DNA of 64,000 bases from Beijerinckiaceae bacterium (GTDB taxonomy: Bacteria > Pseudomonadota > Alphaproteobacteria > Rhizobiales > Beijerinckiaceae). Within the stretch, counting starts at the first letter, position 1; each line of letters opens with the position of its first letter. The notes below the pieces were generated by a model. That model worked only from the letters and a program-made list of their open reading frames with translations. It was not told where the DNA came from and ran no database searches. The position numbers and the translations under genes were made by a program. Below, in pieces: positions 1 through 64,000 of the stretch. The DNA lies in assembly GCA_947475995.1 (NCBI GenBank), contig CANJNI010000013.1, positions 1 through 64,000 on the forward strand, in the 5' to 3' direction.

Positions 1-195
1 AACCGTTCACGCGCCGCCAGCGGCTGGCATCACGATTCGCAGAAGCTCGAACATTCCATGCCGGGCGGCGGGCTGCCGGATTCGCAGCGCAAGGCGAATG
101 TGCTCGATGTCTCTGGACTGGACGACGAGGAACTGGAGACCCTTGAGCGGCTGCTGCGGAAGACGCTGGCCACGGCGGAGCAAAAGCGGATTTAG
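1..195 (+). CDS. C-terminal fragment of an unknown protein
   Basis: Frame 1 is open from the window edge to a TAG at 193-195, giving about 64 residues without an internal stop. The tail is acidic and helical (LDVSGLDDEELETLERLL), followed by a Lys/Arg end. I do not recognise the family. It lies just beyond the 3' end of the tRNA-Thr gene, where integrated elements often end, so it could belong to an island or prophage remnant, but nothing visible here proves that. The real start lies outside the window. Confidence 0.4.
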   Translation, partial: NRSRAASGWHHDSQKLEHSMPGGGLPDSQRKANVLDVSGLDDEELETLERLLRKTLATAEQKRI

Positions 196-415
196 GATGG
201 GGCGGCGTAGGGAAAGGTCCCAGCGGCTTTGCCTATGCAACATTGATGGCGGCAGGAACCCATGGTGCTTGGATGACGGCGCTACATCTGTCGCGACAAA
301 CCAGCGCCCGGCAGAAACGCTCCAATTTTTAAAAAAAATGCTTACCCACCGCTTACCGAAAGAATGGTGTGCGGGTACTTAGACTACGAAAAAATCGATA
401 AGTATCTGATTTCAT

Positions 416-490
416 TGGTGCCGGCGGAGAGGATTGAACTCCCGACCTTCGGTTTACAAAACCGCTGCACTACCGCTGTGCTACGCCGGC
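416..490 (-). tRNA. tRNA-Thr (anticodon TGT)
   Basis: The reverse complement folds as a cloverleaf. The acceptor arms GCCGGCG and CGCCGGC pair, the D-stem is GCAC/GTGC, the anticodon loop TTTGTAA carries TGT at positions 34-36, and the T-loop is TTCAATC. The discriminator A is followed by an encoded CCA (416-418). TGT reads ACA threonine codons. The top pair of the anticodon stem is a G-A mismatch; the rest pairs well. The 3' end points to the left edge of the window. Confidence 0.95.
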
Positions 491-567
491 GTTGCGGGCG
501 GAGCATATCCGTCGCGCGGGCGCAGTTTGCACAAGTCGCCCTGCTTCGCAAGCTTCGGGCATGCGGC

Positions 568-1698
568 CTACCGGATGAAATTGCCCGCCGTCAGAGCGCC
601 GCCGATGGCCGCAACGAACAGGCACAGATCATGCGCCGCCAGAACCAGCCGGTCCGGCGAACGGGCCTGGTGCAGCCATGCGGTCGCGGCCGTCGTGGTC
701 AGCGACCAGCCGACCGCAATTGCGACCAGAAGCAGCGTAAAATCCACCGCTGTGCTGGCGTAGCCGAAGACCAGCTTCGCTCCCAGAATGACCGCCAGTC
801 CGCCCAGCGCGACCATGCGGACGCCGACCCGGCGCGCCAGCGCCTCCACCACGAAGGACGGCGCATACATGGCGATCACATGCCAGGACAATGCGCCGAA
901 CACGCTCGCGGCCGCGATGCCGCAGCCGATCATGGCCGATGGGGCGGAGAGCATCAGCGCCGTCATCCCGAACCATGCGGCGCAGGCCAGTACGGTCGGC
1001 GCAAGCGCGTCGGTCAGCGCCGCCTTTCCGGCGGCGGGCGCCTGCGTCCGAAGCGGCGCGCGGCTTGACGAGGCCATCGCCAGCGTCAGCACCGCCACCT
1101 GGACCAGGGCTGCCGCCAGCACGACGCCCAGATGTGGCGATGAGGGCGTCCAGTCTTGCGCATAGGCCGCGAAGGTCGGCCCCACGACGCCCGCCAGCGC
1201 GCCCGCGCCGAACACCTGCGCGGCCGCCACGATTTTCCCGCGCGACCCCGCCCCGATGGCGGCTTCATGACGGTAGAAAAGTCCGAAGCCCTGCGCCACC
1301 CCGACCCAGAACGCCCCGAGGCAAAACGGCGCGAATGCGTGGGCGTACAGCGCCCAGGCCATCACGAAGCCGCCTGCGACCCCATGCGAGGCCCCTAGCG
1401 CGAAGGAGGCGCGGCGGCCGAAGGAATCCAGCAGCAGCGAAGCCGGAAAGGTTGCCACCGCCGCCCCGCACAGCATGGCCACATAGGGCAGCGTGGCCCA
1501 GCGCGGCTCGGGCGCGAGCAGCATTCCGGCCAGCGGCAATACGCCCAGCAGCAAGGTCTGCGACAGGACCGCCAGCGAAAATCCGACCGCCAGCAGACCC
1601 GCACCGCCGCCCTTTGCATTCTCGACCGGAACGCCCGGCGGGCAGAAGCAGGAGAGGCGTCCCGCGCGGCCCAGGGCCCCTGATGTGTCGGCGCTCAT
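568..1698 (-). CDS. ccoA: CcoA-like MFS copper importer for cbb3 oxidase
   Basis: A 376-residue multi-pass membrane protein of the major facilitator superfamily. Two short motifs stand out: M245-x3-M249 (MTALM) and H273-x3-M277 (HVIAM). CcoA of Rhodobacter capsulatus, an MFS-type copper importer needed to assemble cbb3 oxidase, carries MxxxM and HxxxM motifs. As I recall their positions there, the 28-residue spacing is the same. The gene starts 12 bases after ccoS and is the last of the minus-strand cco run, so co-expression with the oxidase is likely. Known: CcoA supplies Cu for the CcoN haem-Cu centre. Inference: this protein does the same. The first roughly 30 residues are not hydrophobic, and a later start is possible. 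Confidence 0.8.
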   Translation of the reverse strand: MSADTSGALGRAGRLSCFCPPGVPVENAKGGGAGLLAVGFSLAVLSQTLLLGVLPLAGMLLAPEPRWATLPYVAMLCGAAVATFPASLLLDSFGRRASFALGASHGVAGGFVMAWALYAHAFAPFCLGAFWVGVAQGFGLFYRHEAAIGAGSRGKIVAAAQVFGAGALAGVVGPTFAAYAQDWTPSSPHLGVVLAAALVQVAVLTLAMASSSRAPLRTQAPAAGKAALTDALAPTVLACAAWFGMTALMLSAPSAMIGCGIAAASVFGALSWHVIAMYAPSFVVEALARRVGVRMVALGGLAVILGAKLVFGYASTAVDFTLLLVAIAVGWSLTTTAATAWLHQARSPDRLVLAAHDLCLFVAAIGGALTAGNFIR

Positions 1699-1710
1699 CG
1701 CGGTCCCATC

Positions 1711-1860
1711 TCAGCGGCGGATGTCGTCGTCGGAAATGATCCGCTGCGCCGCGCCTTCAGAATCGTCGAACTGCCCGGCGCGCATCGACCACATGAAGGC
1801 CGCGAGCCCGCTGAGACCCAGGAACAGCGCGATCGGCACCAGCACAACCAGAATGTTCAT
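1711..1860 (-). CDS. ccoS: CcoS/FixS, cbb3 oxidase maturation protein
   Basis: A 49-residue protein starting MNILVVLVPIALFLGLSGLA, a single membrane helix followed by an aromatic turn (AAFMWSMRAGQFDD) and an acidic tail ending SDDDIRR. This length and the pattern of one helix plus an FxWxxxxGQFDD-like stretch are typical of CcoS (FixS), a small inner-membrane factor needed to insert haem and Cu into CcoN. The start lies three bases after the ccoI stop, as expected for the ccoGHIS order. Confidence 0.92.
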   Translation of the reverse strand: MNILVVLVPIALFLGLSGLAAFMWSMRAGQFDDSEGAAQRIISDDDIRR

Positions 1861-1863
1861 CGC

Positions 1864-4104
1864 TCATCCTTTTCCGGCCAGCGCCAGCCTGTTGGCAGGC
1901 AGGGGCTGCGTCGTCGCGTCCGGCTCTGCTTCGTTGGCCGCGCGCCTGCACCGCAAGGCGTTCAGCGTCACCAGAACCGATGACCCCGACATGGCCGCCG
2001 CTGCGATCAGCGGCGTCACAAATCCCATGACGGCCATCGGCACCGCAATCGCATTATACAGCACCGCGAGCCAAAGGTTCTGGCGCATCAGCGCGCGCGC
2101 CATGCGCGACGTGCCGACCGCCTCGACCACGGGCTGAAGCCTATCACCGAGGAACACAGCGTCGGATTGAGCCTGCGCAAGGTCCACGGCTGAAATCGGT
2201 GAAAGGGACGCATGGGCTGCGGCCAGCGCCGGCGCGTCGTTCAGGCCGTCGCCCACCATCAGCACCTTCCGGCCCCGCGCCTTGAGCGCTTCGAGCGCGG
2301 CGATCTTGTCGGCAGGCTTGAGGCCGCCCTTCCAGTCGGCAACGCCGAGCGTAGCCGCCACGGGCGCGACGGCGGACGGAAGATCGCCAGACAGGATGGA
2401 GACGCCGAGGCCGAGTTTCTTCAGGGCCGCAACGGTCTCAACGGCGTCGACCCGCAAGGCCTGCCGAATTTCGAGTTTGAAGACGTCACGGCCGTTGCGG
2501 AAGAACAGAACCGACGTGCCGGGCGTCTGCGAGTCCGCATCGCCGGTCCAGCCGCAAAAAGCGGCGCTGCCCAGACGCAACTCGGCGCCGTCGGCCTGCG
2601 CCTTCACGCCTGCTCCCGGAACCTCCTCGGCAAGATCGAAGGGCGTGCGCGCCCCGCCCGCGCGCGCGACAGCGCCCGCCAGCGGATGATGGCTCGCCAG
2701 GGCAAGCCGCGATGCAAGCTCGAGCGCGCCGTCCGGCAAGAAAGCCGCATTGACCACGCCGGGTGTCGGCAGCGTCAGCGTTCCGCTTTTGTCGAAGACC
2801 ACCCAATCCGCTTCCGCCAGCCGCTCCAGAGCTTCGGCAGAGTTGAGATAGACGCCCGCGCGGAACAGCGACCCGGACGCCACGACCTGTACGGCCGGCA
2901 CAGCCAGCGCCAGAGCGCAGGGGCAAGTGATGATCAGCACCGCAATCGCCGTGATGATCGCATCATGCAGGCTCGCGCCGTACATCAGCCAGCCGGCCAG
3001 TGTTGAAAAGGCCGTGACATGCACCATCGGCGCATAGATGCGCGCCGCCCGGTCCGCCAGCCGCCGGTAGCCGCTGCGGGCTTCGCTCGCCTTCTCGACG
3101 AGACGGCCCACTTCATCGAGCAGCGAGGACTGGCCGGCCGCAGTGACCTCCAGCGTCAGCACGCCGTCGAAATTGATCGAACCGGCAAAAAGCGCAGCGC
3201 CTTCCTGCACCGTGCGCCGCATCGTCTCGCCCGTGATGACGCTTTCGTCCACTTCCGAGCGGCCCGACACGATGCGGGCGTCGGCCGGCACGCGCTCGCC
3301 CGACCGCACCAGCACACGATCGCCGTTGCGCAGCGCCCCCACCGGAACGACGACCAGCGAACCGTCCTGCGCCAGGCGAGTGGCGCGCTCGCCTTTCAGG
3401 GCGGAGAGATTGGCGGCTGCAGCGCGCGTCTTGCGCCGCATCATCTGGTCCGACACGCGGCCCAGCAGCAGGAACAGCAAAAGCATCACGGCCGAGTCGA
3501 AATAGGCGTGCTCGGCGTGGTGCATTGTTTCGTAAATCGACATGCCGAGCGCCAGCAGGATGCCGAGTGAAATCGGCACATCCATGTTCAGGCTGCGCGC
3601 CCGCAATCCGGCAAGGGCATTTCTGAAGAACGGCTGTCCCGCATAGGCCGCAGCCGGAAGCGCGATGAGAGCCGACATCCAGTGGAAGAAATCGCGTGTC
3701 GGGCCGTCCATGTCGGCGCCGTGGCCGGACCAGACTGACACCGACAGGAGCATGATATTCATGGATGCGAAACCGGCGACCGCCAGACATTTCAGCAGCC
3801 ACTTCATGTGAGCGGCTTCACTCGCCTCCGCGCGCTCGACCTCGAACGGGAAAGCCCCGTAGCCGATCCGCGCCAGTTCATCGATGAGCAGATCCGGCGA
3901 CGTTTCCGCCTCGCGCCACGCGAGCGTGAGGCGGCGGCTTGTGAGATTGAGCCGCGCGCGCTCGACGCCCCTGAGCGGCTTCAGGGTTCCTTCGATTTCG
4001 TCCAGGCAGGCCGCACAATCGATACCGTCGATCGCAAGATCGATCTCGCACACGCCCTCGCCGGTGCGGCGGCTCCAGTGGGCATAGTCGACTGTATCAG
4101 TCAT
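1864..4104 (-). CDS. ccoI: CcoI/FixI copper-transporting P1B-type ATPase
   Basis: 746 residues. Domains in order: an N-terminal heavy-metal-associated domain with C30-A-A-C33; membrane helices; the actuator loop with TGE; the transmembrane metal site ITCPCALALAVP (CPC); the phosphorylation site FDKSGTLT; the SHHPLA motif; and the hinge GDGLNDAPAL. FixI/CcoI exports Cu(I) across the inner membrane for the cbb3 oxidase. The P-type signature is normally DKTGT and here reads DKSGT; the phosphorylated Asp is kept, so this is a mild change. The stop is three bases before ccoS and the start six bases after ccoH. Confidence 0.95.
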   Translation of the reverse strand: MTDTVDYAHWSRRTGEGVCEIDLAIDGIDCAACLDEIEGTLKPLRGVERARLNLTSRRLTLAWREAETSPDLLIDELARIGYGAFPFEVERAEASEAAHMKWLLKCLAVAGFASMNIMLLSVSVWSGHGADMDGPTRDFFHWMSALIALPAAAYAGQPFFRNALAGLRARSLNMDVPISLGILLALGMSIYETMHHAEHAYFDSAVMLLLFLLLGRVSDQMMRRKTRAAAANLSALKGERATRLAQDGSLVVVPVGALRNGDRVLVRSGERVPADARIVSGRSEVDESVITGETMRRTVQEGAALFAGSINFDGVLTLEVTAAGQSSLLDEVGRLVEKASEARSGYRRLADRAARIYAPMVHVTAFSTLAGWLMYGASLHDAIITAIAVLIITCPCALALAVPAVQVVASGSLFRAGVYLNSAEALERLAEADWVVFDKSGTLTLPTPGVVNAAFLPDGALELASRLALASHHPLAGAVARAGGARTPFDLAEEVPGAGVKAQADGAELRLGSAAFCGWTGDADSQTPGTSVLFFRNGRDVFKLEIRQALRVDAVETVAALKKLGLGVSILSGDLPSAVAPVAATLGVADWKGGLKPADKIAALEALKARGRKVLMVGDGLNDAPALAAAHASLSPISAVDLAQAQSDAVFLGDRLQPVVEAVGTSRMARALMRQNLWLAVLYNAIAVPMAVMGFVTPLIAAAAMSGSSVLVTLNALRCRRAANEAEPDATTQPLPANRLALAGKG

Positions 4105-4110
4105 CGCATT

Positions 4111-4632
4111 CTACCGCGCGCTGTCCTCGACCACGATACGGTTGCGGGAGACAAAGAGAATCTCGCCTCTGCGCTGCAGCTCCGTCACGGCTTCCCACTG
4201 GCCGGGCGATATATCGGCGCGGCCGCGATAAAGACCGGGGCCGACTTCCCGCAATTCGATGGTCTGGTCGCGGCGGCCATCCATCGGATGTTCGAGCCGC
4301 ACCACGGCTTCCACCGACGAGGAAGGCGCGCCGAGTGAATCGCGCTGGGTGACGCTGACCTCTGACACGCCCGGACCGACGCGGCGGAACGACAGATCCA
4401 CCTTCCACCGGAGTTCGTCCTGAACGCGCTCGGCGGCGATCTGGCGGTTATAGTTCAGCCCCGCCGTATAGGCGTTCTTTGTCTCAAGTCCGCTGAACGT
4501 CTGGATCGCGAAGTGCAGCAGCATGCCATTCGCAAAAATGATCGTGCCGAAAAAGGCAAGCACGAACAGCAGAACCATCCTGCCCGTGAGCGGCCTTCCT
4601 TCATTCATCGTAGCACCGGATATGCGGGACAT
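4111..4632 (-). CDS. ccoH: CcoH/FixH, cbb3 oxidase assembly protein
   Basis: 173 residues with one N-terminal membrane helix (residues ~19-41, MVLLFVLAFFGTIIFANGML) and the conserved stretch GLETKNAYTAGLNYN that marks FixH, followed by a soluble periplasmic beta-rich domain. CcoH associates with the cbb3 complex and is needed for its assembly or stability. The start at 4632 is supported by CAGGAG just upstream. An internal Met (residue 9, MNEGRPL) is an alternative. It sits between ccoG and ccoI. Confidence 0.93.
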   Translation of the reverse strand: MSRISGATMNEGRPLTGRMVLLFVLAFFGTIIFANGMLLHFAIQTFSGLETKNAYTAGLNYNRQIAAERVQDELRWKVDLSFRRVGPGVSEVSVTQRDSLGAPSSSVEAVVRLEHPMDGRRDQTIELREVGPGLYRGRADISPGQWEAVTELQRRGEILFVSRNRIVVEDSAR

Positions 4633-4647
4633 GGCTTGCTCCTGATC

Positions 4648-6135
4648 CTAATCGTGCTTTTCGTCGGAAGAGATGAAATGGTCTTTCGCAACGGCGCTTT
4701 CGCCGCCCGCAAGATCTTTCAGGATGAACCGGATGTCCTGCGAGCGCGGCGGGTGTGAATCCGCTGCGATCGAAACGAGGATGCGCGACTCCAGCGTCTG
4801 GTCTGGACCGACCTTGATCACCGGCCAACCGTCCGGGCCCTTCTGGGCTCCGACAACCTCCAGATGCGCCGCATCAAACCGGTCGAGGCGGATCGAGAAT
4901 TCACGCGCGCCGCCGTACTTGTTCGCGACACGCAATGTATAGGCGTTGCGGATCGAACCGTCGGACAGGCGCACGAAAAGCGGATTGCGATCGTGCAGGA
5001 TCGAAAGGCTGATCGAACTGCGAGTCACCAGCGCGTAAAGCATCACCACGCCGATGACGGCGATCAGCCCCGCATAGAGGATCGTGCGGGCACGAACCAT
5101 TTTCACGGGCAGCTCGGGCTTGCATTCCTGGCGGCGCTTCACGATGATGTCGGTGTCGTAACCTATGAGCCCCGTCGGCCGACCGATCTTGGTCATCACG
5201 CTGTCGCAGGCGTCAATGCAAAGGCCGCACTGGATGCAGTCGATCTGCAGGCCGTCGCGAATATCGACGCCGGTCGGGCAGACATTGAAGCACTGGTTGC
5301 AATCGACGCAATCGCCGGCGGGCTTTCCGGCCGTGCGCAGCACCGCAGCTTTCTTCACGGAGCCGCGCGGCTCGCCGCGATCATAACGATAGGTGACGTT
5401 CAGGGCCCACTCGTCCGTAAGCGCCGCCTGAATGCGCGGCCACGGACACATATAGGTGCAGACCTGCTCGCGCATGTGCCCGGCAAAAAAGTAGGTCGTC
5501 ACCGTGAGAATGAGGATCCACAGATAAGCCGTGAAGGGCGCGCTGAAAGTGGCGAGTTCATAAACCAGCGTCGGCGCATCGGTGAAATAGAGCACCCAGG
5601 CGCCGCCCGTCCACCAGGCGATCATCAGCCAGCCCCAGTGCTTCAGGGTGGCCCGCGCGAAACTCTCCAGATTCCAGGGCTTGTCGGCGTTCTGCATCCG
5701 CTCGCGGCGGTCGCCTTCCGTCAGGCGTTCGATCCACAGGAACAGATCGGTCCAGACCGTCTGCGGGCACAGATAGCCGCACCACAGACGGCCGGCGACC
5801 GCGTTCATCAGGAACAGGGTCAGCGCCGCGATGATCAGCAGACCGGTGAGATAATAGAATTCCTGCGGCCAGATTTCGATGAAGAAGAAATAGAAGCGCC
5901 GATGTTCCAGATCGACCAGCACCGCCTGCGAGGGCGCATCGAGGCCGCGGTCCCAGCGCGCGAAAGGCAGAAAGTAATAGACCCCAAGGGTCAGAAACAG
6001 GATCGCCCACTTGATGTTGCGAAACCGGCCCGCGACGTTTTGCGGATAAATTTTCTGCCGGGGCGCATAGAGCGGGGTTTCCACCCCGCTCTGCTCCAGA
6101 GCTGCTTCGCGCGCCTGGATTTGCTTGACGCTCAT
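4648..6135 (-). CDS. ccoG: CcoG/FixG, polyferredoxin-type assembly factor
   Basis: 495 residues. Several membrane helices in the first half are followed by a double ferredoxin-like region, CVDCNQCFNVCPTG and CIQCGLCIDAC, then another helix and a C-terminal Ig-like periplasmic domain (DUF3483/FixG_C type). CcoG is a membrane iron-sulfur protein needed for cbb3 maturation, reported to act as a Cu(II) reductase in the copper delivery chain. A further Cys-containing stretch (MREQVCTYMCPWPRIQ) is conserved in the family. It is the first gene of the ccoGHIS group, starting 36 bases after the ccoP stop. Confidence 0.95.
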   Translation of the reverse strand: MSVKQIQAREAALEQSGVETPLYAPRQKIYPQNVAGRFRNIKWAILFLTLGVYYFLPFARWDRGLDAPSQAVLVDLEHRRFYFFFIEIWPQEFYYLTGLLIIAALTLFLMNAVAGRLWCGYLCPQTVWTDLFLWIERLTEGDRRERMQNADKPWNLESFARATLKHWGWLMIAWWTGGAWVLYFTDAPTLVYELATFSAPFTAYLWILILTVTTYFFAGHMREQVCTYMCPWPRIQAALTDEWALNVTYRYDRGEPRGSVKKAAVLRTAGKPAGDCVDCNQCFNVCPTGVDIRDGLQIDCIQCGLCIDACDSVMTKIGRPTGLIGYDTDIIVKRRQECKPELPVKMVRARTILYAGLIAVIGVVMLYALVTRSSISLSILHDRNPLFVRLSDGSIRNAYTLRVANKYGGAREFSIRLDRFDAAHLEVVGAQKGPDGWPVIKVGPDQTLESRILVSIAADSHPPRSQDIRFILKDLAGGESAVAKDHFISSDEKHD

Positions 6136-6171
6136 GTCGTCACACTTTCTGCATGCATTCCGAGGTGGCGG

Positions 6172-7056
6172 CTACTTGCCGCCACCCAACGTGTGTACAT
6201 AAACGGTCAGCGCCTTGATGGTAGTATCGTCGAGGCGATCCACCCATGCAGGCATCACATTGCCGCGTCCGTTCGTGAGGCCTTCGACGATCGTCGCCTT
6301 GTCGCTGCTCCACAGCCAGATCTTGTCGGTCAGGTTGGGAGCGCCTGTCTCGACATTGCCCTTCCCGTCGGAGCCGTGACACGCCGCGCAATTCTCCTCG
6401 AAGATCTTTGCGCCGGCGGCCTTGTCAAAGCTCGCTTCGGTGGAGAGGCCGGAGAGCGAGCGCACAAAATCCGCAACTTGCGAGACTTCGGCGCTCTTCA
6501 GGATGCCGTCGCGGCCGAAAGCCGGCATCGAGCCTTCACGCCCCTTTGGATGACCGGAGCGAATCCCGAAGGCGATTGTCTGCTGGATGTCTTCGGCCTT
6601 GCCGCCCCACAGCCAGTCGTCGTCGTTGAGATTCGCGAAGCCCTTCGAGCCGCCGCCGCCGGCGCCGTGGCACGGAGCGCAATTGTCGCCGAAGGCCGCC
6701 TTGCCTTGCGCGCGCGCAAAGGTCAGCAGTTTCGGGTCCCTTTCAATATCGGCCAGCGATGCGCCGCCGAGCGCCGACACCATCGGACCGCGCAGCGCCT
6801 TCAGCGCGTTGAGTTCCGACGCCACATCGCCGCGCGACGACCAGCCGAACATGCCCTGCGTGAAGGACGAGATCATCGGAATGGCCGGATAGACGAACAC
6901 ATATCCGACCGACCAGACGATCGTGGCGTAGAGGATGACCAGCCACCACCGCGGCAGCGGCGTGTTGAGTTCCTGAATGCCGTCCCATTCATGGCCGGTT
7001 GTGGCTGTCCCGGTGTGGGAGTCCACCATTTTGACGTTTGGATTCGTGCTGGACAT
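6172..7056 (-). CDS. ccoP: CcoP/FixP, dihaem cytochrome c subunit of cbb3 oxidase
   Basis: 294 residues with one N-terminal membrane anchor (residues ~36-58) and two c-type haem sites, CAPCH and CAACH. Each is followed by the distal Met of a class I cytochrome fold (SMPAFG and NVMPAW). CcoP carries electrons from the bc1 complex or soluble cytochrome c to CcoO and CcoN. It follows ccoQ after six bases, in the standard ccoNOQP order. Confidence 0.97.
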   Translation of the reverse strand: MSSTNPNVKMVDSHTGTATTGHEWDGIQELNTPLPRWWLVILYATIVWSVGYVFVYPAIPMISSFTQGMFGWSSRGDVASELNALKALRGPMVSALGGASLADIERDPKLLTFARAQGKAAFGDNCAPCHGAGGGGSKGFANLNDDDWLWGGKAEDIQQTIAFGIRSGHPKGREGSMPAFGRDGILKSAEVSQVADFVRSLSGLSTEASFDKAAGAKIFEENCAACHGSDGKGNVETGAPNLTDKIWLWSSDKATIVEGLTNGRGNVMPAWVDRLDDTTIKALTVYVHTLGGGK

Positions 7057-7061
7057 TGTTT

Positions 7062-7211
7062 TCAGTCCTCTCTCAACGGGAGGTTGGCGGCCTCATCGAA
7101 GCTGTTCTTGGACGCCGGCCACATCGCATACAAAACGATGAGGCTGAACGTGGCGACCATGCCGATCAGGCTCCACACTTTTGCACTGTAGAAAAAAGTT
7201 GCGAGATCCAT
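7062..7211 (-). CDS. ccoQ: CcoQ/FixQ, small cbb3 oxidase subunit
   Basis: 49 residues, MDLATFFYSAKVWSLIGMVA and onward, with one membrane helix and the conserved tail FDEAANLPL. The frame is open further upstream, but ATG 7211 is preceded by a good GAGGAG and gives the family length. CcoQ stabilises the interaction of CcoP with the CcoNO core. It lies between ccoO and ccoP. Confidence 0.93.
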   Translation of the reverse strand: MDLATFFYSAKVWSLIGMVATFSLIVLYAMWPASKNSFDEAANLPLRED

Positions 7212-7221
7212 GGCGAACTCC

Positions 7222-7950
7222 TCAGCGCAGGTTGGCCTTGTCGTCATAGATCTTGAAGTCGACCAGCGTGCCGAGCATCTGAAGATACGCGATCAGCGCA
7301 TCCGCTTCCGTCACGGCGCCCGGACGACCATCAAAATTACGCGCGATGACTTTAGGATAGCGCGCGGCCAGATCGCCCGGATCTTCATCCGAGGCCTGCG
7401 CCTTCGCGTCCGCAGCCGCCTTCGTGATCATGTCGGCCGTATAGGGCGTGCCCTCGAGAGCCAGGACGTTCATGTCCTCGCCGAGATGCGACACATCCAG
7501 TTCGGTCTTCGCAAGCCACGGATAGGACGGCATGATCGATCCGGGAACGAGCGAGCGCGGATCCGCCAGATGCTGGCGATGCCATTCGTCCGAATATTTT
7601 GCCCCGACGCGGGCAAGGTCCGGCCCGTTGCGCTTGGAACCCCACTGGAAGGGGTGATCGTACATACTTTCCGCAGCGAGCGAGTAATGACCGTAGCGCT
7701 CCACTTCATCGCGCAGCGAACGGATCATCTGCGAATGGCAGGTGTAGCAACCTTCCCGCACATAGATGTTGCGGCCTGCCAGTTCGAGCGGCGTGTAGGG
7801 CCGCAGGCCCTCCACCTTTTCAATGGTGCTCTTCAGATAGAAGAGAGGGAGAATTTCGACGAGACCGCCGATCGAGATCATCACCAGAACGCCGATGATG
7901 AGGATGATCGAGTTCTTTTCGAAGATCGCGTGCTTTTGCCAGAGTGACAT
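7222..7950 (-). CDS. ccoO: CcoO/FixO, monohaem cytochrome c subunit of cbb3 oxidase
   Basis: 242 residues with an N-terminal membrane helix ([20 protein letters not shown]), one haem c motif ([14 protein letters not shown]) and a distal Met in GSIMPSYPW. The partner sequences [14 protein letters not shown] and [16 protein letters not shown] are family hallmarks. CcoO is the first electron acceptor next to the catalytic subunit. It starts 11 bases after the ccoN stop, so the two are co-transcribed. Confidence 0.97.
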
Positions 7951-7961
7951 TGCCTGTCTCC

Positions 7962-9656
7962 TTATTCGGCCGGCACGAGGGACGGATTGCCCAGCGGCGA
8001 TTCAGCCGGTTCGGGCGAAGCGATGGTCTTGTAGATGTTCCACACCATGATCAGCGTGCCGGCGAGGAACAGGCCGCCGCCGATGGCGCGGATGATGTAG
8101 AAGGGGTGCATCGCATCCACGGTTTCGATGAACGAATACTCAAGGAAGCCCAGGGCCGTGTAGGCGCGCCACATCAGGCCCTGCAGGATGCCCGCCACCC
8201 ACATCGACGTGATGTAGACCACGATGCCGATGGTCGAGACCCAGAAGTGCCAGTTGACGAGCTTCAGGGAGTAAAGACCCTTGCGGCCCCACAGCCACGG
8301 AACCAGGCAGTAGATCGCACCGAACGACACGAAGCCGACCCAGCCGAGCGCGCCCGAATGCACGTGCCCGATGGTCCAGTCCGTATAGTGCGACAGCGAG
8401 TTGACGACCTTCACGGACATCAGCGGGCCCTCGAAGGTCGACATGCCGTAGAAGGCGATCGACACGACCAGCATGCGCAGAACCGGATCGGTGCGCAACT
8501 TGTCCCAGGCGCCCGAGAGCGTCATCAGACCGTTGATCATGCCGCCCCACGAAGGCATCCACAGCATGATCGAGAACACCATGCCGAGCGTCTGCGCCCA
8601 GTCAGGCAGCGCCGTGTAATGCAGGTGATGCGGACCGGCCCAGATATACATGAAGATCAGGGCCCAGAAGTGGATGATCGACAGCCGGTACGAATAGACC
8701 GGACGACCTGCCTGCTTCGGCACGAAATAGTACATGATGGCCAGGAAGCCTGCGGTCAGGAAGAAGCCCACCGCATTGTGGCCGTACCACCATTGCACCA
8801 TGGCGTCCTGCACGCCCGACCAGACGATGTAGGACTTCGGCGAGAAGATCGACACCGGAACGGTCGTGTTGTTGACGAGATGCAGAACCGCAATCGTCAC
8901 GATGAAGGCGATGTAGAACCAGTTCGCCACATAGATATGCGGCTCCTCGCGCTTCCAGATGGTCGCCAGGAACACCAGCAGATAAACCACCCAGACAACC
9001 GTCAGCCACAGGTCCGAATACCATTCGGGCTCGGCATATTCCTTGCCCTGCGTGATGCCGAGCAGATAGCCGGTGCCGGCAATGACGATGAACAGATTGT
9101 AGCCGAGCACCACGAACCACGGCGCCAGATCGCCTGCAAGGCGCGTCCGGCAGGTGCGCTGCACCACATAGAAGGATGTCGCCAGCAGCACGTTGCCGCC
9201 GAATGCAAAAATGACCGCAGAGGTATGCAGCGGACGCAGACGACCGAACGATATCCACGGCAGGTCGAAGTTCATTGCCGGGAATGCGAGCTGCAGTGCG
9301 ATGATCAGGCCGACCAGAAATCCAGCCACGCCCCAGAAGAGGGAGATCAGCGTGGAGAATTTGATCGGTCCATAATTGTAGTTTGGTTTACCGTCGATGA
9401 ATTGCGCCGGCGGCGCCGCATCGCGGTTCATGTAACGGTTGCCGATCGCAAAGACAGCCGCGATGCTGGCCGCTGCGAACACATAAGCATGAAAGGCATA
9501 TTCAGGCGTGTAGGCCTTGGCGGCCACATAAATCGAGAAAAATGCCATCAAAACAGCCGCAAGCCCGAGTCCGAGCTCGCCGACGGTAAGTGATTTCCCG
9601 ACCGCGCCGGGTCCACCGGACCCGCCTTTTGCCGGGATGGTTGCTGATTGAGCCAT
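7962..9656 (-). CDS. ccoN: CcoN/FixN, catalytic subunit of cbb3 cytochrome c oxidase
   Basis: 564 residues from ATG 9656, with about twelve membrane helices. Haem and CuB ligands are visible in [40 protein letters not shown] and [14 protein letters not shown]. The open frame continues upstream to 9755, but that stretch is charged and covers the FNR box, so [12 protein letters not shown] is taken as the start. CcoN reduces O2 with high affinity and pumps protons, supporting microaerobic respiration. It is the first gene of the minus-strand run ccoNOQP-GHIS-A, controlled by the box at 9755-9768. Confidence 0.96.
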
Positions 9657-9754
9657 ATCGGAACGCCCCAAAATGTCGCAGGCGCAGGCGCGACTCGGTC
9701 CTCGAGCCCGCTTCGACTGCCCATCGACCTTCGCGGGTGCAGCATGGGGGGACA

Positions 9755-9768
9755 TTGATTTGCATCAA
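9755..9768 (-). promoter_or_regulatory. FNR/FixK-type box upstream of ccoN
   Basis: The sequence TTGAT-TTGC-ATCAA is a perfect match to the consensus TTGAT-N4-ATCAA. Its centre lies about 105 bases upstream of the ccoN ATG, which fits an activated class II promoter with a leader of roughly 60 bases. An FNR-type regulator is encoded at 39036-39782. Binding is inferred. Confidence 0.85.
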
Positions 9769-9923
9769 TCGGATCGTAGGCAGTCCGTCTGATATGGCCA
9801 CGCTTCCGATGTCCCGGAACCTTATTTTAATTTGTCCCGATCACACTAACCGTATCGGGAGAAAGGGCGATCAGAGTCCTCCCCGCAACGACAGGCGTTT
9901 CAGATTTTTGACAGGAGCGGGCA

Positions 9924-10175
9924 GTGAAAACAGTTATTCGCAAGCTTATTGAGCAACATGGTCGGCTTCCGGTCGCGATGTCCACGCTTGCCGACGGTCA
10001 GGACCTTTATGCAGCGGGCCTGACGTCCTTCGCGGCTGTCCAGCTCATGCTCGGCCTGGAAGAAGCTTTCGACGTGGAATTTCCCGAGCGGATGCTTAAC
10101 CGCAAGTCATTTTCCAGCATCGACGCGATTGCAGCCTGCATCGCCGAAATCGCACCGCAGAAAGCAGTCGCCTGA
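9924..10175 (+). CDS. Acyl carrier protein, partner of the aa:CP ligase
   Basis: 83 residues beginning at GTG 9924 behind AGGAG. The fold is a four-helix carrier protein with the phosphopantetheine site in LYAAGLTSFAAVQ (Ser35), followed by the recognition helix LMLGLEEAFDVEFPE. It is not the fatty-acid AcpP, which has the DSLD core. The next genes begin two and four bases after one another and include an amino acid:[carrier protein] ligase. The likely role is therefore to hold an amino acid as a thioester on its 4'-phosphopantetheine arm. A phosphopantetheinyl transferase is not encoded in this window. Confidence 0.85.
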   Translation: MKTVIRKLIEQHGRLPVAMSTLADGQDLYAAGLTSFAAVQLMLGLEEAFDVEFPERMLNRKSFSSIDAIAACIAEIAPQKAVA

Positions 10176-10176
10176 C

Positions 10177-11346
10177 ATGACCCGAAATTCCAACCTGCTG
10201 GACCGCGCAGCGGATGCTGCGGCGGTCGCGGCGAAATATTGCGACGAGGTCGACGCCCAGTCGCGCTTCCCCACCGAAGCCATGCAGGCTTTGAAGGACG
10301 CGCGCCTGATGGGCATCATGATCCCGCGCGATCTGGGCGGCGAGGCCGCCAGCCTTCGCGACATCGCCGAAGTCTGCGCACTCCTCGGTCAGAACTGCGC
10401 CTCGACCGCGATGGTCTACGCGATGCACCAGATCAAGGTGTCCAGCGTCGTGTCTCACGGGGCCGATCATCCCTGGCATCGCGCCTTCATGGCCTGCATC
10501 GCCTCGCAGCAATTGCTGCTGGGCTCCTCCACCACGGAAGGCGGCGGCATCGGCGGCGACCTCGGCAATTCCATCTGCGCCATCGAGCGCGATGGAGACG
10601 AGTTCACCCTGCGCAAGGACGCGAGCGTCATTTCCTATGCAACGCAATGCGACGCCATTCTGGTGACAGCCCGCCGCGCACCCGACGCGCCCGGTTCGGA
10701 CCAGGTCATGGCCACTCTTCTCAAGAGCCAGTACACTCTCGAAAAGACGGCCGAGTGGGATACGCTCGGCATGCGCGGCACTTGCAGCGAGGGCTTCATT
10801 TTTGAAGGCCGCGCGCCGGCCGAGCAGATCATGCCGCAGCCTTTCGCCGAAATCGCCGCACGTTCGATGCTTGCGCATGCCCACCTTCTGTGGGGCGCGC
10901 TGTGGTACGGCATCGCCGCCAACGCGGTGTCGCGTGCGCAGTCCTATGTCCGCGCCGAAGCCCGCAAGAAGCCCGGACAAAACCCCGTCGGGGCGCTCCG
11001 CGTCGCCGAGGCCGCAAGCATGTTGCAGCTCATGCGCTCCAGCCTCAACGCGGGTCTGGAACGTTTCGAGAAGGCGCAGCTCGCCAACGACGATCTCAAC
11101 TCCATGAGCTTCGCCATCGACATGTGCAATCTCAAGATCGGCTCGTCGCGACTGCTCAACGACATCGTCCAGCAGGCCATGATGGTCTGCGGCATCAACG
11201 GCTACAAGAACGGCACGCCCTACAGCCTCGGCCGTCACATGCGCGACGCCATGTCGGCGCCGCTGATGATCAACAACGACCGTATCTTCGGCAACACATC
11301 CAACATGCTGCTCGTGCATCGTCTCGACCAGCGGCTTGCGAGCTGA
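10177..11346 (+). CDS. Acyl-CoA dehydrogenase-like flavoprotein
   Basis: 389 residues from ATG 10177, one base after the carrier-protein stop. The acyl-CoA dehydrogenase fold is recognisable: an N-terminal helical domain, a middle beta domain (GSSTTEGGGIGGDL) and a C-terminal helical domain with CGINGYKNGTPYSLGRHMRD. The usual catalytic Glu of the YEGT motif after RDA is missing; the equivalent stretch reads AMSAPLMINNDRIFGNTS. The substrate may be a thioester on the neighbouring carrier protein rather than on CoA. It could oxidise it, as prolyl-carrier-protein dehydrogenases do, or act as a flavin monooxygenase of the same fold. Function is inferred from family and context. Confidence 0.8.
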   Translation: MTRNSNLLDRAADAAAVAAKYCDEVDAQSRFPTEAMQALKDARLMGIMIPRDLGGEAASLRDIAEVCALLGQNCASTAMVYAMHQIKVSSVVSHGADHPWHRAFMACIASQQLLLGSSTTEGGGIGGDLGNSICAIERDGDEFTLRKDASVISYATQCDAILVTARRAPDAPGSDQVMATLLKSQYTLEKTAEWDTLGMRGTCSEGFIFEGRAPAEQIMPQPFAEIAARSMLAHAHLLWGALWYGIAANAVSRAQSYVRAEARKKPGQNPVGALRVAEAASMLQLMRSSLNAGLERFEKAQLANDDLNSMSFAIDMCNLKIGSSRLLNDIVQQAMMVCGINGYKNGTPYSLGRHMRDAMSAPLMINNDRIFGNTSNMLLVHRLDQRLAS

Positions 11347-11349
11347 CCC

Positions 11350-12261
11350 ATGTGCGAAAACTGCACCACTTTCCGCAAGGGCCTCTTTGCGCATCGCCTG
11401 CTGATCGAAACCGGCGTCGACGGTCTTTACGGCCGCGGCGGCGTCTTTGAGGATGTGATCCACCGTTTCGACAACCTCATCACCTCCTTCGGTGGAGCTG
11501 ACGGGGCGGAGGTCGTGCGCTTCCCGCCAGGCATGAACCGGGCGCTGTTTGAGAAAAGCGGCTATCTGAAGAGCTTTCCGAACCTTGCCGGAACCATCCA
11601 CGCCTTCAACGGCAACGACAAGGACCACGCGGCCCTTCTCGAAAAGCTGTTCGCCGGCGAGGACTGGACCTACGGTCAGGAGGCGACCGACATCGTTCTC
11701 GCTCCCGCAGCCTGCTATCCACTCTATCCGACGGTCGCCCAGCTCGGCGCATTGCCGGAAGACGGACGCCTTTATGACCTCCAGTCCTATTGCTTCCGTC
11801 GCGAGCCTTCGCAGGACCCTGCACGCCAGCAGTTCTTCCGCATGCGCGAATATGTGCGCATTGGTTCGCCCGAACAGGTCACCGAGTTCCGCCAGACCTG
11901 GCTCGATCGTGGACGCGAACTGATCGCAAAGCTCGGCGTGCCGTTCGACGTTGATGTGGCGAACGACCCGTTCTTCGGTCGCGCGGGCCGCATGCTGGCC
12001 AACAACCAGCGCGACCAGAAGCTGAAGTTCGAACTTCTCGTGCCGATCGAAAGCACCGAGAAGCCGACAGCATGCCTGAGCTTCAACTACCATCAGGACC
12101 ATTTCGGCACACTGTGGGGCATCTCGCAGCACGATGGCGAAACGGCCCACACGGCCTGTGTCGGCTTCGGCATGGAACGCGTCGCACTGGCGCTCTTCAA
12201 ACATCACGGCTTCGAGGTCGAAAAATGGCCCTCCCCCGTCCGAAAAGCCCTCTGGGGCTGA
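11350..12261 (+). CDS. Amino acid:[carrier protein] ligase (class II aaRS-like)
   Basis: 303 residues. This is a class II aminoacyl-tRNA synthetase catalytic core, like atypical seryl-tRNA synthetase, without a tRNA-binding arm. Motif 2 is [11 protein letters not shown] and motif 3 is [12 protein letters not shown]. Candidate zinc ligands are C122 (AACYPLYP), E167 and C270 (AHTACVG). They keep a constant offset of nine from the Cys131/Glu176/Cys279 set I recall for the Bradyrhizobium enzyme Bll0957. Known: such ligases activate glycine or alanine with ATP and load it onto a dedicated carrier protein, not tRNA. Context: the carrier protein is two genes upstream. Which amino acid is used cannot be read here. 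Confidence 0.9.
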
Positions 12262-13244
12262 TCTCCGACACGGTCATTCCGGGCCTCAATCATGCGTCGT
12301 ATCGTCAGCATAGTCTGCACGATGCGACGCGCGACTGGCCGGAAACCAATTGCTACGTCGATCTGTGGATCGAGGTGCTGAACAGTCTCGGGCGCTCGCC
12401 CGAAGCTGGGCTGGCCTTCACGCTCGCGCAGGATTTTGAGGGCGACCACTTCACGTTCTTCAAGTATCCCCTCGAGGATCTGGCGGCGCTCTACGGCGTG
12501 AGCGTGACAGAACTGGCGATCTACGACAGTGTCGAAAGCCACGTTGCGGAACAGATCGCGCGCGGCCGCATGGCGCTCGTCGAAGTGGACGCATTCTATC
12601 TTCCCGACACGCGCGGCGTCTCCTACGGGGTCGAACATTCCAAGACGACCATCGCGGTCAACAGGCTCGACCGAGTGGGCCGCAGCGTGGACTACTTCCA
12701 CAATGCGGGTTTCTTCACCCTCGACGGCGAGGATTACGACGGCGTCTTCCAGCGCGAGGGCCATATCTCCAAGCGCCCCGACACTCTTTTCCCCTATGTG
12801 GAATTTGTGAAGATCGGAGCAGGCGAGGCTTCGCCCGAAGACTTGCGCAGGACCTCGCTGGATCTCATGCGCCGCCATCTGGCATTGGCCCCGCGCGAGA
12901 ATCCCGTGCGTTCCTTCGCGGCGCGGTTGAATGAAGACATCCACTGGCTGATCCAGCGCGATCCGGCCTTCTTCCACAAATATGCGTTCAATACGCTGCG
13001 GCAGGTCGGCGCCAATTTCGAACTGCTTGGCTCGTATCTCGACTGGCTCGCCCAACAGGGCGAAAGTGGCCTGATCGAGCCGCGCGACACAGCACGCGCC
13101 ATCTCGTCGGGCGCGAAGACCATGCAGTTCCAGTTGGCGCGCGCCGTCAATCGCAAGCGCACCGAAGGCCTTCCGGCCATGCTGGACGGCATCGCGTCTG
13201 CATGGGACCAGACGCTCGGCGCGCTTCGCAGCCGCTACGCCTGA
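12225..13244 (+). CDS. DUF1839 family protein, putative papain-like acyltransferase
   Basis: 339 residues from ATG 12225, overlapping the ligase by 37 bases, so translation is probably coupled. Family DUF1839 is recognised from [18 protein letters not shown] and [18 protein letters not shown]. The pattern of a Cys (C43) at the head of a helix, then a strand VEVDAFYLP, then His (H138, [12 protein letters not shown]) resembles the BtrH N-terminal family, whose member BtrH moves an acyl group from a carrier protein to an aminoglycoside. I infer an acyltransferase taking the aminoacyl group from the carrier protein. The remote homology is my reading and not proven. Confidence 0.75.
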
Positions 13245-13252
13245 GCAAACAC

Positions 13253-15706
13253 ATGCGCATCCGTTTCCCGAATGCGCCTGCCGAAACGATTGCGGCGGGC
13301 TGGACCTTTACCTCCAGCCCGCCGGATCTTTATGCATCGCCGACCCACATTGCGCCGGATGCGGAATGGCTGCCCGCCATCGTACCCGGCACGGTCGCCG
13401 CTTCATTGCGCGCACTGGGCCGTTTCGACGTCGATCAACCGACGCCGCTTGAAGACAAGGACTTCTGGTTTCGAGCGACCATCGAAGGCGACGGGGAGGA
13501 ATCCCTGCGCTTCCTGGGCCTCGCCACCATCGCGCAGGTCTTTCTCGACGGCGTGAGGGTGCTCGACTCAACCAGCATGTTCGTCGAATCCGAATGCAAT
13601 GTTGCGCTGAATGGCAGACACGAACTCGCCATCTGCTTCCGCGCGCTCGGCCCCTTGCTGGAAAAGCCCGGCAAGCGCGCGCGCTGGCGCCCGCGCAATG
13701 TCACGCCATCGACCTTGCGCGCCTTCCGCACAACCTTTCTGGGACATGTGCCCGGATGGTGCCCGCCCGTTCACCCCATCGGCCCTTGGCGCGCCATCGA
13801 GCGGCGCAAGGGCGCATGGGCAGAATGCGATCTGGACGCTGCTCTGGTTGACCGTGACGGACGCTTGCGCGTCACGCTGACTTTCGATGCGCCTCCTGCT
13901 GGACACGTCTCGGTCGAATGCGCCGGAGAGCAAACGCAACTCGCCCGGACGCAGGCAGGCGCCTTTAGCGGCGAACTTATCATCCCGAACGTCAAGGCCT
14001 GGTGGCCGCACACCCATGGCGAACCGGTTCTGCATGACGTGTTTTTAGTGGTGAACGAGACGCGTTACGCCATCGCCCGCACAGGGTTTCGTCGCATCGA
14101 GCTTGATCGCGATGCGGACGGAAAAGGCTTCGGACTGCGCGTCAACGGCGTGCCGGTTTTCTGCCGCGGCGCTGTCTGGACAAATGCCGATGTGGTCGCC
14201 CTGCCCGGATCGCGCGAGGACTACGCGCCATTGCTCGACCTTGCGCGGCAGGCCGGCATGAACATGCTGCGCGTCGGCGGCACGATGGTCTATGAAGCCG
14301 ACGCCTTTTACCGGATGTGCGACGAGCGCGGGATTCTGGTCTGGCAGGACTTCATGTTCTCCAATTTCGACTATCCGGCGAACGACGACGCCTTTGTCGA
14401 ACTTGTCCGCACTGAGGCGAAGCAATTCGTCGCGCGCACAAAAGTCAGTCCATGCATCGCGGTCTTCTGCGGCGGCAGCGAAGTCGCCCAGCAGGCCGCC
14501 ATGCTCGGCCTTCCATCGGCATCGTGGTCGAACCGCATTTTCGACGATGTGCTGAAATCCGTCGTGCAAGAAAACAGATCGGACGCCATCTATGTGGAGC
14601 ACACGCCCCACGGCGGTCCAATGCCCTTCTACATGTCGGAAGGCGTCTGCCATTACTATGGGGTCAGCGCCTATTTCCGCCCCGTTGAAGACGCCCGACA
14701 GGCGAATGTGCGGTTCGCCGCCGAATGTCTGGGCCACGCCCATGTGCCGGACGCTGCGCATGTCGAACTCGAACCCGATGCGCCGCTCGTCGTTCACGCC
14801 CAATATGCCGACCGGGTTCACAACGATTCCGGCTCGACGTGGTGGTTCGATCACATCCGCAACCACTATGTTCGCGAGCTTTACGGGATCGACCCGGAAG
14901 CGGCACGGCGCGCGGACGCCGATCATTTTCTCGACCTTTCCCGCGCCACCACGGCGGAACTTCTGGAATCGGTCTATGCGCTCTGGCGTCGGCAGGGCTC
15001 TCCGACACGCGGCGGGCTGGTGTGGTTCCTGCGCGACCTGCGCGAAGAGGCCGGATGGGGCGTCATTGACGGGCTGAACCAGCCGAAAGCCGCCTGGTAC
15101 GCCCTGCGCCGCGCTTTCCGTCCCGTGCAGGTCCTGCTGATCGACGAGGGCCTCAACGGTCTCGACGTCCACTGCATCAACGAAACCGCGCAGCAGATCC
15201 CGGCGCAGCTCGCCCTGACCTGCCTGCGCGACGGTGCGGTGCCGGTGATGCGCGCGGCGCGCGAGCTGACGCTTGCGCCGCGCAGCAGCATCAAGATTCC
15301 CGCCGTCGATCTCTGGGGCGCCTTTTTCGACACGTCCTATGCGTATCGCTTCGGCCCTCCTTCGCACGACGTCACGGTCGCAACGCTGACGACGCAGGGC
15401 GCAGAAGCAGAGGCCTTCCATTTCCCGCTCGGGCGCGGCGCAGAGCGGCATGATCTCGGCCTGCAAGCCGAACTCATTGCTGATGAGCATGGCTGGTCAT
15501 TGCGTGTCTCCACCGCGCGCCTGGCGCAATCCTTCCATGTGCGCGATGCGCATTACCGGCCGGACGACAACTGGTTCCATCTGCCGCCAGCGACCACGCG
15601 CATGCTTCGCCTCAGCCCGCGAGACTCCGCCCATTCCGCCAGGCCGCGCGGCCTTGTTGCAGCAGTAAACGGCCGCGACTGCGTCGCTTACGGGGACGAC
15701 GCATGA
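13253..15706 (+). CDS. Glycoside hydrolase family 2-like protein (beta-mannosidase type)
   Basis: 817 residues from ATG 13253. Domains in order: a jelly-roll sugar-binding domain (to ~residue 190), an Ig-like domain, a TIM barrel (~300-580: FCRGAVWTNAD, NMLRVGGTMVYE, ILVWQDFMFSNFDYP) and a C-terminal beta region. The acid/base Glu is kept at E410 in FCGGSEVA, but the Asn before it, almost invariant in this clan, is Ser. The nucleophile candidate is E491 (FAAECLG, matching the SEFG motif). No signal peptide is seen, so it should be cytoplasmic. It starts eight bases after the DUF1839 stop and overlaps the next gene by ATGA. It may remove or bind a sugar on the pathway product; that is inference. 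Confidence 0.75.
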   Translation: MRIRFPNAPAETIAAGWTFTSSPPDLYASPTHIAPDAEWLPAIVPGTVAASLRALGRFDVDQPTPLEDKDFWFRATIEGDGEESLRFLGLATIAQVFLDGVRVLDSTSMFVESECNVALNGRHELAICFRALGPLLEKPGKRARWRPRNVTPSTLRAFRTTFLGHVPGWCPPVHPIGPWRAIERRKGAWAECDLDAALVDRDGRLRVTLTFDAPPAGHVSVECAGEQTQLARTQAGAFSGELIIPNVKAWWPHTHGEPVLHDVFLVVNETRYAIARTGFRRIELDRDADGKGFGLRVNGVPVFCRGAVWTNADVVALPGSREDYAPLLDLARQAGMNMLRVGGTMVYEADAFYRMCDERGILVWQDFMFSNFDYPANDDAFVELVRTEAKQFVARTKVSPCIAVFCGGSEVAQQAAMLGLPSASWSNRIFDDVLKSVVQENRSDAIYVEHTPHGGPMPFYMSEGVCHYYGVSAYFRPVEDARQANVRFAAECLGHAHVPDAAHVELEPDAPLVVHAQYADRVHNDSGSTWWFDHIRNHYVRELYGIDPEAARRADADHFLDLSRATTAELLESVYALWRRQGSPTRGGLVWFLRDLREEAGWGVIDGLNQPKAAWYALRRAFRPVQVLLIDEGLNGLDVHCINETAQQIPAQLALTCLRDGAVPVMRAARELTLAPRSSIKIPAVDLWGAFFDTSYAYRFGPPSHDVTVATLTTQGAEAEAFHFPLGRGAERHDLGLQAELIADEHGWSLRVSTARLAQSFHVRDAHYRPDDNWFHLPPATTRMLRLSPRDSAHSARPRGLVAAVNGRDCVAYGDDA

Positions 15707-17424
15707 CGCCCATCACGTTCCACAATCGCTTCGGCTGGCTGCATGAAGCCTCCGGCTCCACGGGCGTCCTGCTCTGCGGCGCGCAGGGCTACGAACAGCT
15801 TTGCGCCCAGAAGGCTTGGCGGCTGCTGGGCGACAGGATCGCGCAAAGCGGCTTCCCGGTCCTGCGTTTCGATTATGGCGGCGCGGGCGACTCCCTCGGA
15901 AGCGATCGCGATCCCGACCGGCTCGACGACTGGCTTGCATCGACCCGCATGGCGATCGCCGAATTGAAGGAGCGCACCGGCGTCGACAGGGTCATCCTGC
16001 TCGGCCTCCGCCTCGGCGCATCGCTGGCCGCGCAGGTGGCCAGCGAAGATGGCGACGTGGCGGGACTGGCGCTGCTCGCTCCGGTCGCAAGCGGCCGCGC
16101 CTATGTGCGCGAACTGTCGGTGCTTGTGAAAATGCAGGCGCAGGCCGTCACGCGCCCCGCTGACGTCCCCGAAGAACCGGGCCTCGAAGTGCAGGGCTTC
16201 TGGCTCTCGCCGCAGACGCAGGAATCCCTTCGGGCGGTCGATCTGACGAAGCTGCAGAAGGCCCCGGCCCCAAAGGTGCTGCTGGTTGCGCCGGACGAGC
16301 ACACGAGCGCAGAATCCGTCGCCAGCCATCTGGAAGGGCTCGGATGCGAAGTTCAGCGCGCGCCCTTCGTTCAATACGCGCAGTTCATCGCCGAACCCAC
16401 GTTCTCGCGCCTGCCCGAAGAAGCCATCGCGAGCGTGACGCAATGGCTCGAAACCCATTTCGCGGACGGGGCCAACACAGCGCCCGCGCCGGTGATCGCC
16501 GAGGAAGACGTCATAACGGGCGCGCATTTCATTGAGGAGCCGATTAGCTTCGGGCCCGGCCGCGCCCTCTTCGGCATGTTGTGCATGCCCAAGGCGCCTG
16601 CGCCGGGCGCGCCCACGCTGGTTTACGTCAACGCTGGCGCCAATCCGCATATCGGCTGGGCGCGCATGACAGTCGACAACGCGCGCGCCTTTGCCGCAAT
16701 GGGCGTCTCGTCCTTCCGGATGGACGTGGCGGGCCTTGGCGACAGCGCGCCCATTCCGGGCCGCAAGAGCCAGATCATGTATTCCCTCGAAACGATCGAG
16801 GATGTGAAAGCGGCTCTGGATCTGCTGGCGGCGCGCGGCTACTGCAATTTTCACATGGTCGGCCTGTGCAGCGGCGCTCATCTCGCGTTCCATACAGCCG
16901 TGGCGGACACCCGCATTCAGGGGCTTGTGATGGCCAATCTGCAGAAATTCATCTGGCAGGACGGCTATTCCCTCGAGATCGCGGTGCGCAGCACCTACAG
17001 GTCCAACACCTTTTACAAGGGACAGGCCTTGCGGGCAGAAACCTGGCGGCGGCTGCTGCGTGGCGAGATCGACGTTCTGGGCATCGCCAGGGCGGTCAGC
17101 CAGCGGTTGCTGCGCCTCGTGATGGCGCGCGGCGAGGCCCTGGCCGGTGCGCTCAACATTGGCCCGCCGAACGACGTGACCAAGGTCAAACGCGGCTTCC
17201 GCGCGGTGAGCGGACGCGGCGGCCGATTCCTTCTCGTGTACAGCTCCACCGACGGCGGCCTCGATGAAATCGCGCAATATATGGGAGCGGGCGGCAAGCA
17301 GGTGGAAGCGCTGCCCGGTTCCCGTTTCGCCATCATCGAGGGCGGCGACCACAATCTGACGCCCCGCTGGGCGCGGGACGCCATGCTGGGCCATATGCGG
17401 GACTTTCTCCTTCCATCGGCATAA
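15703..17424 (+). CDS. Tandem alpha/beta hydrolase with Cys nucleophile
   Basis: 573 residues built of two alpha/beta hydrolase domains, about 1-255 and 280-573. In the first the nucleophile elbow reads GLRLG (Arg103 in place of Ser), so it is probably not catalytic. In the second the elbow is GLCSG with Cys389, followed by D517/D521 and His550 (EGGDHNL), a plausible Cys-Asp-His triad. The elbows GLRxGA and GLCxGA resemble the exosortase-associated hydrolases of PEP-CTERM clusters, but no exosortase is visible. A Cys nucleophile suits thioesterase or acyltransferase chemistry on the carrier protein. The start overlaps the GH2 stop (ATGA) and it is the last gene of the operon. Confidence 0.75.
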   Translation: MTPITFHNRFGWLHEASGSTGVLLCGAQGYEQLCAQKAWRLLGDRIAQSGFPVLRFDYGGAGDSLGSDRDPDRLDDWLASTRMAIAELKERTGVDRVILLGLRLGASLAAQVASEDGDVAGLALLAPVASGRAYVRELSVLVKMQAQAVTRPADVPEEPGLEVQGFWLSPQTQESLRAVDLTKLQKAPAPKVLLVAPDEHTSAESVASHLEGLGCEVQRAPFVQYAQFIAEPTFSRLPEEAIASVTQWLETHFADGANTAPAPVIAEEDVITGAHFIEEPISFGPGRALFGMLCMPKAPAPGAPTLVYVNAGANPHIGWARMTVDNARAFAAMGVSSFRMDVAGLGDSAPIPGRKSQIMYSLETIEDVKAALDLLAARGYCNFHMVGLCSGAHLAFHTAVADTRIQGLVMANLQKFIWQDGYSLEIAVRSTYRSNTFYKGQALRAETWRRLLRGEIDVLGIARAVSQRLLRLVMARGEALAGALNIGPPNDVTKVKRGFRAVSGRGGRFLLVYSSTDGGLDEIAQYMGAGGKQVEALPGSRFAIIEGGDHNLTPRWARDAMLGHMRDFLLPSA

Positions 17425-17453
17425 TACGGATATTTTTTGTATTATAATTCAAA

Positions 17454-17471
17454 TACGTCAGAATTGACGTA
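17454..17471. promoter_or_regulatory. Perfect inverted repeat upstream of DUF2849-cysI
   Basis: TACGTCA-GAAT-TGACGTA has perfect 7-base arms around a 4-base spacer. It lies in a short AT-rich gap, 78 bases before the DUF2849 start and just after the hydrolase operon. A second inverted repeat, ATAATAC/GTATTAT (17421-17445), overlaps the preceding stop codon. An operator for the sulfite reductase operon is likely, but the regulator is unknown. Confidence 0.45.
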
Positions 17472-17548
17472 GATTTAAGTTTCAGCCATGAGAAAGTCGC
17501 CGCAGCTTTCCGAGCCGCCGCCCGCCATGCTTCGAGGTTGAAACATCC

Positions 17549-17842
17549 ATGCCGCAAGTCGTCACCGCCAGTCGTCTCGTTGACGGGATCGTGGTTTTCT
17601 GGAGCCACGGCGGCTGGGTCGAATTGCTCGATCAGGCGCAGGTTCTGCAAACGAAGGACGATGTCGAAGCCAACATCAAGAGCGCGCAGGCCGATGTGGC
17701 CGCCAACCTTGTTGTTGACGTTTTCGCGTTCGAGGTGAAGGCGGCTGCGGGCCATGTCGAGGCCGTGACCTTGCGCGACCGCATCCGCACCGCCGGCCCC
17801 ACTGTTCATCGCGACCACGGCAAGCAGGCCGTCGCCCGCTAG
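17549..17842 (+). CDS. DUF2849 domain-containing protein
   Basis: 97 residues, MPQVVTASRLVDGIVVFW and onward. This is the DUF2849 family, found in alphaproteobacteria directly upstream of the siroheme sulfite/nitrite reductase gene, as here (cysI follows after 24 bases). The biochemical function is unknown; a helper role in sulfite reduction is inferred only from the conserved neighbourhood. It is likely the first gene of the DUF2849-cysI-DUF934 operon, downstream of the inverted repeat at 17454-17471. Confidence 0.85.
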   Translation: MPQVVTASRLVDGIVVFWSHGGWVELLDQAQVLQTKDDVEANIKSAQADVAANLVVDVFAFEVKAAAGHVEAVTLRDRIRTAGPTVHRDHGKQAVAR

Positions 17843-17866
17843 ACTCTCCTCCAGCGGAGGTTCCGC

Positions 17867-19540
17867 ATGTATCGTTATGACGAGTTCGACGCCGCCTTCG
17901 TGAAGGACCGTGTCTCCCAGTTCCGGGATCAGGTGGAACGCCGCCTGTCGGGCGAACTGAACGAAGACCAGTTCCGCATTCATCGCCTGATGAACGGTCT
18001 CTACCTTCAGCTTCACGCCTACATGCTGCGCATCGCGATCCCTTACGGAACGCTGTCGTCGCGGCAGATGCGCAAGCTCGCCGACGTGGCGCGACGCTAC
18101 GACAAGGGCTACGGCCACTTCACCACGCGGCAGAACCTGCAGCTCAACTGGCCGGCCCTGAAGGATACGCCCGACATTCTGGCCGAACTCGCCAGCGTCG
18201 AGATGCACGCCATCCAGACGTCCGGCAATTGCATCCGCAACGTTACGGCGGATCATTTCGCCGGCGCGGCCGCCGACGAGATCGATGATCCCCGCCCCTA
18301 TGCGGAAATCCTTCGCCAGTGGTCGTCCATCCATCCGGAATTTTCGTTCCTGCCGCGCAAGTTCAAGATCGCCGTCACCGGCGCAGCGCGGGATCGCGCG
18401 GCCATTCAGGTGCACGACATCGGCTACCAGATCGTCCGCAACAGAGCGGGTGAACCGGGCTTCGCCGTGTGGGTCGGCGGCGGCCAGGGCCGCACACCGA
18501 TGATCGCCAAGAAAATCCGCGACTTTCTGCCGGTCGCCGATCTGCTCGCCTATAGCGAAGCCATCGTGCGCGTCTATAATCTCGAAGGCCGCCGCGACAA
18601 CAAGTACAAGGCCCGCATCAAGATCCTGCTGCACGAAAAGGGCGCGGAGCCGTTCCGCGTGGCGGTCGAGGAAGAATTCGCAGCCCGCAACGACGGCGCC
18701 TTGCGCCTGCCGCAGGCCGAGATCGACCGCATCCACGCCTATTTCGCCCCGCCTGCTCTCAAGGCGCGACTCGCGAAGCCGGAACTGTTCGATGCGCGGC
18801 GGAATGCGGATGGCAAATTCCGTGCTTTCGTGGAGACGAATATCGCGCAGCACAAGATCGACGGTTTCGGCATCGTCACCATCTCGCTGAAGCCCATCGG
18901 GGGCATTCCGGGCGACGCAACGTCCGAGCAAATGGACATCGTCGCCGATCTCGCAGAGCGTTACGGCCACGACGAAATCCGCGTCTCCCACGAGCAGAAT
19001 CTCGTCCTTCCGCATGTGGCGCTCGACGACATTCCGGCCATCTACGACTTCCTGGCCAAGCACGGCCTCGCCACGTCCAACATCGGCCAGATCAGCGACA
19101 TCATCGCCTGCCCGGGCCTCGACTATTGCTCGCTGGCGACCGCGCGCTCCATTCCGGTCGCGCAGCGCATATCGGATCGCTTCGGCGACGGCGAACGCGC
19201 CCATGAAATCGGAGATCTGAAGATCAAGATTTCGGGCTGCATCAACGCCTGCGGCCACCATCACGTCGGCCACATCGGCATTCTGGGCCTGGAGCGCAAG
19301 GGCGTCGAAACTTACCAGATCACGCTCGGCGGTTCGGCCGACGAGAACTGTACGCTGGGCGACATCACCGGGCCGGGGTTCTCCTATGAGGCCGTGGTGG
19401 ACGCGGTGGAAACCGTGGTCGACACATATCTTGGCCTGCGCACGGACAAGTCTGAAGACTTCCTGACGGCCTACCGTCGCGTCGGCATGGCGCCTTTCAA
19501 GGCGGCGCTCTACGAAAAGAATCCCGGAGCAGACATTTGA
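17867..19540 (+). CDS. cysI: Assimilatory sulfite (or nitrite) reductase, haemoprotein subunit
   Basis: 557 residues with the two-fold ferrodoxin-like/4Fe-4S repeat of the NirA/CysI family: GYGHFTTRQNLQLNW and the anion-binding Arg/Lys set in the first half. The 4Fe-4S-siroheme ligands are ACPGLDYCSLA (C-x5-C) and SGCINACGHHHVGHIG (C-x3-C). It reduces sulfite to sulfide with six electrons; nitrite reduction cannot be excluded by sequence. The context with DUF2849 and DUF934 points to sulfur assimilation. The usual partner cysH is absent between cysI and DUF934. Confidence 0.93.
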   Translation: MYRYDEFDAAFVKDRVSQFRDQVERRLSGELNEDQFRIHRLMNGLYLQLHAYMLRIAIPYGTLSSRQMRKLADVARRYDKGYGHFTTRQNLQLNWPALKDTPDILAELASVEMHAIQTSGNCIRNVTADHFAGAAADEIDDPRPYAEILRQWSSIHPEFSFLPRKFKIAVTGAARDRAAIQVHDIGYQIVRNRAGEPGFAVWVGGGQGRTPMIAKKIRDFLPVADLLAYSEAIVRVYNLEGRRDNKYKARIKILLHEKGAEPFRVAVEEEFAARNDGALRLPQAEIDRIHAYFAPPALKARLAKPELFDARRNADGKFRAFVETNIAQHKIDGFGIVTISLKPIGGIPGDATSEQMDIVADLAERYGHDEIRVSHEQNLVLPHVALDDIPAIYDFLAKHGLATSNIGQISDIIACPGLDYCSLATARSIPVAQRISDRFGDGERAHEIGDLKIKISGCINACGHHHVGHIGILGLERKGVETYQITLGGSADENCTLGDITGPGFSYEAVVDAVETVVDTYLGLRTDKSEDFLTAYRRVGMAPFKAALYEKNPGADI

Positions 19541-20043
19541 GCCTGATTTTCAAGGACGGACAATTTGTCGAGGACACCTGGAAAACCGTGCGGACCGGCG
19601 AGGATCTGCCGCCGTCCGGCCATGTGATCGTTCCGCTCGACTGGTGGCAGGCGCAACGCGGCGCGTTCGAAGGTTCGAACGTGCCGATCGGCGTGCGGAT
19701 CGAGCCCGGCGTAAAGATCGAGACCTATGCGGAGGACATTCCGCGCTTCGCTCTCATCGCACTGGCTTTCCCGAAGTTTCAGGATGGACGCAATTTCTCG
19801 ACCGCACAGCTTCTGCGCGAGCGCTACGGCTTTCGCGGCGAGTTGCGCGCCGTCGGCGAGATTCTGCTCGATCAGGTGCAACTGATGGCGCGCTGCGGCT
19901 TCGACACAATGGAAATCAGCGACGCTCCGACGCGCACTGCGCTGCAAGAAGGGCGCGCGCTGCGCATCTCGCATTTCTATCAACCGAGCATTGCTGCGGA
20001 AGCGCCTGTCGGCACCCGCCCCTGGCTGCGCAAGCCGGCCTGA
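19537..20043 (+). CDS. DUF934 domain-containing protein
   Basis: 168 residues from a TTG start that overlaps the cysI stop (TTGA), a sign of translational coupling. The family is recognised from FALIALAFPKFQDGRNFSTAQLLRER split by short gaps, typical of DUF934 proteins in sulfur-assimilation operons. The C-terminal tail (ISHFYQPSIAAEAP) is usual. Function is unknown; a role linked to sulfite reductase or adenylylsulfate reduction is inferred from repeated co-occurrence with cysI and cysH. Confidence 0.88.
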   Translation: MSLIFKDGQFVEDTWKTVRTGEDLPPSGHVIVPLDWWQAQRGAFEGSNVPIGVRIEPGVKIETYAEDIPRFALIALAFPKFQDGRNFSTAQLLRERYGFRGELRAVGEILLDQVQLMARCGFDTMEISDAPTRTALQEGRALRISHFYQPSIAAEAPVGTRPWLRKPA

Positions 20044-20406
20044 TCAGCAGGCTGGATGCAGGCCCTCGGGTCGGCAATCGGGCTTCATCCAGTAGGTGTG
20101 GCCTCCGACCGCGACCGGACAGCGGCGCGCCGCATAGTGCGGCAAGTGCGGATCGAGGATGTAACGCAATCCGCTAAGCAGCGGCATGTCCTCGCCCGAC
20201 ATGACGCGAGCAATTGCGGTCCATTTCTCCTCATCGGCCTTTCGGGCGAATTCGCTGACGCGGGCGGCCGCAAAGGCCGCGGCGCTCTGGCCAAAGCTCT
20301 GCGCCACAGCGCCCACCTTGCGATGATAGTCCGGACCGATGCTCATGAGAGCCGCGTGTGCGATGCTTTCGTGAGAACAGGAATGAATCAGTTCAGCGAT
20401 CAGCAT
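20044..20406 (-). CDS. Small conserved-looking hypothetical protein
   Basis: 120 residues from ATG 20406, preceded by GAGGAG. The sequence begins MLIAELIHSCSHESIAHAAL, includes an Ala-rich helix (AAAFAAARVSEFARKADEEKW) and ends with a Pro/His/Cys-rich stretch. It is probably a soluble helical protein; I do not recognise the family. It converges with the DUF934 gene, the two stop codons being adjacent without a spacer. Confidence 0.65.
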   Translation of the reverse strand: MLIAELIHSCSHESIAHAALMSIGPDYHRKVGAVAQSFGQSAAAFAAARVSEFARKADEEKWTAIARVMSGEDMPLLSGLRYILDPHLPHYAARRCPVAVGGHTYWMKPDCRPEGLHPAC

Positions 20407-20511
20407 CGCAATTTCTCCTCGACCGCAGCCAAATGCGCGACGTCGCCACATCCGTCAGGCGAACAGTCACAACCCGATGTCGGCTACAAACAGCAGCGCC
20501 GCCGAATTGAC

Positions 20512-20527
20512 TGTGTGCTTGCACACA
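20512..20527. promoter_or_regulatory. Inverted repeat TGTGTGC-TT-GCACACA
   Basis: A perfect 7-base inverted repeat with a 2-base spacer lies in the 306-base gap between the divergent genes at 20044-20406 and 20713-21060. No T-run follows, so it is more likely a protein-binding site than a terminator. The bound factor is unknown. Nothing else was recognised in this gap. Confidence 0.35.
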
Positions 20528-20712
20528 TGCGGGTCTGCCTTCGGTCACTAACGTAGGATCGGACCTCCGGTTCCCGGTGCGGTCCGCCCAAATCCAGCCC
20601 GAATGGGGCGCGGCAAATACCAATCTTGCCAGTGGTGAGAAAGTGCGCAACGCTTCATGCAGGCTGGCATGTTCATGTCTGCCCCCGGGGGTGCGACAAA
20701 AAGGAGATCGAA

Positions 20713-21060
20713 ATGCACAGGCGCAATTTTCTTACAGGACTTTTCGGACTGGCAGGCGCAGCAGCGGCAGGCGTCGCCTTCACGTCATCGGCTGAAGCCG
20801 CCGAGAAGACTCCAAACCTGCTCGACACGCTGCAAGGCATGGACGCCGGCAAGGTCGAAAATCCTCTGAAGGATGATGCAGACATCCCGGCCGAAGGCGC
20901 GCAGGACGCGCAGTACATTCGCGTCCGCCGCCGCAGGCCGGCTCGCCGGATCTATCGTCCGGTTCGTCCCCGTGTGGTGATCCGCCGCCGCCGTCCGACC
21001 CGCCGGTGCGTATGGGTGCGCAGCGGCCGCCGTCTCGTACGCCGCTGCTACTGGGTCTGA
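20713..21060 (+). CDS. Tat-exported Arg-rich small protein
   Basis: 115 residues from ATG 20713 behind AAGGAG. The N-terminus MHRRNFLTGLFGLAGAAAAG is a twin-arginine signal, with likely cleavage after AEA (near residue 29). After an acidic linker (DDADIPAEGAQD), the last ~49 residues hold 21 arginines and end in a loose repeat, RRCVWV and RRCYWV. The mature protein is thus a short acidic part joined to a protamine-like basic tail with two Cys. I do not recognise a named family. It could bind anionic cell-surface polymers or DNA in the periplasm; that is speculation. Confidence 0.75.
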   Translation: MHRRNFLTGLFGLAGAAAAGVAFTSSAEAAEKTPNLLDTLQGMDAGKVENPLKDDADIPAEGAQDAQYIRVRRRRPARRIYRPVRPRVVIRRRRPTRRCVWVRSGRRLVRRCYWV

Positions 21061-21088
21061 TCGACCCGTTCTGCTGACGAATCTGCTG

Positions 21089-21116
21089 ATGGCGTCCGTC
21101 TCCCGGCGGACGCCAT
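21089..21116 (+). terminator. Rho-independent terminator after the Arg-rich protein
   Basis: ATGGCGTCCG and CGGACGCCAT form a perfect 10-base-pair stem around an 8-base loop (21089-21098 and 21107-21116), followed by TTTTC. It lies 28 bases after the stop of the plus-strand gene. Confidence 0.8.
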
Positions 21117-21123
21117 TTTCATG

Positions 21124-21627
21124 TCACCAACTGCCCGTATTGGGCATGGACGCCCAGGGTTCTGCGGGCGGCAAATGGTCGCCCTCCTGCAACAATTCGA
21201 TCGAGATATTGTCGGGCGAGCGCACGAACGCCATGTGCCCGTCGCGCGGCGGACGGTTGATGACGACGCCGCCCCTCATCAGCCGCTCGCAAAGCTCATA
21301 AATGTTGTCCACCCGATACGCGAGGTGCCCGAAGCTGCGCCCGCCGGTGTAGACTTCCCGGTCCCAGTTGTAAGTTAGCTCGATCAGCGGCGCATTGCGT
21401 TCCTTCGCCAGTTCCTCGTCCGCCGGAGCGCACAGGAACACCAGCGTGTAACGCCCCTTCGCGCTCGAGAAGCGACGAACCTCCTTCAGCCCCAGCAGGT
21501 CGCAGTAGAAATGCAGCGATTTGTCGAGGTCGGTGACGCGCACCATCGTGTGCAGATAACGCAAGAGCCGCTCCGTTCCGTATGCCTGTTCTTTAGAAGC
21601 GTACCGCAGCGCCGCAATTCGTGCCAT
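21124..21627 (-). CDS. gloA: Lactoylglutathione lyase (glyoxalase I) family protein
   Basis: 167 residues, vicinal oxygen chelate fold. The core begins at [18 protein letters not shown], with metal-ligand candidates in this first strand (His), in LIELTYNW (Glu), in [11 protein letters not shown] (His) and in ISIELLQEG (Glu). Glyoxalase I converts the methylglyoxal-glutathione adduct to lactoylglutathione. The start is uncertain: the ORF start at 21627 has no clear ribosome site, and Met28 (21546) would cut into the first strand, so the longer form is kept. It is divergent from the CDF gene. Confidence 0.85.
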
Positions 21628-21676
21628 ATCGACGCGATCAAATAGTCATCAATGCATAGCTCAAGCCGGGTCCACC

Positions 21677-23053
21677 ATGAGCGATCTAGCCAAACGCAAG
21701 GAATCGGCAGCTCTCGCCTCCATCTTCGCGAGCGCGGCCCTGACCATCGGAAAGCTCGTCGCCGGATTGCTGTCCGGCTCTCTGGCGCTGATCTCCGAAG
21801 CCGGACACAGCCTGCTGGATACGGGCGCGACGATCCTGACCTATTACGCGGTGAAAATCGCCGGCAAGCCCGCCGATGATGAACACCACTACGGCCACGG
21901 AAAGGTCGAGGCCGTCGCGGCCTTGTGCGAGACCGGCCTGCTGATCGCGCTTGCGGTGGCCGTCGTGATTGAAGCGGTCCGCCGCCTTACCGGACATGAA
22001 GCCGGGGCGGTGGATGCGAACTGGCTCACCTATTCGGTGCTGGTCGTCGCCATAACGGTTGATTTCATCCGCTGGCGCTCCCTGAAGAAGATTGCCGCCG
22101 AGACCCGCAGCGATGCGCTGGCGGCGGATGCGCTGCACTTTTCCAGCGATATGGTCGGCTCTTTTCTGGTTCTGCTCGGCCTCATCGCGACGACCTTCGG
22201 CTTCAAGCAGGGCGATGCGCTGGCGGCCATCGGGGTCGCCACATTCATTGCTATCGCGGGCTATCGGCTCGGCAGGCAGACGATCGAGACGCTGATCGAC
22301 ATGGCCCCTGAAGGCTATGCGGAGCGAGTGCGCGCCGCAGCCCTGCAGGTGCCGGGCGTCGTGGGTGTCGACACGGTCCGGGTGCGCAACGTCGGCTCGC
22401 ATGTGTTCGGCGAAATTGCGATCGCGGTGCCCCGCACGATCCCGATCGAAAAGGCCATCCCGATCAAGGACGCCGTGAGCGCCGCCATCCGCGAAGCGGC
22501 GCCCGAGGCCACGATCACCGTCACCGCCAATCCACGCGCGCTCGACAACGAGACGGTGCTGGAGCGCGTGCTGCTCATCGCAGCCCGGCGCAAGCTCGCA
22601 ATCCATCACCTGACGATTCAGGAGATCGACGGGATCAAATCGGTGAGTCTGGATCTCGAAATCGACGGACGCCTCAGCCACGGGCAGGCCCACGAGATCG
22701 CGTCCCAACTGGAAGCCGCAATACGCGAGGAAATGGGTCCCGACATCGAGGTCGAAACCCACATCGAGCCGATGGAGCCGAACGAGCTTTCAGGAACCGA
22801 GGCGCCGCTGGACACAACGCAGGCTATCGCCGCTTCGCTGGAGCGCCACGCTTCGGGCTCGCCTGTCAATAATGTTCACAATGTCCGTGCGCGCCGGAAC
22901 GCCGCCGGCCTCGTGGTGAACTACCATTGCCGTGTCGACCCCACATTGACGGTGGAAGACGTCCACGCGGCTGTCGATGCGCTGGACCGCAAGGTGCGCG
23001 CAGAATTTCCCGCCATCACCCGCATCGTCGGCCACGCCGATCTCAACCGCTAG
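21677..23053 (+). CDS. Cation diffusion facilitator (CDF) metal efflux transporter
   Basis: 458 residues. The N-terminal ~210 residues form the CDF membrane domain with the metal site in ISEAGHSLLDTG and in LHFSSDMVGSF, and the loop DDEHHYGHGKVEA. The C-terminal part is longer than usual: the ~90-residue cytoplasmic CDF domain is followed by about 160 further residues that look like a second copy of the same fold (HLTIQEIDGIKSVSLDLEID). It exports divalent metal (Zn, Co, Fe or Mn; not decidable) by proton exchange. It converges on the type I secretion pair, with two bases between the genes. Confidence 0.88.
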   Translation: MSDLAKRKESAALASIFASAALTIGKLVAGLLSGSLALISEAGHSLLDTGATILTYYAVKIAGKPADDEHHYGHGKVEAVAALCETGLLIALAVAVVIEAVRRLTGHEAGAVDANWLTYSVLVVAITVDFIRWRSLKKIAAETRSDALAADALHFSSDMVGSFLVLLGLIATTFGFKQGDALAAIGVATFIAIAGYRLGRQTIETLIDMAPEGYAERVRAAALQVPGVVGVDTVRVRNVGSHVFGEIAIAVPRTIPIEKAIPIKDAVSAAIREAAPEATITVTANPRALDNETVLERVLLIAARRKLAIHHLTIQEIDGIKSVSLDLEIDGRLSHGQAHEIASQLEAAIREEMGPDIEVETHIEPMEPNELSGTEAPLDTTQAIAASLERHASGSPVNNVHNVRARRNAAGLVVNYHCRVDPTLTVEDVHAAVDALDRKVRAEFPAITRIVGHADLNR

Positions 23054-23055
23054 GA

Positions 23056-24507
23056 TCAGCGTTCCTTCATTGACTTCGAGCCGAGTTCGACAAGCGGCGA
23101 GAAGACAAATTCGAGAATGCGGCGGCTGCCGGTCTTCACTTCCGCCGTCACCGACATTCCGGGCGACAACGGAACCATCACGCCGTCAGCGTTGATCTGC
23201 GTCGTCTCGGGCGCGAGCGTGATCGGATAGACGAGGTTCTGGGTGCGCTCGGGCGTGGCGAACATCGACGGCCTTTTCTGGGCGGGCATGTTGCCTTCCA
23301 GCGCCTGCGCTTCCGGTTCGGGCATCGCGTCCTTGGCGATCCGGATGACCTTCGCGTTGATCGACCCGTAGCGAGTGAACGGGAAAGCATCGATCTTGAT
23401 CACGGCGTCCTGCCCCACCGACACGAAGCCGATGTCCTTGTTGGGCAGATAGCACTCGATTTCGACCGCCGCATTGAGCGGAACGACGCGCATCAGTTCG
23501 ACGCCTGTCGTCACCACCTGCCCGACGGTACTGACCGTCAGCGACTGGATCGTCCCGTCGATGGGACTTGTCAGCGTCATGCGTTCGAGCCGGACCTCGG
23601 CCTTGGCGAGACGTTGTTCGTAATCGTCGATCTGCTTCTCGGCATCCGCAAGCTTTTGCGAATTGTCGGAAACGAAGGCCTCGAAAATCTTTCCGATTTC
23701 GCGCCCGAGCACTTCGATATTGGCTTCGCTCTCGGCAAGCTGGCCGGTCTGGGTGATCAGGACCGTCTCCTGATAGCGCATGGTCTCAAGCGCATCGAGC
23801 AGATTGGCGCGCGGACCCGCGCCCCGCTCCACCAGCTCCGTGCGCATGCCGACGCGCTCCTTCTGGATCTTGATCAGATCCTTCTGGCCCTCGATGGTGG
23901 AACGCAATCTTTCGACTTCCGCCTGCTTCTGCCTGCGTTGCGCTTCAAGCGACGCGACGACGGCCGCAACCTGCGTCAACTCACCGGTGAGGACGCGCGT
24001 CTCGCGAGCCCGCAGATCATCCGGGATGCCTTCCGGCCACTGGATCGCCGGAATGGGCTCGGGCTGGCGTTTCTGCAAGGCCGCAATGCTGGTGCGACGG
24101 CGCGTCGCCTCGGCCCGGAAAGCGGCCAGAATGCTGCGCGTGCCGCGCACATCCGCTTCGGCTTCCGACGGATCGAGGCGCACCAGCACGTCGCCGGCCT
24201 TTACGCTCTTGCCGTTCACCACTGCGACCTCGCGCACGCGGCCTGTCTCGATAGGCTGGATGACCTTGACGGAGCCGAGCGGCTGAATCTTGCCCTGCGC
24301 GCTCGCCACGATGTCGATGCGTCCGAACCAGGCCCAGACCAGTGTGATGACCACGAAGGCGCAGATCGTCACCAGCAGCCAGATGCGGATCGGCGAGGGC
24401 GGCGTTTCAAGAATTTCGACAGCGGCCGGGAGGAACTCGTGATCGCCGACTTCCCAACGCTTCTTCGGCGCCGGAGGCTTTCCGGCTGCTTGCGGAACCG
24501 CGCTCAC
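23056..24507 (-). CDS. Type I secretion periplasmic adaptor (HlyD family)
   Basis: 483 residues from GTG 24507, which overlaps the ABC gene stop as GTGA; the frame is also open to 24537. It has an N-terminal membrane helix (IWLLVTICAFVVITLVWAWF), a lipoyl/barrel half-motif, a long coiled-coil (~residues 130-330) and the C-terminal barrel typical of HlyD/PrtE. It links the inner-membrane ABC protein to an outer-membrane TolC-type channel. No TolC-like gene or RTX substrate is seen in the window. Confidence 0.9.
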   Translation of the reverse strand: MSAVPQAAGKPPAPKKRWEVGDHEFLPAAVEILETPPSPIRIWLLVTICAFVVITLVWAWFGRIDIVASAQGKIQPLGSVKVIQPIETGRVREVAVVNGKSVKAGDVLVRLDPSEAEADVRGTRSILAAFRAEATRRRTSIAALQKRQPEPIPAIQWPEGIPDDLRARETRVLTGELTQVAAVVASLEAQRRQKQAEVERLRSTIEGQKDLIKIQKERVGMRTELVERGAGPRANLLDALETMRYQETVLITQTGQLAESEANIEVLGREIGKIFEAFVSDNSQKLADAEKQIDDYEQRLAKAEVRLERMTLTSPIDGTIQSLTVSTVGQVVTTGVELMRVVPLNAAVEIECYLPNKDIGFVSVGQDAVIKIDAFPFTRYGSINAKVIRIAKDAMPEPEAQALEGNMPAQKRPSMFATPERTQNLVYPITLAPETTQINADGVMVPLSPGMSVTAEVKTGSRRILEFVFSPLVELGSKSMKER

Positions 24508-26678
24508 GACGTGGCCTGCGAATTCTGCAGCGACCACAGGCGCGCATAAAGTCCGTTCGGACGTTTCAGCAGCTCGTCGTGAGAGCCAGCCTCCACGATG
24601 CGGCCATCCACCATGCCGATGATGCGATTGCAGGGGCGCACCGCCGCGAGCCGATGCGCAATGATGATCACGGTGCGGTTGCGGACGATCTGCTGCATGT
24701 TCATCTGGATGATGCGCTCGCTTTCATAATCGAGCGCCGAGGTGGCTTCATCGAAAATCAGGATGGGCGGATTGGTCGCAAGCGCGCGGGCGATCGCGAT
24801 GCGCTGACGCTGTCCGCCAGAGAGGTTCGCGCCGCGCTCCTCGATCATCGTGTCGTAGCCCTGCGGCAGCTTGTTGATGAACTCGTCCGCGCCCGCGAGC
24901 TTGGCGATGGCGATCACGCGCGCACGCTGCATCGCCGGGTCCGCCAGGGCGATATTGTCGTGAATGGTGCGGTTGAACAGCAGGTTTTCCTGCAGCACCA
25001 CGCCGATGTTCCGGCGCAGCCACGCGGGATCAAGCTGCGACATGTCAGCGCCGTCGAGGAACACCTGCCCCTCCTCCGGCGAATAAAGGCGCTGCACGAG
25101 TTTGGTCAGCGTCGACTTGCCGGAGCCGGAGGGTCCGACAACCCCGATCACCTCGCCCGGCCGGATGCCCAGCGACAGGCCCTTCAGGACGAAAGCGCCT
25201 TCGGGACGATAGCGGAAGGACACGTTGCGGAATTCGATGGCGCCCTTGGGCGGCGGCAGCACAACGCGCGAATTCGAAGCGGCTTCCATCGGGGTGTTCA
25301 GGATGTCGCCCAGACGATCCACCGACACCTGCACCTGCTGAAAGTCCTGCCAAAGCTGCGACAGCCGCAGGATGGGCTGCGCGACCTGCGAGGCGATCAT
25401 GTTGAAAGCCACGAGTTCGCCGACCGTCAGGTCGCCGTCGATCACGGCCTTCGCGCCGAACAGCAGGATGGCGGCGGTCGTCAGCTTGTTCACGTACTGA
25501 ATGGCGTTCTGGCCGCCGGAGGCCAGCATCGTCGTGCTGAAGGCGGTCTTCACATAGGCCGCCAGACGCTCTTCCCACTGCACCTGCATGAAGGGTTCGA
25601 CCGCCGAAGCCTTGACGGTGTGAATGCCCACCACGGTCTCGACCAGGAACTGCTGGCTCAGGGCGCCGCGATTGAATTTTTCCTTCACCAGTTCGCGCAG
25701 CGGCGGGCGCAGCACGGTGGCGATGATCACATAGATCGGAACCGACGCCACGATGATCAGCGACAATTTCCACGAATAGGCGAACAGCACCGCGAAAAAC
25801 ACGAAGGTGAAGACGAAGTCGAGCGACGAGAACAACGCCGGGCCGGTGAGGAACCCGCGGATGCTTTCAAGTTCCCGCACACGCGCGACAGTCTGCCCCG
25901 CCGAGCGCGTTTCGAAATAGCCCAGCGGCAGGCGCAGCAGATGATGGAACAGGCGCTGGCCCAGTTCGACGTCGATGCGATTGGTCGTATGCGACAGCGC
26001 ATAGGTGCGAAGATATTGCAGGATCACATCGAACAGGCCGACCACCACCAGCCCGCCGATCAGGACGAACAGGGTCGAGTAGCCCTTATGGGTGAGAACC
26101 TTGTCGACGATGACCTGGAAGAAGAGCGGGGTCACCAGCGCGAAGATCTGCACGAAGAATGACGCCAGCAGCACATGCGACAGCGGCCGGCGATAGCGCC
26201 AGATCGACTGCATGAACCAGATGAAGCCGAACTTGCTCGGATCGACCCCCTCGCCCCCAATGCGCCGCGCGACCTGGAGAACGAAGGGCTCGATCTCGCC
26301 GAACAGCTCTTCGAGCGCCACTTCACGGTCGCGGCGCAGGATCGGATCGACGACCCGGTAGAGGCCCGACGGGTTCTTGCCGCCGAAAATGACGAAAGCG
26401 CCGGTCCGCAACTGGATGATGGCGGGCGTCGGGATGGTTTCCAGCCGTCCGGCGGATTTCAGCGTGAGCTGACGGGCCTTGAGTCCGATGGTCTTTGAGG
26501 CGCGCAGAAGTTCGTTCGCCCCGGTGGGCCGACCGACCAGACCGAGCTGGTTGTACATATGGATGGGGTCAGCGGCGATCCGGTAATAACCGGCGATCGC
26601 CGCCACGCAGGCGAGGCCCGCGTCGAGCGGCGGCGGGGTCGGAGCAGGCTCAGCAATCTGGGCTACACTCTGGTTCAT
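24504..26678 (-). CDS. Type I secretion ABC transporter (HlyB type)
   Basis: 724 residues from ATG 26678. Domains in order: a C39 peptidase-like domain (residues ~15-135) in which the catalytic Cys is replaced (DAGLACVAA instead of DCG), a six-helix membrane domain, and an ATPase with Walker A VGPSGSGKSTL, signature LSGGQRQRIAIARAL and Walker B ILIFDEATSALD. The inactive C39-like domain is typical of HlyB-type exporters that recognise C-terminal secretion signals without cleavage. It is first in a two-gene operon. The 223 bases upstream (26679-26901) show no gene. Confidence 0.92.
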   Translation of the reverse strand: MNQSVAQIAEPAPTPPPLDAGLACVAAIAGYYRIAADPIHMYNQLGLVGRPTGANELLRASKTIGLKARQLTLKSAGRLETIPTPAIIQLRTGAFVIFGGKNPSGLYRVVDPILRRDREVALEELFGEIEPFVLQVARRIGGEGVDPSKFGFIWFMQSIWRYRRPLSHVLLASFFVQIFALVTPLFFQVIVDKVLTHKGYSTLFVLIGGLVVVGLFDVILQYLRTYALSHTTNRIDVELGQRLFHHLLRLPLGYFETRSAGQTVARVRELESIRGFLTGPALFSSLDFVFTFVFFAVLFAYSWKLSLIIVASVPIYVIIATVLRPPLRELVKEKFNRGALSQQFLVETVVGIHTVKASAVEPFMQVQWEERLAAYVKTAFSTTMLASGGQNAIQYVNKLTTAAILLFGAKAVIDGDLTVGELVAFNMIASQVAQPILRLSQLWQDFQQVQVSVDRLGDILNTPMEAASNSRVVLPPPKGAIEFRNVSFRYRPEGAFVLKGLSLGIRPGEVIGVVGPSGSGKSTLTKLVQRLYSPEEGQVFLDGADMSQLDPAWLRRNIGVVLQENLLFNRTIHDNIALADPAMQRARVIAIAKLAGADEFINKLPQGYDTMIEERGANLSGGQRQRIAIARALATNPPILIFDEATSALDYESERIIQMNMQQIVRNRTVIIIAHRLAAVRPCNRIIGMVDGRIVEAGSHDELLKRPNGLYARLWSLQNSQATS

Positions 26679-26901
26679 CGAAATTCCGACAACCGAAACA
26701 ACAGCCTGCCACTCATCCACTCCGGCGGTCGCTTCGACTATCACCCTTGCGGATTAGCCGAGCCCGCGGAAGATGTGCAGGAACTCCCGACATAATAGCG
26801 CAAATTACTAATAAAAGTAAGCGAACGCCGCCGCATGGCTAACGCCCGCGCCCGACTTCAACGGCGACTGCGTATATGTTTCAAATACTGGAGTCTGGAG
26901 A

Positions 26902-27909
26902 TCAGCTTTTCTGTTCGCTGGTCATCTCACTCATGGTCCAGCCGAACATTTCCACCTGATAGCCTGCGATCCGGAAGTCCCTGCCGGACACCTTGGCGGA
27001 GAGCGCTTTCGCCTGCTCGGCCGAAGCTTCCGCCTTGGAGGAAACCTCGATCCGGACCCAGTTCTCGCCGAGGTCTCCGACCGGGGTGATCTTCACCACC
27101 AGACCGTCGCGGGTTTCGGCCACGTACTGACGCGGCGCCAACGCTCCATTTCCCGCCTTGCGGACGTCCTGGAAATCCAGCGTCTCGATCACGCCGCTCA
27201 TGCGGGTGATCTTGCCGGGCTCGACCTCGTGCTTCTCGGGAATATTGGCGAGGACGAGCTCCTTGCCCTCCTCCGGGGAGGAGACGCTGATCGGGTCCTT
27301 GTTGTCGCCAACCAGTTCGATTTTCGCAAATTTCGCGGGCTCGATCCGGGCGAGCACATTGTCGAACCAGTCGGACTTCGAGGTCGGGGCTTTCACCTCG
27401 CCGCGCAGCAACCAGGTCTGGGCCGCATCGCCGATCTTCGCGTAGACGCCGCCTTGCGGACCGCCGACCGACATGTCGCGCTGGCCGAGCAGGAAGTTGG
27501 CCAAAGTCGCATCGCCCGATCCCTTGATGATGATCTGCTTGCCGCCGTCGCTCGAACCCGGAGCGCCCAGCCCGATATCCCCGTAACGTGACGGATCGGA
27601 TGTCTTGGCTTCCTCGAAGCGCAGCGTGGCCGTCGATGCGACGATGTCCCGCACGACGTCGAGCTTCACTGGATATTCCGAGCCCGCAGCCACGAAGCCA
27701 TTGTCCTTGCGGACGACCGTGATGCTGCGATCGCCATCCTGCAATTCGATCGACGCAATGTCCGCGCCCTTGTCCCGAAGGGTCGCAAACACGGTCTCGC
27801 CGCGCCGGTCCGTGACCACGCGTGTCGAGCGATTTTGCAGAACGTAGGTTGTCGCCGCCACCGCCACGATGGCGACGCCCGCGAGCAAAACGAGTCCCTT
27901 GGCATTCAT
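26902..27909 (-). CDS. DUF4340 domain-containing protein
   Basis: 335 residues, with an N-terminal membrane helix (LVLLAGVAIVAVAATTYVL) and then a beta-rich periplasmic region. A central DUF4340 repeat is recognisable (VYAKIGDAAQTWLL, SDWFDNVLARIEPAKFAKIE). ATG 27909 has GAGGAG upstream. DUF4340 proteins accompany Gld-like ABC systems, as here where it is the last of four genes. The function of the complex is not known; it may act at the cell envelope. Confidence 0.85.
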   Translation of the reverse strand: MNAKGLVLLAGVAIVAVAATTYVLQNRSTRVVTDRRGETVFATLRDKGADIASIELQDGDRSITVVRKDNGFVAAGSEYPVKLDVVRDIVASTATLRFEEAKTSDPSRYGDIGLGAPGSSDGGKQIIIKGSGDATLANFLLGQRDMSVGGPQGGVYAKIGDAAQTWLLRGEVKAPTSKSDWFDNVLARIEPAKFAKIELVGDNKDPISVSSPEEGKELVLANIPEKHEVEPGKITRMSGVIETLDFQDVRKAGNGALAPRQYVAETRDGLVVKITPVGDLGENWVRIEVSSKAEASAEQAKALSAKVSGRDFRIAGYQVEMFGWTMSEMTSEQKS

Positions 27910-27920
27910 GGGAAATCTCC

Positions 27921-29786
27921 TCAGGCGGACTTGGTCGGCAGCGGACGCTTGGGACGCCGCAGGGCGAAGATCAGCGCCAGGATCGCGACCAAAACCGGCA
28001 CGAGGCCGACATTGATCGCCGTGATCCAGCTCTTCAGCGTATCGACATCGCGGCGCAACGCGAATTGCACATCGCGCAGATCGGAGCGGATTTGCAACAT
28101 CTGCGACCGGAAGCCCTCGACGGCTTTCAGCTGTTCGGGCGACAAGGCTTCGGCGGCGGCGCCTTCTGCCTTCGGAAGCTGCGCCAGCTTCTCCTGCGTT
28201 TCCTTGAGCTGCGTCATCAGCTGCTGCTCTTTCGACCGGTACCGCGCGTCAGCTTCCTGCTCCATCTTCTGGATCATCGAGAACGGACGCCACGAGACCC
28301 CGCGACCGCGCAGGTCGGCCAGCGCAGCGCCGCCCGCCATCTGCTCGATGGCGTTGTTGACGAAGTCGCCATTGTTGGCGAAGGCCTGCGAGAAGGACTG
28401 GCCGAGAATGTTGCGCGACGTGATCCAGTTGCGATCCATCAGCATGTCGGCGTCGCCCACCAGAATGACGTTCGCAGGCGCGGTCGACTGCTTCACCGGA
28501 TCGCCATTGCGCTGTGAGCCTTCAGGCTTGCCGGCCGCGAAGGCGCTGTCGAGCGTACCGGTCAGGCGTGCGGCCAGAACCAGCGGCTTGTCGCTCTTCT
28601 TGAGATTCGCCAGATAACGACGCGGATCGCCGCCGCGCTCGGCCACGATGGACTTGTCCAGCGTCCCCGCCTCAGCCGACCCGAAGATCAGCGGACGCAA
28701 CTTCGCGCTATCCTTGGTGGCGGTGAACGAACCCGCAGAGGTCATCACCATCGCGGAAAGCTGCGAAAGCATCACTTCGCTCGTGTCGAAGGCTTCCTTG
28801 CGCAGCGCCATCCACGGCAGATTCGGGGCCTGAACCGGGCGGCCATCGACATTGCGTTCCGTCGAGAGCGCGAAGGTCGGATCGCCCACCACGACCTTGT
28901 TGTCGAAGCCGACGCCCCATGCGGCGAACAGCTTGTCGAGATCGGAAGCGTTGTTCGGTGCAGGACCGCGCGGACCGAACTGGTTTTCCGCCATCGGGTC
29001 CATGAAGATCATCGTGGCGCCGCCACCCAGCACCCACTGGTCGAGCGCATATTGGGTGCGCTCCGGCAGGTTCTGCGGCTGCACCACCATCACGACCTTG
29101 GTGTCGTCGGGAAAATTGTCGATCTCGCCCGCCACCGGCTTCACGTCGAAGAACTGGCGCATCTGTACCAGAATCTGCTGTTCGGGCATCTGGATCTGCG
29201 GATTGCCCGACAGACCCAAACCATCCAGCAGCGCCACGACCGCTTTGCCCCGACGGCCGAGTTCGGACACGAGCCGCGTCAGGTCATATTCCAGAAACGC
29301 TTCGCGCTCGGGCGAGAAAACCCCGATGGTGGCGCGACCAGTCGTCGAGTTCGTCGCCGCCAGACCGAAGAACATCTGTTCGCCGCTCGCGGACGCAAAC
29401 TGGCTGATGCCAAAACCGACCGCGCGGTCCTCGTCCTCGGAGAAGGGCTTCGGATCAATCACCTCAAGCACGATGCGCCCGTTCGAGCCGGCCACATAGG
29501 CGTCCAGCATGGAGCGGACGCGCGACGCGAAGGCCGCGATCGCCGGAGCTTCCTTGGTCAGGCCAGACGACATGAAAAGCCGGAACCGCAACGGCTCCTT
29601 GATCTCGCCCAGCAGCTTCAACGTGCCGTTGCTGAGCGAATAAAGCTTCTGCTGGGTCAGATCGATGCGCGCGCTGCGAAAGAGCTGTGCGCCCATCAGG
29701 TTCACACAGCCGAAAATAACCGCCCCCAGCACCGCCGCGATGATCGCGATGCGTCCGGTTCCGAGCTTGTTCAGTTTATCGAACAT
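27921..29786 (-). CDS. GldG-like ABC system component
   Basis: 621 residues from ATG 29786, just after the permease stop. An N-terminal membrane helix (IAIIAAVLGAVIFGCVNLMG) is followed by a long periplasmic part with a ThuA/GATase-like fold as in GldG (VVALLDGLGLSGNP), a coiled-coil near residues 510-580, and a C-terminal helix (WITAINVGLVPVLVAILALI) with a basic end. In Bacteroidetes GldG works with GldA and GldF in gliding; alphaproteobacterial relatives have no defined role. It is part of the ATPase-permease-GldG-DUF4340 operon. Confidence 0.85.
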   Translation of the reverse strand: MFDKLNKLGTGRIAIIAAVLGAVIFGCVNLMGAQLFRSARIDLTQQKLYSLSNGTLKLLGEIKEPLRFRLFMSSGLTKEAPAIAAFASRVRSMLDAYVAGSNGRIVLEVIDPKPFSEDEDRAVGFGISQFASASGEQMFFGLAATNSTTGRATIGVFSPEREAFLEYDLTRLVSELGRRGKAVVALLDGLGLSGNPQIQMPEQQILVQMRQFFDVKPVAGEIDNFPDDTKVVMVVQPQNLPERTQYALDQWVLGGGATMIFMDPMAENQFGPRGPAPNNASDLDKLFAAWGVGFDNKVVVGDPTFALSTERNVDGRPVQAPNLPWMALRKEAFDTSEVMLSQLSAMVMTSAGSFTATKDSAKLRPLIFGSAEAGTLDKSIVAERGGDPRRYLANLKKSDKPLVLAARLTGTLDSAFAAGKPEGSQRNGDPVKQSTAPANVILVGDADMLMDRNWITSRNILGQSFSQAFANNGDFVNNAIEQMAGGAALADLRGRGVSWRPFSMIQKMEQEADARYRSKEQQLMTQLKETQEKLAQLPKAEGAAAEALSPEQLKAVEGFRSQMLQIRSDLRDVQFALRRDVDTLKSWITAINVGLVPVLVAILALIFALRRPKRPLPTKSA

Positions 29787-29793
29787 CAGCGCC

Positions 29794-30528
29794 TCACGCG
29801 GCTTTCTTGACTTCGATCGCGCGGACATTCAGCCACAGCGCGAAACAAATCAGCGAAATGAAAAAGATCAGCGACGGCACTTCCAGCACGCCATCCGTGA
29901 TGCGCTGGAAATTGCCGATGAACGACATGGACCGCACCACATCCAGCACGACCGGCGGCGCCCAGGAGCGCAGACCAGCCAGCACCAGGTCGAAACCCGC
30001 CATGGTGAAGATGAAGCCCACCGCAGCCGAGCCGATGAAGGCCAGAACCTGGCTCTTCGTCAGCGCCGATATGCAGGCCGAAATGGCCAGGAACGAACCC
30101 GCCATCAGCCACGAGCCGATATAGGATGCGAAGATCACACCGTTGTCCGGATTGCCCAGCATATTGACGGTGATCCACAGCGGCATGGTGAGGATCAGCG
30201 CAAGGGCCGCGAAGGCCCAAGCGGCGAGCCACTTGCCCACGACGATCTGCCAGGGCCGCACCGGCAAGGTCATGAGCAGCTCGATCGTGCCGCCCCGGCG
30301 CTCTTCGGCCCAAAGCCGCATCGCAATGGCGGGCATCAGCACAAGATAGAGCCAGGGATGCCACAGGAAGAAGCCGGACATGTCAGCCTGGCCGCGGTCG
30401 AAAAAGCCCGCGACGAAAAAAGTCATTCCGGCGGCGAGCGCCAGAAAGATCGCCAGAAACACCGCCGCAAGCGGCGTGGCGAAATAGGCTGCAAACTCGC
30501 GGCGGAAGATGAGTGCGATCGTGCGCAT
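29794..30528 (-). CDS. ABC transporter permease (GldF/NosY type)
   Basis: 244 residues from ATG 30528. MRTIALIFRREFAAYFATPL is the typical opening of ABC-2 permeases, with the element WAEERRGGTIELLMTLPV after the second helix and about six membrane helices. The start lies within two bases of the ATPase stop, so the genes are coupled. With the ATPase and the GldG-like protein it should form an inner-membrane complex of unknown substrate. Confidence 0.88.
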   Translation of the reverse strand: MRTIALIFRREFAAYFATPLAAVFLAIFLALAAGMTFFVAGFFDRGQADMSGFFLWHPWLYLVLMPAIAMRLWAEERRGGTIELLMTLPVRPWQIVVGKWLAAWAFAALALILTMPLWITVNMLGNPDNGVIFASYIGSWLMAGSFLAISACISALTKSQVLAFIGSAAVGFIFTMAGFDLVLAGLRSWAPPVVLDVVRSMSFIGNFQRITDGVLEVPSLIFFISLICFALWLNVRAIEVKKAA

Positions 30529-30529
30529 G

Positions 30530-31480
30530 TCAGGCCCCCGCATTCTGTCTGGTGATCTGGCGGAACACTTCGTCGAGACGCGCACGCTCCATATGGATTT
30601 CTTCCACCACGATGTCGGACTTTGCGAGCAGCTTCGTGATCGCCGCTCCGGAGGGACGCACATCGCCCGAATGCACCAGGAACTGCGCGACGCCGTTCAC
30701 ATGCGACGTAATCTCCACATTCGCCACGCCCGGTTGCTGCGCCAGAAGATCGACGACGCGCTGCGGCTGCGCCGTCTCGACCGTCAGCGCCATGGAGCCC
30801 TGACCCGGCGCTTTCGCCATCAGGTCAGCCGGCGTGGAATCGGCCAGCATACGGCCCTTGGCGATGATAATGGCGCGCGAGCAGATCGCCTCCACCTCTT
30901 CGAGAATATGTGTGGAGACCACAATCGCCTTGTTGGCCGCGATGGAGCGGATGAGCGAGCGCATCTCGTGCTTCTGGTTCGGGTCGAGGCCGTCGGTCGG
31001 CTCATCGAGGATCAGCACGTCAGGATCGTGGATCAGCGCCTGCGCAATGCCGACGCGACGCTTGAAGCCTTTCGACAGGGATTCAATCCGCTGGTTCCAC
31101 ACCCCGGCGAGATCGACCCGCTCGACGAGTTCGGCCAGCCGGCTGTTCGCCTTCTGCTTCGACATGCCGTGCATTCCGGCGACGAAATCGAGGAAGGCCG
31201 CAACCGTCATGTCCGAGTAGGCCGGAGCGCCTTCGGGCAGATAGCCCAGATGCCGCCGCGCGGTGATCGGATCTTCATGCGAATCATGCCCGGCGATGAA
31301 AGCGCGACCAGAGGTCGGCTCCAGAAAGCCGCTGATGATCTTCATCGTCGTGGATTTGCCGGCGCCGTTCGGCCCCAGAAATCCCACCACCTCACCCCGC
31401 CCTACCGAGAACGAAATATGATCGACGGCAGTCAGCGCGCCGAACTTTTTGACGAGATCGCGCGTCTCGACAAGCGCCAT
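30530..31480 (-). CDS. ABC transporter ATP-binding protein (GldA type)
   Basis: 316 residues from ATG 31480, with GGGGAG upstream. Walker A is FLGPNGAGKSTTMK, the signature LSKGFKRRVGIAQAL and Walker B VLILDEPTDGLDPN, followed by a C-terminal regulatory extension of about 90 residues. The atypical signature LSKGF (instead of LSGGQ) is common in GldA/NatA/CcmA-like ATPases. It is the first gene of the operon with permease, GldG-like and DUF4340 proteins. Confidence 0.92.
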   Translation of the reverse strand: MALVETRDLVKKFGALTAVDHISFSVGRGEVVGFLGPNGAGKSTTMKIISGFLEPTSGRAFIAGHDSHEDPITARRHLGYLPEGAPAYSDMTVAAFLDFVAGMHGMSKQKANSRLAELVERVDLAGVWNQRIESLSKGFKRRVGIAQALIHDPDVLILDEPTDGLDPNQKHEMRSLIRSIAANKAIVVSTHILEEVEAICSRAIIIAKGRMLADSTPADLMAKAPGQGSMALTVETAQPQRVVDLLAQQPGVANVEITSHVNGVAQFLVHSGDVRPSGAAITKLLAKSDIVVEEIHMERARLDEVFRQITRQNAGA

Positions 31481-31658
31481 GAAATCGCTCCCCTTCCACA
31501 CACCGGTCTTTGACCGCGTTCTCGGACTGGACGGCCCGCATTGGGACCGCCACGAACCCGCGACAGCCGCAGACGAGTTAAATACGGTCCGAGTGAAGTC
31601 AAGGGCCTAGGGGCATAAAATGGCCAACGTGTGACGGCGTTCCGGGTCCGTTTCTCCG

Positions 31659-32636
31659 TTATTCGACGCCAGGGCGGAAAATCTCCTCGGCCCGCACCAC
31701 GCGGGGCGACAGATATTGCTCATGGACATAGCGACCGACCGCCTCCAGGGCAGGCCTGTTCGCCGCCATCCCGTAGGCCCAGTAATCCTTGCCGAAGACG
31801 CTCCAGGCCTCCTCCACATGGTCGATCAGCCAGGGCAGCGCGAGGCGAAGCGCGTCGGTGTCGAACAGGCCTTCGGTGGCGTGATCCCGCGCCTCGCAGA
31901 AGGCCCGGTACAGGCTCGTGGCCGCCCACGGATGCGCATCGAACACATCCTGCCGCATCGCCACCGTGTGCATGATGGGGAAAATGCCAGTGCGGCGGTA
32001 ATAGTCCTTCTCGACCTCCTTGTAGTTCGGAAACAGCCGCTCGATGGACGGATGGCCGTCGATGAAAATCTTCGGCAGATAGATGGAGGTCAGCGCATCC
32101 AGTTCGCCGCGCAGGAACATCGCTTCCAGTGTTTGTCCGTCGGGCAGGAAGTCGATCTTCAGTTCCGGAGGCAGGTCCAGCGGGATCAGGGGCCGTTCGG
32201 TCGGCGCGGTGAGGCCGCCGATGAACCAGTGCATGTCATGCGCCTCGACGCCATAATCGTCCTTCAGCATCCCCTTGATGTAGACGACCGCCGTTGAGCT
32301 GTATTGCGTGGTGCCGACGCGCTTTCCCTTCAGGTCCTGCGGCGACTTGATTCCCGCGCCCTTGCGCACATAGATGCAGGAGTGCCGGAAGAACTTCGAC
32401 ACAGCCACCGGCAGCGCCACGAACGGACATTCGTCACGTCCGATCAGGCTGGTCAGCGAAGCCAGGGACAGTTCGGAGGCGTGGAATTCCCTGTCCTCCA
32501 GCATGCGCGGAAACATCTGGCGCGGCCGCAGGATCTTCACATCGAGATCGATTCCCGCCGCCTTCACCAACCCGTCCGCAAGCGGACGTGTGCGGTCGTA
32601 ATCCCAGCAGGCGAGCGTCAGTGGCAGGTTGGGCAA
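31659..32636 (-). CDS. Solute-binding-like protein, 4,5-dihydroxyphthalate decarboxylase family
   Basis: 325 residues, periplasmic-binding-protein type II fold (LACWDYDRTRPLADGLV, DLKGKRVGTTQYSSTAVVYI, FLRGELDALTSIYLP). It belongs to the group annotated as 4,5-dihydroxyphthalate decarboxylase-like or NMT1-like. There is no signal peptide, so a cytoplasmic enzyme or sensor is more likely than a transporter subunit, and no permease lies nearby. The real substrate is unknown. It stands alone on the minus strand. Confidence 0.75.
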   Translation of the reverse strand: MPNLPLTLACWDYDRTRPLADGLVKAAGIDLDVKILRPRQMFPRMLEDREFHASELSLASLTSLIGRDECPFVALPVAVSKFFRHSCIYVRKGAGIKSPQDLKGKRVGTTQYSSTAVVYIKGMLKDDYGVEAHDMHWFIGGLTAPTERPLIPLDLPPELKIDFLPDGQTLEAMFLRGELDALTSIYLPKIFIDGHPSIERLFPNYKEVEKDYYRRTGIFPIMHTVAMRQDVFDAHPWAATSLYRAFCEARDHATEGLFDTDALRLALPWLIDHVEEAWSVFGKDYWAYGMAANRPALEAVGRYVHEQYLSPRVVRAEEIFRPGVE

Positions 32637-32687
32637 GGCGATCTCCGTTGCAGACGAGCGCCCAGTCTAGGCGGACCTGCCGGAGAT

Positions 32688-33158
32688 TCAATTGTCCCGG
32701 ACGATGGAAATGTCGCGCAGGTTGGGAGCGGAGAGTTTTGCGGTCGCGTCGATCTGCATCGAACGGACTGCCGGGGTGAAGCGGCCCACGAGGCCCGTCG
32801 GGACGGTCGCGCTGGCCCGGATCGTCACCGCATGGGACACAGGATCGAAATCAACCAGCGTGATGATGGAGTTCGCGCCATCGGGCTCCGCCAGTCGAAA
32901 CACTTTCGCCGCCATGTCGATGGCCGACATGCGGTCGCCCGACTGCTGCAACACGCGCGAGGCCGCAAAGGCCGAGGACTCGACGGCGTCCTGCAATTTC
33001 GACTTGACGATGTAAATGCGTCCGACATCAGCCGACACGCCGATTCCGCCGACGAGCGGCACAGCCGCGATCGCGACCGTCGTGGCCGAGACGCCCCTCA
33101 CGTCCCGCACCAGACGAAGGAAATTTCGAGCTGCCTTCAACAGCATGCCGGTCCCCAT
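32688..33158 (-). CDS. TadE/TadG-like pilus-associated protein
   Basis: About 156 residues from ATG 33158. A basic N-terminus (FLRLVRDVRGVSATTVAIAA) leads into one membrane helix and then a periplasmic part with VGRIYIVKSKLQDAVESSAF, the hallmark of Flp pilus-assembly TadE/G-like proteins, where the helix is followed by a D..R....R.QL.AADAAA-like stretch. It is shorter than full TadG. The frame is open to 33212, but the extra residues are not hydrophobic. No tad operon is visible, so it is an orphan copy. Confidence 0.7.
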   Translation of the reverse strand: MGTGMLLKAARNFLRLVRDVRGVSATTVAIAAVPLVGGIGVSADVGRIYIVKSKLQDAVESSAFAASRVLQQSGDRMSAIDMAAKVFRLAEPDGANSIITLVDFDPVSHAVTIRASATVPTGLVGRFTPAVRSMQIDATAKLSAPNLRDISIVRDN

Positions 33159-33268
33159 CGGAGGCGACGCATCCACTTGTGCGCATGATGCCAGCAGCGG
33201 GACTGTCTTCAAGCGAGGCCTTTACGGAAGGTTAACGACCATCTCGCGCCATCGCTAAAATTGTTTCA

Positions 33269-34228
33269 TCAATCCTGCACGACCCGAACGGGCGCGCCGT
33301 TGCGCCACGCGATGATGCACTCGACGGTGTCGGCATAGTAGGCACGGAAATTCGCCTGCGTTGCGTATCCCAGATGCGGCGACAGAACCACATTTTCCAT
33401 GGTCCGGAAGGGATGATGGGCCGGCAAAGGCTCGATGTCATAGACGTCGAGTCCCGCGCCGCGAATCCTGCCGGATTTCAGCACGTCGATCAGCGCCGCT
33501 TCATCCACAATGGGCCCGCGCGAAGTGTTGACGAAGATCGCCGTGGACTTCATGCGCGCAAAGTCAGCCGCGCCCACCAGGCCGCGCGTGCGCTCGCCCA
33601 GCACCAGATGCACACTGATGGCGTCGGAGCGCTCGAATAGTTCCTCCTTCGAAACCCATGTGGCGCCGCCCGCAGCCGCCTTCTCGGGCGTAAGATTCTG
33701 GCTCCACGCAATCACCTCCATCTCGAAGGCCTTCGCGATGCGCGCCATGCCGCGCCCCAGATTGCCGAGGCCCAGAAGCCCAAGCGTTCCGCCCGACAGT
33801 GAACGCCCCAGACCCTCCTGCCAGCGGCCCGCCCGCATGGCGCGGTCCTCGGCAAACACATTGCGCGACAGTCCAAACAGAAGCGTCGTGGCGATTTCGA
33901 GCGTCGGCGGAACCTTCTCGCCTTGCCGGGTCGAACAGGCGACCACGCCGCGCTCGCGGCACGCGGCCGCATCGAGCGAGCGGTTGCGCGGACCCGTCGA
34001 GATCACCAGCTTCAGGCGCGGCAGCTTCTCGATCAGTGCGCGCCCGAACGGCATGCGTTCGCGCATGATGCTGATCACATCGAAATCCTTCAGCGCTTCG
34101 GCAGCCTCATCGACGTCGCCGAGATTGCGGGTGAAAGACACGACCTCCGCATCCGGCCCTACAGACGACCAGTCAGCGAGGCTGCGGGCAATGTTCTGAT
34201 AATCGTCGCAGATGGCGATGCGCAGCAT
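33269..34228 (-). CDS. D-2-hydroxyacid dehydrogenase (NAD-dependent)
   Basis: 319 residues from ATG 34228, preceded by CAGGAG. The frame is open much further upstream, but that part reads through the next gene's territory. The Rossmann motif is LGLLGLGNLGRGMARI. Catalytic residues are seen as Arg in VNTSRGPIVDE, Glu in LDVYDIEPLP and His in LSPHLGYAT. It interconverts 2-hydroxy and 2-oxo acids, and the serA/glyoxylate reductase group is the closest in appearance. It lies alone, 41 bases below the ABC exporter operon. Confidence 0.88.
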   Translation of the reverse strand: MLRIAICDDYQNIARSLADWSSVGPDAEVVSFTRNLGDVDEAAEALKDFDVISIMRERMPFGRALIEKLPRLKLVISTGPRNRSLDAAACRERGVVACSTRQGEKVPPTLEIATTLLFGLSRNVFAEDRAMRAGRWQEGLGRSLSGGTLGLLGLGNLGRGMARIAKAFEMEVIAWSQNLTPEKAAAGGATWVSKEELFERSDAISVHLVLGERTRGLVGAADFARMKSTAIFVNTSRGPIVDEAALIDVLKSGRIRGAGLDVYDIEPLPAHHPFRTMENVVLSPHLGYATQANFRAYYADTVECIIAWRNGAPVRVVQD

Positions 34229-34269
34229 GAGGCTCTCCTGAAGCCCGCATCCTAGCGCGCGCTCATGCG

Positions 34270-35430
34270 TCAATCCAGCGTCTGCCGGAACCGCGCTACC
34301 GCGACGCCCATGGCGGCGAACATGAACAGCAGCATCGCCATCAGGTCCCACCAGAGATCGGGAAGTTCCGCGCCCTTGAGCATTACGCCACGGATGAGCC
34401 GCAGGTAATGCGTCAGCGGCAGCACCTCCCCGATGGTCTGCGCCCAGCCTGGCATCCCCCGGAAGGGAAACATGAAGCCCGACAGCAGCAGGTTCGGCAG
34501 GAAGAAGAAGAAGGACATCTGCATCGCCTGCAACTGGTTCGTCGCAATGGTCGAGAATGTGTAGCCGATCGAGAGATTGTTGATGATGAACAGGACGCTC
34601 AGGCCGATCAGCATCGACAGGCTTCCGACGATCGGCACGGAAAACAGCCACACGGCCGCGCCCAGGATGAGCGCCATCTGCAACCCTCCGATGACCACAT
34701 AGGGGGCGATCTTTCCCAGCATGATCTCGACGGGATTGATCGGCATCGACAGCAGGCTTTCCATCGTGCCGCGTTCGATTTCGCGCGTCACCGAGAGAGC
34801 CGTGAAAATCAGCATGGTGAGGGTCAGGATCGTCCCCATGAGACCGGGCACGATATTGAGCCGCGTCTCGCCGGACGGATTGAATCGTCGATGCACGCGC
34901 AGATCGAAGGGCGGCGGCTTGCCGTTGAGCGAAGCCGCCGGGCCTGTCAGATCGCGCCCGAAGACGCTCGACGAAAGCCCCGACAAGGCCGACACCGCGC
35001 CGCCTGTCGCTGAGGGATCGGTCGCATCCGCGATGACCAGCAATGCGGGGCGTTCGCCCCGAACCAGATCGCGCCCGAAATTAGCCGGGATCTGAACGCC
35101 GAACTGCACCTTGCCCGACAGCAGCAGATGATCGAGCTCAGCCTCGCTCCCCGCCACATCCGTCACCTCGAAATATTTCGAGGCGCGCATGGCCGAAATG
35201 AAGCTGCGCACGAAAGGACTGTCGTCCTGGATCAGCACCGCCGTCGGCAGCATGCGCGGATCGGTGTTGATCGCATAACCGAACAGCAGCAATTGCGCGA
35301 GCGGGATGAAGATCATCGTCGCGAATGTGATCCGGTCCCGCCGCAACTGGATCATTTCCTTGATGAACATCGCGTACCAGCGCAGCATCGAGGCGCGCAG
35401 TCCGCTTCCGCGCTCCGCTGCGGCGCTCAT
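34270..35430 (-). CDS. ABC-2 type permease of TetR-controlled exporter
   Basis: 386 residues from ATG 35430, overlapping the ATPase stop (ATGA). MLRWYAMFIKEMIQLRRDR opens an ABC-2 permease of the YhhJ/YbhS type: one N-terminal helix, a large periplasmic loop (~residues 60-190) and five further helices with REIERGTMESLLSMP. Together with the HlyD and ATPase parts upstream it forms an export pump, probably for drugs or amphiphilic compounds. It is the last gene of the TetR-HlyD-ATPase-permease operon. Confidence 0.9.
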   Translation of the reverse strand: MSAAAERGSGLRASMLRWYAMFIKEMIQLRRDRITFATMIFIPLAQLLLFGYAINTDPRMLPTAVLIQDDSPFVRSFISAMRASKYFEVTDVAGSEAELDHLLLSGKVQFGVQIPANFGRDLVRGERPALLVIADATDPSATGGAVSALSGLSSSVFGRDLTGPAASLNGKPPPFDLRVHRRFNPSGETRLNIVPGLMGTILTLTMLIFTALSVTREIERGTMESLLSMPINPVEIMLGKIAPYVVIGGLQMALILGAAVWLFSVPIVGSLSMLIGLSVLFIINNLSIGYTFSTIATNQLQAMQMSFFFFLPNLLLSGFMFPFRGMPGWAQTIGEVLPLTHYLRLIRGVMLKGAELPDLWWDLMAMLLFMFAAMGVAVARFRQTLD

Positions 35431-36368
35431 GCGAAATTGTCCCGCGAACGGCTCATCAGGTCGATGAACACATCTTCGAGCGTGGCTTCGCCGCGCGCCC
35501 ATGTGTAGCGCGCATCATCCCGCAGATCTGCCGTAGCCGCATCGAGACGAGCGGCGTCGCGCCCAACCACATGCAGGGATGTTCCGAAGGGCGCGACCAT
35601 GTCGACGCCCTCCCGGTTGCGCAATTGTAGCGCAAGTTCGGCAAGCCCTGCGCCGGTCACGATCCAGTTCGCCAGATGCGCGCCGGCGATGACTTCCTCG
35701 ACGGTTCCGACCGCGAGCAGGTCCCCATAGGCGATACAGGCGATCTCGTGGCAGCGCTCTGCTTCGTCCATATAGTGGGTCGAGACCAGCACCGTCAGCC
35801 CGTCATTGGCGAGCTTGTGAATCTCGTCCCAGAAATCGCGCCGCGCCTTGGGGTCGACGCCGGCGGTCGGCTCGTCGAGCAGCAGCAATTGCGGCTCCGG
35901 AAGAATGCACGCGCCCAGCGCAAGACGCTGCTTCCAGCCTCCCGAGAGATCGCCCGCCAGTTGATCCGCCCGGTTCGTCAGGCCGAGCCGCTCGATAGCG
36001 CGGCGCGCCGCCTCGCGCGGTTTGGGCAAATCATGCACGCGGGCGACAAATTCCAGATTCTCGCGGATGGACAGATCGGCATAGAGCGAAAACCGCTGCG
36101 TCATATAGCCGACGTGGCGTTTGATGGCGTTTGTTTCCGTGCGGATGTCGTAGCCGAGGCACGTGCCCTGACCCGAATCCGGCGTGAGCAGGCCGCACAA
36201 CATACGCAATGTCGTCGTCTTGCCGCTCCCGTTCGGCCCAAGGAATCCATAGATCAATCCGCGCCGCACCTGCATGGTCAGGTTGCGCACCACCGCGCGG
36301 CCCTGAAAGGACTTGGTGAGGTCACGAACATCGATGGCGATGTCGCGGCTGGCGTGCAGCGCGCTCAT
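35427..36368 (-). CDS. ABC ATPase half, likely its own gene
   Basis: 313 residues if started at ATG 36368 (MSALHASRDIAI). It has Walker A FLGPNGSGKTTTLR, Q-loop YMTQRFSLYADL, signature LSGGWKQRLALG and Walker B LLLLDEPTAGVDP, so it looks active. The C-terminal ~80 residues are the usual extension of YbhF-type ATPases. In related operons the ATPase follows a separate HlyD gene. The present frame has no stop before this ATG because of the shift upstream. Confidence 0.85.
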   Translation of the reverse strand: MSALHASRDIAIDVRDLTKSFQGRAVVRNLTMQVRRGLIYGFLGPNGSGKTTTLRMLCGLLTPDSGQGTCLGYDIRTETNAIKRHVGYMTQRFSLYADLSIRENLEFVARVHDLPKPREAARRAIERLGLTNRADQLAGDLSGGWKQRLALGACILPEPQLLLLDEPTAGVDPKARRDFWDEIHKLANDGLTVLVSTHYMDEAERCHEIACIAYGDLLAVGTVEEVIAGAHLANWIVTGAGLAELALQLRNREGVDMVAPFGTSLHVVGRDAARLDAATADLRDDARYTWARGEATLEDVFIDLMSRSRDNFA

Positions 36369-37343
36369 CCTAGCCGCCATCCGGAAGGCGAATGTCGATC
36401 GGCAAGCCAACCGGCAGGTCGAAATGTCCCTCGGGCGCGCTTCCAGACGGAACACCAGCTTGGCACGCTCCTGCTGCGAGAAAATCACCGGCGGCGTATA
36501 TTCGGCTTCGCGAGAGATATAGGAAACCGTCGCCATCAGATTTGCCGCGCAGCGGTCGCACGCCACCATCACCCGCTGCCCGATGCGGAATTGCGACAGG
36601 TAAGTCTCCGGCGCGTAGAACCGGATGCGCAGGCCGCCGACCGGAAGAAGCGCCAGCACGGGCTGCCCCGGATTGATCACCTCGCCCGCCCTGAAGAATA
36701 CGTCCTGCACGCGAGCGTCGACCACGGAGGTCACGCGGCGCTTTTCGAGCCGGGTTTCGGATTGCCGCAACGCGGCCTCGGCGGCTACCACGGCCGCTTC
36801 CGCAGCGGCGATCTCCGCATTGCGTCCACCCAGTTGCGCGGCGTCAATCTGCCTTTGCGCAACTTCCAGCGCTGCCGTGTCGCGATCGAAGGCGGCGCGC
36901 GCCTGATCGTAGGCGGCCTTCGGGGTGACGCCCCGCTCATAGAGAGTCTGCTGCCTTTCGTACTCGCCCCTCGACAAGGCAAGTTGCGCCTGCGCCTGCT
37001 GTTCCTGCGCGCGGATCACCGCAATCTGTTCCGGGCTTTGTCCTGCAGCCTTGAGGTTCGCAAGCTGCGCCTGCGCCTGTTTCAGGCGCGCTTCCGCCTC
37101 GTTGCGCTGCGCGGCCTGCACGGACGATTCCAGCGCGAACAGAAGTGCGCCCTTCCTGATCTCGTCGCCCGCATCTGCGGCCAGCACGTCGATGCGACCC
37201 GCATCCTCTGCGGCCGCATAGACGAAATTGCCCTCCACATAGCCCTGGAACATGCGCGGCCCCTCGGCGGGCGCGTGCATGAAGCGCCAGCCATAGAGGC
37301 CGCCGGCCAGCAATAGGACGAACAGAAGCGCTGCGCGTTTCAT
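35427..37343 (-). CDS. Fused HlyD-ABC ATPase reading frame caused by a one-base deletion
   Basis: As the sequence stands, one 638-residue frame joins an HlyD-like protein (MKRAALLFVLLLAGGLYGWR, coiled-coil, barrel) to an ABC ATPase. Two lines suggest they were separate genes. First, near 36433-36435 a run of three G (three C on the coding strand) needs one more base to restore the family-like HlyD end PEGHFDLPVGLPIDIRLPDG and a stop at 36370-36372. Second, an ATG for the ATPase lies one base after that stop. The interval 36370-37343 is 974 bases, one short of a multiple of three. Sequencing error and a real fusion are both possible. The start overlaps the tetR stop (ATGA). Confidence 0.8.
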   Translation of the reverse strand: MKRAALLFVLLLAGGLYGWRFMHAPAEGPRMFQGYVEGNFVYAAAEDAGRIDVLAADAGDEIRKGALLFALESSVQAAQRNEAEARLKQAQAQLANLKAAGQSPEQIAVIRAQEQQAQAQLALSRGEYERQQTLYERGVTPKAAYDQARAAFDRDTAALEVAQRQIDAAQLGGRNAEIAAAEAAVVAAEAALRQSETRLEKRRVTSVVDARVQDVFFRAGEVINPGQPVLALLPVGGLRIRFYAPETYLSQFRIGQRVMVACDRCAANLMATVSYISREAEYTPPVIFSQQERAKLVFRLEARPRDISTCRLACRSTFAFRMAARMSALHASRDIAIDVRDLTKSFQGRAVVRNLTMQVRRGLIYGFLGPNGSGKTTTLRMLCGLLTPDSGQGTCLGYDIRTETNAIKRHVGYMTQRFSLYADLSIRENLEFVARVHDLPKPREAARRAIERLGLTNRADQLAGDLSGGWKQRLALGACILPEPQLLLLDEPTAGVDPKARRDFWDEIHKLANDGLTVLVSTHYMDEAERCHEIACIAYGDLLAVGTVEEVIAGAHLANWIVTGAGLAELALQLRNREGVDMVAPFGTSLHVVGRDAARLDAATADLRDDARYTWARGEATLEDVFIDLMSRSRDNFA

Positions 37344-37972
37344 GGGATCGTCCCTTTTCCGGCGCGAAGCAGAATATCAAGGTGCGCCTGCAACATCGCC
37401 GTTGCGTCGAGGCGCTCATGTTCGTCGAACAGCAGTTTCCAGATGAGCGCCATCAAGGCGGGCGCCATGACGAGTTGCGGAAAGGCCTCGATCTCGAGCA
37501 TCACGAAATCGCCGCGCTCGCGTCCGCGCTGTGCAATGGCGCGGAACAGACTCATGCCGCGGCTGACGACTTCGCGATGATAAAAGGCCGCGATCTGTGG
37601 AAATCGCGGCGCCTCGGTCAGGATGAGCGTCACGATCCGCCGGCGCTCGCTAGCCAGAATTCCCTGCGCAAAAAAACCGACGAGCATCCGCAGGCCGTCC
37701 GGCGCTGACATGTCGCTCGCCCGAAACTGCTGCTCAAGCGTCTCGATGGGGCCGGACACGGCGCGCTGCACCAGCATTTCGAGCAGGGCTTCCTTGGAGG
37801 CGAAATAGAGATAGACGGTCCCCTTCGCGACGCCTGCCCGCGCAGCCACATCCTCAAGGCGCGCCGCCGCAAATCCCTTGTCGACAAAGACCTCCAGCGC
37901 CGCGCTCAGGATCGCCGCCTGCCGCGACTGCTTGTCCTCTTCGCTCCGCGCCTGCCGGACCCGCTTCGCCAT
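37340..37972 (-). CDS. TetR family transcriptional regulator
   Basis: 210 residues. The N-terminal helix-turn-helix reads ARLEDVAARAGVAKGTVYLYFASKEALLEML, in two parts of the classic TetR pattern; the C-terminal domain is helical and ligand-binding. A 20-base palindrome lies 11 bases before the start. The stop overlaps the HlyD start (ATGA), so the repressor and its pump share one transcript and autoregulation is likely. The inducer is unknown. Confidence 0.92.
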   Translation of the reverse strand: MAKRVRQARSEEDKQSRQAAILSAALEVFVDKGFAAARLEDVAARAGVAKGTVYLYFASKEALLEMLVQRAVSGPIETLEQQFRASDMSAPDGLRMLVGFFAQGILASERRRIVTLILTEAPRFPQIAAFYHREVVSRGMSLFRAIAQRGRERGDFVMLEIEAFPQLVMAPALMALIWKLLFDEHERLDATAMLQAHLDILLRAGKGTIP

Positions 37973-37983
37973 GATCGCTCCGA

Positions 37984-38003
37984 ATGACTGACTATACAGT
38001 CAT
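37984..38003. promoter_or_regulatory. TetR-type operator upstream of the exporter operon
   Basis: ATGACTG-ACTATA-CAGTCAT has perfect 7-base arms. It lies 11 bases upstream of the tetR ATG and is the only strong palindrome in the promoter region. This position and shape are usual for autoregulated TetR repressors. Confidence 0.75.
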
Positions 38004-38058
38004 TAATTAACGTCTGGCAAGGCCCCTCATCGCACGGCTCCTTAAGGTCACGGCAAAA

Positions 38059-38085
38059 CGCCCTCCGGACCGGGTCCGAAGGGCG
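38059..38085 (-). terminator. Rho-independent terminator after the TerC gene
   Basis: CGCCCTCCGGAC (38059-38070) and GTCCGAAGGGCG (38074-38085) pair with a single wobble position around a 3-base loop. On the minus strand the stem is followed by TTTT. It lies 38 bases beyond the TerC stop. Confidence 0.8.
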
Positions 38086-38123
38086 CCTAAAACAGTCTGC
38101 GGTGGTGATTCGAGGCCGCCGCC

Positions 38124-38852
38124 CTAGCCGGCGGGCGTGGGCCCTTCCTTCTTGCGCCGCGCCATGTTGAGCGCCTCCACCACGACGCTGAAGCCGATGG
38201 CGGCGTACACAAACCCCTTCGGCACATGGAAGCCGAAACCGTCAGCCACCAGCACGACGCCGATCAAAATCAGGAACGACAGGGCCAGCATCTTCACCGT
38301 CGGATGACGATTGACGAAATTCGAAACCGGGCTCGCCGCAAGCAGCATGATCAGCACGGCAATGATGACCGCCGACGACATGACCCAGAGATTGTCCGCC
38401 ATGCCGACTGCCGTGATCACGCTGTCGAGCGAGAAGACAATGTCGAGCATGATGATCGACCCGATGGCGCTGCCGAAGCCGAGCGTGGCGCCCGAAACGC
38501 CGGACCGTTCCTCATGTCCGCCCTCGATATGCTCGTGGATTTCCGCTGTCCCCTTGTAGAGCAGGAAGAAGCCGCCGCCGATAAGGATAAGGTCGCGCCA
38601 GGAAAACTCCTGCCCCAACAAGGTGAAGAGCGGGTTCGTCAGGCTGACGATCCAGGCGATAGAGGCCAGCAGGCCGAGCCGCATCAGCAAGGCGAGGGAC
38701 AGGCCGATGCGCCGTGCAGTGGCGCGCTGGTGCTCGGGCAAGCGCTCCGTGGTGATGGCGATGAAAATGAGATTGTCGATGCCCAGAACAATTTCGAGCG
38801 CCGTAAGCGTCAGCAAACTGGCCCAGATGTTCGGATCCGTCAGCCAGCTCAA
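38124..38852 (-). CDS. TerC family membrane protein
   Basis: 242 residues with about seven membrane helices and the TerC family signature LEIVLGIDNLIFIAI near the N-terminus and DIVFSLDSVITAVGM in the middle, with acidic residues in the membrane. TerC/Alx-type proteins are linked to manganese export and to tellurite or alkaline stress; the precise role here is not decidable. It is a single gene with its own terminator. The 183 bases upstream (38853-39035) show no gene. Confidence 0.9.
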   Translation of the reverse strand: MSWLTDPNIWASLLTLTALEIVLGIDNLIFIAITTERLPEHQRATARRIGLSLALLMRLGLLASIAWIVSLTNPLFTLLGQEFSWRDLILIGGGFFLLYKGTAEIHEHIEGGHEERSGVSGATLGFGSAIGSIIMLDIVFSLDSVITAVGMADNLWVMSSAVIIAVLIMLLAASPVSNFVNRHPTVKMLALSFLILIGVVLVADGFGFHVPKGFVYAAIGFSVVVEALNMARRKKEGPTPAG

Positions 38853-39035
38853 TGCAATTCTCCCGTTGAAATCAAAAAGGACGCTGCGTGTCCGCCGAGG
38901 GGACGCCGCAGCGCGTCGTGAAGAATGACAGGCATCATCACCGATGATTCGCCGACCGGAAAGCCCCAGCCTGCTGTCGGCATCAATGTTCGCAAATAGA
39001 CCGGCGCCCCGCGGCTTTCAAGCAGCACGCGCGGT

Positions 39036-39782
39036 TCAGGTTTCCGCCAGTCTTTCGAGGCGCGGAATATCGAGCAGCCGCACGCCGTCCGGAACGATGA
39101 CGATCGCCTTCTCGCGTGCAAGCCGGGTCATCAGGCGGCTGACTGTCTCGACCGTAAGGCCGAGGAAATCGCCGATGTCCTGCCGGGTCATCGGAAGCGG
39201 GATCGTGACGGAAGCCCCCGAAACCTTCGCCCATCGCTTGCGAAGACCCATCAGGAAGGAGGCAATCTTTTCTTCCGCCGTGCGCCGACCCAGAATCACC
39301 ATCTGGTCCTGCGCGAGCGACAATTCGTGGCTCGCCAGCGAATGCAGACGCCGCAGCAGATGCGGCGTCTTGTCGATCATGTCGGAAAAGTCCTGACGGC
39401 TGAACTGGCAGGCAGTCACGCTTGTTAGCGCATCGGCCGAGAACGCATTTTTCTCCGCCATCGACAGGCCTAGGAAATCACCCGGCAGCGCAAAGCCCAC
39501 CACCTGTCGGCGACCGTCGGGCAACAGCTTGTAAAGCCGCACCGAGCCTGAGGTGATGTTGTAGACATTGCCGGCAGGCTCGTCCTGTTCGAACAGCGTC
39601 TGCTTGGCGTTGACGCAAAACGTATGCGCCAGACGGTTCAACGCCGAGAGCTCATCCGGATCAAGCGCCGCACAGACGCTCATTGTCTTGACGCGGCAAT
39701 GATCGCAGTCGACGGCGGATTTCGAGTTTGGACAAAGCCCAGGATGCTTCCGGTCGAATGATGAATCAGAAAAGGCGTCCAC
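39036..39782 (-). CDS. fnrL: FNR/FnrL-type oxygen-responsive regulator (Crp/Fnr family)
   Basis: About 248 residues from GTG 39782, chosen because GAGGGA lies seven bases upstream. N-terminal cysteines are arranged C-x2-C-x7-C (VDCDHCRVKTMSVC), with a further Cys in the cyclic-nucleotide-like beta roll (TACQFSRQDF); this matches FnrL/FnrN/AadR with an oxygen-labile 4Fe-4S cluster. The C-terminal helix-turn-helix holds TRQDIGDFLGLTVETVSRLM, with the E-SR residues that read TTGAT half sites. It probably activates the ccoNOQP cluster (box at 9755) and acts on its own promoter (box at 39862). Confidence 0.88.
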   Translation of the reverse strand: MDAFSDSSFDRKHPGLCPNSKSAVDCDHCRVKTMSVCAALDPDELSALNRLAHTFCVNAKQTLFEQDEPAGNVYNITSGSVRLYKLLPDGRRQVVGFALPGDFLGLSMAEKNAFSADALTSVTACQFSRQDFSDMIDKTPHLLRRLHSLASHELSLAQDQMVILGRRTAEEKIASFLMGLRKRWAKVSGASVTIPLPMTRQDIGDFLGLTVETVSRLMTRLAREKAIVIVPDGVRLLDIPRLERLAET

Positions 39783-39861
39783 GGTTCTTCCCTCGGCCCA
39801 AGCTGGGCCGGAACGGTTTCGCAACAGGCTAACATCATGTGACCGCTACTGAAAGCCCCTC

Positions 39862-39875
39862 TTGATCCAAGTCAA
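39862..39875. promoter_or_regulatory. FNR-type box between the fnrL-like gene and the GNAT gene
   Basis: TTGAT-CCAA-GTCAA matches the FNR/FixK consensus in nine of ten positions. Its centre is about 86 bases upstream of the regulator's GTG and about 40 bases upstream of the ATG on the other strand. Autoregulation of the regulator is the simplest reading. Confidence 0.65.
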
Positions 39876-39908
39876 TGTGACAAATGCATCGACGACCAAA
39901 ATTGTAGA

Positions 39909-40391
39909 ATGGATGACAAGCCCACAATTCCCCGCGCGATCTTTCAGGCCGTGCCGCTCAAAGCGGAGACAGCCCGCCGGGCCTATCCGTTGGTGCGGCT
40001 CTTCAATCCCACCATGGAGCTGGCCGACTGGCTCGCCTATGCGCGCTCCTTCGGTCGCAATTCGGCCCGCAACGCCGGGTTGCAGGTGCTTGAAGACGAG
40101 CGTGGCTATGTCCATGCGGTCTTCGCCTACAGCGTTCGCCAGCACCTGCGCCACCGCAAGTCGCTGCGTGTCTATGACGTCGTGATGGCCCACCTGCCGG
40201 GCCGCACGCTGGCGGAGACCATGCTGGACGCCATCGCGGCCATCGCGAAGGACAGCGGCTGCGACAGCGTGATGGTGGAGCTCGACGACGCCAGCCCGGC
40301 GCGCGAGGCGCTCCGCAATGCAGGATTCGAACAGACCGAGATCGCCTGTTATCTGGCGGATCGATCATTGCAACTGGCCGAAGCCGGCTAG
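39909..40391 (+). CDS. GNAT-like N-acetyltransferase domain protein
   Basis: 160 residues. The middle part ([20 protein letters not shown]) followed by [23 protein letters not shown] and [12 protein letters not shown] has the strand-helix pattern of the second half of a GNAT fold, including the helix that covers acetyl-CoA. The substrate is unknown. It starts 33 bases after an FNR-type box, so expression might respond to oxygen. The assignment to GNAT is moderate. Confidence 0.65.
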
Positions 40392-40456
40392 GCCGCTTTC
40401 GCCACGCCGCCAATCCATGTAAGGCTCCAGCCGCCTCGCAGCACCGGTGCTCACGA

Positions 40457-41248
40457 ATGACGGCTGACCAGCAAACCCGGTTTCGATTCGACCGGATCGC
40501 CTTCCTGTCTTCCGGCACGCCGGAGGCGGAACAGGCGCTTGGACGGCTGACGACCCTGTACGGGAATGCAGACCCGCCGCAAGCCGATGTTGTGGTGGCG
40601 CTCGGCGGCGACGGCCTGATGCTGCAGACGCTTCACCGCTTCATGGCGGACCGGAAACCCATCTATGGCATGAACCGGGGCTCCGTCGGCTTCCTGATGA
40701 ACGAATATCAGGAACAGGGCCTTCGCGAGCGTCTCGCCGATTCGCACGCCTCGCTGGTGCATCCGCTCATCATGCGGGCGACCGACACGCAGGGGCGCGT
40801 TTCCACCGCACGGGCGATCAATGAAGTCTCGCTCCTGCGCCAGTCCTACCAGGCGGCCAAGATGGCGATTTCGGTGGACGGGAAGGAACGGCTCGGCGAG
40901 CTGGTAGCCGATGGCCTGCTGATCGCCACCCCTGCGGGGTCCACAGCCTATAACCTCTCGGCCAACGGCCCGATCCTGCCGCTCGATGCACCCCTGATGG
41001 CCCTGACGCCCATTTCGGCCTTCAGGCCCCGGCGCTGGCGCGGCGCGCTCCTGCCCGACAAGGCGAGCGTCTCCATCGACGTGCTGGAAGCCGCGAAAAG
41101 GCCCGTCGCGGCCGTGGCGGATCATTTCGAGATCAAGGACGTCGCCCGCGTGGAAGTCCGCATGGACCACGACACCGGCCTTGTGCTGCTGCACGACCCC
41201 GGCCATTCGCTCGACGAGCGTATCCTGCGCGAGCAGTTCGGCTACTGA
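40457..41248 (+). CDS. nadK: NAD kinase
   Basis: 263 residues. The phosphate-binding motif [18 protein letters not shown] and the second motif [14 protein letters not shown] are diagnostic, followed by [20 protein letters not shown], which binds the adenine and ribose part. NAD kinase makes NADP from NAD with ATP and is essential in most bacteria. The length is normal for the family. It lies downstream of the GNAT gene on the same strand, with 65 bases between. Confidence 0.95.
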
Positions 41249-41254
41249 ATCCGC

Positions 41255-41611
41255 TCAGGCGTCGGCGTCCGCCCCCTGTTGGGCGATTTCCCCGATGCGC
41301 CGCCACACCGCCATGTCCTTGACGACGAAGCCGTAGCTTGTGCGCTGGACCAGATCCTTTTCCTCGAGGCGCACCAGCTTGCGGCGCAGGGTCTCGCGGG
41401 GGATGTCGAGGAACTCGGCCAGCGAGACGATATTGGCCGGCTTCACATACATGACGTTGCTCTGGCCCGGATCGTAGTTCAGGCGGCCAAGGGCGAAGAA
41501 GATCAGGATTTCGTCGAACTCGATCCCGTGGCGGCTGCGCAGGCTGTTGAACACGCGAAACAGCCGCGACGCGAAACGCGCCATGCCGGTCATGTCGGGA
41601 CGGTCGTTCAT
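41255..41611 (-). CDS. Winged-helix DNA-binding protein
   Basis: 118 residues. The central part IVSLAEFLDIPRETLRRKLV followed by RLEEKDLVQRTSYGFVV is a helix-turn-helix with a wing, close to the C-terminal domain of Crp-type or MarR-type regulators but without a ligand-binding domain. It converges with nadK (six bases between the stops). The target is unknown, and it could regulate the divergent glycosyltransferase gene. Confidence 0.7.
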   Translation of the reverse strand: MNDRPDMTGMARFASRLFRVFNSLRSRHGIEFDEILIFFALGRLNYDPGQSNVMYVKPANIVSLAEFLDIPRETLRRKLVRLEEKDLVQRTSYGFVVKDMAVWRRIGEIAQQGADADA

Positions 41612-41688
41612 GTGGATCGAAGTCCTTACCTTTGGATCAGCAAACGGACAGGCTTACATCAAAACGTCTGTTATTGTAGCAGTTTGGC

Positions 41689-43557
41689 ATGACAGACACT
41701 CGCCCGCCAAACCCCGACCTCCTTTTTGCCCTCCACTTGTTCCGGGCTGGCGACCTGGCGAATGCAGCCAGCACATGTTCCCGTGTACTCGCCCGCAGCC
41801 CGAGCGATTTTGATGCACTACATCTGGCGGGAATAATTGAAATCCAGCGCAGCGATTTTTCGGCAGCTGTCAAATTCCTGGAAAAGGCTACGCGACGGCG
41901 AAAGGATTCGAGTGAGGGGTTCACACATCTCGCCATCGCTTTGACAGAATCCGGGCGGGCGAAAGAGGCGATCACGGCCTATCGAAGGGCATTGACGATT
42001 GATAAGCGGCTTTTTCCCGCTGCCTATAACCTCGCAAAGATCCTGACGAGCACAAACCGGCTCGAAGAAGCCCGCCTGGCCTACCAGCAGGCAATCGCCA
42101 TAAATCCTAGCTCTGCAGATGCCTGGAGCAACTTCGGCTCCTTGCTCGAAAGAATGGGACAGCCTCTGGAATCGGAGGAGTGTTGGGCTAAATGCCTTGA
42201 AATTGATCCAAAGTTTCCACTCGCACGAGGCAATCTTCTCCACTACCGCATGCAGAAATGCAATTGGAGCGACTTCCAAGGGCAGCTTGCGAGCTTTCTA
42301 TCCGACATCGCAGAAGGCGTTCCGGTCAAGCCATTCTGCGCTTTGGGGCTACCTCTTCCGGCCGCCACTCATTTGAAATGCGCCCGTGACTACATTCACT
42401 ACATCGCACCGGCAAGCGAACGACCTTGCGAGCGGCGCCCCTCCGCAGGCGGACGCATTCGGGTCGGGTACTTGTGCGCAGACTTTCGAGAACATGCCAC
42501 CGCATTCCTGATGGCGGGCGTTTTCGAACACCACGACAAATCCAGATTTGAGATATTCGCCTTCTCGACTGGCCCTGCAAAAAGCGACCCTATGAAAACA
42601 AGACTTGCGGGTGCTTTTGATCACCTTTTCGAGGTGGGGGTGCTGGATGACGCCCGGATCGCCGCCCTCGTGAAGGAAAAAAACATTGATATTCTTGTTG
42701 ATCTGAACGGAGCCACGCTGGGTGGCCGCGTAGGAATTCTCGCGCTCAGGCCCTGCTCGATTCAGGTCACCTACCTGGCCTTTCCCGGCACAAGTGGCGC
42801 GCCCTTTATCGATTACATCATTGCAGATCATGTTACAGCGCCCCTCGGCAGCGAGGGCGAGTTTTCCGAGAAGATCATCCGACTACCGAATTGCTACCAA
42901 TGTAACGATTCATTCGAAGAATTTTCGGTTGAAGAAACATCTCGTGAGAAACACGGACTTCCAAACGGAGCTTTTGTCTATTGCTCGTTCAATAATAGCT
43001 TCAAGATCACGCCGGACATTTTTGATATTTGGATGCGGCTACTCCGGAATGATGACAATAGCGTTCTTTGGTTGTTTGCCGATAATCAGGTGGCGGTCAA
43101 GAACCTGCGCCTTGAGGCAGAAAAACGTGATGTAGGCAGCGGGCGTCTGATCTTTGCCGACAGAATTCCGCGACCGCAGCATCTGGAACGACACCGACAC
43201 GCGGATCTGTTCCTCGACACGATTTACTGCAACGCCCACACCACCGCTAGCGATGCGCTGCGTACTGGTTTGCCGATCGTCACGTGTCGGAGTGAGTCCT
43301 TCGCCGGTCGCGTTTGCGCAAGCATTCTGACATCGGCGGGTCTGCAGGACCTCGTCGCATCCGACCTTGCGGAATACGAAGCGCTGGCGGCCAAGATTGC
43401 GCGAGATCCCGAAAAGCTTTCCGCATTGCGCAAGCGCGTCGCTTCAGGCGTGAGGAATGGACCGCTTTTCGATCCAGCACTTTACACAAAAAATCTCGAA
43501 GATGCGTTCGTCCATATCCTCAAGGATCAATCCCGCATCGCGTTCTCGCCGCAATAA
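41689..43557 (+). CDS. SPINDLY-type O-linked GlcNAc transferase with TPR repeats
   Basis: 622 residues. The N-terminal ~200 residues hold TPR repeats (AAYNLAKILTSTNRLEEARLAY split, DAWSNFGSLLERMGQ), followed by the glycosyltransferase family 41 domain (RIRVGYLCADFREHATAFLM, VTYLAFPGTSGAPFIDYIIAD, VYCSFNNSFKITPDIFDIWM, LFLDTIYCNAHTTASDALRTGLPIVT). It transfers a sugar from a nucleotide donor to protein Ser/Thr. Its GC content is visibly lower than that of neighbours, so transfer is possible. The acceptor protein is unknown. Confidence 0.9.
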   Translation: MTDTRPPNPDLLFALHLFRAGDLANAASTCSRVLARSPSDFDALHLAGIIEIQRSDFSAAVKFLEKATRRRKDSSEGFTHLAIALTESGRAKEAITAYRRALTIDKRLFPAAYNLAKILTSTNRLEEARLAYQQAIAINPSSADAWSNFGSLLERMGQPLESEECWAKCLEIDPKFPLARGNLLHYRMQKCNWSDFQGQLASFLSDIAEGVPVKPFCALGLPLPAATHLKCARDYIHYIAPASERPCERRPSAGGRIRVGYLCADFREHATAFLMAGVFEHHDKSRFEIFAFSTGPAKSDPMKTRLAGAFDHLFEVGVLDDARIAALVKEKNIDILVDLNGATLGGRVGILALRPCSIQVTYLAFPGTSGAPFIDYIIADHVTAPLGSEGEFSEKIIRLPNCYQCNDSFEEFSVEETSREKHGLPNGAFVYCSFNNSFKITPDIFDIWMRLLRNDDNSVLWLFADNQVAVKNLRLEAEKRDVGSGRLIFADRIPRPQHLERHRHADLFLDTIYCNAHTTASDALRTGLPIVTCRSESFAGRVCASILTSAGLQDLVASDLAEYEALAAKIARDPEKLSALRKRVASGVRNGPLFDPALYTKNLEDAFVHILKDQSRIAFSPQ

Positions 43558-43560
43558 AAA

Positions 43561-43586
43561 AGCCCCGGAGCTTTCGCTCCGGGGCT
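43561..43586 (-). terminator. Rho-independent terminator after the porin gene
   Basis: AGCCCCGGAGC and GCTCCGGGGCT form a perfect 11-base-pair stem with a 4-base loop. On the minus strand it is followed by six T, which suits the porin gene ending at 43613. It also lies directly after the glycosyltransferase stop and may stop transcription from both sides. Confidence 0.9.
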
Positions 43587-43612
43587 CTGTTCCATTCGTC
43601 TAGGTCAGACGA

Positions 43613-44974
43613 TTAGAAGGTGCGCTCGACGCGGGTCTTGACCGACCAGTTGCTGTTGGTGCGGCCAGAGATGCCGGTGGCAACGTTCTGGAAACCAACC
43701 TTGTTCTGGTAGTAGGCGAGTTCGATGCCGAGATCGAGCTGACGAACCGGGCTCCACACCAGGTTGCCGGCAGCCATCCACAGCGAGCTGTTGCCCGGCT
43801 GAACGCCCGGACCAGCCGCAACGGTCGGCACGAGGAACTGGTTGTAGCCGGCCGTGAAGTTCGAACGAACCGACGGGGTCCAGTAGTGGGTGAAGATACC
43901 CTGAACCGTCCACGCCTTGGTGTTCTTGTAGACGTTGCTGCCAACGTTGTTGGTGAGCACCATGTTGGCGAAGGTGCCCGGGATACCGCCGAGGATGCGC
44001 TTGTTGCCCGAGTTGGAGCAGGTGTTCAGGTCCGAGCAGCCGGTGAGGCCGGCGAGACCATCCGCGTAGGCAGCATAAAGCGACAGCGAGTCGCCAGCCG
44101 CGATCATCGGCAGCAAGAACTGCGCGCCCATGCCGAGCGCCCAGGCGCCGGTGGTGGCAGCGCCGAGGAGCGGAGCGTTGGTGTTGAGCGGAGCGGTCGA
44201 TGTGCTGTTCGTGGTGAACGCGCCCATCGCCTGGATGTAACCCCACGACTGGGTGTAGCGCAGAGCGCCAGACACAACGAGAGCAGTGTCGAAGTCATGG
44301 TTGTAGGTAAAGTCCGCCACCTTGGTGCCGAACGAGTAGTCGGTCTTCGAAGCAACCTGGACAGAAGCCGTGAAGCCGCCGCCGAACACGGCGGTGTACG
44401 ACAGGTTCTTGATGCCGGAAGCGAAGCCGGCCGACGGGCCGCTGTGGTACATGACCGACGGCATGGTCGTGAAGATGTCGTCGCCGAGGCCGAACGAGAA
44501 ACCCGCGAAGCGGATATAGGCGCGCTCCATGGTGATGCCGGTACCGCTGTTGCCCGACGGTGCGTAAACGCCAGAAGACAAAGAGGCGTTACGAATGCCG
44601 TCAGCATTCGCGCCACGGAGGCGGACGACGGCCTGGGCGGTGCCCCATGCGGTCGAGGTGCGGGCGTCCATGTCGATGCGGCCGCGGATTTCCTGGCCGA
44701 TCTTGTCCTGGTCAACCGCATCCTGCGTAAGCACGCCGGCGGTCGAGCGGAGGTCCTTGCCCGGGGTGTACTGATAGTCGACGCGCACGAAGCCGCCGAG
44801 CTTCAGGCAGGTCTCGCTGCCCGGGATATAATAGAAGCCGTTGCCATAGGCATCGCAAATCTTGACGTACTGAGCCGGAGCCGCCTTCTTGGACGGCAGA
44901 TCGGCAGCGTTGGCTCCGGCGATGGCGGCGAAAGCAGCCGCGGTGCCGAGGAGCAAGCTCTTGGTGAGCGTCAT
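43613..44974 (-). CDS. Alphaproteobacterial porin (Porin_2 / Omp2b type)
   Basis: 453 residues. A signal peptide (MTLTKSLLLGTAAAFAAIAG, cleavage after ANA) is followed by DLPSKKAAPAQYVKICDAYG and a Cys pair (C-x-n-C in KICDAYGNGFYYIPGSETC), the N-terminal mark of the two-cysteine porins of Brucella and Bradyrhizobium. The body is rich in Tyr, Ser and Gly with alternating strands, and the last residue is Phe, as in outer-membrane beta-barrels. It is a general trimeric porin, probably strongly expressed. The ribosome site is GGAGG. Confidence 0.93.
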   Translation of the reverse strand: MTLTKSLLLGTAAAFAAIAGANAADLPSKKAAPAQYVKICDAYGNGFYYIPGSETCLKLGGFVRVDYQYTPGKDLRSTAGVLTQDAVDQDKIGQEIRGRIDMDARTSTAWGTAQAVVRLRGANADGIRNASLSSGVYAPSGNSGTGITMERAYIRFAGFSFGLGDDIFTTMPSVMYHSGPSAGFASGIKNLSYTAVFGGGFTASVQVASKTDYSFGTKVADFTYNHDFDTALVVSGALRYTQSWGYIQAMGAFTTNSTSTAPLNTNAPLLGAATTGAWALGMGAQFLLPMIAAGDSLSLYAAYADGLAGLTGCSDLNTCSNSGNKRILGGIPGTFANMVLTNNVGSNVYKNTKAWTVQGIFTHYWTPSVRSNFTAGYNQFLVPTVAAGPGVQPGNSSLWMAAGNLVWSPVRQLDLGIELAYYQNKVGFQNVATGISGRTNSNWSVKTRVERTF

Positions 44975-45423
44975 TTACAAACCTCCAGTGTGAAAGACCC
45001 TTCGGGAGCAGGCTTCGGTCTCAGCACCGGTTCCGATGACGGCATCCCGTCAGCGCAACCGACCCCGGCCTCGTCCATGTCCCACTACCCGCCTCGCCTG
45101 CCCCTTCCAGGAAACCGACGAAAGACAGTTTGCTCCCGGTGATTCCGTTCGCAGGTTCCACACTAGCTTGTGATGTCGCCCATTTCGGGTTTTGATGCTC
45201 AAAATGAGCGTAAACAATCTTCCCGTCGGGCCTGTTGTCGAAAGGCCACACTTTGGGCGGCCCGTTAAGAATCCATTAAGTATTTGAAATTCAGTGTAAT
45301 TCTGCCATACACAATCCGTCGCCGCAATCGCTCGTTTCAGCGATTCCAGTATCCGGACCTGCATGGTTAAGCCGCTATTTCGGAAAATTTTCGCCCATTT
45401 CGGGCGATCTTACCTGACTTGGA
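44975..45423. other. Long non-coding gap upstream of the porin gene
   Basis: This 449-base gap holds no convincing gene; short frames here lack family features. The part around 45150-45300 is richer in A and T and probably contains the porin promoter and a long leader, but no clear -35/-10 pair could be chosen by eye. A regulatory leader or small RNA is possible. Confidence 0.5.
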
Positions 45424-46652
45424 TCAGGCGGCTTCGAGGATTTCGGCTTCCAGCGCCGCAAAGTCGATTTCGATCTCGACCCTTGGCCGGGCCTCGGTCG
45501 CCCGGTTGGCTGCTTCGGCCTGCCGGGAGAGCAGACGCGCCTCCTCCCGTGCAGCTTCGGCCTGGAACCGGCGCAGCAGCGCCATGAGCTGCTGGATTTC
45601 TCCAGTCTCCAGATGCGCGCAAGCCGTCAGGACCCGCTCGACCATGGTGCGCGAAAGAATCGCTTCTGCGCCTTCATCCGCCGGAGCCCCGAGTTCCTCG
45701 GCCGCTTCAAGCGCGGCCCGGAAGGCCGGCAGCAGTCCGGCCGGAAGCCTGGCCCGCGCATAGAGAGCCGCGAAACCCGAGTGGCGGAACGCCCGGACGT
45801 GCCCGGCGACGCGCGCATAGGGCACACCGGACAATTCCGCGAGCGTCGCCTCGAACAGGGCGCGATGGCCGGACAGAAGGGACCGAAGCACAAGCCCGGC
45901 CGTCAATTGCCCGCACTTGCGCAGATGCCGGGCCAGCGCAACGGGTCCGTGATCGGCGCGCGCGACGGTATCGGCCGAAATCAGAAGGTCGCCTTTTCGC
46001 GCGCCTCGCGGGTCGCACGCTCGGCCCGTTCGCCGCTCATCCACGCGCAGGCGGTGACGAAGGCCGACAGCGCGCTCGCCGTCGCGGTCACCAGATCGGC
46101 CCGCAGGGTCGGCGGCAGATAAGGCCGCGACAACAGCGACTCGCGGATTTCGCCATCGTCGCCGAACCGGTCGAGAATGCGGCGCATGGAGAATTCCGGC
46201 AGGTCAGCGCCGCCGTTCACCGCCAGCGAGATGCAGGCCTCGCGCGTTCCTACTTCTGCCAGGGCAGCGGCTACGGCGGCGGACAGATTGGGCCGCAGCG
46301 CGATGGCCGACTGGGCGAAAGCGTCGCCGATCGCCGCGCAGTCGATCAGCTCGGCGTCGGACAGGACCGGCGAGCGACCCAGCACGGGAGCGGACACATC
46401 GGACTGGTCGTTCGCCAGCGCCACAATGATATGGTGGGGAGCATCCTCGGCGCTCGCGAAAGCTTCCGAAAGCGCGCGCCGCACGACCGGGGACGGATCG
46501 TCCAGAAGGGTTGTCAGGACGACGTCGGCGTCCCGCCGGTCGTTGTCGAGGAGATCCGCATACAGATAGGCACGCGCCAGAGCGCTCGCCCCTTCCGCTC
46601 GTTCCCTCGCAGATACGCCCTGCGCCCAGGCCAGAAACCGACCGACAATCAT
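45424..46652 (-). pseudogene. DUF2336 gene split by a one-base deletion
   Basis: Two overlapping frames form one DUF2336 protein. The first part (ATG 46652, MIVGRFLAWAQGVSARERAE, HEAT-like helices) ends EREAREKATF-stop in shifted form at 45981. The second continues at LLISADTVARADHGPVALAR and ends at 45424. Adding one C in the pair at 45987-45988 restores KATLLISAD, as in the family. The interval is 1229 bases, one short of a multiple of three. The protein would be about 409 residues of helical repeats with unknown function, common in Hyphomicrobiales. It may be a true mutation or a sequencing error. The upstream Met at 46709 is an alternative start. Confidence 0.75.
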
Positions 46653-46783
46653 GAACAACCCGTAAACAGACACGGCGGCAAATTGCCGAACGCTTACAGG
46701 TTTCATCATGTCGGTTTATGGTAAACGGAGCTTTAAGTGCGATGCTCCGCACTTATCCCGTAACGAGAATGCCGGTGGCCCGC

Positions 46784-47269
46784 ATGAATGACGCCCATCC
46801 GAAACATCCCCGAGGCGGCCTTTATTTCGAGGACTTCACGGTCGGCCTGCATTTCGCGCATCGGCTCACCCGCACGGTGACCCAGATGGACAACATGCTG
46901 TTCTCCAACATGACCCTCAATCCCCAGCCGCTCCACATCGACGCGCATTATTGTGCGACGGAAACCGAGTGGGGACGGCCATTGATGAATTCCTATTTCA
47001 CCCTCGGGCTGCTCGTCGGCATATCGGTCAACGACACCACCAACGGCACCACCATCGCCAACCTCGGCATGACGGATGTGCGTTTCCCGAACCCTCTGTT
47101 CGAGGGCGACACGGTTCATTGCACGACGGAGGTCGCGTCCGCGCGCGAGTCGAAGTCGCGGCCCGACGCCGGCATTCTGGCCCTGCACCACAAGGCTTTT
47201 CAACAGGACGGCAAGCTCGTGGCCGAATGCCACAGGCAGGTCCTCGTGCGCAGACGCCCGGCGGCCTGA
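46784..47269 (+). CDS. MaoC family acyl-CoA hydratase
   Basis: 161 residues from ATG 46784. A hot-dog fold with the MaoC hydratase stretch NPQPLHIDAHYC (Asp/His active pair), GLLVGISVNDT and VRFPNPLFEGDTVH. It hydrates an enoyl-CoA. It is paired with a CitE-like lyase that starts two bases after its stop, so mesaconyl-CoA or itaconyl-CoA-type C5 dicarboxylates are plausible substrates, as in known MaoC plus citramalyl-CoA lyase pairs. The substrate is inferred, and the start may be at 46769. Confidence 0.85.
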   Translation: MNDAHPKHPRGGLYFEDFTVGLHFAHRLTRTVTQMDNMLFSNMTLNPQPLHIDAHYCATETEWGRPLMNSYFTLGLLVGISVNDTTNGTTIANLGMTDVRFPNPLFEGDTVHCTTEVASARESKSRPDAGILALHHKAFQQDGKLVAECHRQVLVRRRPAA

Positions 47270-47271
47270 CC

Positions 47272-48144
47272 ATGCGCTCGCTCCTGTTCGTTCCCGCCGA
47301 CAGCCCCCGCAAGCAGGCGCGCGCGCTTGCGTGCGGGGCAGACGCGATCATTGTGGATCTGGAAGATTCCGTTGCCGCGCAGGCGAAAGATGCAGGGCGT
47401 CAAGCCGCGCGCGAATTCCTTCAGGAATGGCGCCGGCAGGAGCGGGCGGCGCGCATCATCGTGCGGATCAACGCGCTGGACAGCGGCCTGACGGAGCGCG
47501 ATCTCGACGCGCTCATGCCGCTGCGTCCAGACATCATCATGTTGCCGAAGGCGCAGGGCGGCCGCGACGTGCAGCATCTGGGCGCAAAGCTCGCGGTGCG
47601 GGAAGCCGAATCCGATCTGCCGGACGGCGCGACGCAAATTTTGCCAATCGCGACCGAAACCGCAGGCGCGATCTTCGGCCTCGGCTCCTATGCGGGCGCA
47701 AGCCGCCGGCTCTGTGCGCTCACATGGGGGGCCGAAGACCTGTCTGCCGACATAGGCGCGGAATCGAACCGCGACGCTAACGGCCAATACACATCGCCCT
47801 ATCGGCTGGCGCGCGACCTGACCCTGTTCGCCGCCGCCCATGCGGGCGTCGATGCGCTCGACACGGTCTTTGTGAATTTTCAAGATCACGCTGGCCTGCG
47901 CGCCGAATGCGAGACTGCGCGGCGCGACGGCTTCACGGGCAAGATGGCGATCCATCCGGATCAGATCGCCGTCATCAACGAGGTTTTTACGCCGTCAGCC
48001 AAGGCGATTGCGGAAGCCCGGATGATCATCGAGACCTTCGCCAACCAGCCGGATGCGGGGGTGATTGGAATCGACGGCCAGATGTACGACCGCCCGCATC
48101 TTCGCCGCGCCGAGAGATTGCTGGCGCGCGTTCCGAAAACCTAG
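47272..48144 (+). CDS. CitE-like CoA ester lyase
   Basis: 290 residues, an HpcH/HpaI-type TIM barrel. The start MRSLLFVPADSPRKQARAL and DAIIVDLEDSV are typical of CitE/malyl-CoA lyase, with the Mg-binding Glu and Asp in ILPIATETAGAIFGL and LTWGAEDLSADIG. The C-terminal lid has GKMAIHPDQIAVINEVF. It splits a 3-hydroxyacyl-CoA (malyl-CoA, methylmalyl-CoA or citramalyl-CoA) into acetyl-CoA or propionyl-CoA and a 2-oxo acid. It is coupled with the MaoC hydratase. Confidence 0.9.
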   Translation: MRSLLFVPADSPRKQARALACGADAIIVDLEDSVAAQAKDAGRQAAREFLQEWRRQERAARIIVRINALDSGLTERDLDALMPLRPDIIMLPKAQGGRDVQHLGAKLAVREAESDLPDGATQILPIATETAGAIFGLGSYAGASRRLCALTWGAEDLSADIGAESNRDANGQYTSPYRLARDLTLFAAAHAGVDALDTVFVNFQDHAGLRAECETARRDGFTGKMAIHPDQIAVINEVFTPSAKAIAEARMIIETFANQPDAGVIGIDGQMYDRPHLRRAERLLARVPKT

Positions 48145-48770
48145 CTTCCGGATGCTGTATTTCCAGCGCCCTTGGGACGCTGCAAAGGAAACACCTTGTC
48201 CAGCACCATGTAGTCCTGATAGCCGCAGCGCGCGAGCGGCTTCATTTCGGTGATGTGGATCATGCCGTCGTGGATATACCGGTCGTCGATGTGCATCATC
48301 ACCACCTGGCCGAGCACCAGGAAGCGCGGGATGTCAGCGCCGTTCATGTCCGTCAGCCGAAGAATCTGCGTCACCTTGCATTCGAGGGAGGCCGGCGAGG
48401 CCGCCACGCGAGGGGCGCGCACCATCTGGCAGGAGGCTGTTTCCAGGCCGGCGTGAACGAACTCGCTGTCGCCGCGGGCCAGCGGCGCGGAGCTGGCGCT
48501 CATTTGCTGCAGCAGATCCCAGTTCGCCATGTTCCAGCAAAATTCACCGCTGTCGCGAGCGAACACCATGGAATCCTTTTCGCCCTCGCTGCAAAAGCCC
48601 ACGATGGGCGGCTCGCCGGAAAAGGCGTTGAAGAAACTGTAAGGCGCGAGATTGACCTGCCCGGCCCTGTCCATGGTGGAAACCCAGCCGATCGGTCGCG
48701 GCGCAATCAGCGCCTTGAACGGATCGTGCTTGAGGATCGACTTGTCGCGCAGATGGGGTTCGAAGAACAA
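48141..48770 (-). CDS. Flavin reductase-like FMN-binding protein
   Basis: 209 residues. The split-barrel flavin reductase-like fold is seen in LIAPRPIGWVSTMDRAGQVN and NLAPYSFFNAFSGEPPIVGF, with FCWNMANWDL in the flavin pocket. It probably reduces FMN with NAD(P)H for a monooxygenase, or uses bound FMN itself. It converges with the CitE-like gene and overlaps its stop by four bases. No oxygenase partner adjoins it. Confidence 0.85.
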   Translation of the reverse strand: MFFEPHLRDKSILKHDPFKALIAPRPIGWVSTMDRAGQVNLAPYSFFNAFSGEPPIVGFCSEGEKDSMVFARDSGEFCWNMANWDLLQQMSASSAPLARGDSEFVHAGLETASCQMVRAPRVAASPASLECKVTQILRLTDMNGADIPRFLVLGQVVMMHIDDRYIHDGMIHITEMKPLARCGYQDYMVLDKVFPLQRPKGAGNTASGS

Positions 48771-48930
48771 GGGTCTACTCCAGGACCGGACGCCGGGCGT
48801 CCCATGCTCATGCTTCTAACCCGCAACCGGGCCGCACCGGAAGCCGTCCGGCCACGACAGCGTCACATTCGGGAGACACCCATCGGCTACCCGCATTGAC
48901 CCCGCCCGCGAAAAAAGCCAAGCACGACCC

Positions 48931-49869
48931 ATGAGGACCTTCGTTCTTCACCTGACCGGATGCTGTCTGTGGCTCGCCGCCGCCACCGGCATGGCGGCTG
49001 CGCAAAATCAGGGACGCGCCCCCACAGCCGCTCCCCTCTTCGCGCCACGCCAGCTCACCACCCCCATTCCGGAATTCGACTCGGGCGTGCTGCGCCTGAC
49101 CGCCACATTCGGTTCGGATGCGCGCGGCGCGGTTAATTCGGGGCTGGTCTGGCGCGTGTTTCAGGAACGGGCGGAACCGGACGGCAGTCACCGGCTGGTA
49201 GCCCAGAGCACGGACGCCGCGCCCTCCTTCACCCTGCCAAACGCCGACTACATCATCCATGCCGCCTATGGGCTGGCGGGCGCCACGAAACGGGTCAGCA
49301 TCAACGGACAGGACCTGAACGAGCGGGTGCCGCTCAACGCCGGGGCTTTGGTGATCAACGGCATGCTGGGCGATCTGCCGGTGCCGCCGAACCGGCTTTC
49401 CATTTCGGTTTTCGTGCCCGACCGCGGCAATGCGGAGGCCAAGCTCATTGCTTCCGACGTCAGGGCCGGCGAGGCGCTGCGCCTGCCGGAGGGCACCTAT
49501 CACGTCGTCTCGACGTTTCTGGACGCCGCCGCCGCAGGCGGGGCCGCGGGCAGCGCCACCAATTCAATCGTGGATGCCGATGCGCGCGTGCAGGCCGGCA
49601 AGGTGACCGAAACCACCCTGCGCCATCGCGCCGCCGTGCTCACCCTGAAGCTCGTCAACCAGCCGGGCGGCGAGGCGCTGGCGAACACCAACTTCACAGT
49701 GCTGACCCCGGGCGGCGACGTCATTCGCGAAATGATCGGCGCCTTCCCGTCCCTGCCGCTGGCGGAGGGCGAATATGTGGTCATCGCGCGCCGCGACGGC
49801 AAAACCCATCAGGCCGTCTTCACCGTCCAGTCCGCGCGTGACCGCGACGTCGAAGTTCTGGCAAAATAG
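48931..49869 (+). CDS. Secreted hypothetical protein
   Basis: 312 residues. A signal peptide (MRTFVLHLTGCCLWLAAATG, cleavage near AAAQ) precedes a soluble beta-rich part with several repeats of a pattern like LPEGTYHVVSTF, LPNADYIIHAAYG and LAEGEYVVIARRDGKTHQAV. Each resembles one Ig or carboxypeptidase-regulatory-like module with a G/A-Y-V core, so it is likely built of three to four beta-sandwich modules in the periplasm. I do not recognise a named family. It lies 17 bases before the Lrp-type domain gene. Confidence 0.75.
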   Translation: MRTFVLHLTGCCLWLAAATGMAAAQNQGRAPTAAPLFAPRQLTTPIPEFDSGVLRLTATFGSDARGAVNSGLVWRVFQERAEPDGSHRLVAQSTDAAPSFTLPNADYIIHAAYGLAGATKRVSINGQDLNERVPLNAGALVINGMLGDLPVPPNRLSISVFVPDRGNAEAKLIASDVRAGEALRLPEGTYHVVSTFLDAAAAGGAAGSATNSIVDADARVQAGKVTETTLRHRAAVLTLKLVNQPGGEALANTNFTVLTPGGDVIREMIGAFPSLPLAEGEYVVIARRDGKTHQAVFTVQSARDRDVEVLAK

Positions 49870-49886
49870 CCCATCGGGGGATTCGC

Positions 49887-50123
49887 ATGCAGACCTTCTT
49901 CGTCGAAATCAAATGCGCGCTCGGCAAGACCTACAGCGTCGCGAGCGCACTCGCGGAAGCCGAGATCGCATCCGAAATCTACTCGATCGCCGGCAACTAC
50001 GACATCCTGGCCAAGTTCTACGTGCCCAAGGACACCGACATCGGGCATTTCGTCGGCGAGAAGGTTCAGAAGCTCCCCGGCATCGTCGACACTCGCACGA
50101 TCATCACCTTCAAGGCGTTTTGA
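49887..50123 (+). CDS. Stand-alone Lrp/AsnC ligand-binding (RAM) domain protein
   Basis: 78 residues, MQTFFVEIKCALGKTYSVAS and onward, the alpha/beta RAM domain of Lrp/AsnC regulators without a DNA-binding domain. The pattern AGNYDILAKFYVP and VDTRTIITFKAF matches. Such proteins bind amino acids as oligomers and may modulate Lrp-type regulators or enzymes. It sits between a secreted unknown and a cytochrome c on the same strand. Confidence 0.88.
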   Translation: MQTFFVEIKCALGKTYSVASALAEAEIASEIYSIAGNYDILAKFYVPKDTDIGHFVGEKVQKLPGIVDTRTIITFKAF

Positions 50124-50181
50124 CGCATCGCAAGGCGGACGGGCGCGGCCCGGATCAGATTGCCTTCAAGGAGGCAACAAC

Positions 50182-50547
50182 ATGATCAAACCGTCCCACG
50201 CTTTGCTAGGCTTCGCGGTCGCGATCCTTTCCGCCAGTACGGTCCTGTCGGCCGATGCGGAAAACGGCCTTCGCATCGCCCAGCGCTGGTGCTCGTCCTG
50301 TCATGTGGTCACGCCGGACCAGAAGACCGGCAGCGTCGACGTTCCATCCTTCAAGGAAATCGCCGTGAAGCGGACGGACGCCAGGGCGCTGTCGATGTTC
50401 CTGTCCGATCCGCATCCGCGCATGAATCTGGAATTGTCGCGCGAAGAAATCGCAGACGTCGTCCGCTACATCCAGCTCTTCAATCCGGACGCCATCGTCC
50501 CGGAAGGCGGCAAGGACGACAAACCGGCCGAACCCGCGCGCGGGTGA
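50182..50547 (+). CDS. Small periplasmic cytochrome c
   Basis: 121 residues. A signal peptide (MIKPSHALLGFAVAILSAST, cleavage after LSA) is followed by one haem c site (RWCSSCHVV) and a distal Met candidate in DPHPRMNLEL. Its short, acidic C-terminus (EGGKDDKPAEP) lies beyond the fold. It is probably a periplasmic electron carrier; the partner is unknown. AAGGAGG lies upstream of the start. Confidence 0.88.
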   Translation: MIKPSHALLGFAVAILSASTVLSADAENGLRIAQRWCSSCHVVTPDQKTGSVDVPSFKEIAVKRTDARALSMFLSDPHPRMNLELSREEIADVVRYIQLFNPDAIVPEGGKDDKPAEPARG

Positions 50548-50557
50548 GCAGGGGCGA

Positions 50558-51607
50558 TCAGTTCGCCCCGCCCTCCTGAAACTTCCGTAGATCCGCCAGC
50601 AGGTCCGGCGGCGCACTCGCCAGCTTGTCCATCAGCTTCAGGATATCGTCTCCCGAGGCTGGGCTGATGTCGATTTTCAAGCGTGCAGCTTCCGCCACAT
50701 AAGCAGGGTCCGACTGGGCGGCCATGAAGGCCTTCTGCAAAGCCGCCACCCTCGCAGGCGGAATGCCCGGCGGCGCCAGGAACGGGCGACCCAACGCCCA
50801 TGGTGCCTCAGACAATTCAACCAGCTGGCGTGAACGTTCATCCAGCGCCAGTTCACGCGCGGTTGGCACATCGGGCAGGATCGGCATGCGGGTGGTCCGC
50901 ACGAACTGAAGCAGAGGCTTCACCGGCGAATCCTTCTGCAGCCAATGGCCCTTCTCGATGTTGATGACAGTGAAGCTGGCCATCTGGCCGTCCACTTCGC
51001 CGCGATCGACCGCCAGACCCACGGCGTTGGAGTCCGGATAGCCGCTGATGACCTTCAAATTGAATCCCAGCGCCAGATTGAGGAGAGCGGGCGTCGTGGC
51101 CGCAGAAGCCGCAGGACCTGCCGAACCCATCACGATCTGCCGCCTGGACTTGTCTCGTAGGTCTTCCGCTCGCTGGACCGGCGCATCCTTGCGCACCCAG
51201 AGGATATAGGAATCCGTCGAAAAGCTGGAGGCGGAACCCAGCCAGTTAAACTTGCGCGCATCGAACTGGACATTGGCGTTGCCGCCAAGCACGCCCGTCA
51301 CGATCATTTCGCGCGCAATGGTCCCGAACGACGTGCCGTCCTTGGGCGCTTGAGTATAGAGATAATTGGCCGCCCGGAGGCTACCCGCGCCCGGCATATT
51401 TTTAACAATGAACGTCGGGCTGCCCGGAAGGTGTTTCGGCATGTGCTGCGCCAGTAGCCGCGCATAAACGTCATAGCCGCCGCCCGGCGCATAGCCGACC
51501 ACGATCTCGACCTGCTTGCCCTTGTAGAAATCCTCGATCTCGTCGGCCTGTGCGCCCAGCGCCCCCGCAGCCAGAACAGCCGCCGCCATCAACCCCCGCA
51601 ACATCAT
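50558..51607 (-). CDS. TctC-type (Bug family) tricarboxylate-binding protein
   Basis: 349 residues. A signal peptide (MMLRGLMAAAVLAAGALGAQ) is followed by the Bug/TctC binding fold: IVVGYAPGGGYDVYARLLAQ, FIVKNMPGAGSLRAANYLY. The start at 51607 has AGGAGG upstream. Bug proteins bind carboxylates or related metabolites for TctAB transport, but no tctA or tctB lies here, so it is an orphan as is common for this family. Its ligand is unknown. Confidence 0.88.
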   Translation of the reverse strand: MMLRGLMAAAVLAAGALGAQADEIEDFYKGKQVEIVVGYAPGGGYDVYARLLAQHMPKHLPGSPTFIVKNMPGAGSLRAANYLYTQAPKDGTSFGTIAREMIVTGVLGGNANVQFDARKFNWLGSASSFSTDSYILWVRKDAPVQRAEDLRDKSRRQIVMGSAGPAASAATTPALLNLALGFNLKVISGYPDSNAVGLAVDRGEVDGQMASFTVINIEKGHWLQKDSPVKPLLQFVRTTRMPILPDVPTARELALDERSRQLVELSEAPWALGRPFLAPPGIPPARVAALQKAFMAAQSDPAYVAEAARLKIDISPASGDDILKLMDKLASAPPDLLADLRKFQEGGAN

Positions 51608-51798
51608 CGCGCCCCTCCTGTTTCCCGGCCAAGCCGGGCGGCGGATCGAGCCGCCAGATGAAGGATCATTGACCAGTTTCGCTGCGAGGACAAGCGAGCC
51701 CGCGCCGCGATCGTGACGAACGGAGGCAGCGCCATTTGCGATGTGAAATCACGCGGTCGAACCCCGGCCCTGCGTTGCGCCTGGCCGGGGCGATGGGT

Positions 51799-53760
51799 CT
51801 AGGCGTTCGCCCGCTTCACATCCGGCGGCGTCGCTTCGTCTATCAGCGCAGCGATCGCCTCCTCCATCGTCATGGACGTCTGCGCCTGCGAGCCGAGTCG
51901 ACGGATGGAGACGGTCTTCTCCTGCGCCTCCTTCTTGCCGACGACGACCATCACCGGGACTTTCGCCAGCGAGTGCTCGCGGACCTTGTAGTTGATCTTC
52001 TCGTTGCGAATATCGGCATCGACCCGCAACCCGCGCTTGCGCATGGCGGCGATCAGCTCATAGGCGTAGTCGTCGGCTTCCTGGGTGATCGTCGCGACGA
52101 CAACCTGCACCGGCGCGATCCACAGCGGCATGTGCCCGGCGAAATGCTCGATCAGAATGCCGGTGAAGCGCTCCAGCGATCCGCAGATCGCCCGATGCAC
52201 CATGACGGGCGGTGTCTTTTCGCTGGTGGGCGAAATGTAGAAGGCCCCGAAACGCTCCGGCAGATTGAAGTCCACCTGAGTGGTGCCGCATTGCCAGTCG
52301 CGGCCAATGGCGTCGCGCAACACATATTCGAACTTCGGCCCATAGAACGCGCCCTCGCCCGGATTGAGCGCCGTCTCGATGACGTCGCCGTGCTTCGCCT
52401 TGATCTCGTCGAGCACGCGCATCATCACCGATTCCGCGTGATCCCACATCGCATCCGTGCCGACGCGCTTTTCGGGGCGCGTCGAGAGCTTCACGAGAAT
52501 CTTGCCGAACCCGAAGTCGTTATAGACCGACAGGATCAGCTCGTTGATCTTCAGGCACTCGGCGGCGAGCTGTTCTTCCGTGCAGAAGATATGCGCATCA
52601 TCCTGCGTGAAGGCCCGCACACGCATCACGCCATGCATGGCGCCCGACGGCTCGTAGCGATGCACGATGCCGAATTCGGCAAAACGCAATGGCAGATCGC
52701 GATAGGAGCGCAGCCCGTGCTTGAAGATCTGCACATGGCCGGGGCAGTTCATCGGCTTGATTGCGTAAGTGCGCTCGTCTTCCGTGTCGTCGCCCGCCGA
52801 TTTCGACATGAACATGTTTTCGCGATACCAGCCCCAGTGGCCGGAAATCTCCCACATGCTCTTGTCCATGAGCTGCGGGGCGTTCACTTCCTGATAGTCG
52901 CCCGAAAGACGGCGGCGCATATAGGCCACGAGGGTCTGGAACAGCGTCCAGCCCTTCGGGTGCCAGAAGATCGCCCCCGGCGCTTCTTCCTGAAAATGGA
53001 ACAGGTCCATTTCACGCCCAAGGCGGCGATGGTCGCGGCGCTCGGCTTCCTCGATCTGCTTCAGATAGGCGTCGAGCTGTTCCTGCCTGGCGAAGGCCGT
53101 GCCGTAGATGCGCGACAGCATCGGATTGTCCGAATTGCCGCGCCAGTAAGCGCCCGCCACCTTCATCAGCTTGAAGGCGCTGCCGATCTTGCCGACCGAC
53201 GTCATGTGCGGGCCGCGGCAGAGATCGAGCCACTCGCCCTGCTTGTATATCTTCAGATCTTCGTTGCCGGGAATCGACTGCACGAGTTCGACCTTGAAGG
53301 CCTCGCCTTTCTTTTCGAAGAACGAGACGGCGTCCTCGCGGCTCCACACTTCCTTGGTGAGCGGCGCGTCGCGGGCGATGATCTCGCGCATCTTCTTCTC
53401 GATGGCGACGAAATCTTCCGGCGTGAACGGCGTCTCGCGGAAAAAGTCGTAATAGAAGCCGTTCTCGATCACCGGCCCGATGGTCACCTGCGTGCCGGGC
53501 CAGAGCGTCTGGACGGCCTCCGCCAGAACGTGCGCGCAATCGTGCCGGATCAGTTCCAGCGCGCGCGGGTCCTCGCGATTGAGAAATTCGATCCTGGCGT
53601 CGGTCTTGATCGGGTCGGCCAGGTCGACCACCACCCCGTCGAGGGCCATCGCGACCGTGCGCTTGGCGAGCGAGGGGGAAATGCCCTGGGCGATCTCGAA
53701 ACCCGTCACGCCTTCGGGGAACTGACGCTGCGCGCCATCGGGAAATGTAACCGAAACCAT
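51799..53760 (-). CDS. thrS: Threonyl-tRNA synthetase
   Basis: 653 residues. Domains in order: a TGS domain ([20 protein letters not shown]), an SAD editing domain ([19 protein letters not shown]), the class II core with zinc ligands in [16 protein letters not shown] and motif 3, and a C-terminal anticodon-binding domain ([20 protein letters not shown]). It charges tRNA-Thr with threonine, and includes an editing site that removes Ser. The single copy seems essential. No T-box or leader is evident. The next gene on this strand is about 1 kb away. Confidence 0.97.
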
Positions 53761-53933
53761 GTAACCTCCTGTGGCTCACTCGCCGAAACAAGCCGGCGTA
53801 AGCGATGGGAGGTGGGGATACAGCAGCCGCGCCACCTTCCGCAAGAGTCTTGGGGCTTTTGGCCTTAAGCAGTCTTGCCCAAGCGGCCCGACGCAGCCAA
53901 GGTAACCCTCCCTTCCCCTGCGGGATAGACCCG

Positions 53934-54761
53934 ATGCACGCCCTGAGGTTCATCCTCATTGCGATCTCGATTTCAATGTTTGCGGCGCTCGGCTGGCGCG
54001 CCGTCAATCCGCCACGCCTGCCGCCCCGGATCGAGGAACCGCAGCCGAGGATCGTCATCGAACCGCAGATCGCCCCGGGCGCCTTCGATACGCCCGACGG
54101 GGCGCGCGGGGCCGTGGAGGACGTCATTGCGCTCGATGGCGATTTCGAGCCGTACTTCTCCTCCCTGCGGGACAATTTCGGCAGCGACTACAATGCCTTG
54201 ATCGATCGCTTCGGCCGCCGCGCCTTCGACCGAAAACAGACCGACAGCGTCGATTATTACATGTCCGAATCGATACGGGCCCTGCGGCACACACGAGGAC
54301 TGCTGGCCGCGCAGGCGGAAAATTCGCTGCTGGACCGCATGTTCGTCATGCAGGCGGCGGTGATCGAGGCCCTTGCGGTCAAGGATGCGCGGCTGTGTGC
54401 CGACTTCATCTATGGAGCGACTTCGGAAGGGTTTTTTGCCTTTTCGGAATCGCATCGGCCGCTGATCGCCGAAATGGCGCTGGCCAATCTGGCGGCCATC
54501 ATCGACGGTCCCTCCAGCAAGGCCGTGCGGCTCACTCCGGGCGACGAGGAATTCCAGCAGCTTGAAGAAGCCCTGACGGCCGCCGGCCTCAACCAGACCG
54601 AGATCGACGCGCTCGTGGACGGCAAGGCCCCCGATCCGCCCCTTCCGGACGAGCGCATGTGCGCCGCCGGAACCGCCTACCTGAAAGTCATTTCCGCCCT
54701 GCCCGAGGCCACGCGCGTGCGGCTCGAAGCCCTGATGGTGGAATTGATGGCGCGGACGTGA
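53934..54761 (+). CDS. Hypothetical protein with N-terminal membrane anchor
   Basis: 275 residues from ATG 53934 (MHALRFILIAISISMFAALG), one helix followed by a Pro-rich linker (PPRLPPRIEEPQPRIVIEPQ) and a helical soluble domain with about ten helices. The frame is open further upstream to 53805, but that part is not hydrophobic. I do not recognise the family. It lies divergently upstream of thrS and converges with the next gene. It probably faces the periplasm. Confidence 0.7.
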   Translation: MHALRFILIAISISMFAALGWRAVNPPRLPPRIEEPQPRIVIEPQIAPGAFDTPDGARGAVEDVIALDGDFEPYFSSLRDNFGSDYNALIDRFGRRAFDRKQTDSVDYYMSESIRALRHTRGLLAAQAENSLLDRMFVMQAAVIEALAVKDARLCADFIYGATSEGFFAFSESHRPLIAEMALANLAAIIDGPSSKAVRLTPGDEEFQQLEEALTAAGLNQTEIDALVDGKAPDPPLPDERMCAAGTAYLKVISALPEATRVRLEALMVELMART

Positions 54762-54767
54762 GCCGGG

Positions 54768-55334
54768 TCAAACGGGCTGCGTTTCATATTTGTTGAGCTC
54801 GTTGCCGCGAAAGATGACGTAAGGTTCGGCCCAACGTACGCAGTTGATGTTCGCAACGCTTGTCGCAAAACGTCTATATTTCAGTTTGTCGTTTACGACG
54901 AAAGAATTGGGACGCCCGTGCTTCACCCCGATCCCCTTCGAGAAGCTGCGATCCCTGTCCCACCCGACGCCCTTGTAAGGGTTGCCGCCCAACTTCATCA
55001 TTCGTTGGGTCATTTCCGGCCTGTCCGTCACCATGATGGCGTACAGGGGTTCGCGCACCAGCGCAGCCAGATCGACCATTCGGCGATGATGCTCGAGACA
55101 ATCTGTGAGTTCAGGATCCATGACGATCAGCAGCGACCGAGGCATGGATCGGATGTGGTCGACACTGACTCCCACTGTCGGGAGGCCATTGAAATCCTTC
55201 AGATCGGGCACGGGCGGAAGTTTGAGTGAGCCCAGGTCATAGCCGTAAGCAGACTGGTAGAAGCCCATGCCGGTCATCCCGACCGCCAGCGCCCCTATCG
55301 TTTCGATCGCCAACCGCCGCGACATGACGCTCAT
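54768..55334 (-). CDS. Exported hypothetical protein
   Basis: 188 residues from ATG 55334 (MSVMSRRLAIETIGALAVGM), preceded by AGGAG. A signal-like N-terminus with Arg-Arg and a hydrophobic stretch suggests export, possibly by Tat. The rest has SLLIVMDPELTDCLEHHRRM, KHGRPNSFVVNDKLKYRR and ends FRGNELNKYETQPV. No family recognised. Its base composition is lower in GC than that of thrS and yidD, so it could be acquired. Confidence 0.6.
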   Translation of the reverse strand: MSVMSRRLAIETIGALAVGMTGMGFYQSAYGYDLGSLKLPPVPDLKDFNGLPTVGVSVDHIRSMPRSLLIVMDPELTDCLEHHRRMVDLAALVREPLYAIMVTDRPEMTQRMMKLGGNPYKGVGWDRDRSFSKGIGVKHGRPNSFVVNDKLKYRRFATSVANINCVRWAEPYVIFRGNELNKYETQPV

Positions 55335-55483
55335 CACGAAACTCCTGCAATTCACCGGGCCGGATGATGGGGCGAAGTGCTGGCCGAAGCGTAAACGCAG
55401 CCGTGTGCTATTGATCGAAATTGCCTCGGGCGACTGGCAATCTGAACGACCGGTAGCAGTCTCGACTAAATTTTAGGCTTTCG

Positions 55484-55879
55484 TCAGTTCGCGGGCTTTT
55501 CCGGATCGACGCCTTCACACGCAAGCGGCCCGCGCCACTGCCCATATCGCCACGGTGTCACCCAAGTGGCGTCGGGCGGCAGCGCTTTGCGCACCGGGTC
55601 GAAGCCCGCCGTTCCCCACGGATTGCACCGGCAGATGCGCGCCAGTCCCATCCAGCCGCCTGGCCAGAAGCCGTGAAGCTGGATCGCCTCGTCGGTATAT
55701 TCCGAACAGGTCGGCAGATGGCGGCACTGACGGCCGACCAGCCCCGACAGCGTGAGCTGGTAGGTGCGGATCAGCCCGTGGGCGAGCACGCGCGTCGGAT
55801 GGCGGGGCAACATGCGGCCTTGTAGCAAAGCCGCGCGGCGGTTTCGAGGCGATTTCAAAAACGCGGAGCGGGTCCTCAT
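55484..55879 (-). CDS. yidD: Membrane protein insertion efficiency factor YidD
   Basis: 131 residues. The conserved core is YQLTLSGLVGRQCRHLPTCS followed by EYTDEAIQLHGFWPGG and the Cys pair ICRCNPWG, diagnostic of YidD. YidD helps YidC insert membrane proteins. The first ~25 residues are not conserved, and Met23 (55813) is an alternative start. The neighbourhood of the IscU-like, folE and thrS genes is common in Hyphomicrobiales. Confidence 0.93.
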   Translation of the reverse strand: MRTRSAFLKSPRNRRAALLQGRMLPRHPTRVLAHGLIRTYQLTLSGLVGRQCRHLPTCSEYTDEAIQLHGFWPGGWMGLARICRCNPWGTAGFDPVRKALPPDATWVTPWRYGQWRGPLACEGVDPEKPAN

Positions 55880-55912
55880 CGCAAAAGTCTTTCAACTTTT
55901 GCGGGACGCGCC

Positions 55913-56698
55913 CTAGTCGCGGTAATCCGGCTCGTGCTTGTCGAGTAACGCCAGCAGCGACGGCCAGCCGTCCGGGCGTCCGTTCTCGCCGGCCCGGTCG
56001 TCGCGGTCGTACTGCTTCGCCGCATGTTCAAGCAGTTCGGGCGACAGCCTGATGGGCGTGCCGCCGCTCTTCATCACTTCAAGCTGGATGCGGCAGCTCT
56101 TTTCCAGATTGAGCATCAGATGATAGGCGCGCATGGCGGTCGGACCGCACGTCAACAGTCCGTGGTTGCGCAGGATCAGCGCGTTCTTTTCGCCCAGATC
56201 GCGCACGAGGCGCGAACGCTCGTCGAGATCGTCCGCCTTGCCCTCGTAATCGTGATAGCCGATGCGATTGTAATAGCGCAGCGATTTCTGCGCGAGCGGC
56301 AACAGGCCTTCCTGCAGGCACGACACCGCAATCCCGTGCACCGTATGCGTGTGGATGATGAACATCGCATCGGGTCGCGCCGCATGAATGGCGGAATGAA
56401 TCACGAAGCCTGCGGGATTGATCGAGTAAGGCGTGTCCTGAACGATCTTCCCGTCCACATCGACCTTGACCAGATTGGACGCCGTCACCTGAGCAAACAG
56501 CAGCCCATAGGGATTGATGAGGAAATGCTCGTGCGGCCCCGGCACGCGCGCCGAAATATGCGTGGCGAAAAGATCGTCGAGCCCTGCGCGCGCCACCAGC
56601 CGGTAAAGCCCGGCGAGGTCAACGCGCGCCTTGCGCTCCTCGGCGCTCATCGGCTGCGATGAGGCGGCGCGCGAAATCGAGACGGGACTGACGGCCAT
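55913..56698 (-). CDS. Class II aldolase/adducin family protein
   Basis: 261 residues from ATG 56698, with GGAGG upstream. The zinc site is in AMFIIHTHTVHGIAVS (His pair) and ILRNHGLLTCG (His), with an upstream Glu in HEHFLINPYG. Family members split or epimerise sugar phosphates such as fuculose-1-phosphate or ribulose-5-phosphate; others have lost enzyme activity. The substrate cannot be read here. It lies between yidD and the IscU-like gene. Confidence 0.85.
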   Translation of the reverse strand: MAVSPVSISRAASSQPMSAEERKARVDLAGLYRLVARAGLDDLFATHISARVPGPHEHFLINPYGLLFAQVTASNLVKVDVDGKIVQDTPYSINPAGFVIHSAIHAARPDAMFIIHTHTVHGIAVSCLQEGLLPLAQKSLRYYNRIGYHDYEGKADDLDERSRLVRDLGEKNALILRNHGLLTCGPTAMRAYHLMLNLEKSCRIQLEVMKSGGTPIRLSPELLEHAAKQYDRDDRAGENGRPDGWPSLLALLDKHEPDYRD

Positions 56699-56753
56699 GC
56701 GTTCCTCCGGAATTTTCCGCAGATTAACGCAGCGCAGCTTGCGCGCAAGCCGA

Positions 56754-57200
56754 TCAGGCGGCCGGTTGCGCGGCCTTTTCCTGGATCTTGCCGATGGCGT
56801 CCACCACCGCATCGAACGTCAGCAGCGTGGAGGCATGGCGCGCCTTGTAGTCCCGCACAGGCTCCAACACCGCAATGTCGGCCCACTTGCCATCCGGCGG
56901 CGCGCCGTTTTCCTTGAGCATCCGCCGCACCGTCTCGCGCACCGCCCGCAGTTCCTCCGGCGTCGAGCCGATGACATTGCGGGCCATGATGGAGGACGAG
57001 GCCTGACCGAGCGCGCAGGCTTTCACGTCATGGGCGAAGTCGGCCACCTTGCCGTTCTGCAACGTAACGTCCACCGTTACGGTCGAGCCGCAAAGGCGCG
57101 AATGGGCGGTGGCGCTGGCGTCCGGGGCCGGAAGACGGCCGAGCCGCGGGATATCGGCGGCCAGTTCCAGAATGCGCTTGTTGTAGACCTCATTGAGCAT
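56754..57200 (-). CDS. IscU/NifU-like iron-sulfur scaffold protein, third Cys lost
   Basis: 148 residues with the NifU N-terminal fold. Two of three cluster cysteines are present: C37 (SRLCGSTVTV) and C62 (VKACALGQASSSIM). The third, usually within RxxCAxL, is replaced by His in KARHASTLLTF (H122). The usual Asp between the first two is also not obvious. Such proteins occur in alphaproteobacteria beside yidD and folE and may deliver or hold Fe-S clusters in a different way. Function is inferred. Confidence 0.85.
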   Translation of the reverse strand: MLNEVYNKRILELAADIPRLGRLPAPDASATAHSRLCGSTVTVDVTLQNGKVADFAHDVKACALGQASSSIMARNVIGSTPEELRAVRETVRRMLKENGAPPDGKWADIAVLEPVRDYKARHASTLLTFDAVVDAIGKIQEKAAQPAA

Positions 57201-57401
57201 CGGCTTGGTTCCGGCGTCCGGCAGCTTCTGTCCGGGCGATTTTCATGCATATATATAGGAACTGACCCGGGCTGACGACAATCACATCCTGCCGTTTGAA
57301 ACGCGACAGATGGGACCGTCCGGAAATTTAGGGACCTTGGGTGGTCCAAAGCTTGAGAGCCGACGTATCGGAATTATCGCAACAATAGAGAGGGGCGCCA
57401 C

Positions 57402-58043
57402 ATGGATGCCGTGGTTAAGACCTTGGTTCGCCGTCCGGTTTCGGCCGATGCAGATAAAGCCAGAATGATCCCCAAGCCGAGCCGCGAAGAGGCCGAAGAG
57501 GCCGTGCGCACCCTTTTGCGCTGGGCGGGCGAAGACCCTGCCCGTGAAGGTCTTGTCGAGACGCCCAAACGTGTCGCCAAGGCTTACGAAGAGCTCTTTC
57601 GCGGTTATCGCGAGGATGCAGCCGACGTTCTGTCCAAGGTCTTCGAGGAAGTCGAAGGCTATGACGACATGGTGCTGGTGAAGGACATTCCGTTCCACTC
57701 GCATTGCGAACACCACATGGTCCCCTTCGTGGGAACCGCGCATGTCGGATATTTTCCGTCGGGCGGCGTGGTCGGCCTGTCAAAGCTCGCCCGCACCGTG
57801 GATGTCTATGCGCGCCGTTTCCAGACGCAGGAAACCATGACGGCGCAGATCACCGACGCAATCGACACCGCGCTGAAGCCGCGCGGCATCGCGATCCTGA
57901 TCGAAGCAGAGCATATGTGCATGTCGATGCGCGGCGTGCGCAAGCATGGCGCTTCCACCATCACGACGCGGTTCACCGGCGTGTTCCGCGATGATCCGGC
58001 CGAACAGGTTCGGTTTATTTCCATGGTGCGCGGCTTCAAATAG
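57402..58043 (+). CDS. folE: GTP cyclohydrolase I
   Basis: 213 residues. Family motifs: [40 protein letters not shown] (zinc Cys and His) and [15 protein letters not shown]. It converts GTP to dihydroneopterin triphosphate, the first step to folate and pterins. It is divergent from the IscU-like gene, with a 201-base shared promoter region that shows no other gene. Confidence 0.96.
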
Positions 58044-58114
58044 GCCTCGTTGCCAGCTATGATCCTTCGGCGGCCGGGCGCATTGAACGCCGGCCGCCAA
58101 GAGGGAGGATCATT

Positions 58115-58705
58115 TTGCAAAGCATTCTCAAGTCTACCATTACGGCCGGCGTTATGGCGCTCGGCGCAACCCAGGCATTCGCGCAGGCTCCGGCGGCGCC
58201 CGCCGCTCCTGCGGCCATCTTTGCCGTCACGTCATCCGCCATCAAGGACGGAACGACAATCGACAAGAAATACGCCGGTCCCAACCTGCCCAACATGAAC
58301 TGCGGCGGCGACAACGTGTCCCCTCCCCTGCAATGGTCGGGCGCTCCAGCCAACACCAAGAGCTTCGCGGTTCTGGTGTTCGACTTCGAAGGCGGCCGTG
58401 GCCCGGGCGTCTCGCACTGGGTCTCCTACGGCTGGGGTCCGGAAGCCACCGGCATTCCGGAAGGCGCGGGCAACAAGGAAGCGGCCGGTTATCGCGCAGG
58501 CTCCAACATGCGCAACTCGGGCGAATATTTCGGCCCCTGTGCGCCCGCGACGGATTCGCCCCACCATTACATCTACAGCGTCTATGCGCTCGATGTGCCG
58601 AAGGACGAGCTTCCGGCAGGCCTCAAGCGCGACGAGTTTCTGGAGAAGGTGAAGGGTCGCATCCTCAATCTCGTCAGCATCGTGACGACCTACAAGCGTC
58701 CGTAA
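58115..58705 (+). CDS. YbhB/YbcL family (PEBP) exported protein
   Basis: 196 residues from TTG 58115, behind GGGAGGA. A signal peptide (MQSILKSTITAGVMALGATQ, cleavage after AFA) precedes the PEBP fold with the phosphate/ligand site SPPLQWSGAPANTKSFAVLV and SHWVSYGWG. Bacterial PEBP proteins have unknown ligands. The gene has its own terminator at its end and lies downstream of folE. Confidence 0.9.
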   Translation: MQSILKSTITAGVMALGATQAFAQAPAAPAAPAAIFAVTSSAIKDGTTIDKKYAGPNLPNMNCGGDNVSPPLQWSGAPANTKSFAVLVFDFEGGRGPGVSHWVSYGWGPEATGIPEGAGNKEAAGYRAGSNMRNSGEYFGPCAPATDSPHHYIYSVYALDVPKDELPAGLKRDEFLEKVKGRILNLVSIVTTYKRP

Positions 58706-58724
58706 TCTTCTTGTGACAAAAGCC

Positions 58725-58749
58725 GGCCGGCTCAGATGACGAGCCGGCC
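58725..58749 (+). terminator. Probable terminator between the PEBP gene and the aspartate dehydrogenase gene
   Basis: GGCCGGCTC (58725-58733) and GAGCCGGCC (58741-58749) form a perfect 9-base-pair stem around a 7-base loop, followed by CGTTTCATTTT on the plus strand. The hairpin includes the stop codon of the convergent minus-strand gene. Confidence 0.6.
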
Positions 58750-59529
58750 CGTTTCATTTTCCAGCATCCGCAGCATGGCCAGCACGGTCAGTTCGGATGT
58801 TTTCGGGTTGCCGGCGAGCGGCCGGTTTTCAAGCCTGATTTCAAAATTCCCGAACGCCCCTTCGGCGCGCAGCACATGCGCATTGCGCTGCGCGTGCGGG
58901 TCCGCCACTAGTTGCACCATGGTCCTCTCGAGCCCGATGCCGGCGAGCGCCGAAATCGCCGCCACATTGGCGTTCTGCGGAAAGCGCCGCGCCGCATCCC
59001 GCGCGGAACCCTCGAAGAAAACCTGCGGCGCCGTGAGCGCGCCAAGATCGCAGAGTCTTTCCGCCTCCGTGCCGCGCCAGCCCGCGCATGGCTTGATGAT
59101 CGTGTGACACACCAGATCTAGCGGCAAAGCCGAGGCCGCCCGCAATGCGTCGATGCCGCCGAGCGCGCCGGGCGGCACCAGGAGTCGCGTGTTGTTCCGC
59201 TCCGCCGTTTGCATCAGCGTGTCGAAAACGCCGTCGTCCGCGAACGCGCTGGTCGAGGCGAGCGCGAAACCCCTGCAATGCGTCAACGCCGCCACGCCCC
59301 ACGGCAGCACGACCGATCGCTGCGCAGCCTCCACGACGATGTCGATGCCTGCGCCTGCAAGATCATCCGGCGATTGCAAACGCACCGCGCCCGCAGGCAC
59401 GTCTTCAGGCCATACAGCATCAGGGCGGGTTGCGAGCGCGGCGATCACGATGCTGCTCTGCCGTTCGCGGAGCAGCGTATGCAGACGCTTCGCTAGCGCG
59501 CCCCAACCGATGATCGCAATGCGGGTCAT
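58732..59529 (-). CDS. nadX: L-aspartate dehydrogenase-like (NadX type)
   Basis: 265 residues. A Rossmann fold at the N-terminus (MTRIAIIGWGALAKRL), IDIVVEAAQRSVVLPWGVAAL for the substrate dehydrogenase part, LLVPPGALGGIDALRA and the active-site His in ARRFPQNANVAA. NadX oxidises aspartate to iminoaspartate for quinolinate and NAD synthesis; some members work in other pathways. It shares an operon with 3-hydroxyanthranilate dioxygenase, which also leads to quinolinate, and starts three bases after that gene's stop. Confidence 0.85.
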   Translation of the reverse strand: MTRIAIIGWGALAKRLHTLLRERQSSIVIAALATRPDAVWPEDVPAGAVRLQSPDDLAGAGIDIVVEAAQRSVVLPWGVAALTHCRGFALASTSAFADDGVFDTLMQTAERNNTRLLVPPGALGGIDALRAASALPLDLVCHTIIKPCAGWRGTEAERLCDLGALTAPQVFFEGSARDAARRFPQNANVAAISALAGIGLERTMVQLVADPHAQRNAHVLRAEGAFGNFEIRLENRPLAGNPKTSELTVLAMLRMLENETGRLVI

Positions 59530-59532
59530 GCG

Positions 59533-60078
59533 TCAGATATTCGCCCAGCCGGGTGGCGGAATTTTGCCCGGATGCAGCGTGCCGCAAGCCGAACAGGTGC
59601 GGGCCTTCTCATCCGCATAGAACGCTTCGTACAGCGGCGGCAGATCCTTCACGATGTCCTTCACGGACACTTCGATGCGATGCACGAGGCCCTTGCACGA
59701 CATGCAGTACCACTCGAAACCGTCCTTCATGCCCGGCTGGCGCGGCGCTTCCACCACCAGCCCGATGGAGCCCGGCACGGGCCGCTGCGGCGAATGGCGC
59801 AAATGTGGCGGCAGCAGAAACACATCGCCCTCGCGGATGCGAATGTCCTCATGCTTGCCGTCATGCACGACCTTGAGGATCATGTCGCCCTTCAGCTGGA
59901 AGAAGAATTCCTCCACCGGATCGTCGTGAAAATCGACGCGCTGGTTGGGTCCGCCGACGACCATCACGATCATCCCGTTGTTCTGCGGAAACACCATCTT
60001 GTTGCCGACGGGCGGCTTCAGGAATTGCGAATTCTCGTCGATCCATTTCTGGAAATTGAACGGTTGCACAAAGCTCAT
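59533..60078 (-). CDS. 3-hydroxyanthranilate 3,4-dioxygenase
   Basis: 181 residues, a cupin. The iron site is FHDDPVEEFFFQLKGDM (His, Glu) and PPHLRHSPQRP (His). The C-terminal rubredoxin-like site has CMSC and CSAC pairs, as in bacterial enzymes (NbaC, HAAO). It opens the ring of 3-hydroxyanthranilate to give an aminocarboxymuconate semialdehyde, which closes to quinolinate or is degraded. No kynureninase or decarboxylase is seen nearby. It is the middle gene of the operon. Confidence 0.93.
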   Translation of the reverse strand: MSFVQPFNFQKWIDENSQFLKPPVGNKMVFPQNNGMIVMVVGGPNQRVDFHDDPVEEFFFQLKGDMILKVVHDGKHEDIRIREGDVFLLPPHLRHSPQRPVPGSIGLVVEAPRQPGMKDGFEWYCMSCKGLVHRIEVSVKDIVKDLPPLYEAFYADEKARTCSACGTLHPGKIPPPGWANI

Positions 60079-60097
60079 CTGATCCTCGCAATCGGGA

Positions 60098-61057
60098 CTA
60101 AACCCGCTTCAATCCGCATGTTTCAAAAGCGGCCTTCACGCGCGCCTTTTCCTCGTCGGTCAGTTCCAGCATCGGACGGCGCACCGCGCCTCCCACCTGC
60201 CCCAGCAGTTCCTGCCAGTATTTGGGATGCGCGTGCGGCTTCTCGGGCGGGCGCGTCGAAGACAGTGCCTTGCGCACGGGGTTGAGACTGTCGCGCACCG
60301 CGCGGCCCTTCTCGATCTCGCCCGCAAAGGCCAGATCCGTATAGTCCCGCATGCGCCGGTCGTGCCTAGTCTGGATCAAATAGGGCGGATTGGAGCACAG
60401 ATACAGCCGCCAGCCGAGTTCGACGATATTGTCGAACCATTCTTCTTCGGACGCGGTGGACACGATCAGCTTGCCGCGCGTCATCTCGGTCAGTTGCACA
60501 TACATCGGCCGGGGCACGGAATATTTGATCGCCACGATATTCGGCAGATCCGCGATGCGTGCGCACAGTTCCGGGCTCATCAGATAGCCGCTGTCCGGAT
60601 GGCTCCACATGGCGATGGCGAGGTTCGTCTCGCGGCTGATGGTCTCGTAATAGCGGTAGAGCGTCTCGTCCTGTCTGGTGGTGAAGTGCAGCACCGGCGC
60701 ATGGACCACGATGGAGGTCGCGCCGATCTTTTCGGCATGGCGCGCAAGGTCGATCACCACATCCATGTTCTGGTCGGAGCAGGACAGGATGACGCCCGCC
60801 CTGTCGCCCGCCTCGTCCAGCGCGATCTCGAAGGAGCGTTTCCGCTCCTCCAGCGACATGGCGTAGAATTCGCCCTGCTTGCCGGAAATGAAAAACCCGT
60901 CGATGGCGAGGTCGTCGATCCAGTGCCGCATGTTGCGCCGGAACCCGGCCTCGTCCATGGCCCCGCCGCCCGCCCCATAGGGCATCAGGGCCGCCGCCCA
61001 AATGCCGCGCATGTTCTCGGCGGCCCAGTCTTTCGCCTCGTTGCGGTGGAATCGCAT
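60098..61057 (-). CDS. Dihydrodipicolinate synthase-like aldolase
   Basis: 319 residues, a TIM barrel of the DapA/NanA superfamily. The Schiff-base Lys is K178 (PNIVAIKYSVPRP). The Tyr usual in the YNxPxxxG loop is replaced: AMWSHPDSGY. The substrate is thus probably not that of DapA. AAGGAG lies upstream of ATG 61057. It is the first gene of the operon with the dioxygenase and NadX-like genes and may process a ring-cleavage product or a related 2-oxo acid. The function is inferred from context. Confidence 0.85.
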   Translation of the reverse strand: MRFHRNEAKDWAAENMRGIWAAALMPYGAGGGAMDEAGFRRNMRHWIDDLAIDGFFISGKQGEFYAMSLEERKRSFEIALDEAGDRAGVILSCSDQNMDVVIDLARHAEKIGATSIVVHAPVLHFTTRQDETLYRYYETISRETNLAIAMWSHPDSGYLMSPELCARIADLPNIVAIKYSVPRPMYVQLTEMTRGKLIVSTASEEEWFDNIVELGWRLYLCSNPPYLIQTRHDRRMRDYTDLAFAGEIEKGRAVRDSLNPVRKALSSTRPPEKPHAHPKYWQELLGQVGGAVRRPMLELTDEEKARVKAAFETCGLKRV

Positions 61058-61568
61058 TGGTCGCTCTCCTTGCGACCATATCTAGCCGCTTCGCCCGGCC
61101 CCGTCAGTGATCCAGGTCGCCTTTTGCGGCCAGATCGCCTTTCGGCGTAGGCCGCGAGGCGATGAACGCCGCGATGGTGGGCAGGAGGTGCGTTGGGGGT
61201 GGACGCAGGGCGCTTAAAATCCCCCGGGGATTTCGTCTGCGGCGGGGGCTGCACGAGGTGCGGCGCGCGACCCGTGCTCGCGCATCGAGACGCAGTCTTC
61301 GGCTGCTCCTTTGCACGAAGGCTTTGTGGTGCGCGTCAAAGGAGCCCTCATGCTGAGGAAGCCTGCGCAGCAGGCTGTCTCGAAGCACGAGGGCTCGCCG
61401 AGATCATCCGCCCGGCCCAGCCCACGGGAGCCGCGACATGCGCGATGAAAGTCGAAACACTTGCGGCGATTGCGCGACTCGAAATCCGCAAAAAGGACTA
61501 TCGCTGGCGACGCCCGGCAAAGGATCGGCCGGGCCGCCGGCGTTCAATTTGTCCGGGCTCTCCCCGGA
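61058..61568. other. Non-coding gap with REP-like palindrome
   Basis: This 511-base gap has no convincing gene; open frames here lack typical codon use and starts. It contains the palindrome at 61342-61396 and a shorter hairpin GTCCGGG/CCCGGAC at 61551-61569 next to the stop of the following minus-strand gene. The promoter of the DHDPS-like operon must lie in the left part. Confidence 0.6.
61342..61396. repeat. REP-like extragenic palindrome
   Basis: GAGCCCTC (61342-61349) pairs with GAGGGCTC (61389-61396), and inside it GCCTGC-GCA-GCAGGC (61361-61375) forms a second perfect hairpin. The pattern of CATGCTGAGGA, a variable GC hairpin, and TCTCGAAGCACGAGGG resembles the dispersed extragenic repeats I know from Bradyrhizobium and Rhodopseudomonas. 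Only one copy is visible in this window. Confidence 0.65.
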
Positions 61569-61886
61569 CTACCGCATCCCGATCGCCTGACCGCCCACCA
61601 CGCGGTGTTGCGGGAAGAACGGGGCGGCGGGCGGGCGCTGCGCGGCGGGCGCAGACGGCGGCGCGGCGGCGGGCGCGACCTTGGCGGCGATCGTCTCCGC
61701 AATGGCGTTCTCGATCTCCTGATCGGCAGTCGCCTCCGGCTGCGGCGGCGGCGGCGCCAGAATTTCCGAGATCGACGCAATCGATTTTTCCAGCGCCAGC
61801 ATGGCGCAATATTCGGGGTGGCGCTCCATCCGCTCGCGCATCCGTTCGTGCACGTTCTGTAATGCGATCAAGATTTCCTGCGACAT
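61569..61886 (-). CDS. Small hypothetical protein with Ala/Pro-rich tail
   Basis: 105 residues from ATG 61886 (MSQEILIALQNVHERMRERM). The N-terminal half is helical with HPEYCAMLALEKSIASISEI. The C-terminal half is low-complexity Ala/Pro. The ribosome site is weak. I do not recognise a family. It is divergent from the enoyl-CoA hydratase gene. Confidence 0.55.
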   Translation of the reverse strand: MSQEILIALQNVHERMRERMERHPEYCAMLALEKSIASISEILAPPPPQPEATADQEIENAIAETIAAKVAPAAAPPSAPAAQRPPAAPFFPQHRVVGGQAIGMR

Positions 61887-62014
61887 GAGGTCTCCCGCCT
61901 GAATGGCCAACCAGACCAGCCTGCCCCCGCAATCTTGCGCGGGCCTCAAGCATATTGACGCGAGGCGCGCGCCCGACCATCAAGGGAGATCAAAATTCAG
62001 CGGAGAGGAAACGC

Positions 62015-62851
62015 ATGTCCGACCAGTGGACCATCGTCCGGGAATGGCCCGAACTCATTCTCGAAAAGCTTGAAGGCGCGGGCGTCGCCCGCATCACCCT
62101 CAACCGGCCGGACAAGCGCAATTGCTGGAATGCCGAAATGTGCGCGGCCTTCTTCGAGTCGCTCGCCATCATCCGCGCCGACAAGACCATCAAATGCTGC
62201 ATCACGCGCGGCGCCGGAAAGGTTTTTTCGTCCGGCCTCGACCTGACGTTCCTGCGCGATGTTTCCAACAGCGGTCTGCTCGACTGGGATCGCCCCACCC
62301 CCACCATCCAGCTGGCCGAAGCCATCCGCAATTTTCCGCGCATCATGATCGCGCAGGTGCATGGCTATTGCCTTGGCGGCGCGCTCGGCATCATGAATTG
62401 CCACGATCTTGTTTACGCCGCCGACGACGCCCTGCTGGGCATGCCGGAAATCCTGCGCGGCTCCTTCGGCCAGCTTGTGACCTCGACGCTGCTGCACGGC
62501 GGCCTGCCGGTGAAGAAGCTCGCCCATATCGCGCTGGTCGGGAAGAACTTTACCGGCAAGGAAGCCGACCAGATGGGCGTCATTTCACAGTCGGTGCCGG
62601 CGGAAGAGCTGGAGAGCTTCACGCTCACCATCGCCAAGGAGATCGGCTCGCGCCATCTGGCGCCGCTTGAGCATCACAAGATCACCGTCCAGCTCGGTCG
62701 CGACCTCGGCATCGGACAGGCCATTCAGGTGGATCAGCTTGTCGGCCAGCGCCTGCGCCGGGCGATGGACCCGCTCGGGGACGTCGAAGGCTACCTGAAG
62801 TCCCAGAAGGGCGGCCCGAATGTCGAGTACAAGCGTCCCGACGTGGAATGA
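62015..62851 (+). CDS. Enoyl-CoA hydratase/isomerase family protein
   Basis: 278 residues from ATG 62015, with GGAGAGGA upstream. The crotonase fold is seen in VARITLNRPDKRNCWNAEM, the oxyanion-hole segment VFSSGLDLTFLRD, MIAQVHGYCLGGALGIMNCH and LLGMPEILRGSFG (a Glu in the catalytic position). It hydrates or rearranges an acyl-CoA; the substrate is unknown. It stands alone with a palindrome directly after its stop. Confidence 0.88.
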   Translation: MSDQWTIVREWPELILEKLEGAGVARITLNRPDKRNCWNAEMCAAFFESLAIIRADKTIKCCITRGAGKVFSSGLDLTFLRDVSNSGLLDWDRPTPTIQLAEAIRNFPRIMIAQVHGYCLGGALGIMNCHDLVYAADDALLGMPEILRGSFGQLVTSTLLHGGLPVKKLAHIALVGKNFTGKEADQMGVISQSVPAEELESFTLTIAKEIGSRHLAPLEHHKITVQLGRDLGIGQAIQVDQLVGQRLRRAMDPLGDVEGYLKSQKGGPNVEYKRPDVE

Positions 62852-62852
62852 G

Positions 62853-62869
62853 TTGTTGCACTGCAGCAA
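62853..62869. promoter_or_regulatory. Imperfect inverted repeat TTGTTGCA-C-TGCAGCAA
   Basis: The arms differ in one of eight bases. The TGCA-rich form resembles binding sites of PhaR-type regulators of polyhydroxyalkanoate genes. It lies just after the enoyl-CoA hydratase stop and about 70 bases upstream of the hydrolase ATG. Function is a guess. Confidence 0.3.
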
Positions 62870-62938
62870 TTGATGCATATCTGAGCGGGAGGCCGGGACG
62901 TCAGCCCCGGCCATGACAATCCGCGCCCTGAAGAGACC

Positions 62939-63490
62939 ATGAAGACCTCCGAAGCCGACATCCTCATCGTTCCGGGCCTTGGCGGCTCGGGTCCCGATCA
63001 CTGGCAGACCCGGTGGGAGAACAAGTTTTCGACCGCCCGGCGCGTCGCGCAGCCGGACTGGGACCGGCCGATTCTGGCGGACTGGATCAGCAATATCGCG
63101 GCGGCCGTGTCCGAAGCGCGCCGTCCGGTCCTGCTGATCGGCCATTCGCTCGGCGTCCACGCAGTGGCGCACGCGGCCGCGGCCCTGGAGGGCGGCAAGG
63201 TGCGCGGCGCCTTTCTGGTGGCCCCGCCCGCCGCACATGTTCTGGAAGGCATCGAGCAGGTTGATCGCGCTTTCCTGCCCGTTCCGGCCGGACCGCTGCC
63301 TTTCCCGTCCGTTCTGGTTGCGAGCCGGAATGACCCGTTCGGCGAATATGCGCAGTCGGAGGACCTCGCCTATGCGTGGGGCTCCGCCATCGTGGACGCC
63401 GGCGAAGCCGGACACATCAATGCCGATTCCGGTCATGGTCCGTGGCCGGAAGGCCTGATGCGTCTCGGCGGATTTCTGGCGAAGATCTGA
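62939..63490 (+). CDS. RBBP9/YdeN family alpha/beta hydrolase
   Basis: 183 residues, a short alpha/beta hydrolase. The opening ADILIVPGLGGSGPDHWQTR and the nucleophile elbow LIGHSLGVHAV (Ser in GHSLG) are typical of the RBBP9/YdeN group; Asp is seen in VASRNDPFGEY and His in SGHGPWPEG. It is probably a serine hydrolase with unknown substrate. Confidence 0.9.
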   Translation: MKTSEADILIVPGLGGSGPDHWQTRWENKFSTARRVAQPDWDRPILADWISNIAAAVSEARRPVLLIGHSLGVHAVAHAAAALEGGKVRGAFLVAPPAAHVLEGIEQVDRAFLPVPAGPLPFPSVLVASRNDPFGEYAQSEDLAYAWGSAIVDAGEAGHINADSGHGPWPEGLMRLGGFLAKI

Positions 63491-63496
63491 GCGCAC

Positions 63497-64000
63497 TCAG
63501 CGCCCGAACCTGTCTTTCCATCCAGGCAGGGCTTTGGGAAAAGGCAGCGCCATCGCCTCATAAACTCCACGCGCAATGGCCCGCGCGAGAACATCCCCCA
63601 TCGCGAGCCCTATTTCGCCCAGCGCCGCCAGATCGATCCGCTCCGGATGCGTCCCTGTGCCGGCGGCGAAAACCAGATCGCCGTCGAAGGGCGCATGGGA
63701 CGGGCGCAGCGCCCGCGCCATGCCGTCATGGGCCATCACCGCGAGGCGCTTGGCCTGTCCTTTCGAGATTCGCGCGTCGGTCGCCACGATGGCGATGGTG
63801 GTGTTGGCCGGATCGGCAGTCTTGATGCGGGGCCGGAGCGCCTCGGGCGGGAATGCGGAAGGCAGGCCGAGTCCGCCGAATTCGCCGTTCTGCTCGTATG
63901 GCGCAGCCCAGAAATGCGGACCCTCTCCGACCGTGGCGCAACCAACTGCGTTCACCGCCACGATGGCGGCGACCGTGAAACCTGCGGGCGTGCGGACGCT
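63497..64000 (-). CDS. P1 family peptidase (DmpA/NylC type), N-terminus outside the window
   Basis: 168 residues are seen, and the frame continues past the right edge without a stop. The part AGFTVAAIVAVNAVG and the autocleavage site ANTTIAIVATDARI, with Thr as expected N-terminal nucleophile of the small chain, identify the P1/DmpA-NylC family. KGQAKRLAVMAHDGMARAL follows. These enzymes self-cleave into two chains and hydrolyse amides or D-amino acid peptides. It converges with the RBBP9-like gene (six bases between stops). Confidence 0.88.
   Translation of the reverse strand, partial: SVRTPAGFTVAAIVAVNAVGCATVGEGPHFWAAPYEQNGEFGGLGLPSAFPPEALRPRIKTADPANTTIAIVATDARISKGQAKRLAVMAHDGMARALRPSHAPFDGDLVFAAGTGTHPERIDLAALGEIGLAMGDVLARAIARGVYEAMALPFPKALPGWKDRFGR

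Follow-up and report, generated by a model that had tools for sequence, protein, structure and literature searches.

A conserved operon with a CcbD-like DUF1839 protein as a candidate aminoacyl-carrier-protein pathway for the decoration of surface polysaccharides

Introduction

Among the closest described systems are the amino acid:[carrier protein] ligases of Mocibob 2010 and 2013, which are described in two papers (PMC9437257, PMC2922099). The former, a review from 2022, states that the biological role of amino acid loading onto carriers by these ligases is unknown (PMC9437257). An outline of the pathway had been predicted in a note added in proof in 2010, in which monooxygenation was guessed for the flavoprotein step (PMC2922099). 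In a study of microaerobic metabolism, bll0957 and the adjoining acd gene bll0958 both show a fold change of 3.0 in a phaR mutant of B. diazoefficiens (PMC10888616). DUF1839 has been placed among papain-like proteins in a survey of 2023, which suggests glycan processing that is acyl-CoA-dependent (PMC10318531).

Three further systems invite comparison. CcbD and LmbD are amide synthases of lincosamide synthesis, and CcbD forms amides. RedW (L-prolyl-[PCP] dehydrogenase) and ColB1 (7xp7) are enzymes with an acyl-CoA dehydrogenase (ACAD) fold that act on carrier-bound amino acids. The exosortase-A module comprises hydrolases 1 and 2, an AMP ligase (TIGR03098), a decarboxylase (TIGR03099), and a carrier. 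We take the authors of the 2010 note in proof to be Aravind, de Souza, and Iyer, and we assume that Atu2574 is a DUF1839 protein.

Here, we describe an operon from a window of 64,000 nt, i.e. the whole stretch of Beijerinckiaceae DNA that was analysed. With a probability of roughly 0.55, it encodes a self-contained aminoacyl-carrier-protein pathway, in which an amide is formed on an amino sugar of a surface-polysaccharide precursor. If this is true, Pfam DUF1839 would gain a function and the tRNA-synthetase-like ligase family a job, and bacteria, including a Rhizobium with the genes next to nif genes, may have a further route to decorate surface glycans. As far as the literature was searched, the following points are new: the CcbD/CtaG/AziU2-U3 fold and the candidate residues of DUF1839, the five-gene core, the pairing of a dead with a Cys hydrolase half and its fusion to a flippase, and the absence of the usual dehydrogenase base. 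No link between DUF1839 and CcbD was found in that literature.

Results and discussion

Operon layout and surroundings

A reading made from the sequence alone (hereafter, the sequence-only reading) had proposed that six genes on the plus strand follow each other with spacings of +1, +3, an overlap of 37, +8, and an overlap of 4 nt; the coordinates and all five spacings proved to be exact (Table 1).

Table 1. Genes and sites of the operon region (positions within the window)
Feature	Position	Strand	Remarks
FNR/FixK-like box TTGAT-N4-ATCAA (TTGATTTGCATCAA, perfect)	9755-9768	.	between divergent cco-like genes and carrier gene
Stand-alone carrier protein (CP), 83 aa	9924-10175	+	GTG start; pantetheine Ser35, codon 10026-10028
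ACAD-fold flavoprotein, 389 aa	10177-11346	+	ACAD domains
Amino acid:[carrier protein] ligase, 303 aa	11350-12261	+	NF005479; class II synthetase core
DUF1839 protein, 339 aa	12225-13244	+	PF08893; candidate Cys43, codon 12351-12353
GH2 beta-mannosidase-like protein, 817 aa	13253-15706	+	N-terminal GH2 domain PF22666; candidate catalytic E410, E491
Tandem alpha/beta hydrolase, 573 aa	15703-17424	+	alpha/beta-hydrolase matches in both halves; Cys389 codon 16867-16869

The divergent genes upstream (4648-9755, minus strand) presumably resemble a cbb3 oxidase operon. The genes downstream (17549-20043, plus strand), which we assume to resemble sulfite reductase and its companions, are apparently unrelated to the operon. 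The box between the cco-like genes and the carrier gene, for which the name “FNR/FixK-like” is our assumption, has one match in the window, compared with 0.05 expected. Of 38 other loci with a carrier gene, three (L002, L003, L005) have the box upstream of that gene, and in two of these, L002 and L005, cco-like genes are upstream. The box was thus set aside as a regulator of the operon and probably serves the cco-like genes. A promoter scan was uninformative, with one promoter-like site versus 1.1 expected.

A five-gene core across the phylum

Conservation of the six genes as a unit was checked in a sample of 398 genomes spread evenly over the phylum, including the genome of the window itself. 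The ligase family was matched in 44 genomes, in 28 of them above the cut-off. DUF1839 is present in 16 genomes, all of which belong to these 28. In 16 of 16 DUF1839 genomes, including the window, the genes for the carrier protein, the ACAD-fold protein, the ligase, DUF1839, and the GH2 protein lie on one strand and in this order, which rules out a chance neighbourhood. The 16 genomes span four family labels (f1, f3, f8, and f66). The proposed unit thus stands for five genes, and the tandem hydrolase is associated with it more loosely, as a sixth gene: it lies in the fetched stretch of 10 of the 16 genomes, including the window, and in some of them on the opposite strand. Genomes G255 and G107 carry it on another contig.

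All six genes, in order, are found on an annotated plasmid of A. brasilense, and the five-gene core is present on plasmids of Shinella, R. gallicum, and Caballeronia; altogether, 59 of 72,556 plasmid records contain DUF1839. Exceptions to the core are R. altiplani (L006), in which the GH2 gene is split into two frames, and R. mesoamericanum, in the locus of which (L015) GH2 was not detected. Two loci, L004 and L016, start inside or at the ligase gene, and their carrier and ACAD genes are outside the view.

For the 12 genomes that have a ligase above the cut-off and lack DUF1839, the ACAD gene adjoins the ligase gene in all 12, a carrier gene was found in 10, in all 10 on the opposite strand, and the fetched stretches contain no GH2 gene. 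Eight conserved neighbours at these ligase and ACAD loci were scanned, and they include no shared candidate for a replacement transferase.

Carrier protein and ligase

The carrier protein matches Pfam PP-binding (31.2 bits) and NF005480 (113.2 bits; cut-off 72), and Ser35 falls in a column with at least 97% conservation in an alignment of 40 rows. The ligase belongs to NF005479 by the curated cut-off (495.6 bits versus 357). Its PDB matches are amino acid--[ACP] ligase 1, 4h2w (E 2e-103), and Bll0957, 3mey (E 1.1e-98). It consists of the catalytic core without the tRNA-binding domain, with residues 14-301 aligning to residues 44-330 of ligase 1 (Bll0957). The sequence-only reading had seen C122, E167, and C270 at the places of zinc residues; none of the three varies among the 52 aligned rows (51 sources, the window counted twice), and we take them to be zinc ligands.

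The ligase is thus of the same family as the Bll0957-type enzymes (4h2w/3mey), with conserved zinc residues. The loop that we take to be the carrier-recognition loop is close to that of 4h2w and unlike that of 3mey (GRVGQMKAVSQKQQ). Whereas the ligase of the window is accompanied by DUF1839, GH2, and the hydrolase, loci with a 3mey-type loop have only the carrier protein, the ACAD-fold protein, and the ligase of this set.

The claim that no NRPS is present was confirmed for condensation domains (PF00668), which have no match in the assembly (95.87% complete), compared with matches in 4 of 14 control genomes. The assembly without NRPS condensation domains supports the view that this is a stand-alone thioester module.

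The flavoprotein

The model of the flavoprotein (pLDDT 88) has the ACAD fold. Among the 50 structure matches listed, dehydrogenases, including the tethered-cysteine dehydrogenase ColB1, and oxygenases lie within about 3 Z units. The fold was therefore rejected as a guide to function, as dehydrogenases, oxygenases, and KijD3 match about equally.

We also inspected the positions of the residues that we assume to be the catalytic bases of MCAD and IVD, using an alignment of 57 of the 120 ACAD proteins found plus the window. The positions expected in the flavoprotein were set by motif and end offsets rather than by superposition. In the MCAD region (358-367), an acid residue is absent in the 58 rows, except for a single row (1/58) at position 362, and in the IVD region (229-246) an acid occurs in at most 3 of 58 rows. 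D368, three residues past the expected MCAD site, is invariant and could stand in as the catalytic base. The lack of an acid at the usual base positions distinguishes the flavoprotein from the ACAD-fold enzymes that act on carrier-bound amino acids, RedW and ColB1, and it reaches 27.5 bits with the RedW model versus a cut-off of 650. Plain oxidation on the carrier, as suggested before, is therefore unsupported. The flavoprotein likely acts on the aminoacyl carrier protein, by either dehydrogenation or oxygenation.

The tandem hydrolase

The N-terminal half of the hydrolase is TIGR03101-like (91.2 bits versus a cut-off of 202.75) and the C-terminal half TIGR03100-like (107.4 versus 168.45). It had been called a Cys-type hydrolase. 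This holds for the C-terminal half, which has a Cys nucleophile, but not for the N-terminal half, which has Arg at this place (GLRLG). In an alignment of 22 rows (21 sources, the window counted twice), from which a protein below 500 bits that is cut by the end of the stretch (L077) was left out, 16 rows have Arg and 6 have Gly at position 103 of the N-terminal half, and all 22 have Cys at position 389. The motif G-x-C-S-G-A/G is found in 120 of 120 relatives among the matches listed (120 of 153).

For comparison, exosortase-A-type hydrolases were aligned to the same profile; this label rests on the hydrolases and companion genes of the compared loci, not on exosortase genes. XrtA hydrolase 2 has Arg at the nucleophile position in three of three cases (L119, L120, L122), like the N-terminal half, and XrtA hydrolase 1 has Cys in four of five (L119, L120, L122, L123, with L121 unresolved), like the C-terminal half. 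In L122, the two are fused, as in the window. The decarboxylase TIGR03099 is present in L119 and L122. Carrier-protein matches lie nearby in L119 and L120 (E about 1e-6) and, weakly and with no NCBIfam support, in L122 (4e-4); the TIGR03098-type ligase of L122, at 553.5 bits, is just under the cut-off of 592.35. In contrast to the exosortase-A module, the ligase of the window has another fold, and the six genes have ACAD, DUF1839, and GH2 instead of a decarboxylase.

In two sampled genomes, G253 and G043, the hydrolase is fused to a polysaccharide flippase (PF13440) in one ORF (1118 and 1111 aa, respectively). At least 46 such fusions, many of them named as Rhizobium, were found among the matches listed (120 of 153), for which candidates had to have a length of at least about 611 aa, so that 46/120 is a count of fusions and not a frequency. 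A separate flippase gene lies directly 5′ of the hydrolase gene in L069 and L118. In L007-L011 and L013, the hydrolase gene is followed on its own strand by a gene for a WcaJ-like transferase.

Two further observations concern the hydrolase. In L078, a gene for a sugar-transfer-associated ATP-grasp protein (PF14397; 18064-19281, plus strand) is directly 3′ of the tandem hydrolase gene. The genome of the window (G000) encodes a second tandem hydrolase paralogue away from the operon (contig C21, locus L116, 15267-17198, minus strand), which scores 543.6 bits with the hydrolase profile. Ten proteins were scanned there, i.e. the hydrolase and nine neighbours, and none is encoded by a polysaccharide gene; SUF, DAHP synthase, and solute-binding proteins are among the neighbours.

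The DUF1839 protein

DUF1839 matches PF08893 with 424.8 bits (gathering cut-off 22.5). The model indicates that it shares the fold of CcbD, including the C-terminal helical part. Further good fold matches are CtaG and AziU2-U3, which we take to belong to small-molecule pathways. The fold now gives a structural basis to the earlier proposal that DUF1839 transfers the group to a sugar, and it makes the open role of the ligases testable by a simple assay.

The comparison with CcbD and LmbD also reveals differences. There is no detectable sequence similarity: a profile of 87 DUF1839 sequences found no CcbD homology at E values up to 10 in the PDB sequences. The partner ligase is synthetase-derived and not an A domain of an NRPS, and many DUF1839 relatives sit among polysaccharide genes rather than in an antibiotic cluster. 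A relationship to BtrH (PF14399) by sequence was rejected, as the profile comparison was too weak (hhalign probability 0.9 percent, E 0.059, with only four BtrH_N proteins; C43 aligned with C13 and FYLP with FWLP).

In an alignment of 86 of the 120 DUF1839 proteins found plus the window, with only the best-scoring copy of two-copy loci, C43, H138, and H159 are invariant and are candidate active-site residues. The 2023 survey assigns C-(T/S)-H to DUF1839 instead of the Cys-His-Glu triad of the CcbD/LmbD family (PMC10318531). K298, Q301, A305, and R306 are also invariant; with a constant numbering offset of 18 they would correspond to R316, Q319, R323, and R324 of the carrier-binding Arg/Gln row in the C-terminal part of CcbD, of which R323 is mismatched by A305. 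As a separate observation, the DUF1839 operon copy of one genus is without the Cys.

A papain-like fold could also belong to a hydrolase, and DUF1839 might be a thioesterase or a peptidase of glycan-linked peptides for editing or turnover, with the Cys-type tandem hydrolase as the real acyltransferase. The survey's placement of DUF1839, together with its suggestion of glycan processing (PMC10318531), and the fusion of the tandem hydrolase to a flippase would be in line with this. However, DUF1839, not the tandem hydrolase, is present in all 16 sampled sets, and its fold agrees with that of CcbD including the C-terminal helical part; we consider this explanation quite unlikely.

Esterification of the aminoacyl group to hydroxyls of the polysaccharide, instead of amide formation, appears highly improbable. 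D-alanine is esterified in teichoic acids, and the single carrier and ligase resemble DltA/DltC, with a weak match of the carrier to NF003464 (DltC; 25.6 bits versus a cut-off of 68). But none of the six proteins has a Pfam match to a membrane acyltransferase of the DltB type, and amides are what CcbD forms.

The GH2 protein and the genomic context

The best PDB match of the GH2 protein is beta-mannosidase 5n6u (E 6e-49), and 2vjx was matched with E 6e-36. E410 and E491, which we take to be the catalytic Glu residues of GH2 beta-mannosidases, are kept in all 28 rows (27 sources, the window counted twice). In the alignment with 2vjx, both meet Glu, compared with only E491 in that with 5n6u. Rows below 900 bits were left out, i.e. 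L003 and L012, which run off the contig, and the split L006; L015 contributes none. No signal peptide was seen by eye.

Polysaccharide genes were searched with 14 seed proteins. They are near 10 of 16 DUF1839 loci (from 15 genomes, as G255 gives two), near 3 of the 12 ligase loci that lack DUF1839, and near 0 of 8 distant ligase loci; since the seeds were taken from positive loci, this contrast is biased, and the count of 8 of 16 DUF1839 loci obtained with same-genus seeds excluded is fairer. In a further set (L118 and the named loci L002-L016), the fraction is 7 of 16. In the genome of the window, the 14 seeds found none in three stretches, including the 64-kb window, and two Bac_transf (WcaJ-type) proteins and one Polysacc_synt protein are encoded elsewhere. 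Genes annotated as O-antigen ligase and GumC lie near the Shinella set; near the Caballeronia core, no polysaccharide genes are annotated.

Two loci have other neighbours. On the R. gallicum plasmid (L127, 643-15539), the five-gene core follows just after nif genes and a gene annotated as a repressor of exopolysaccharide production, a location that hints at a symbiotic role. In L074, a gene for an ABC transporter with a membrane domain (5987-7951, plus strand) lies directly 5′ of the carrier gene; an exporter of a small product is possible.

The product could be a small diffusible metabolite, a lincosamide- or butirosin-like molecule or a signal, for which DUF1839 would join the modified aminoacyl group to a free amine or amino sugar, and the GH2 and polysaccharide genes would be incidental or act on its sugar. 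The origin of the matched folds (CcbD, CtaG, AziU2-U3) in small-molecule pathways, the lack of polysaccharide genes near the operon of the window and several relatives, the transporter of L074, the ABC-ATPase genes of mixed types in 8 of 25 loci, and the nif genes of R. gallicum are compatible with such a product. However, the ABC genes are of several kinds, e.g. importers of branched-chain amino acids in L004 and L067, with no single conserved exporter. Moreover, GH2 belongs to the core in all 16 sampled genomes, and flippase fusions and sugar-transferase neighbours recur in several lineages. A small-molecule product is therefore regarded as unlikely.

Proposed pathway

From the gene unit, the families, the DUF1839 fold, the conserved residues, and the flippase fusion, as seen in sequences or models, we infer every chemical step as well as the acceptor and the product of the favoured polysaccharide pathway. 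The ligase would use ATP to activate a small amino acid, with glycine or alanine as the probable substrate, and form a thioester on the carrier. The carrier-bound aminoacyl group would then be altered by the ACAD-fold flavoprotein through dehydrogenation or oxygenation. DUF1839, with its CcbD-like papain fold, may take the group on Cys43 and attach it to an amino sugar through the amino group, yielding an amide. The acceptor would most likely be a cytoplasmic precursor of a surface polysaccharide, and the glycan would be trimmed or remodelled by the GH2 beta-mannosidase-like enzyme. The tandem hydrolase, where present, may be a second acyl-transfer or a proofreading enzyme at the flippase. The thioester may have other fates, because Bradyrhizobium-type systems work without DUF1839. 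Against this polysaccharide pathway stand the lack of polysaccharide genes, as searched with the 14 seeds, in the window and at 6 of the 16 sampled loci and of annotated ones near the Caballeronia core, the undetected sequence similarity between DUF1839 and CcbD, and the weak comparison with BtrH. The loss of the Cys from the operon copy of DUF1839 in one genus, the GH2 exceptions in R. altiplani and R. mesoamericanum, the mismatch of E410 in the 5n6u alignment, and the Bradyrhizobium-type systems also count against it.

A more general version is tentative and rather unlikely. Ligase and carrier would supply a flavin-modified aminoacyl group, DUF1839 would amidate the amino sugar of a lipid-linked repeat, and the dead/Cys hydrolase, which in Rhizobium is fused to the flippase, would link export either to another acyl transfer or to an inspection of the decoration, as part of a general machine for polysaccharide aminoacylation; exosortase-A clusters would share the hydrolase pair with another ligase. 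If this is true, the decoration of exopolysaccharides from carrier thioesters would be a wide, unrecognised chemistry.

Further ligase loci

The ligases of L092-L099 form a distant branch without ACAD (about 100-175 bits to NF005479). Among the 16 genomes that have only a ligase below the cut-off, 8 were fetched, and none contains this ACAD; in L095, a PP-binding carrier gene adjoins the ligase gene. The DUF1839-free loci L090 and L091 share two gene families 3′ of the ligase gene, which a scan of L090 assigned to a Cys/Met PLP enzyme and homoserine O-succinyltransferase; these neighbours suggest another use of the aminoacyl carrier. In L065, L066, L070, and L072, members of three common gene families precede the carrier gene by about 0.2-3 kb. 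Two of these genes were scanned in L065 and encode a second synthetase paralogue, an EpmA-type EF-P lysine aminoacylase (TIGR00462), as well as a lysine-2,3-aminomutase-like protein (TIGR03822).
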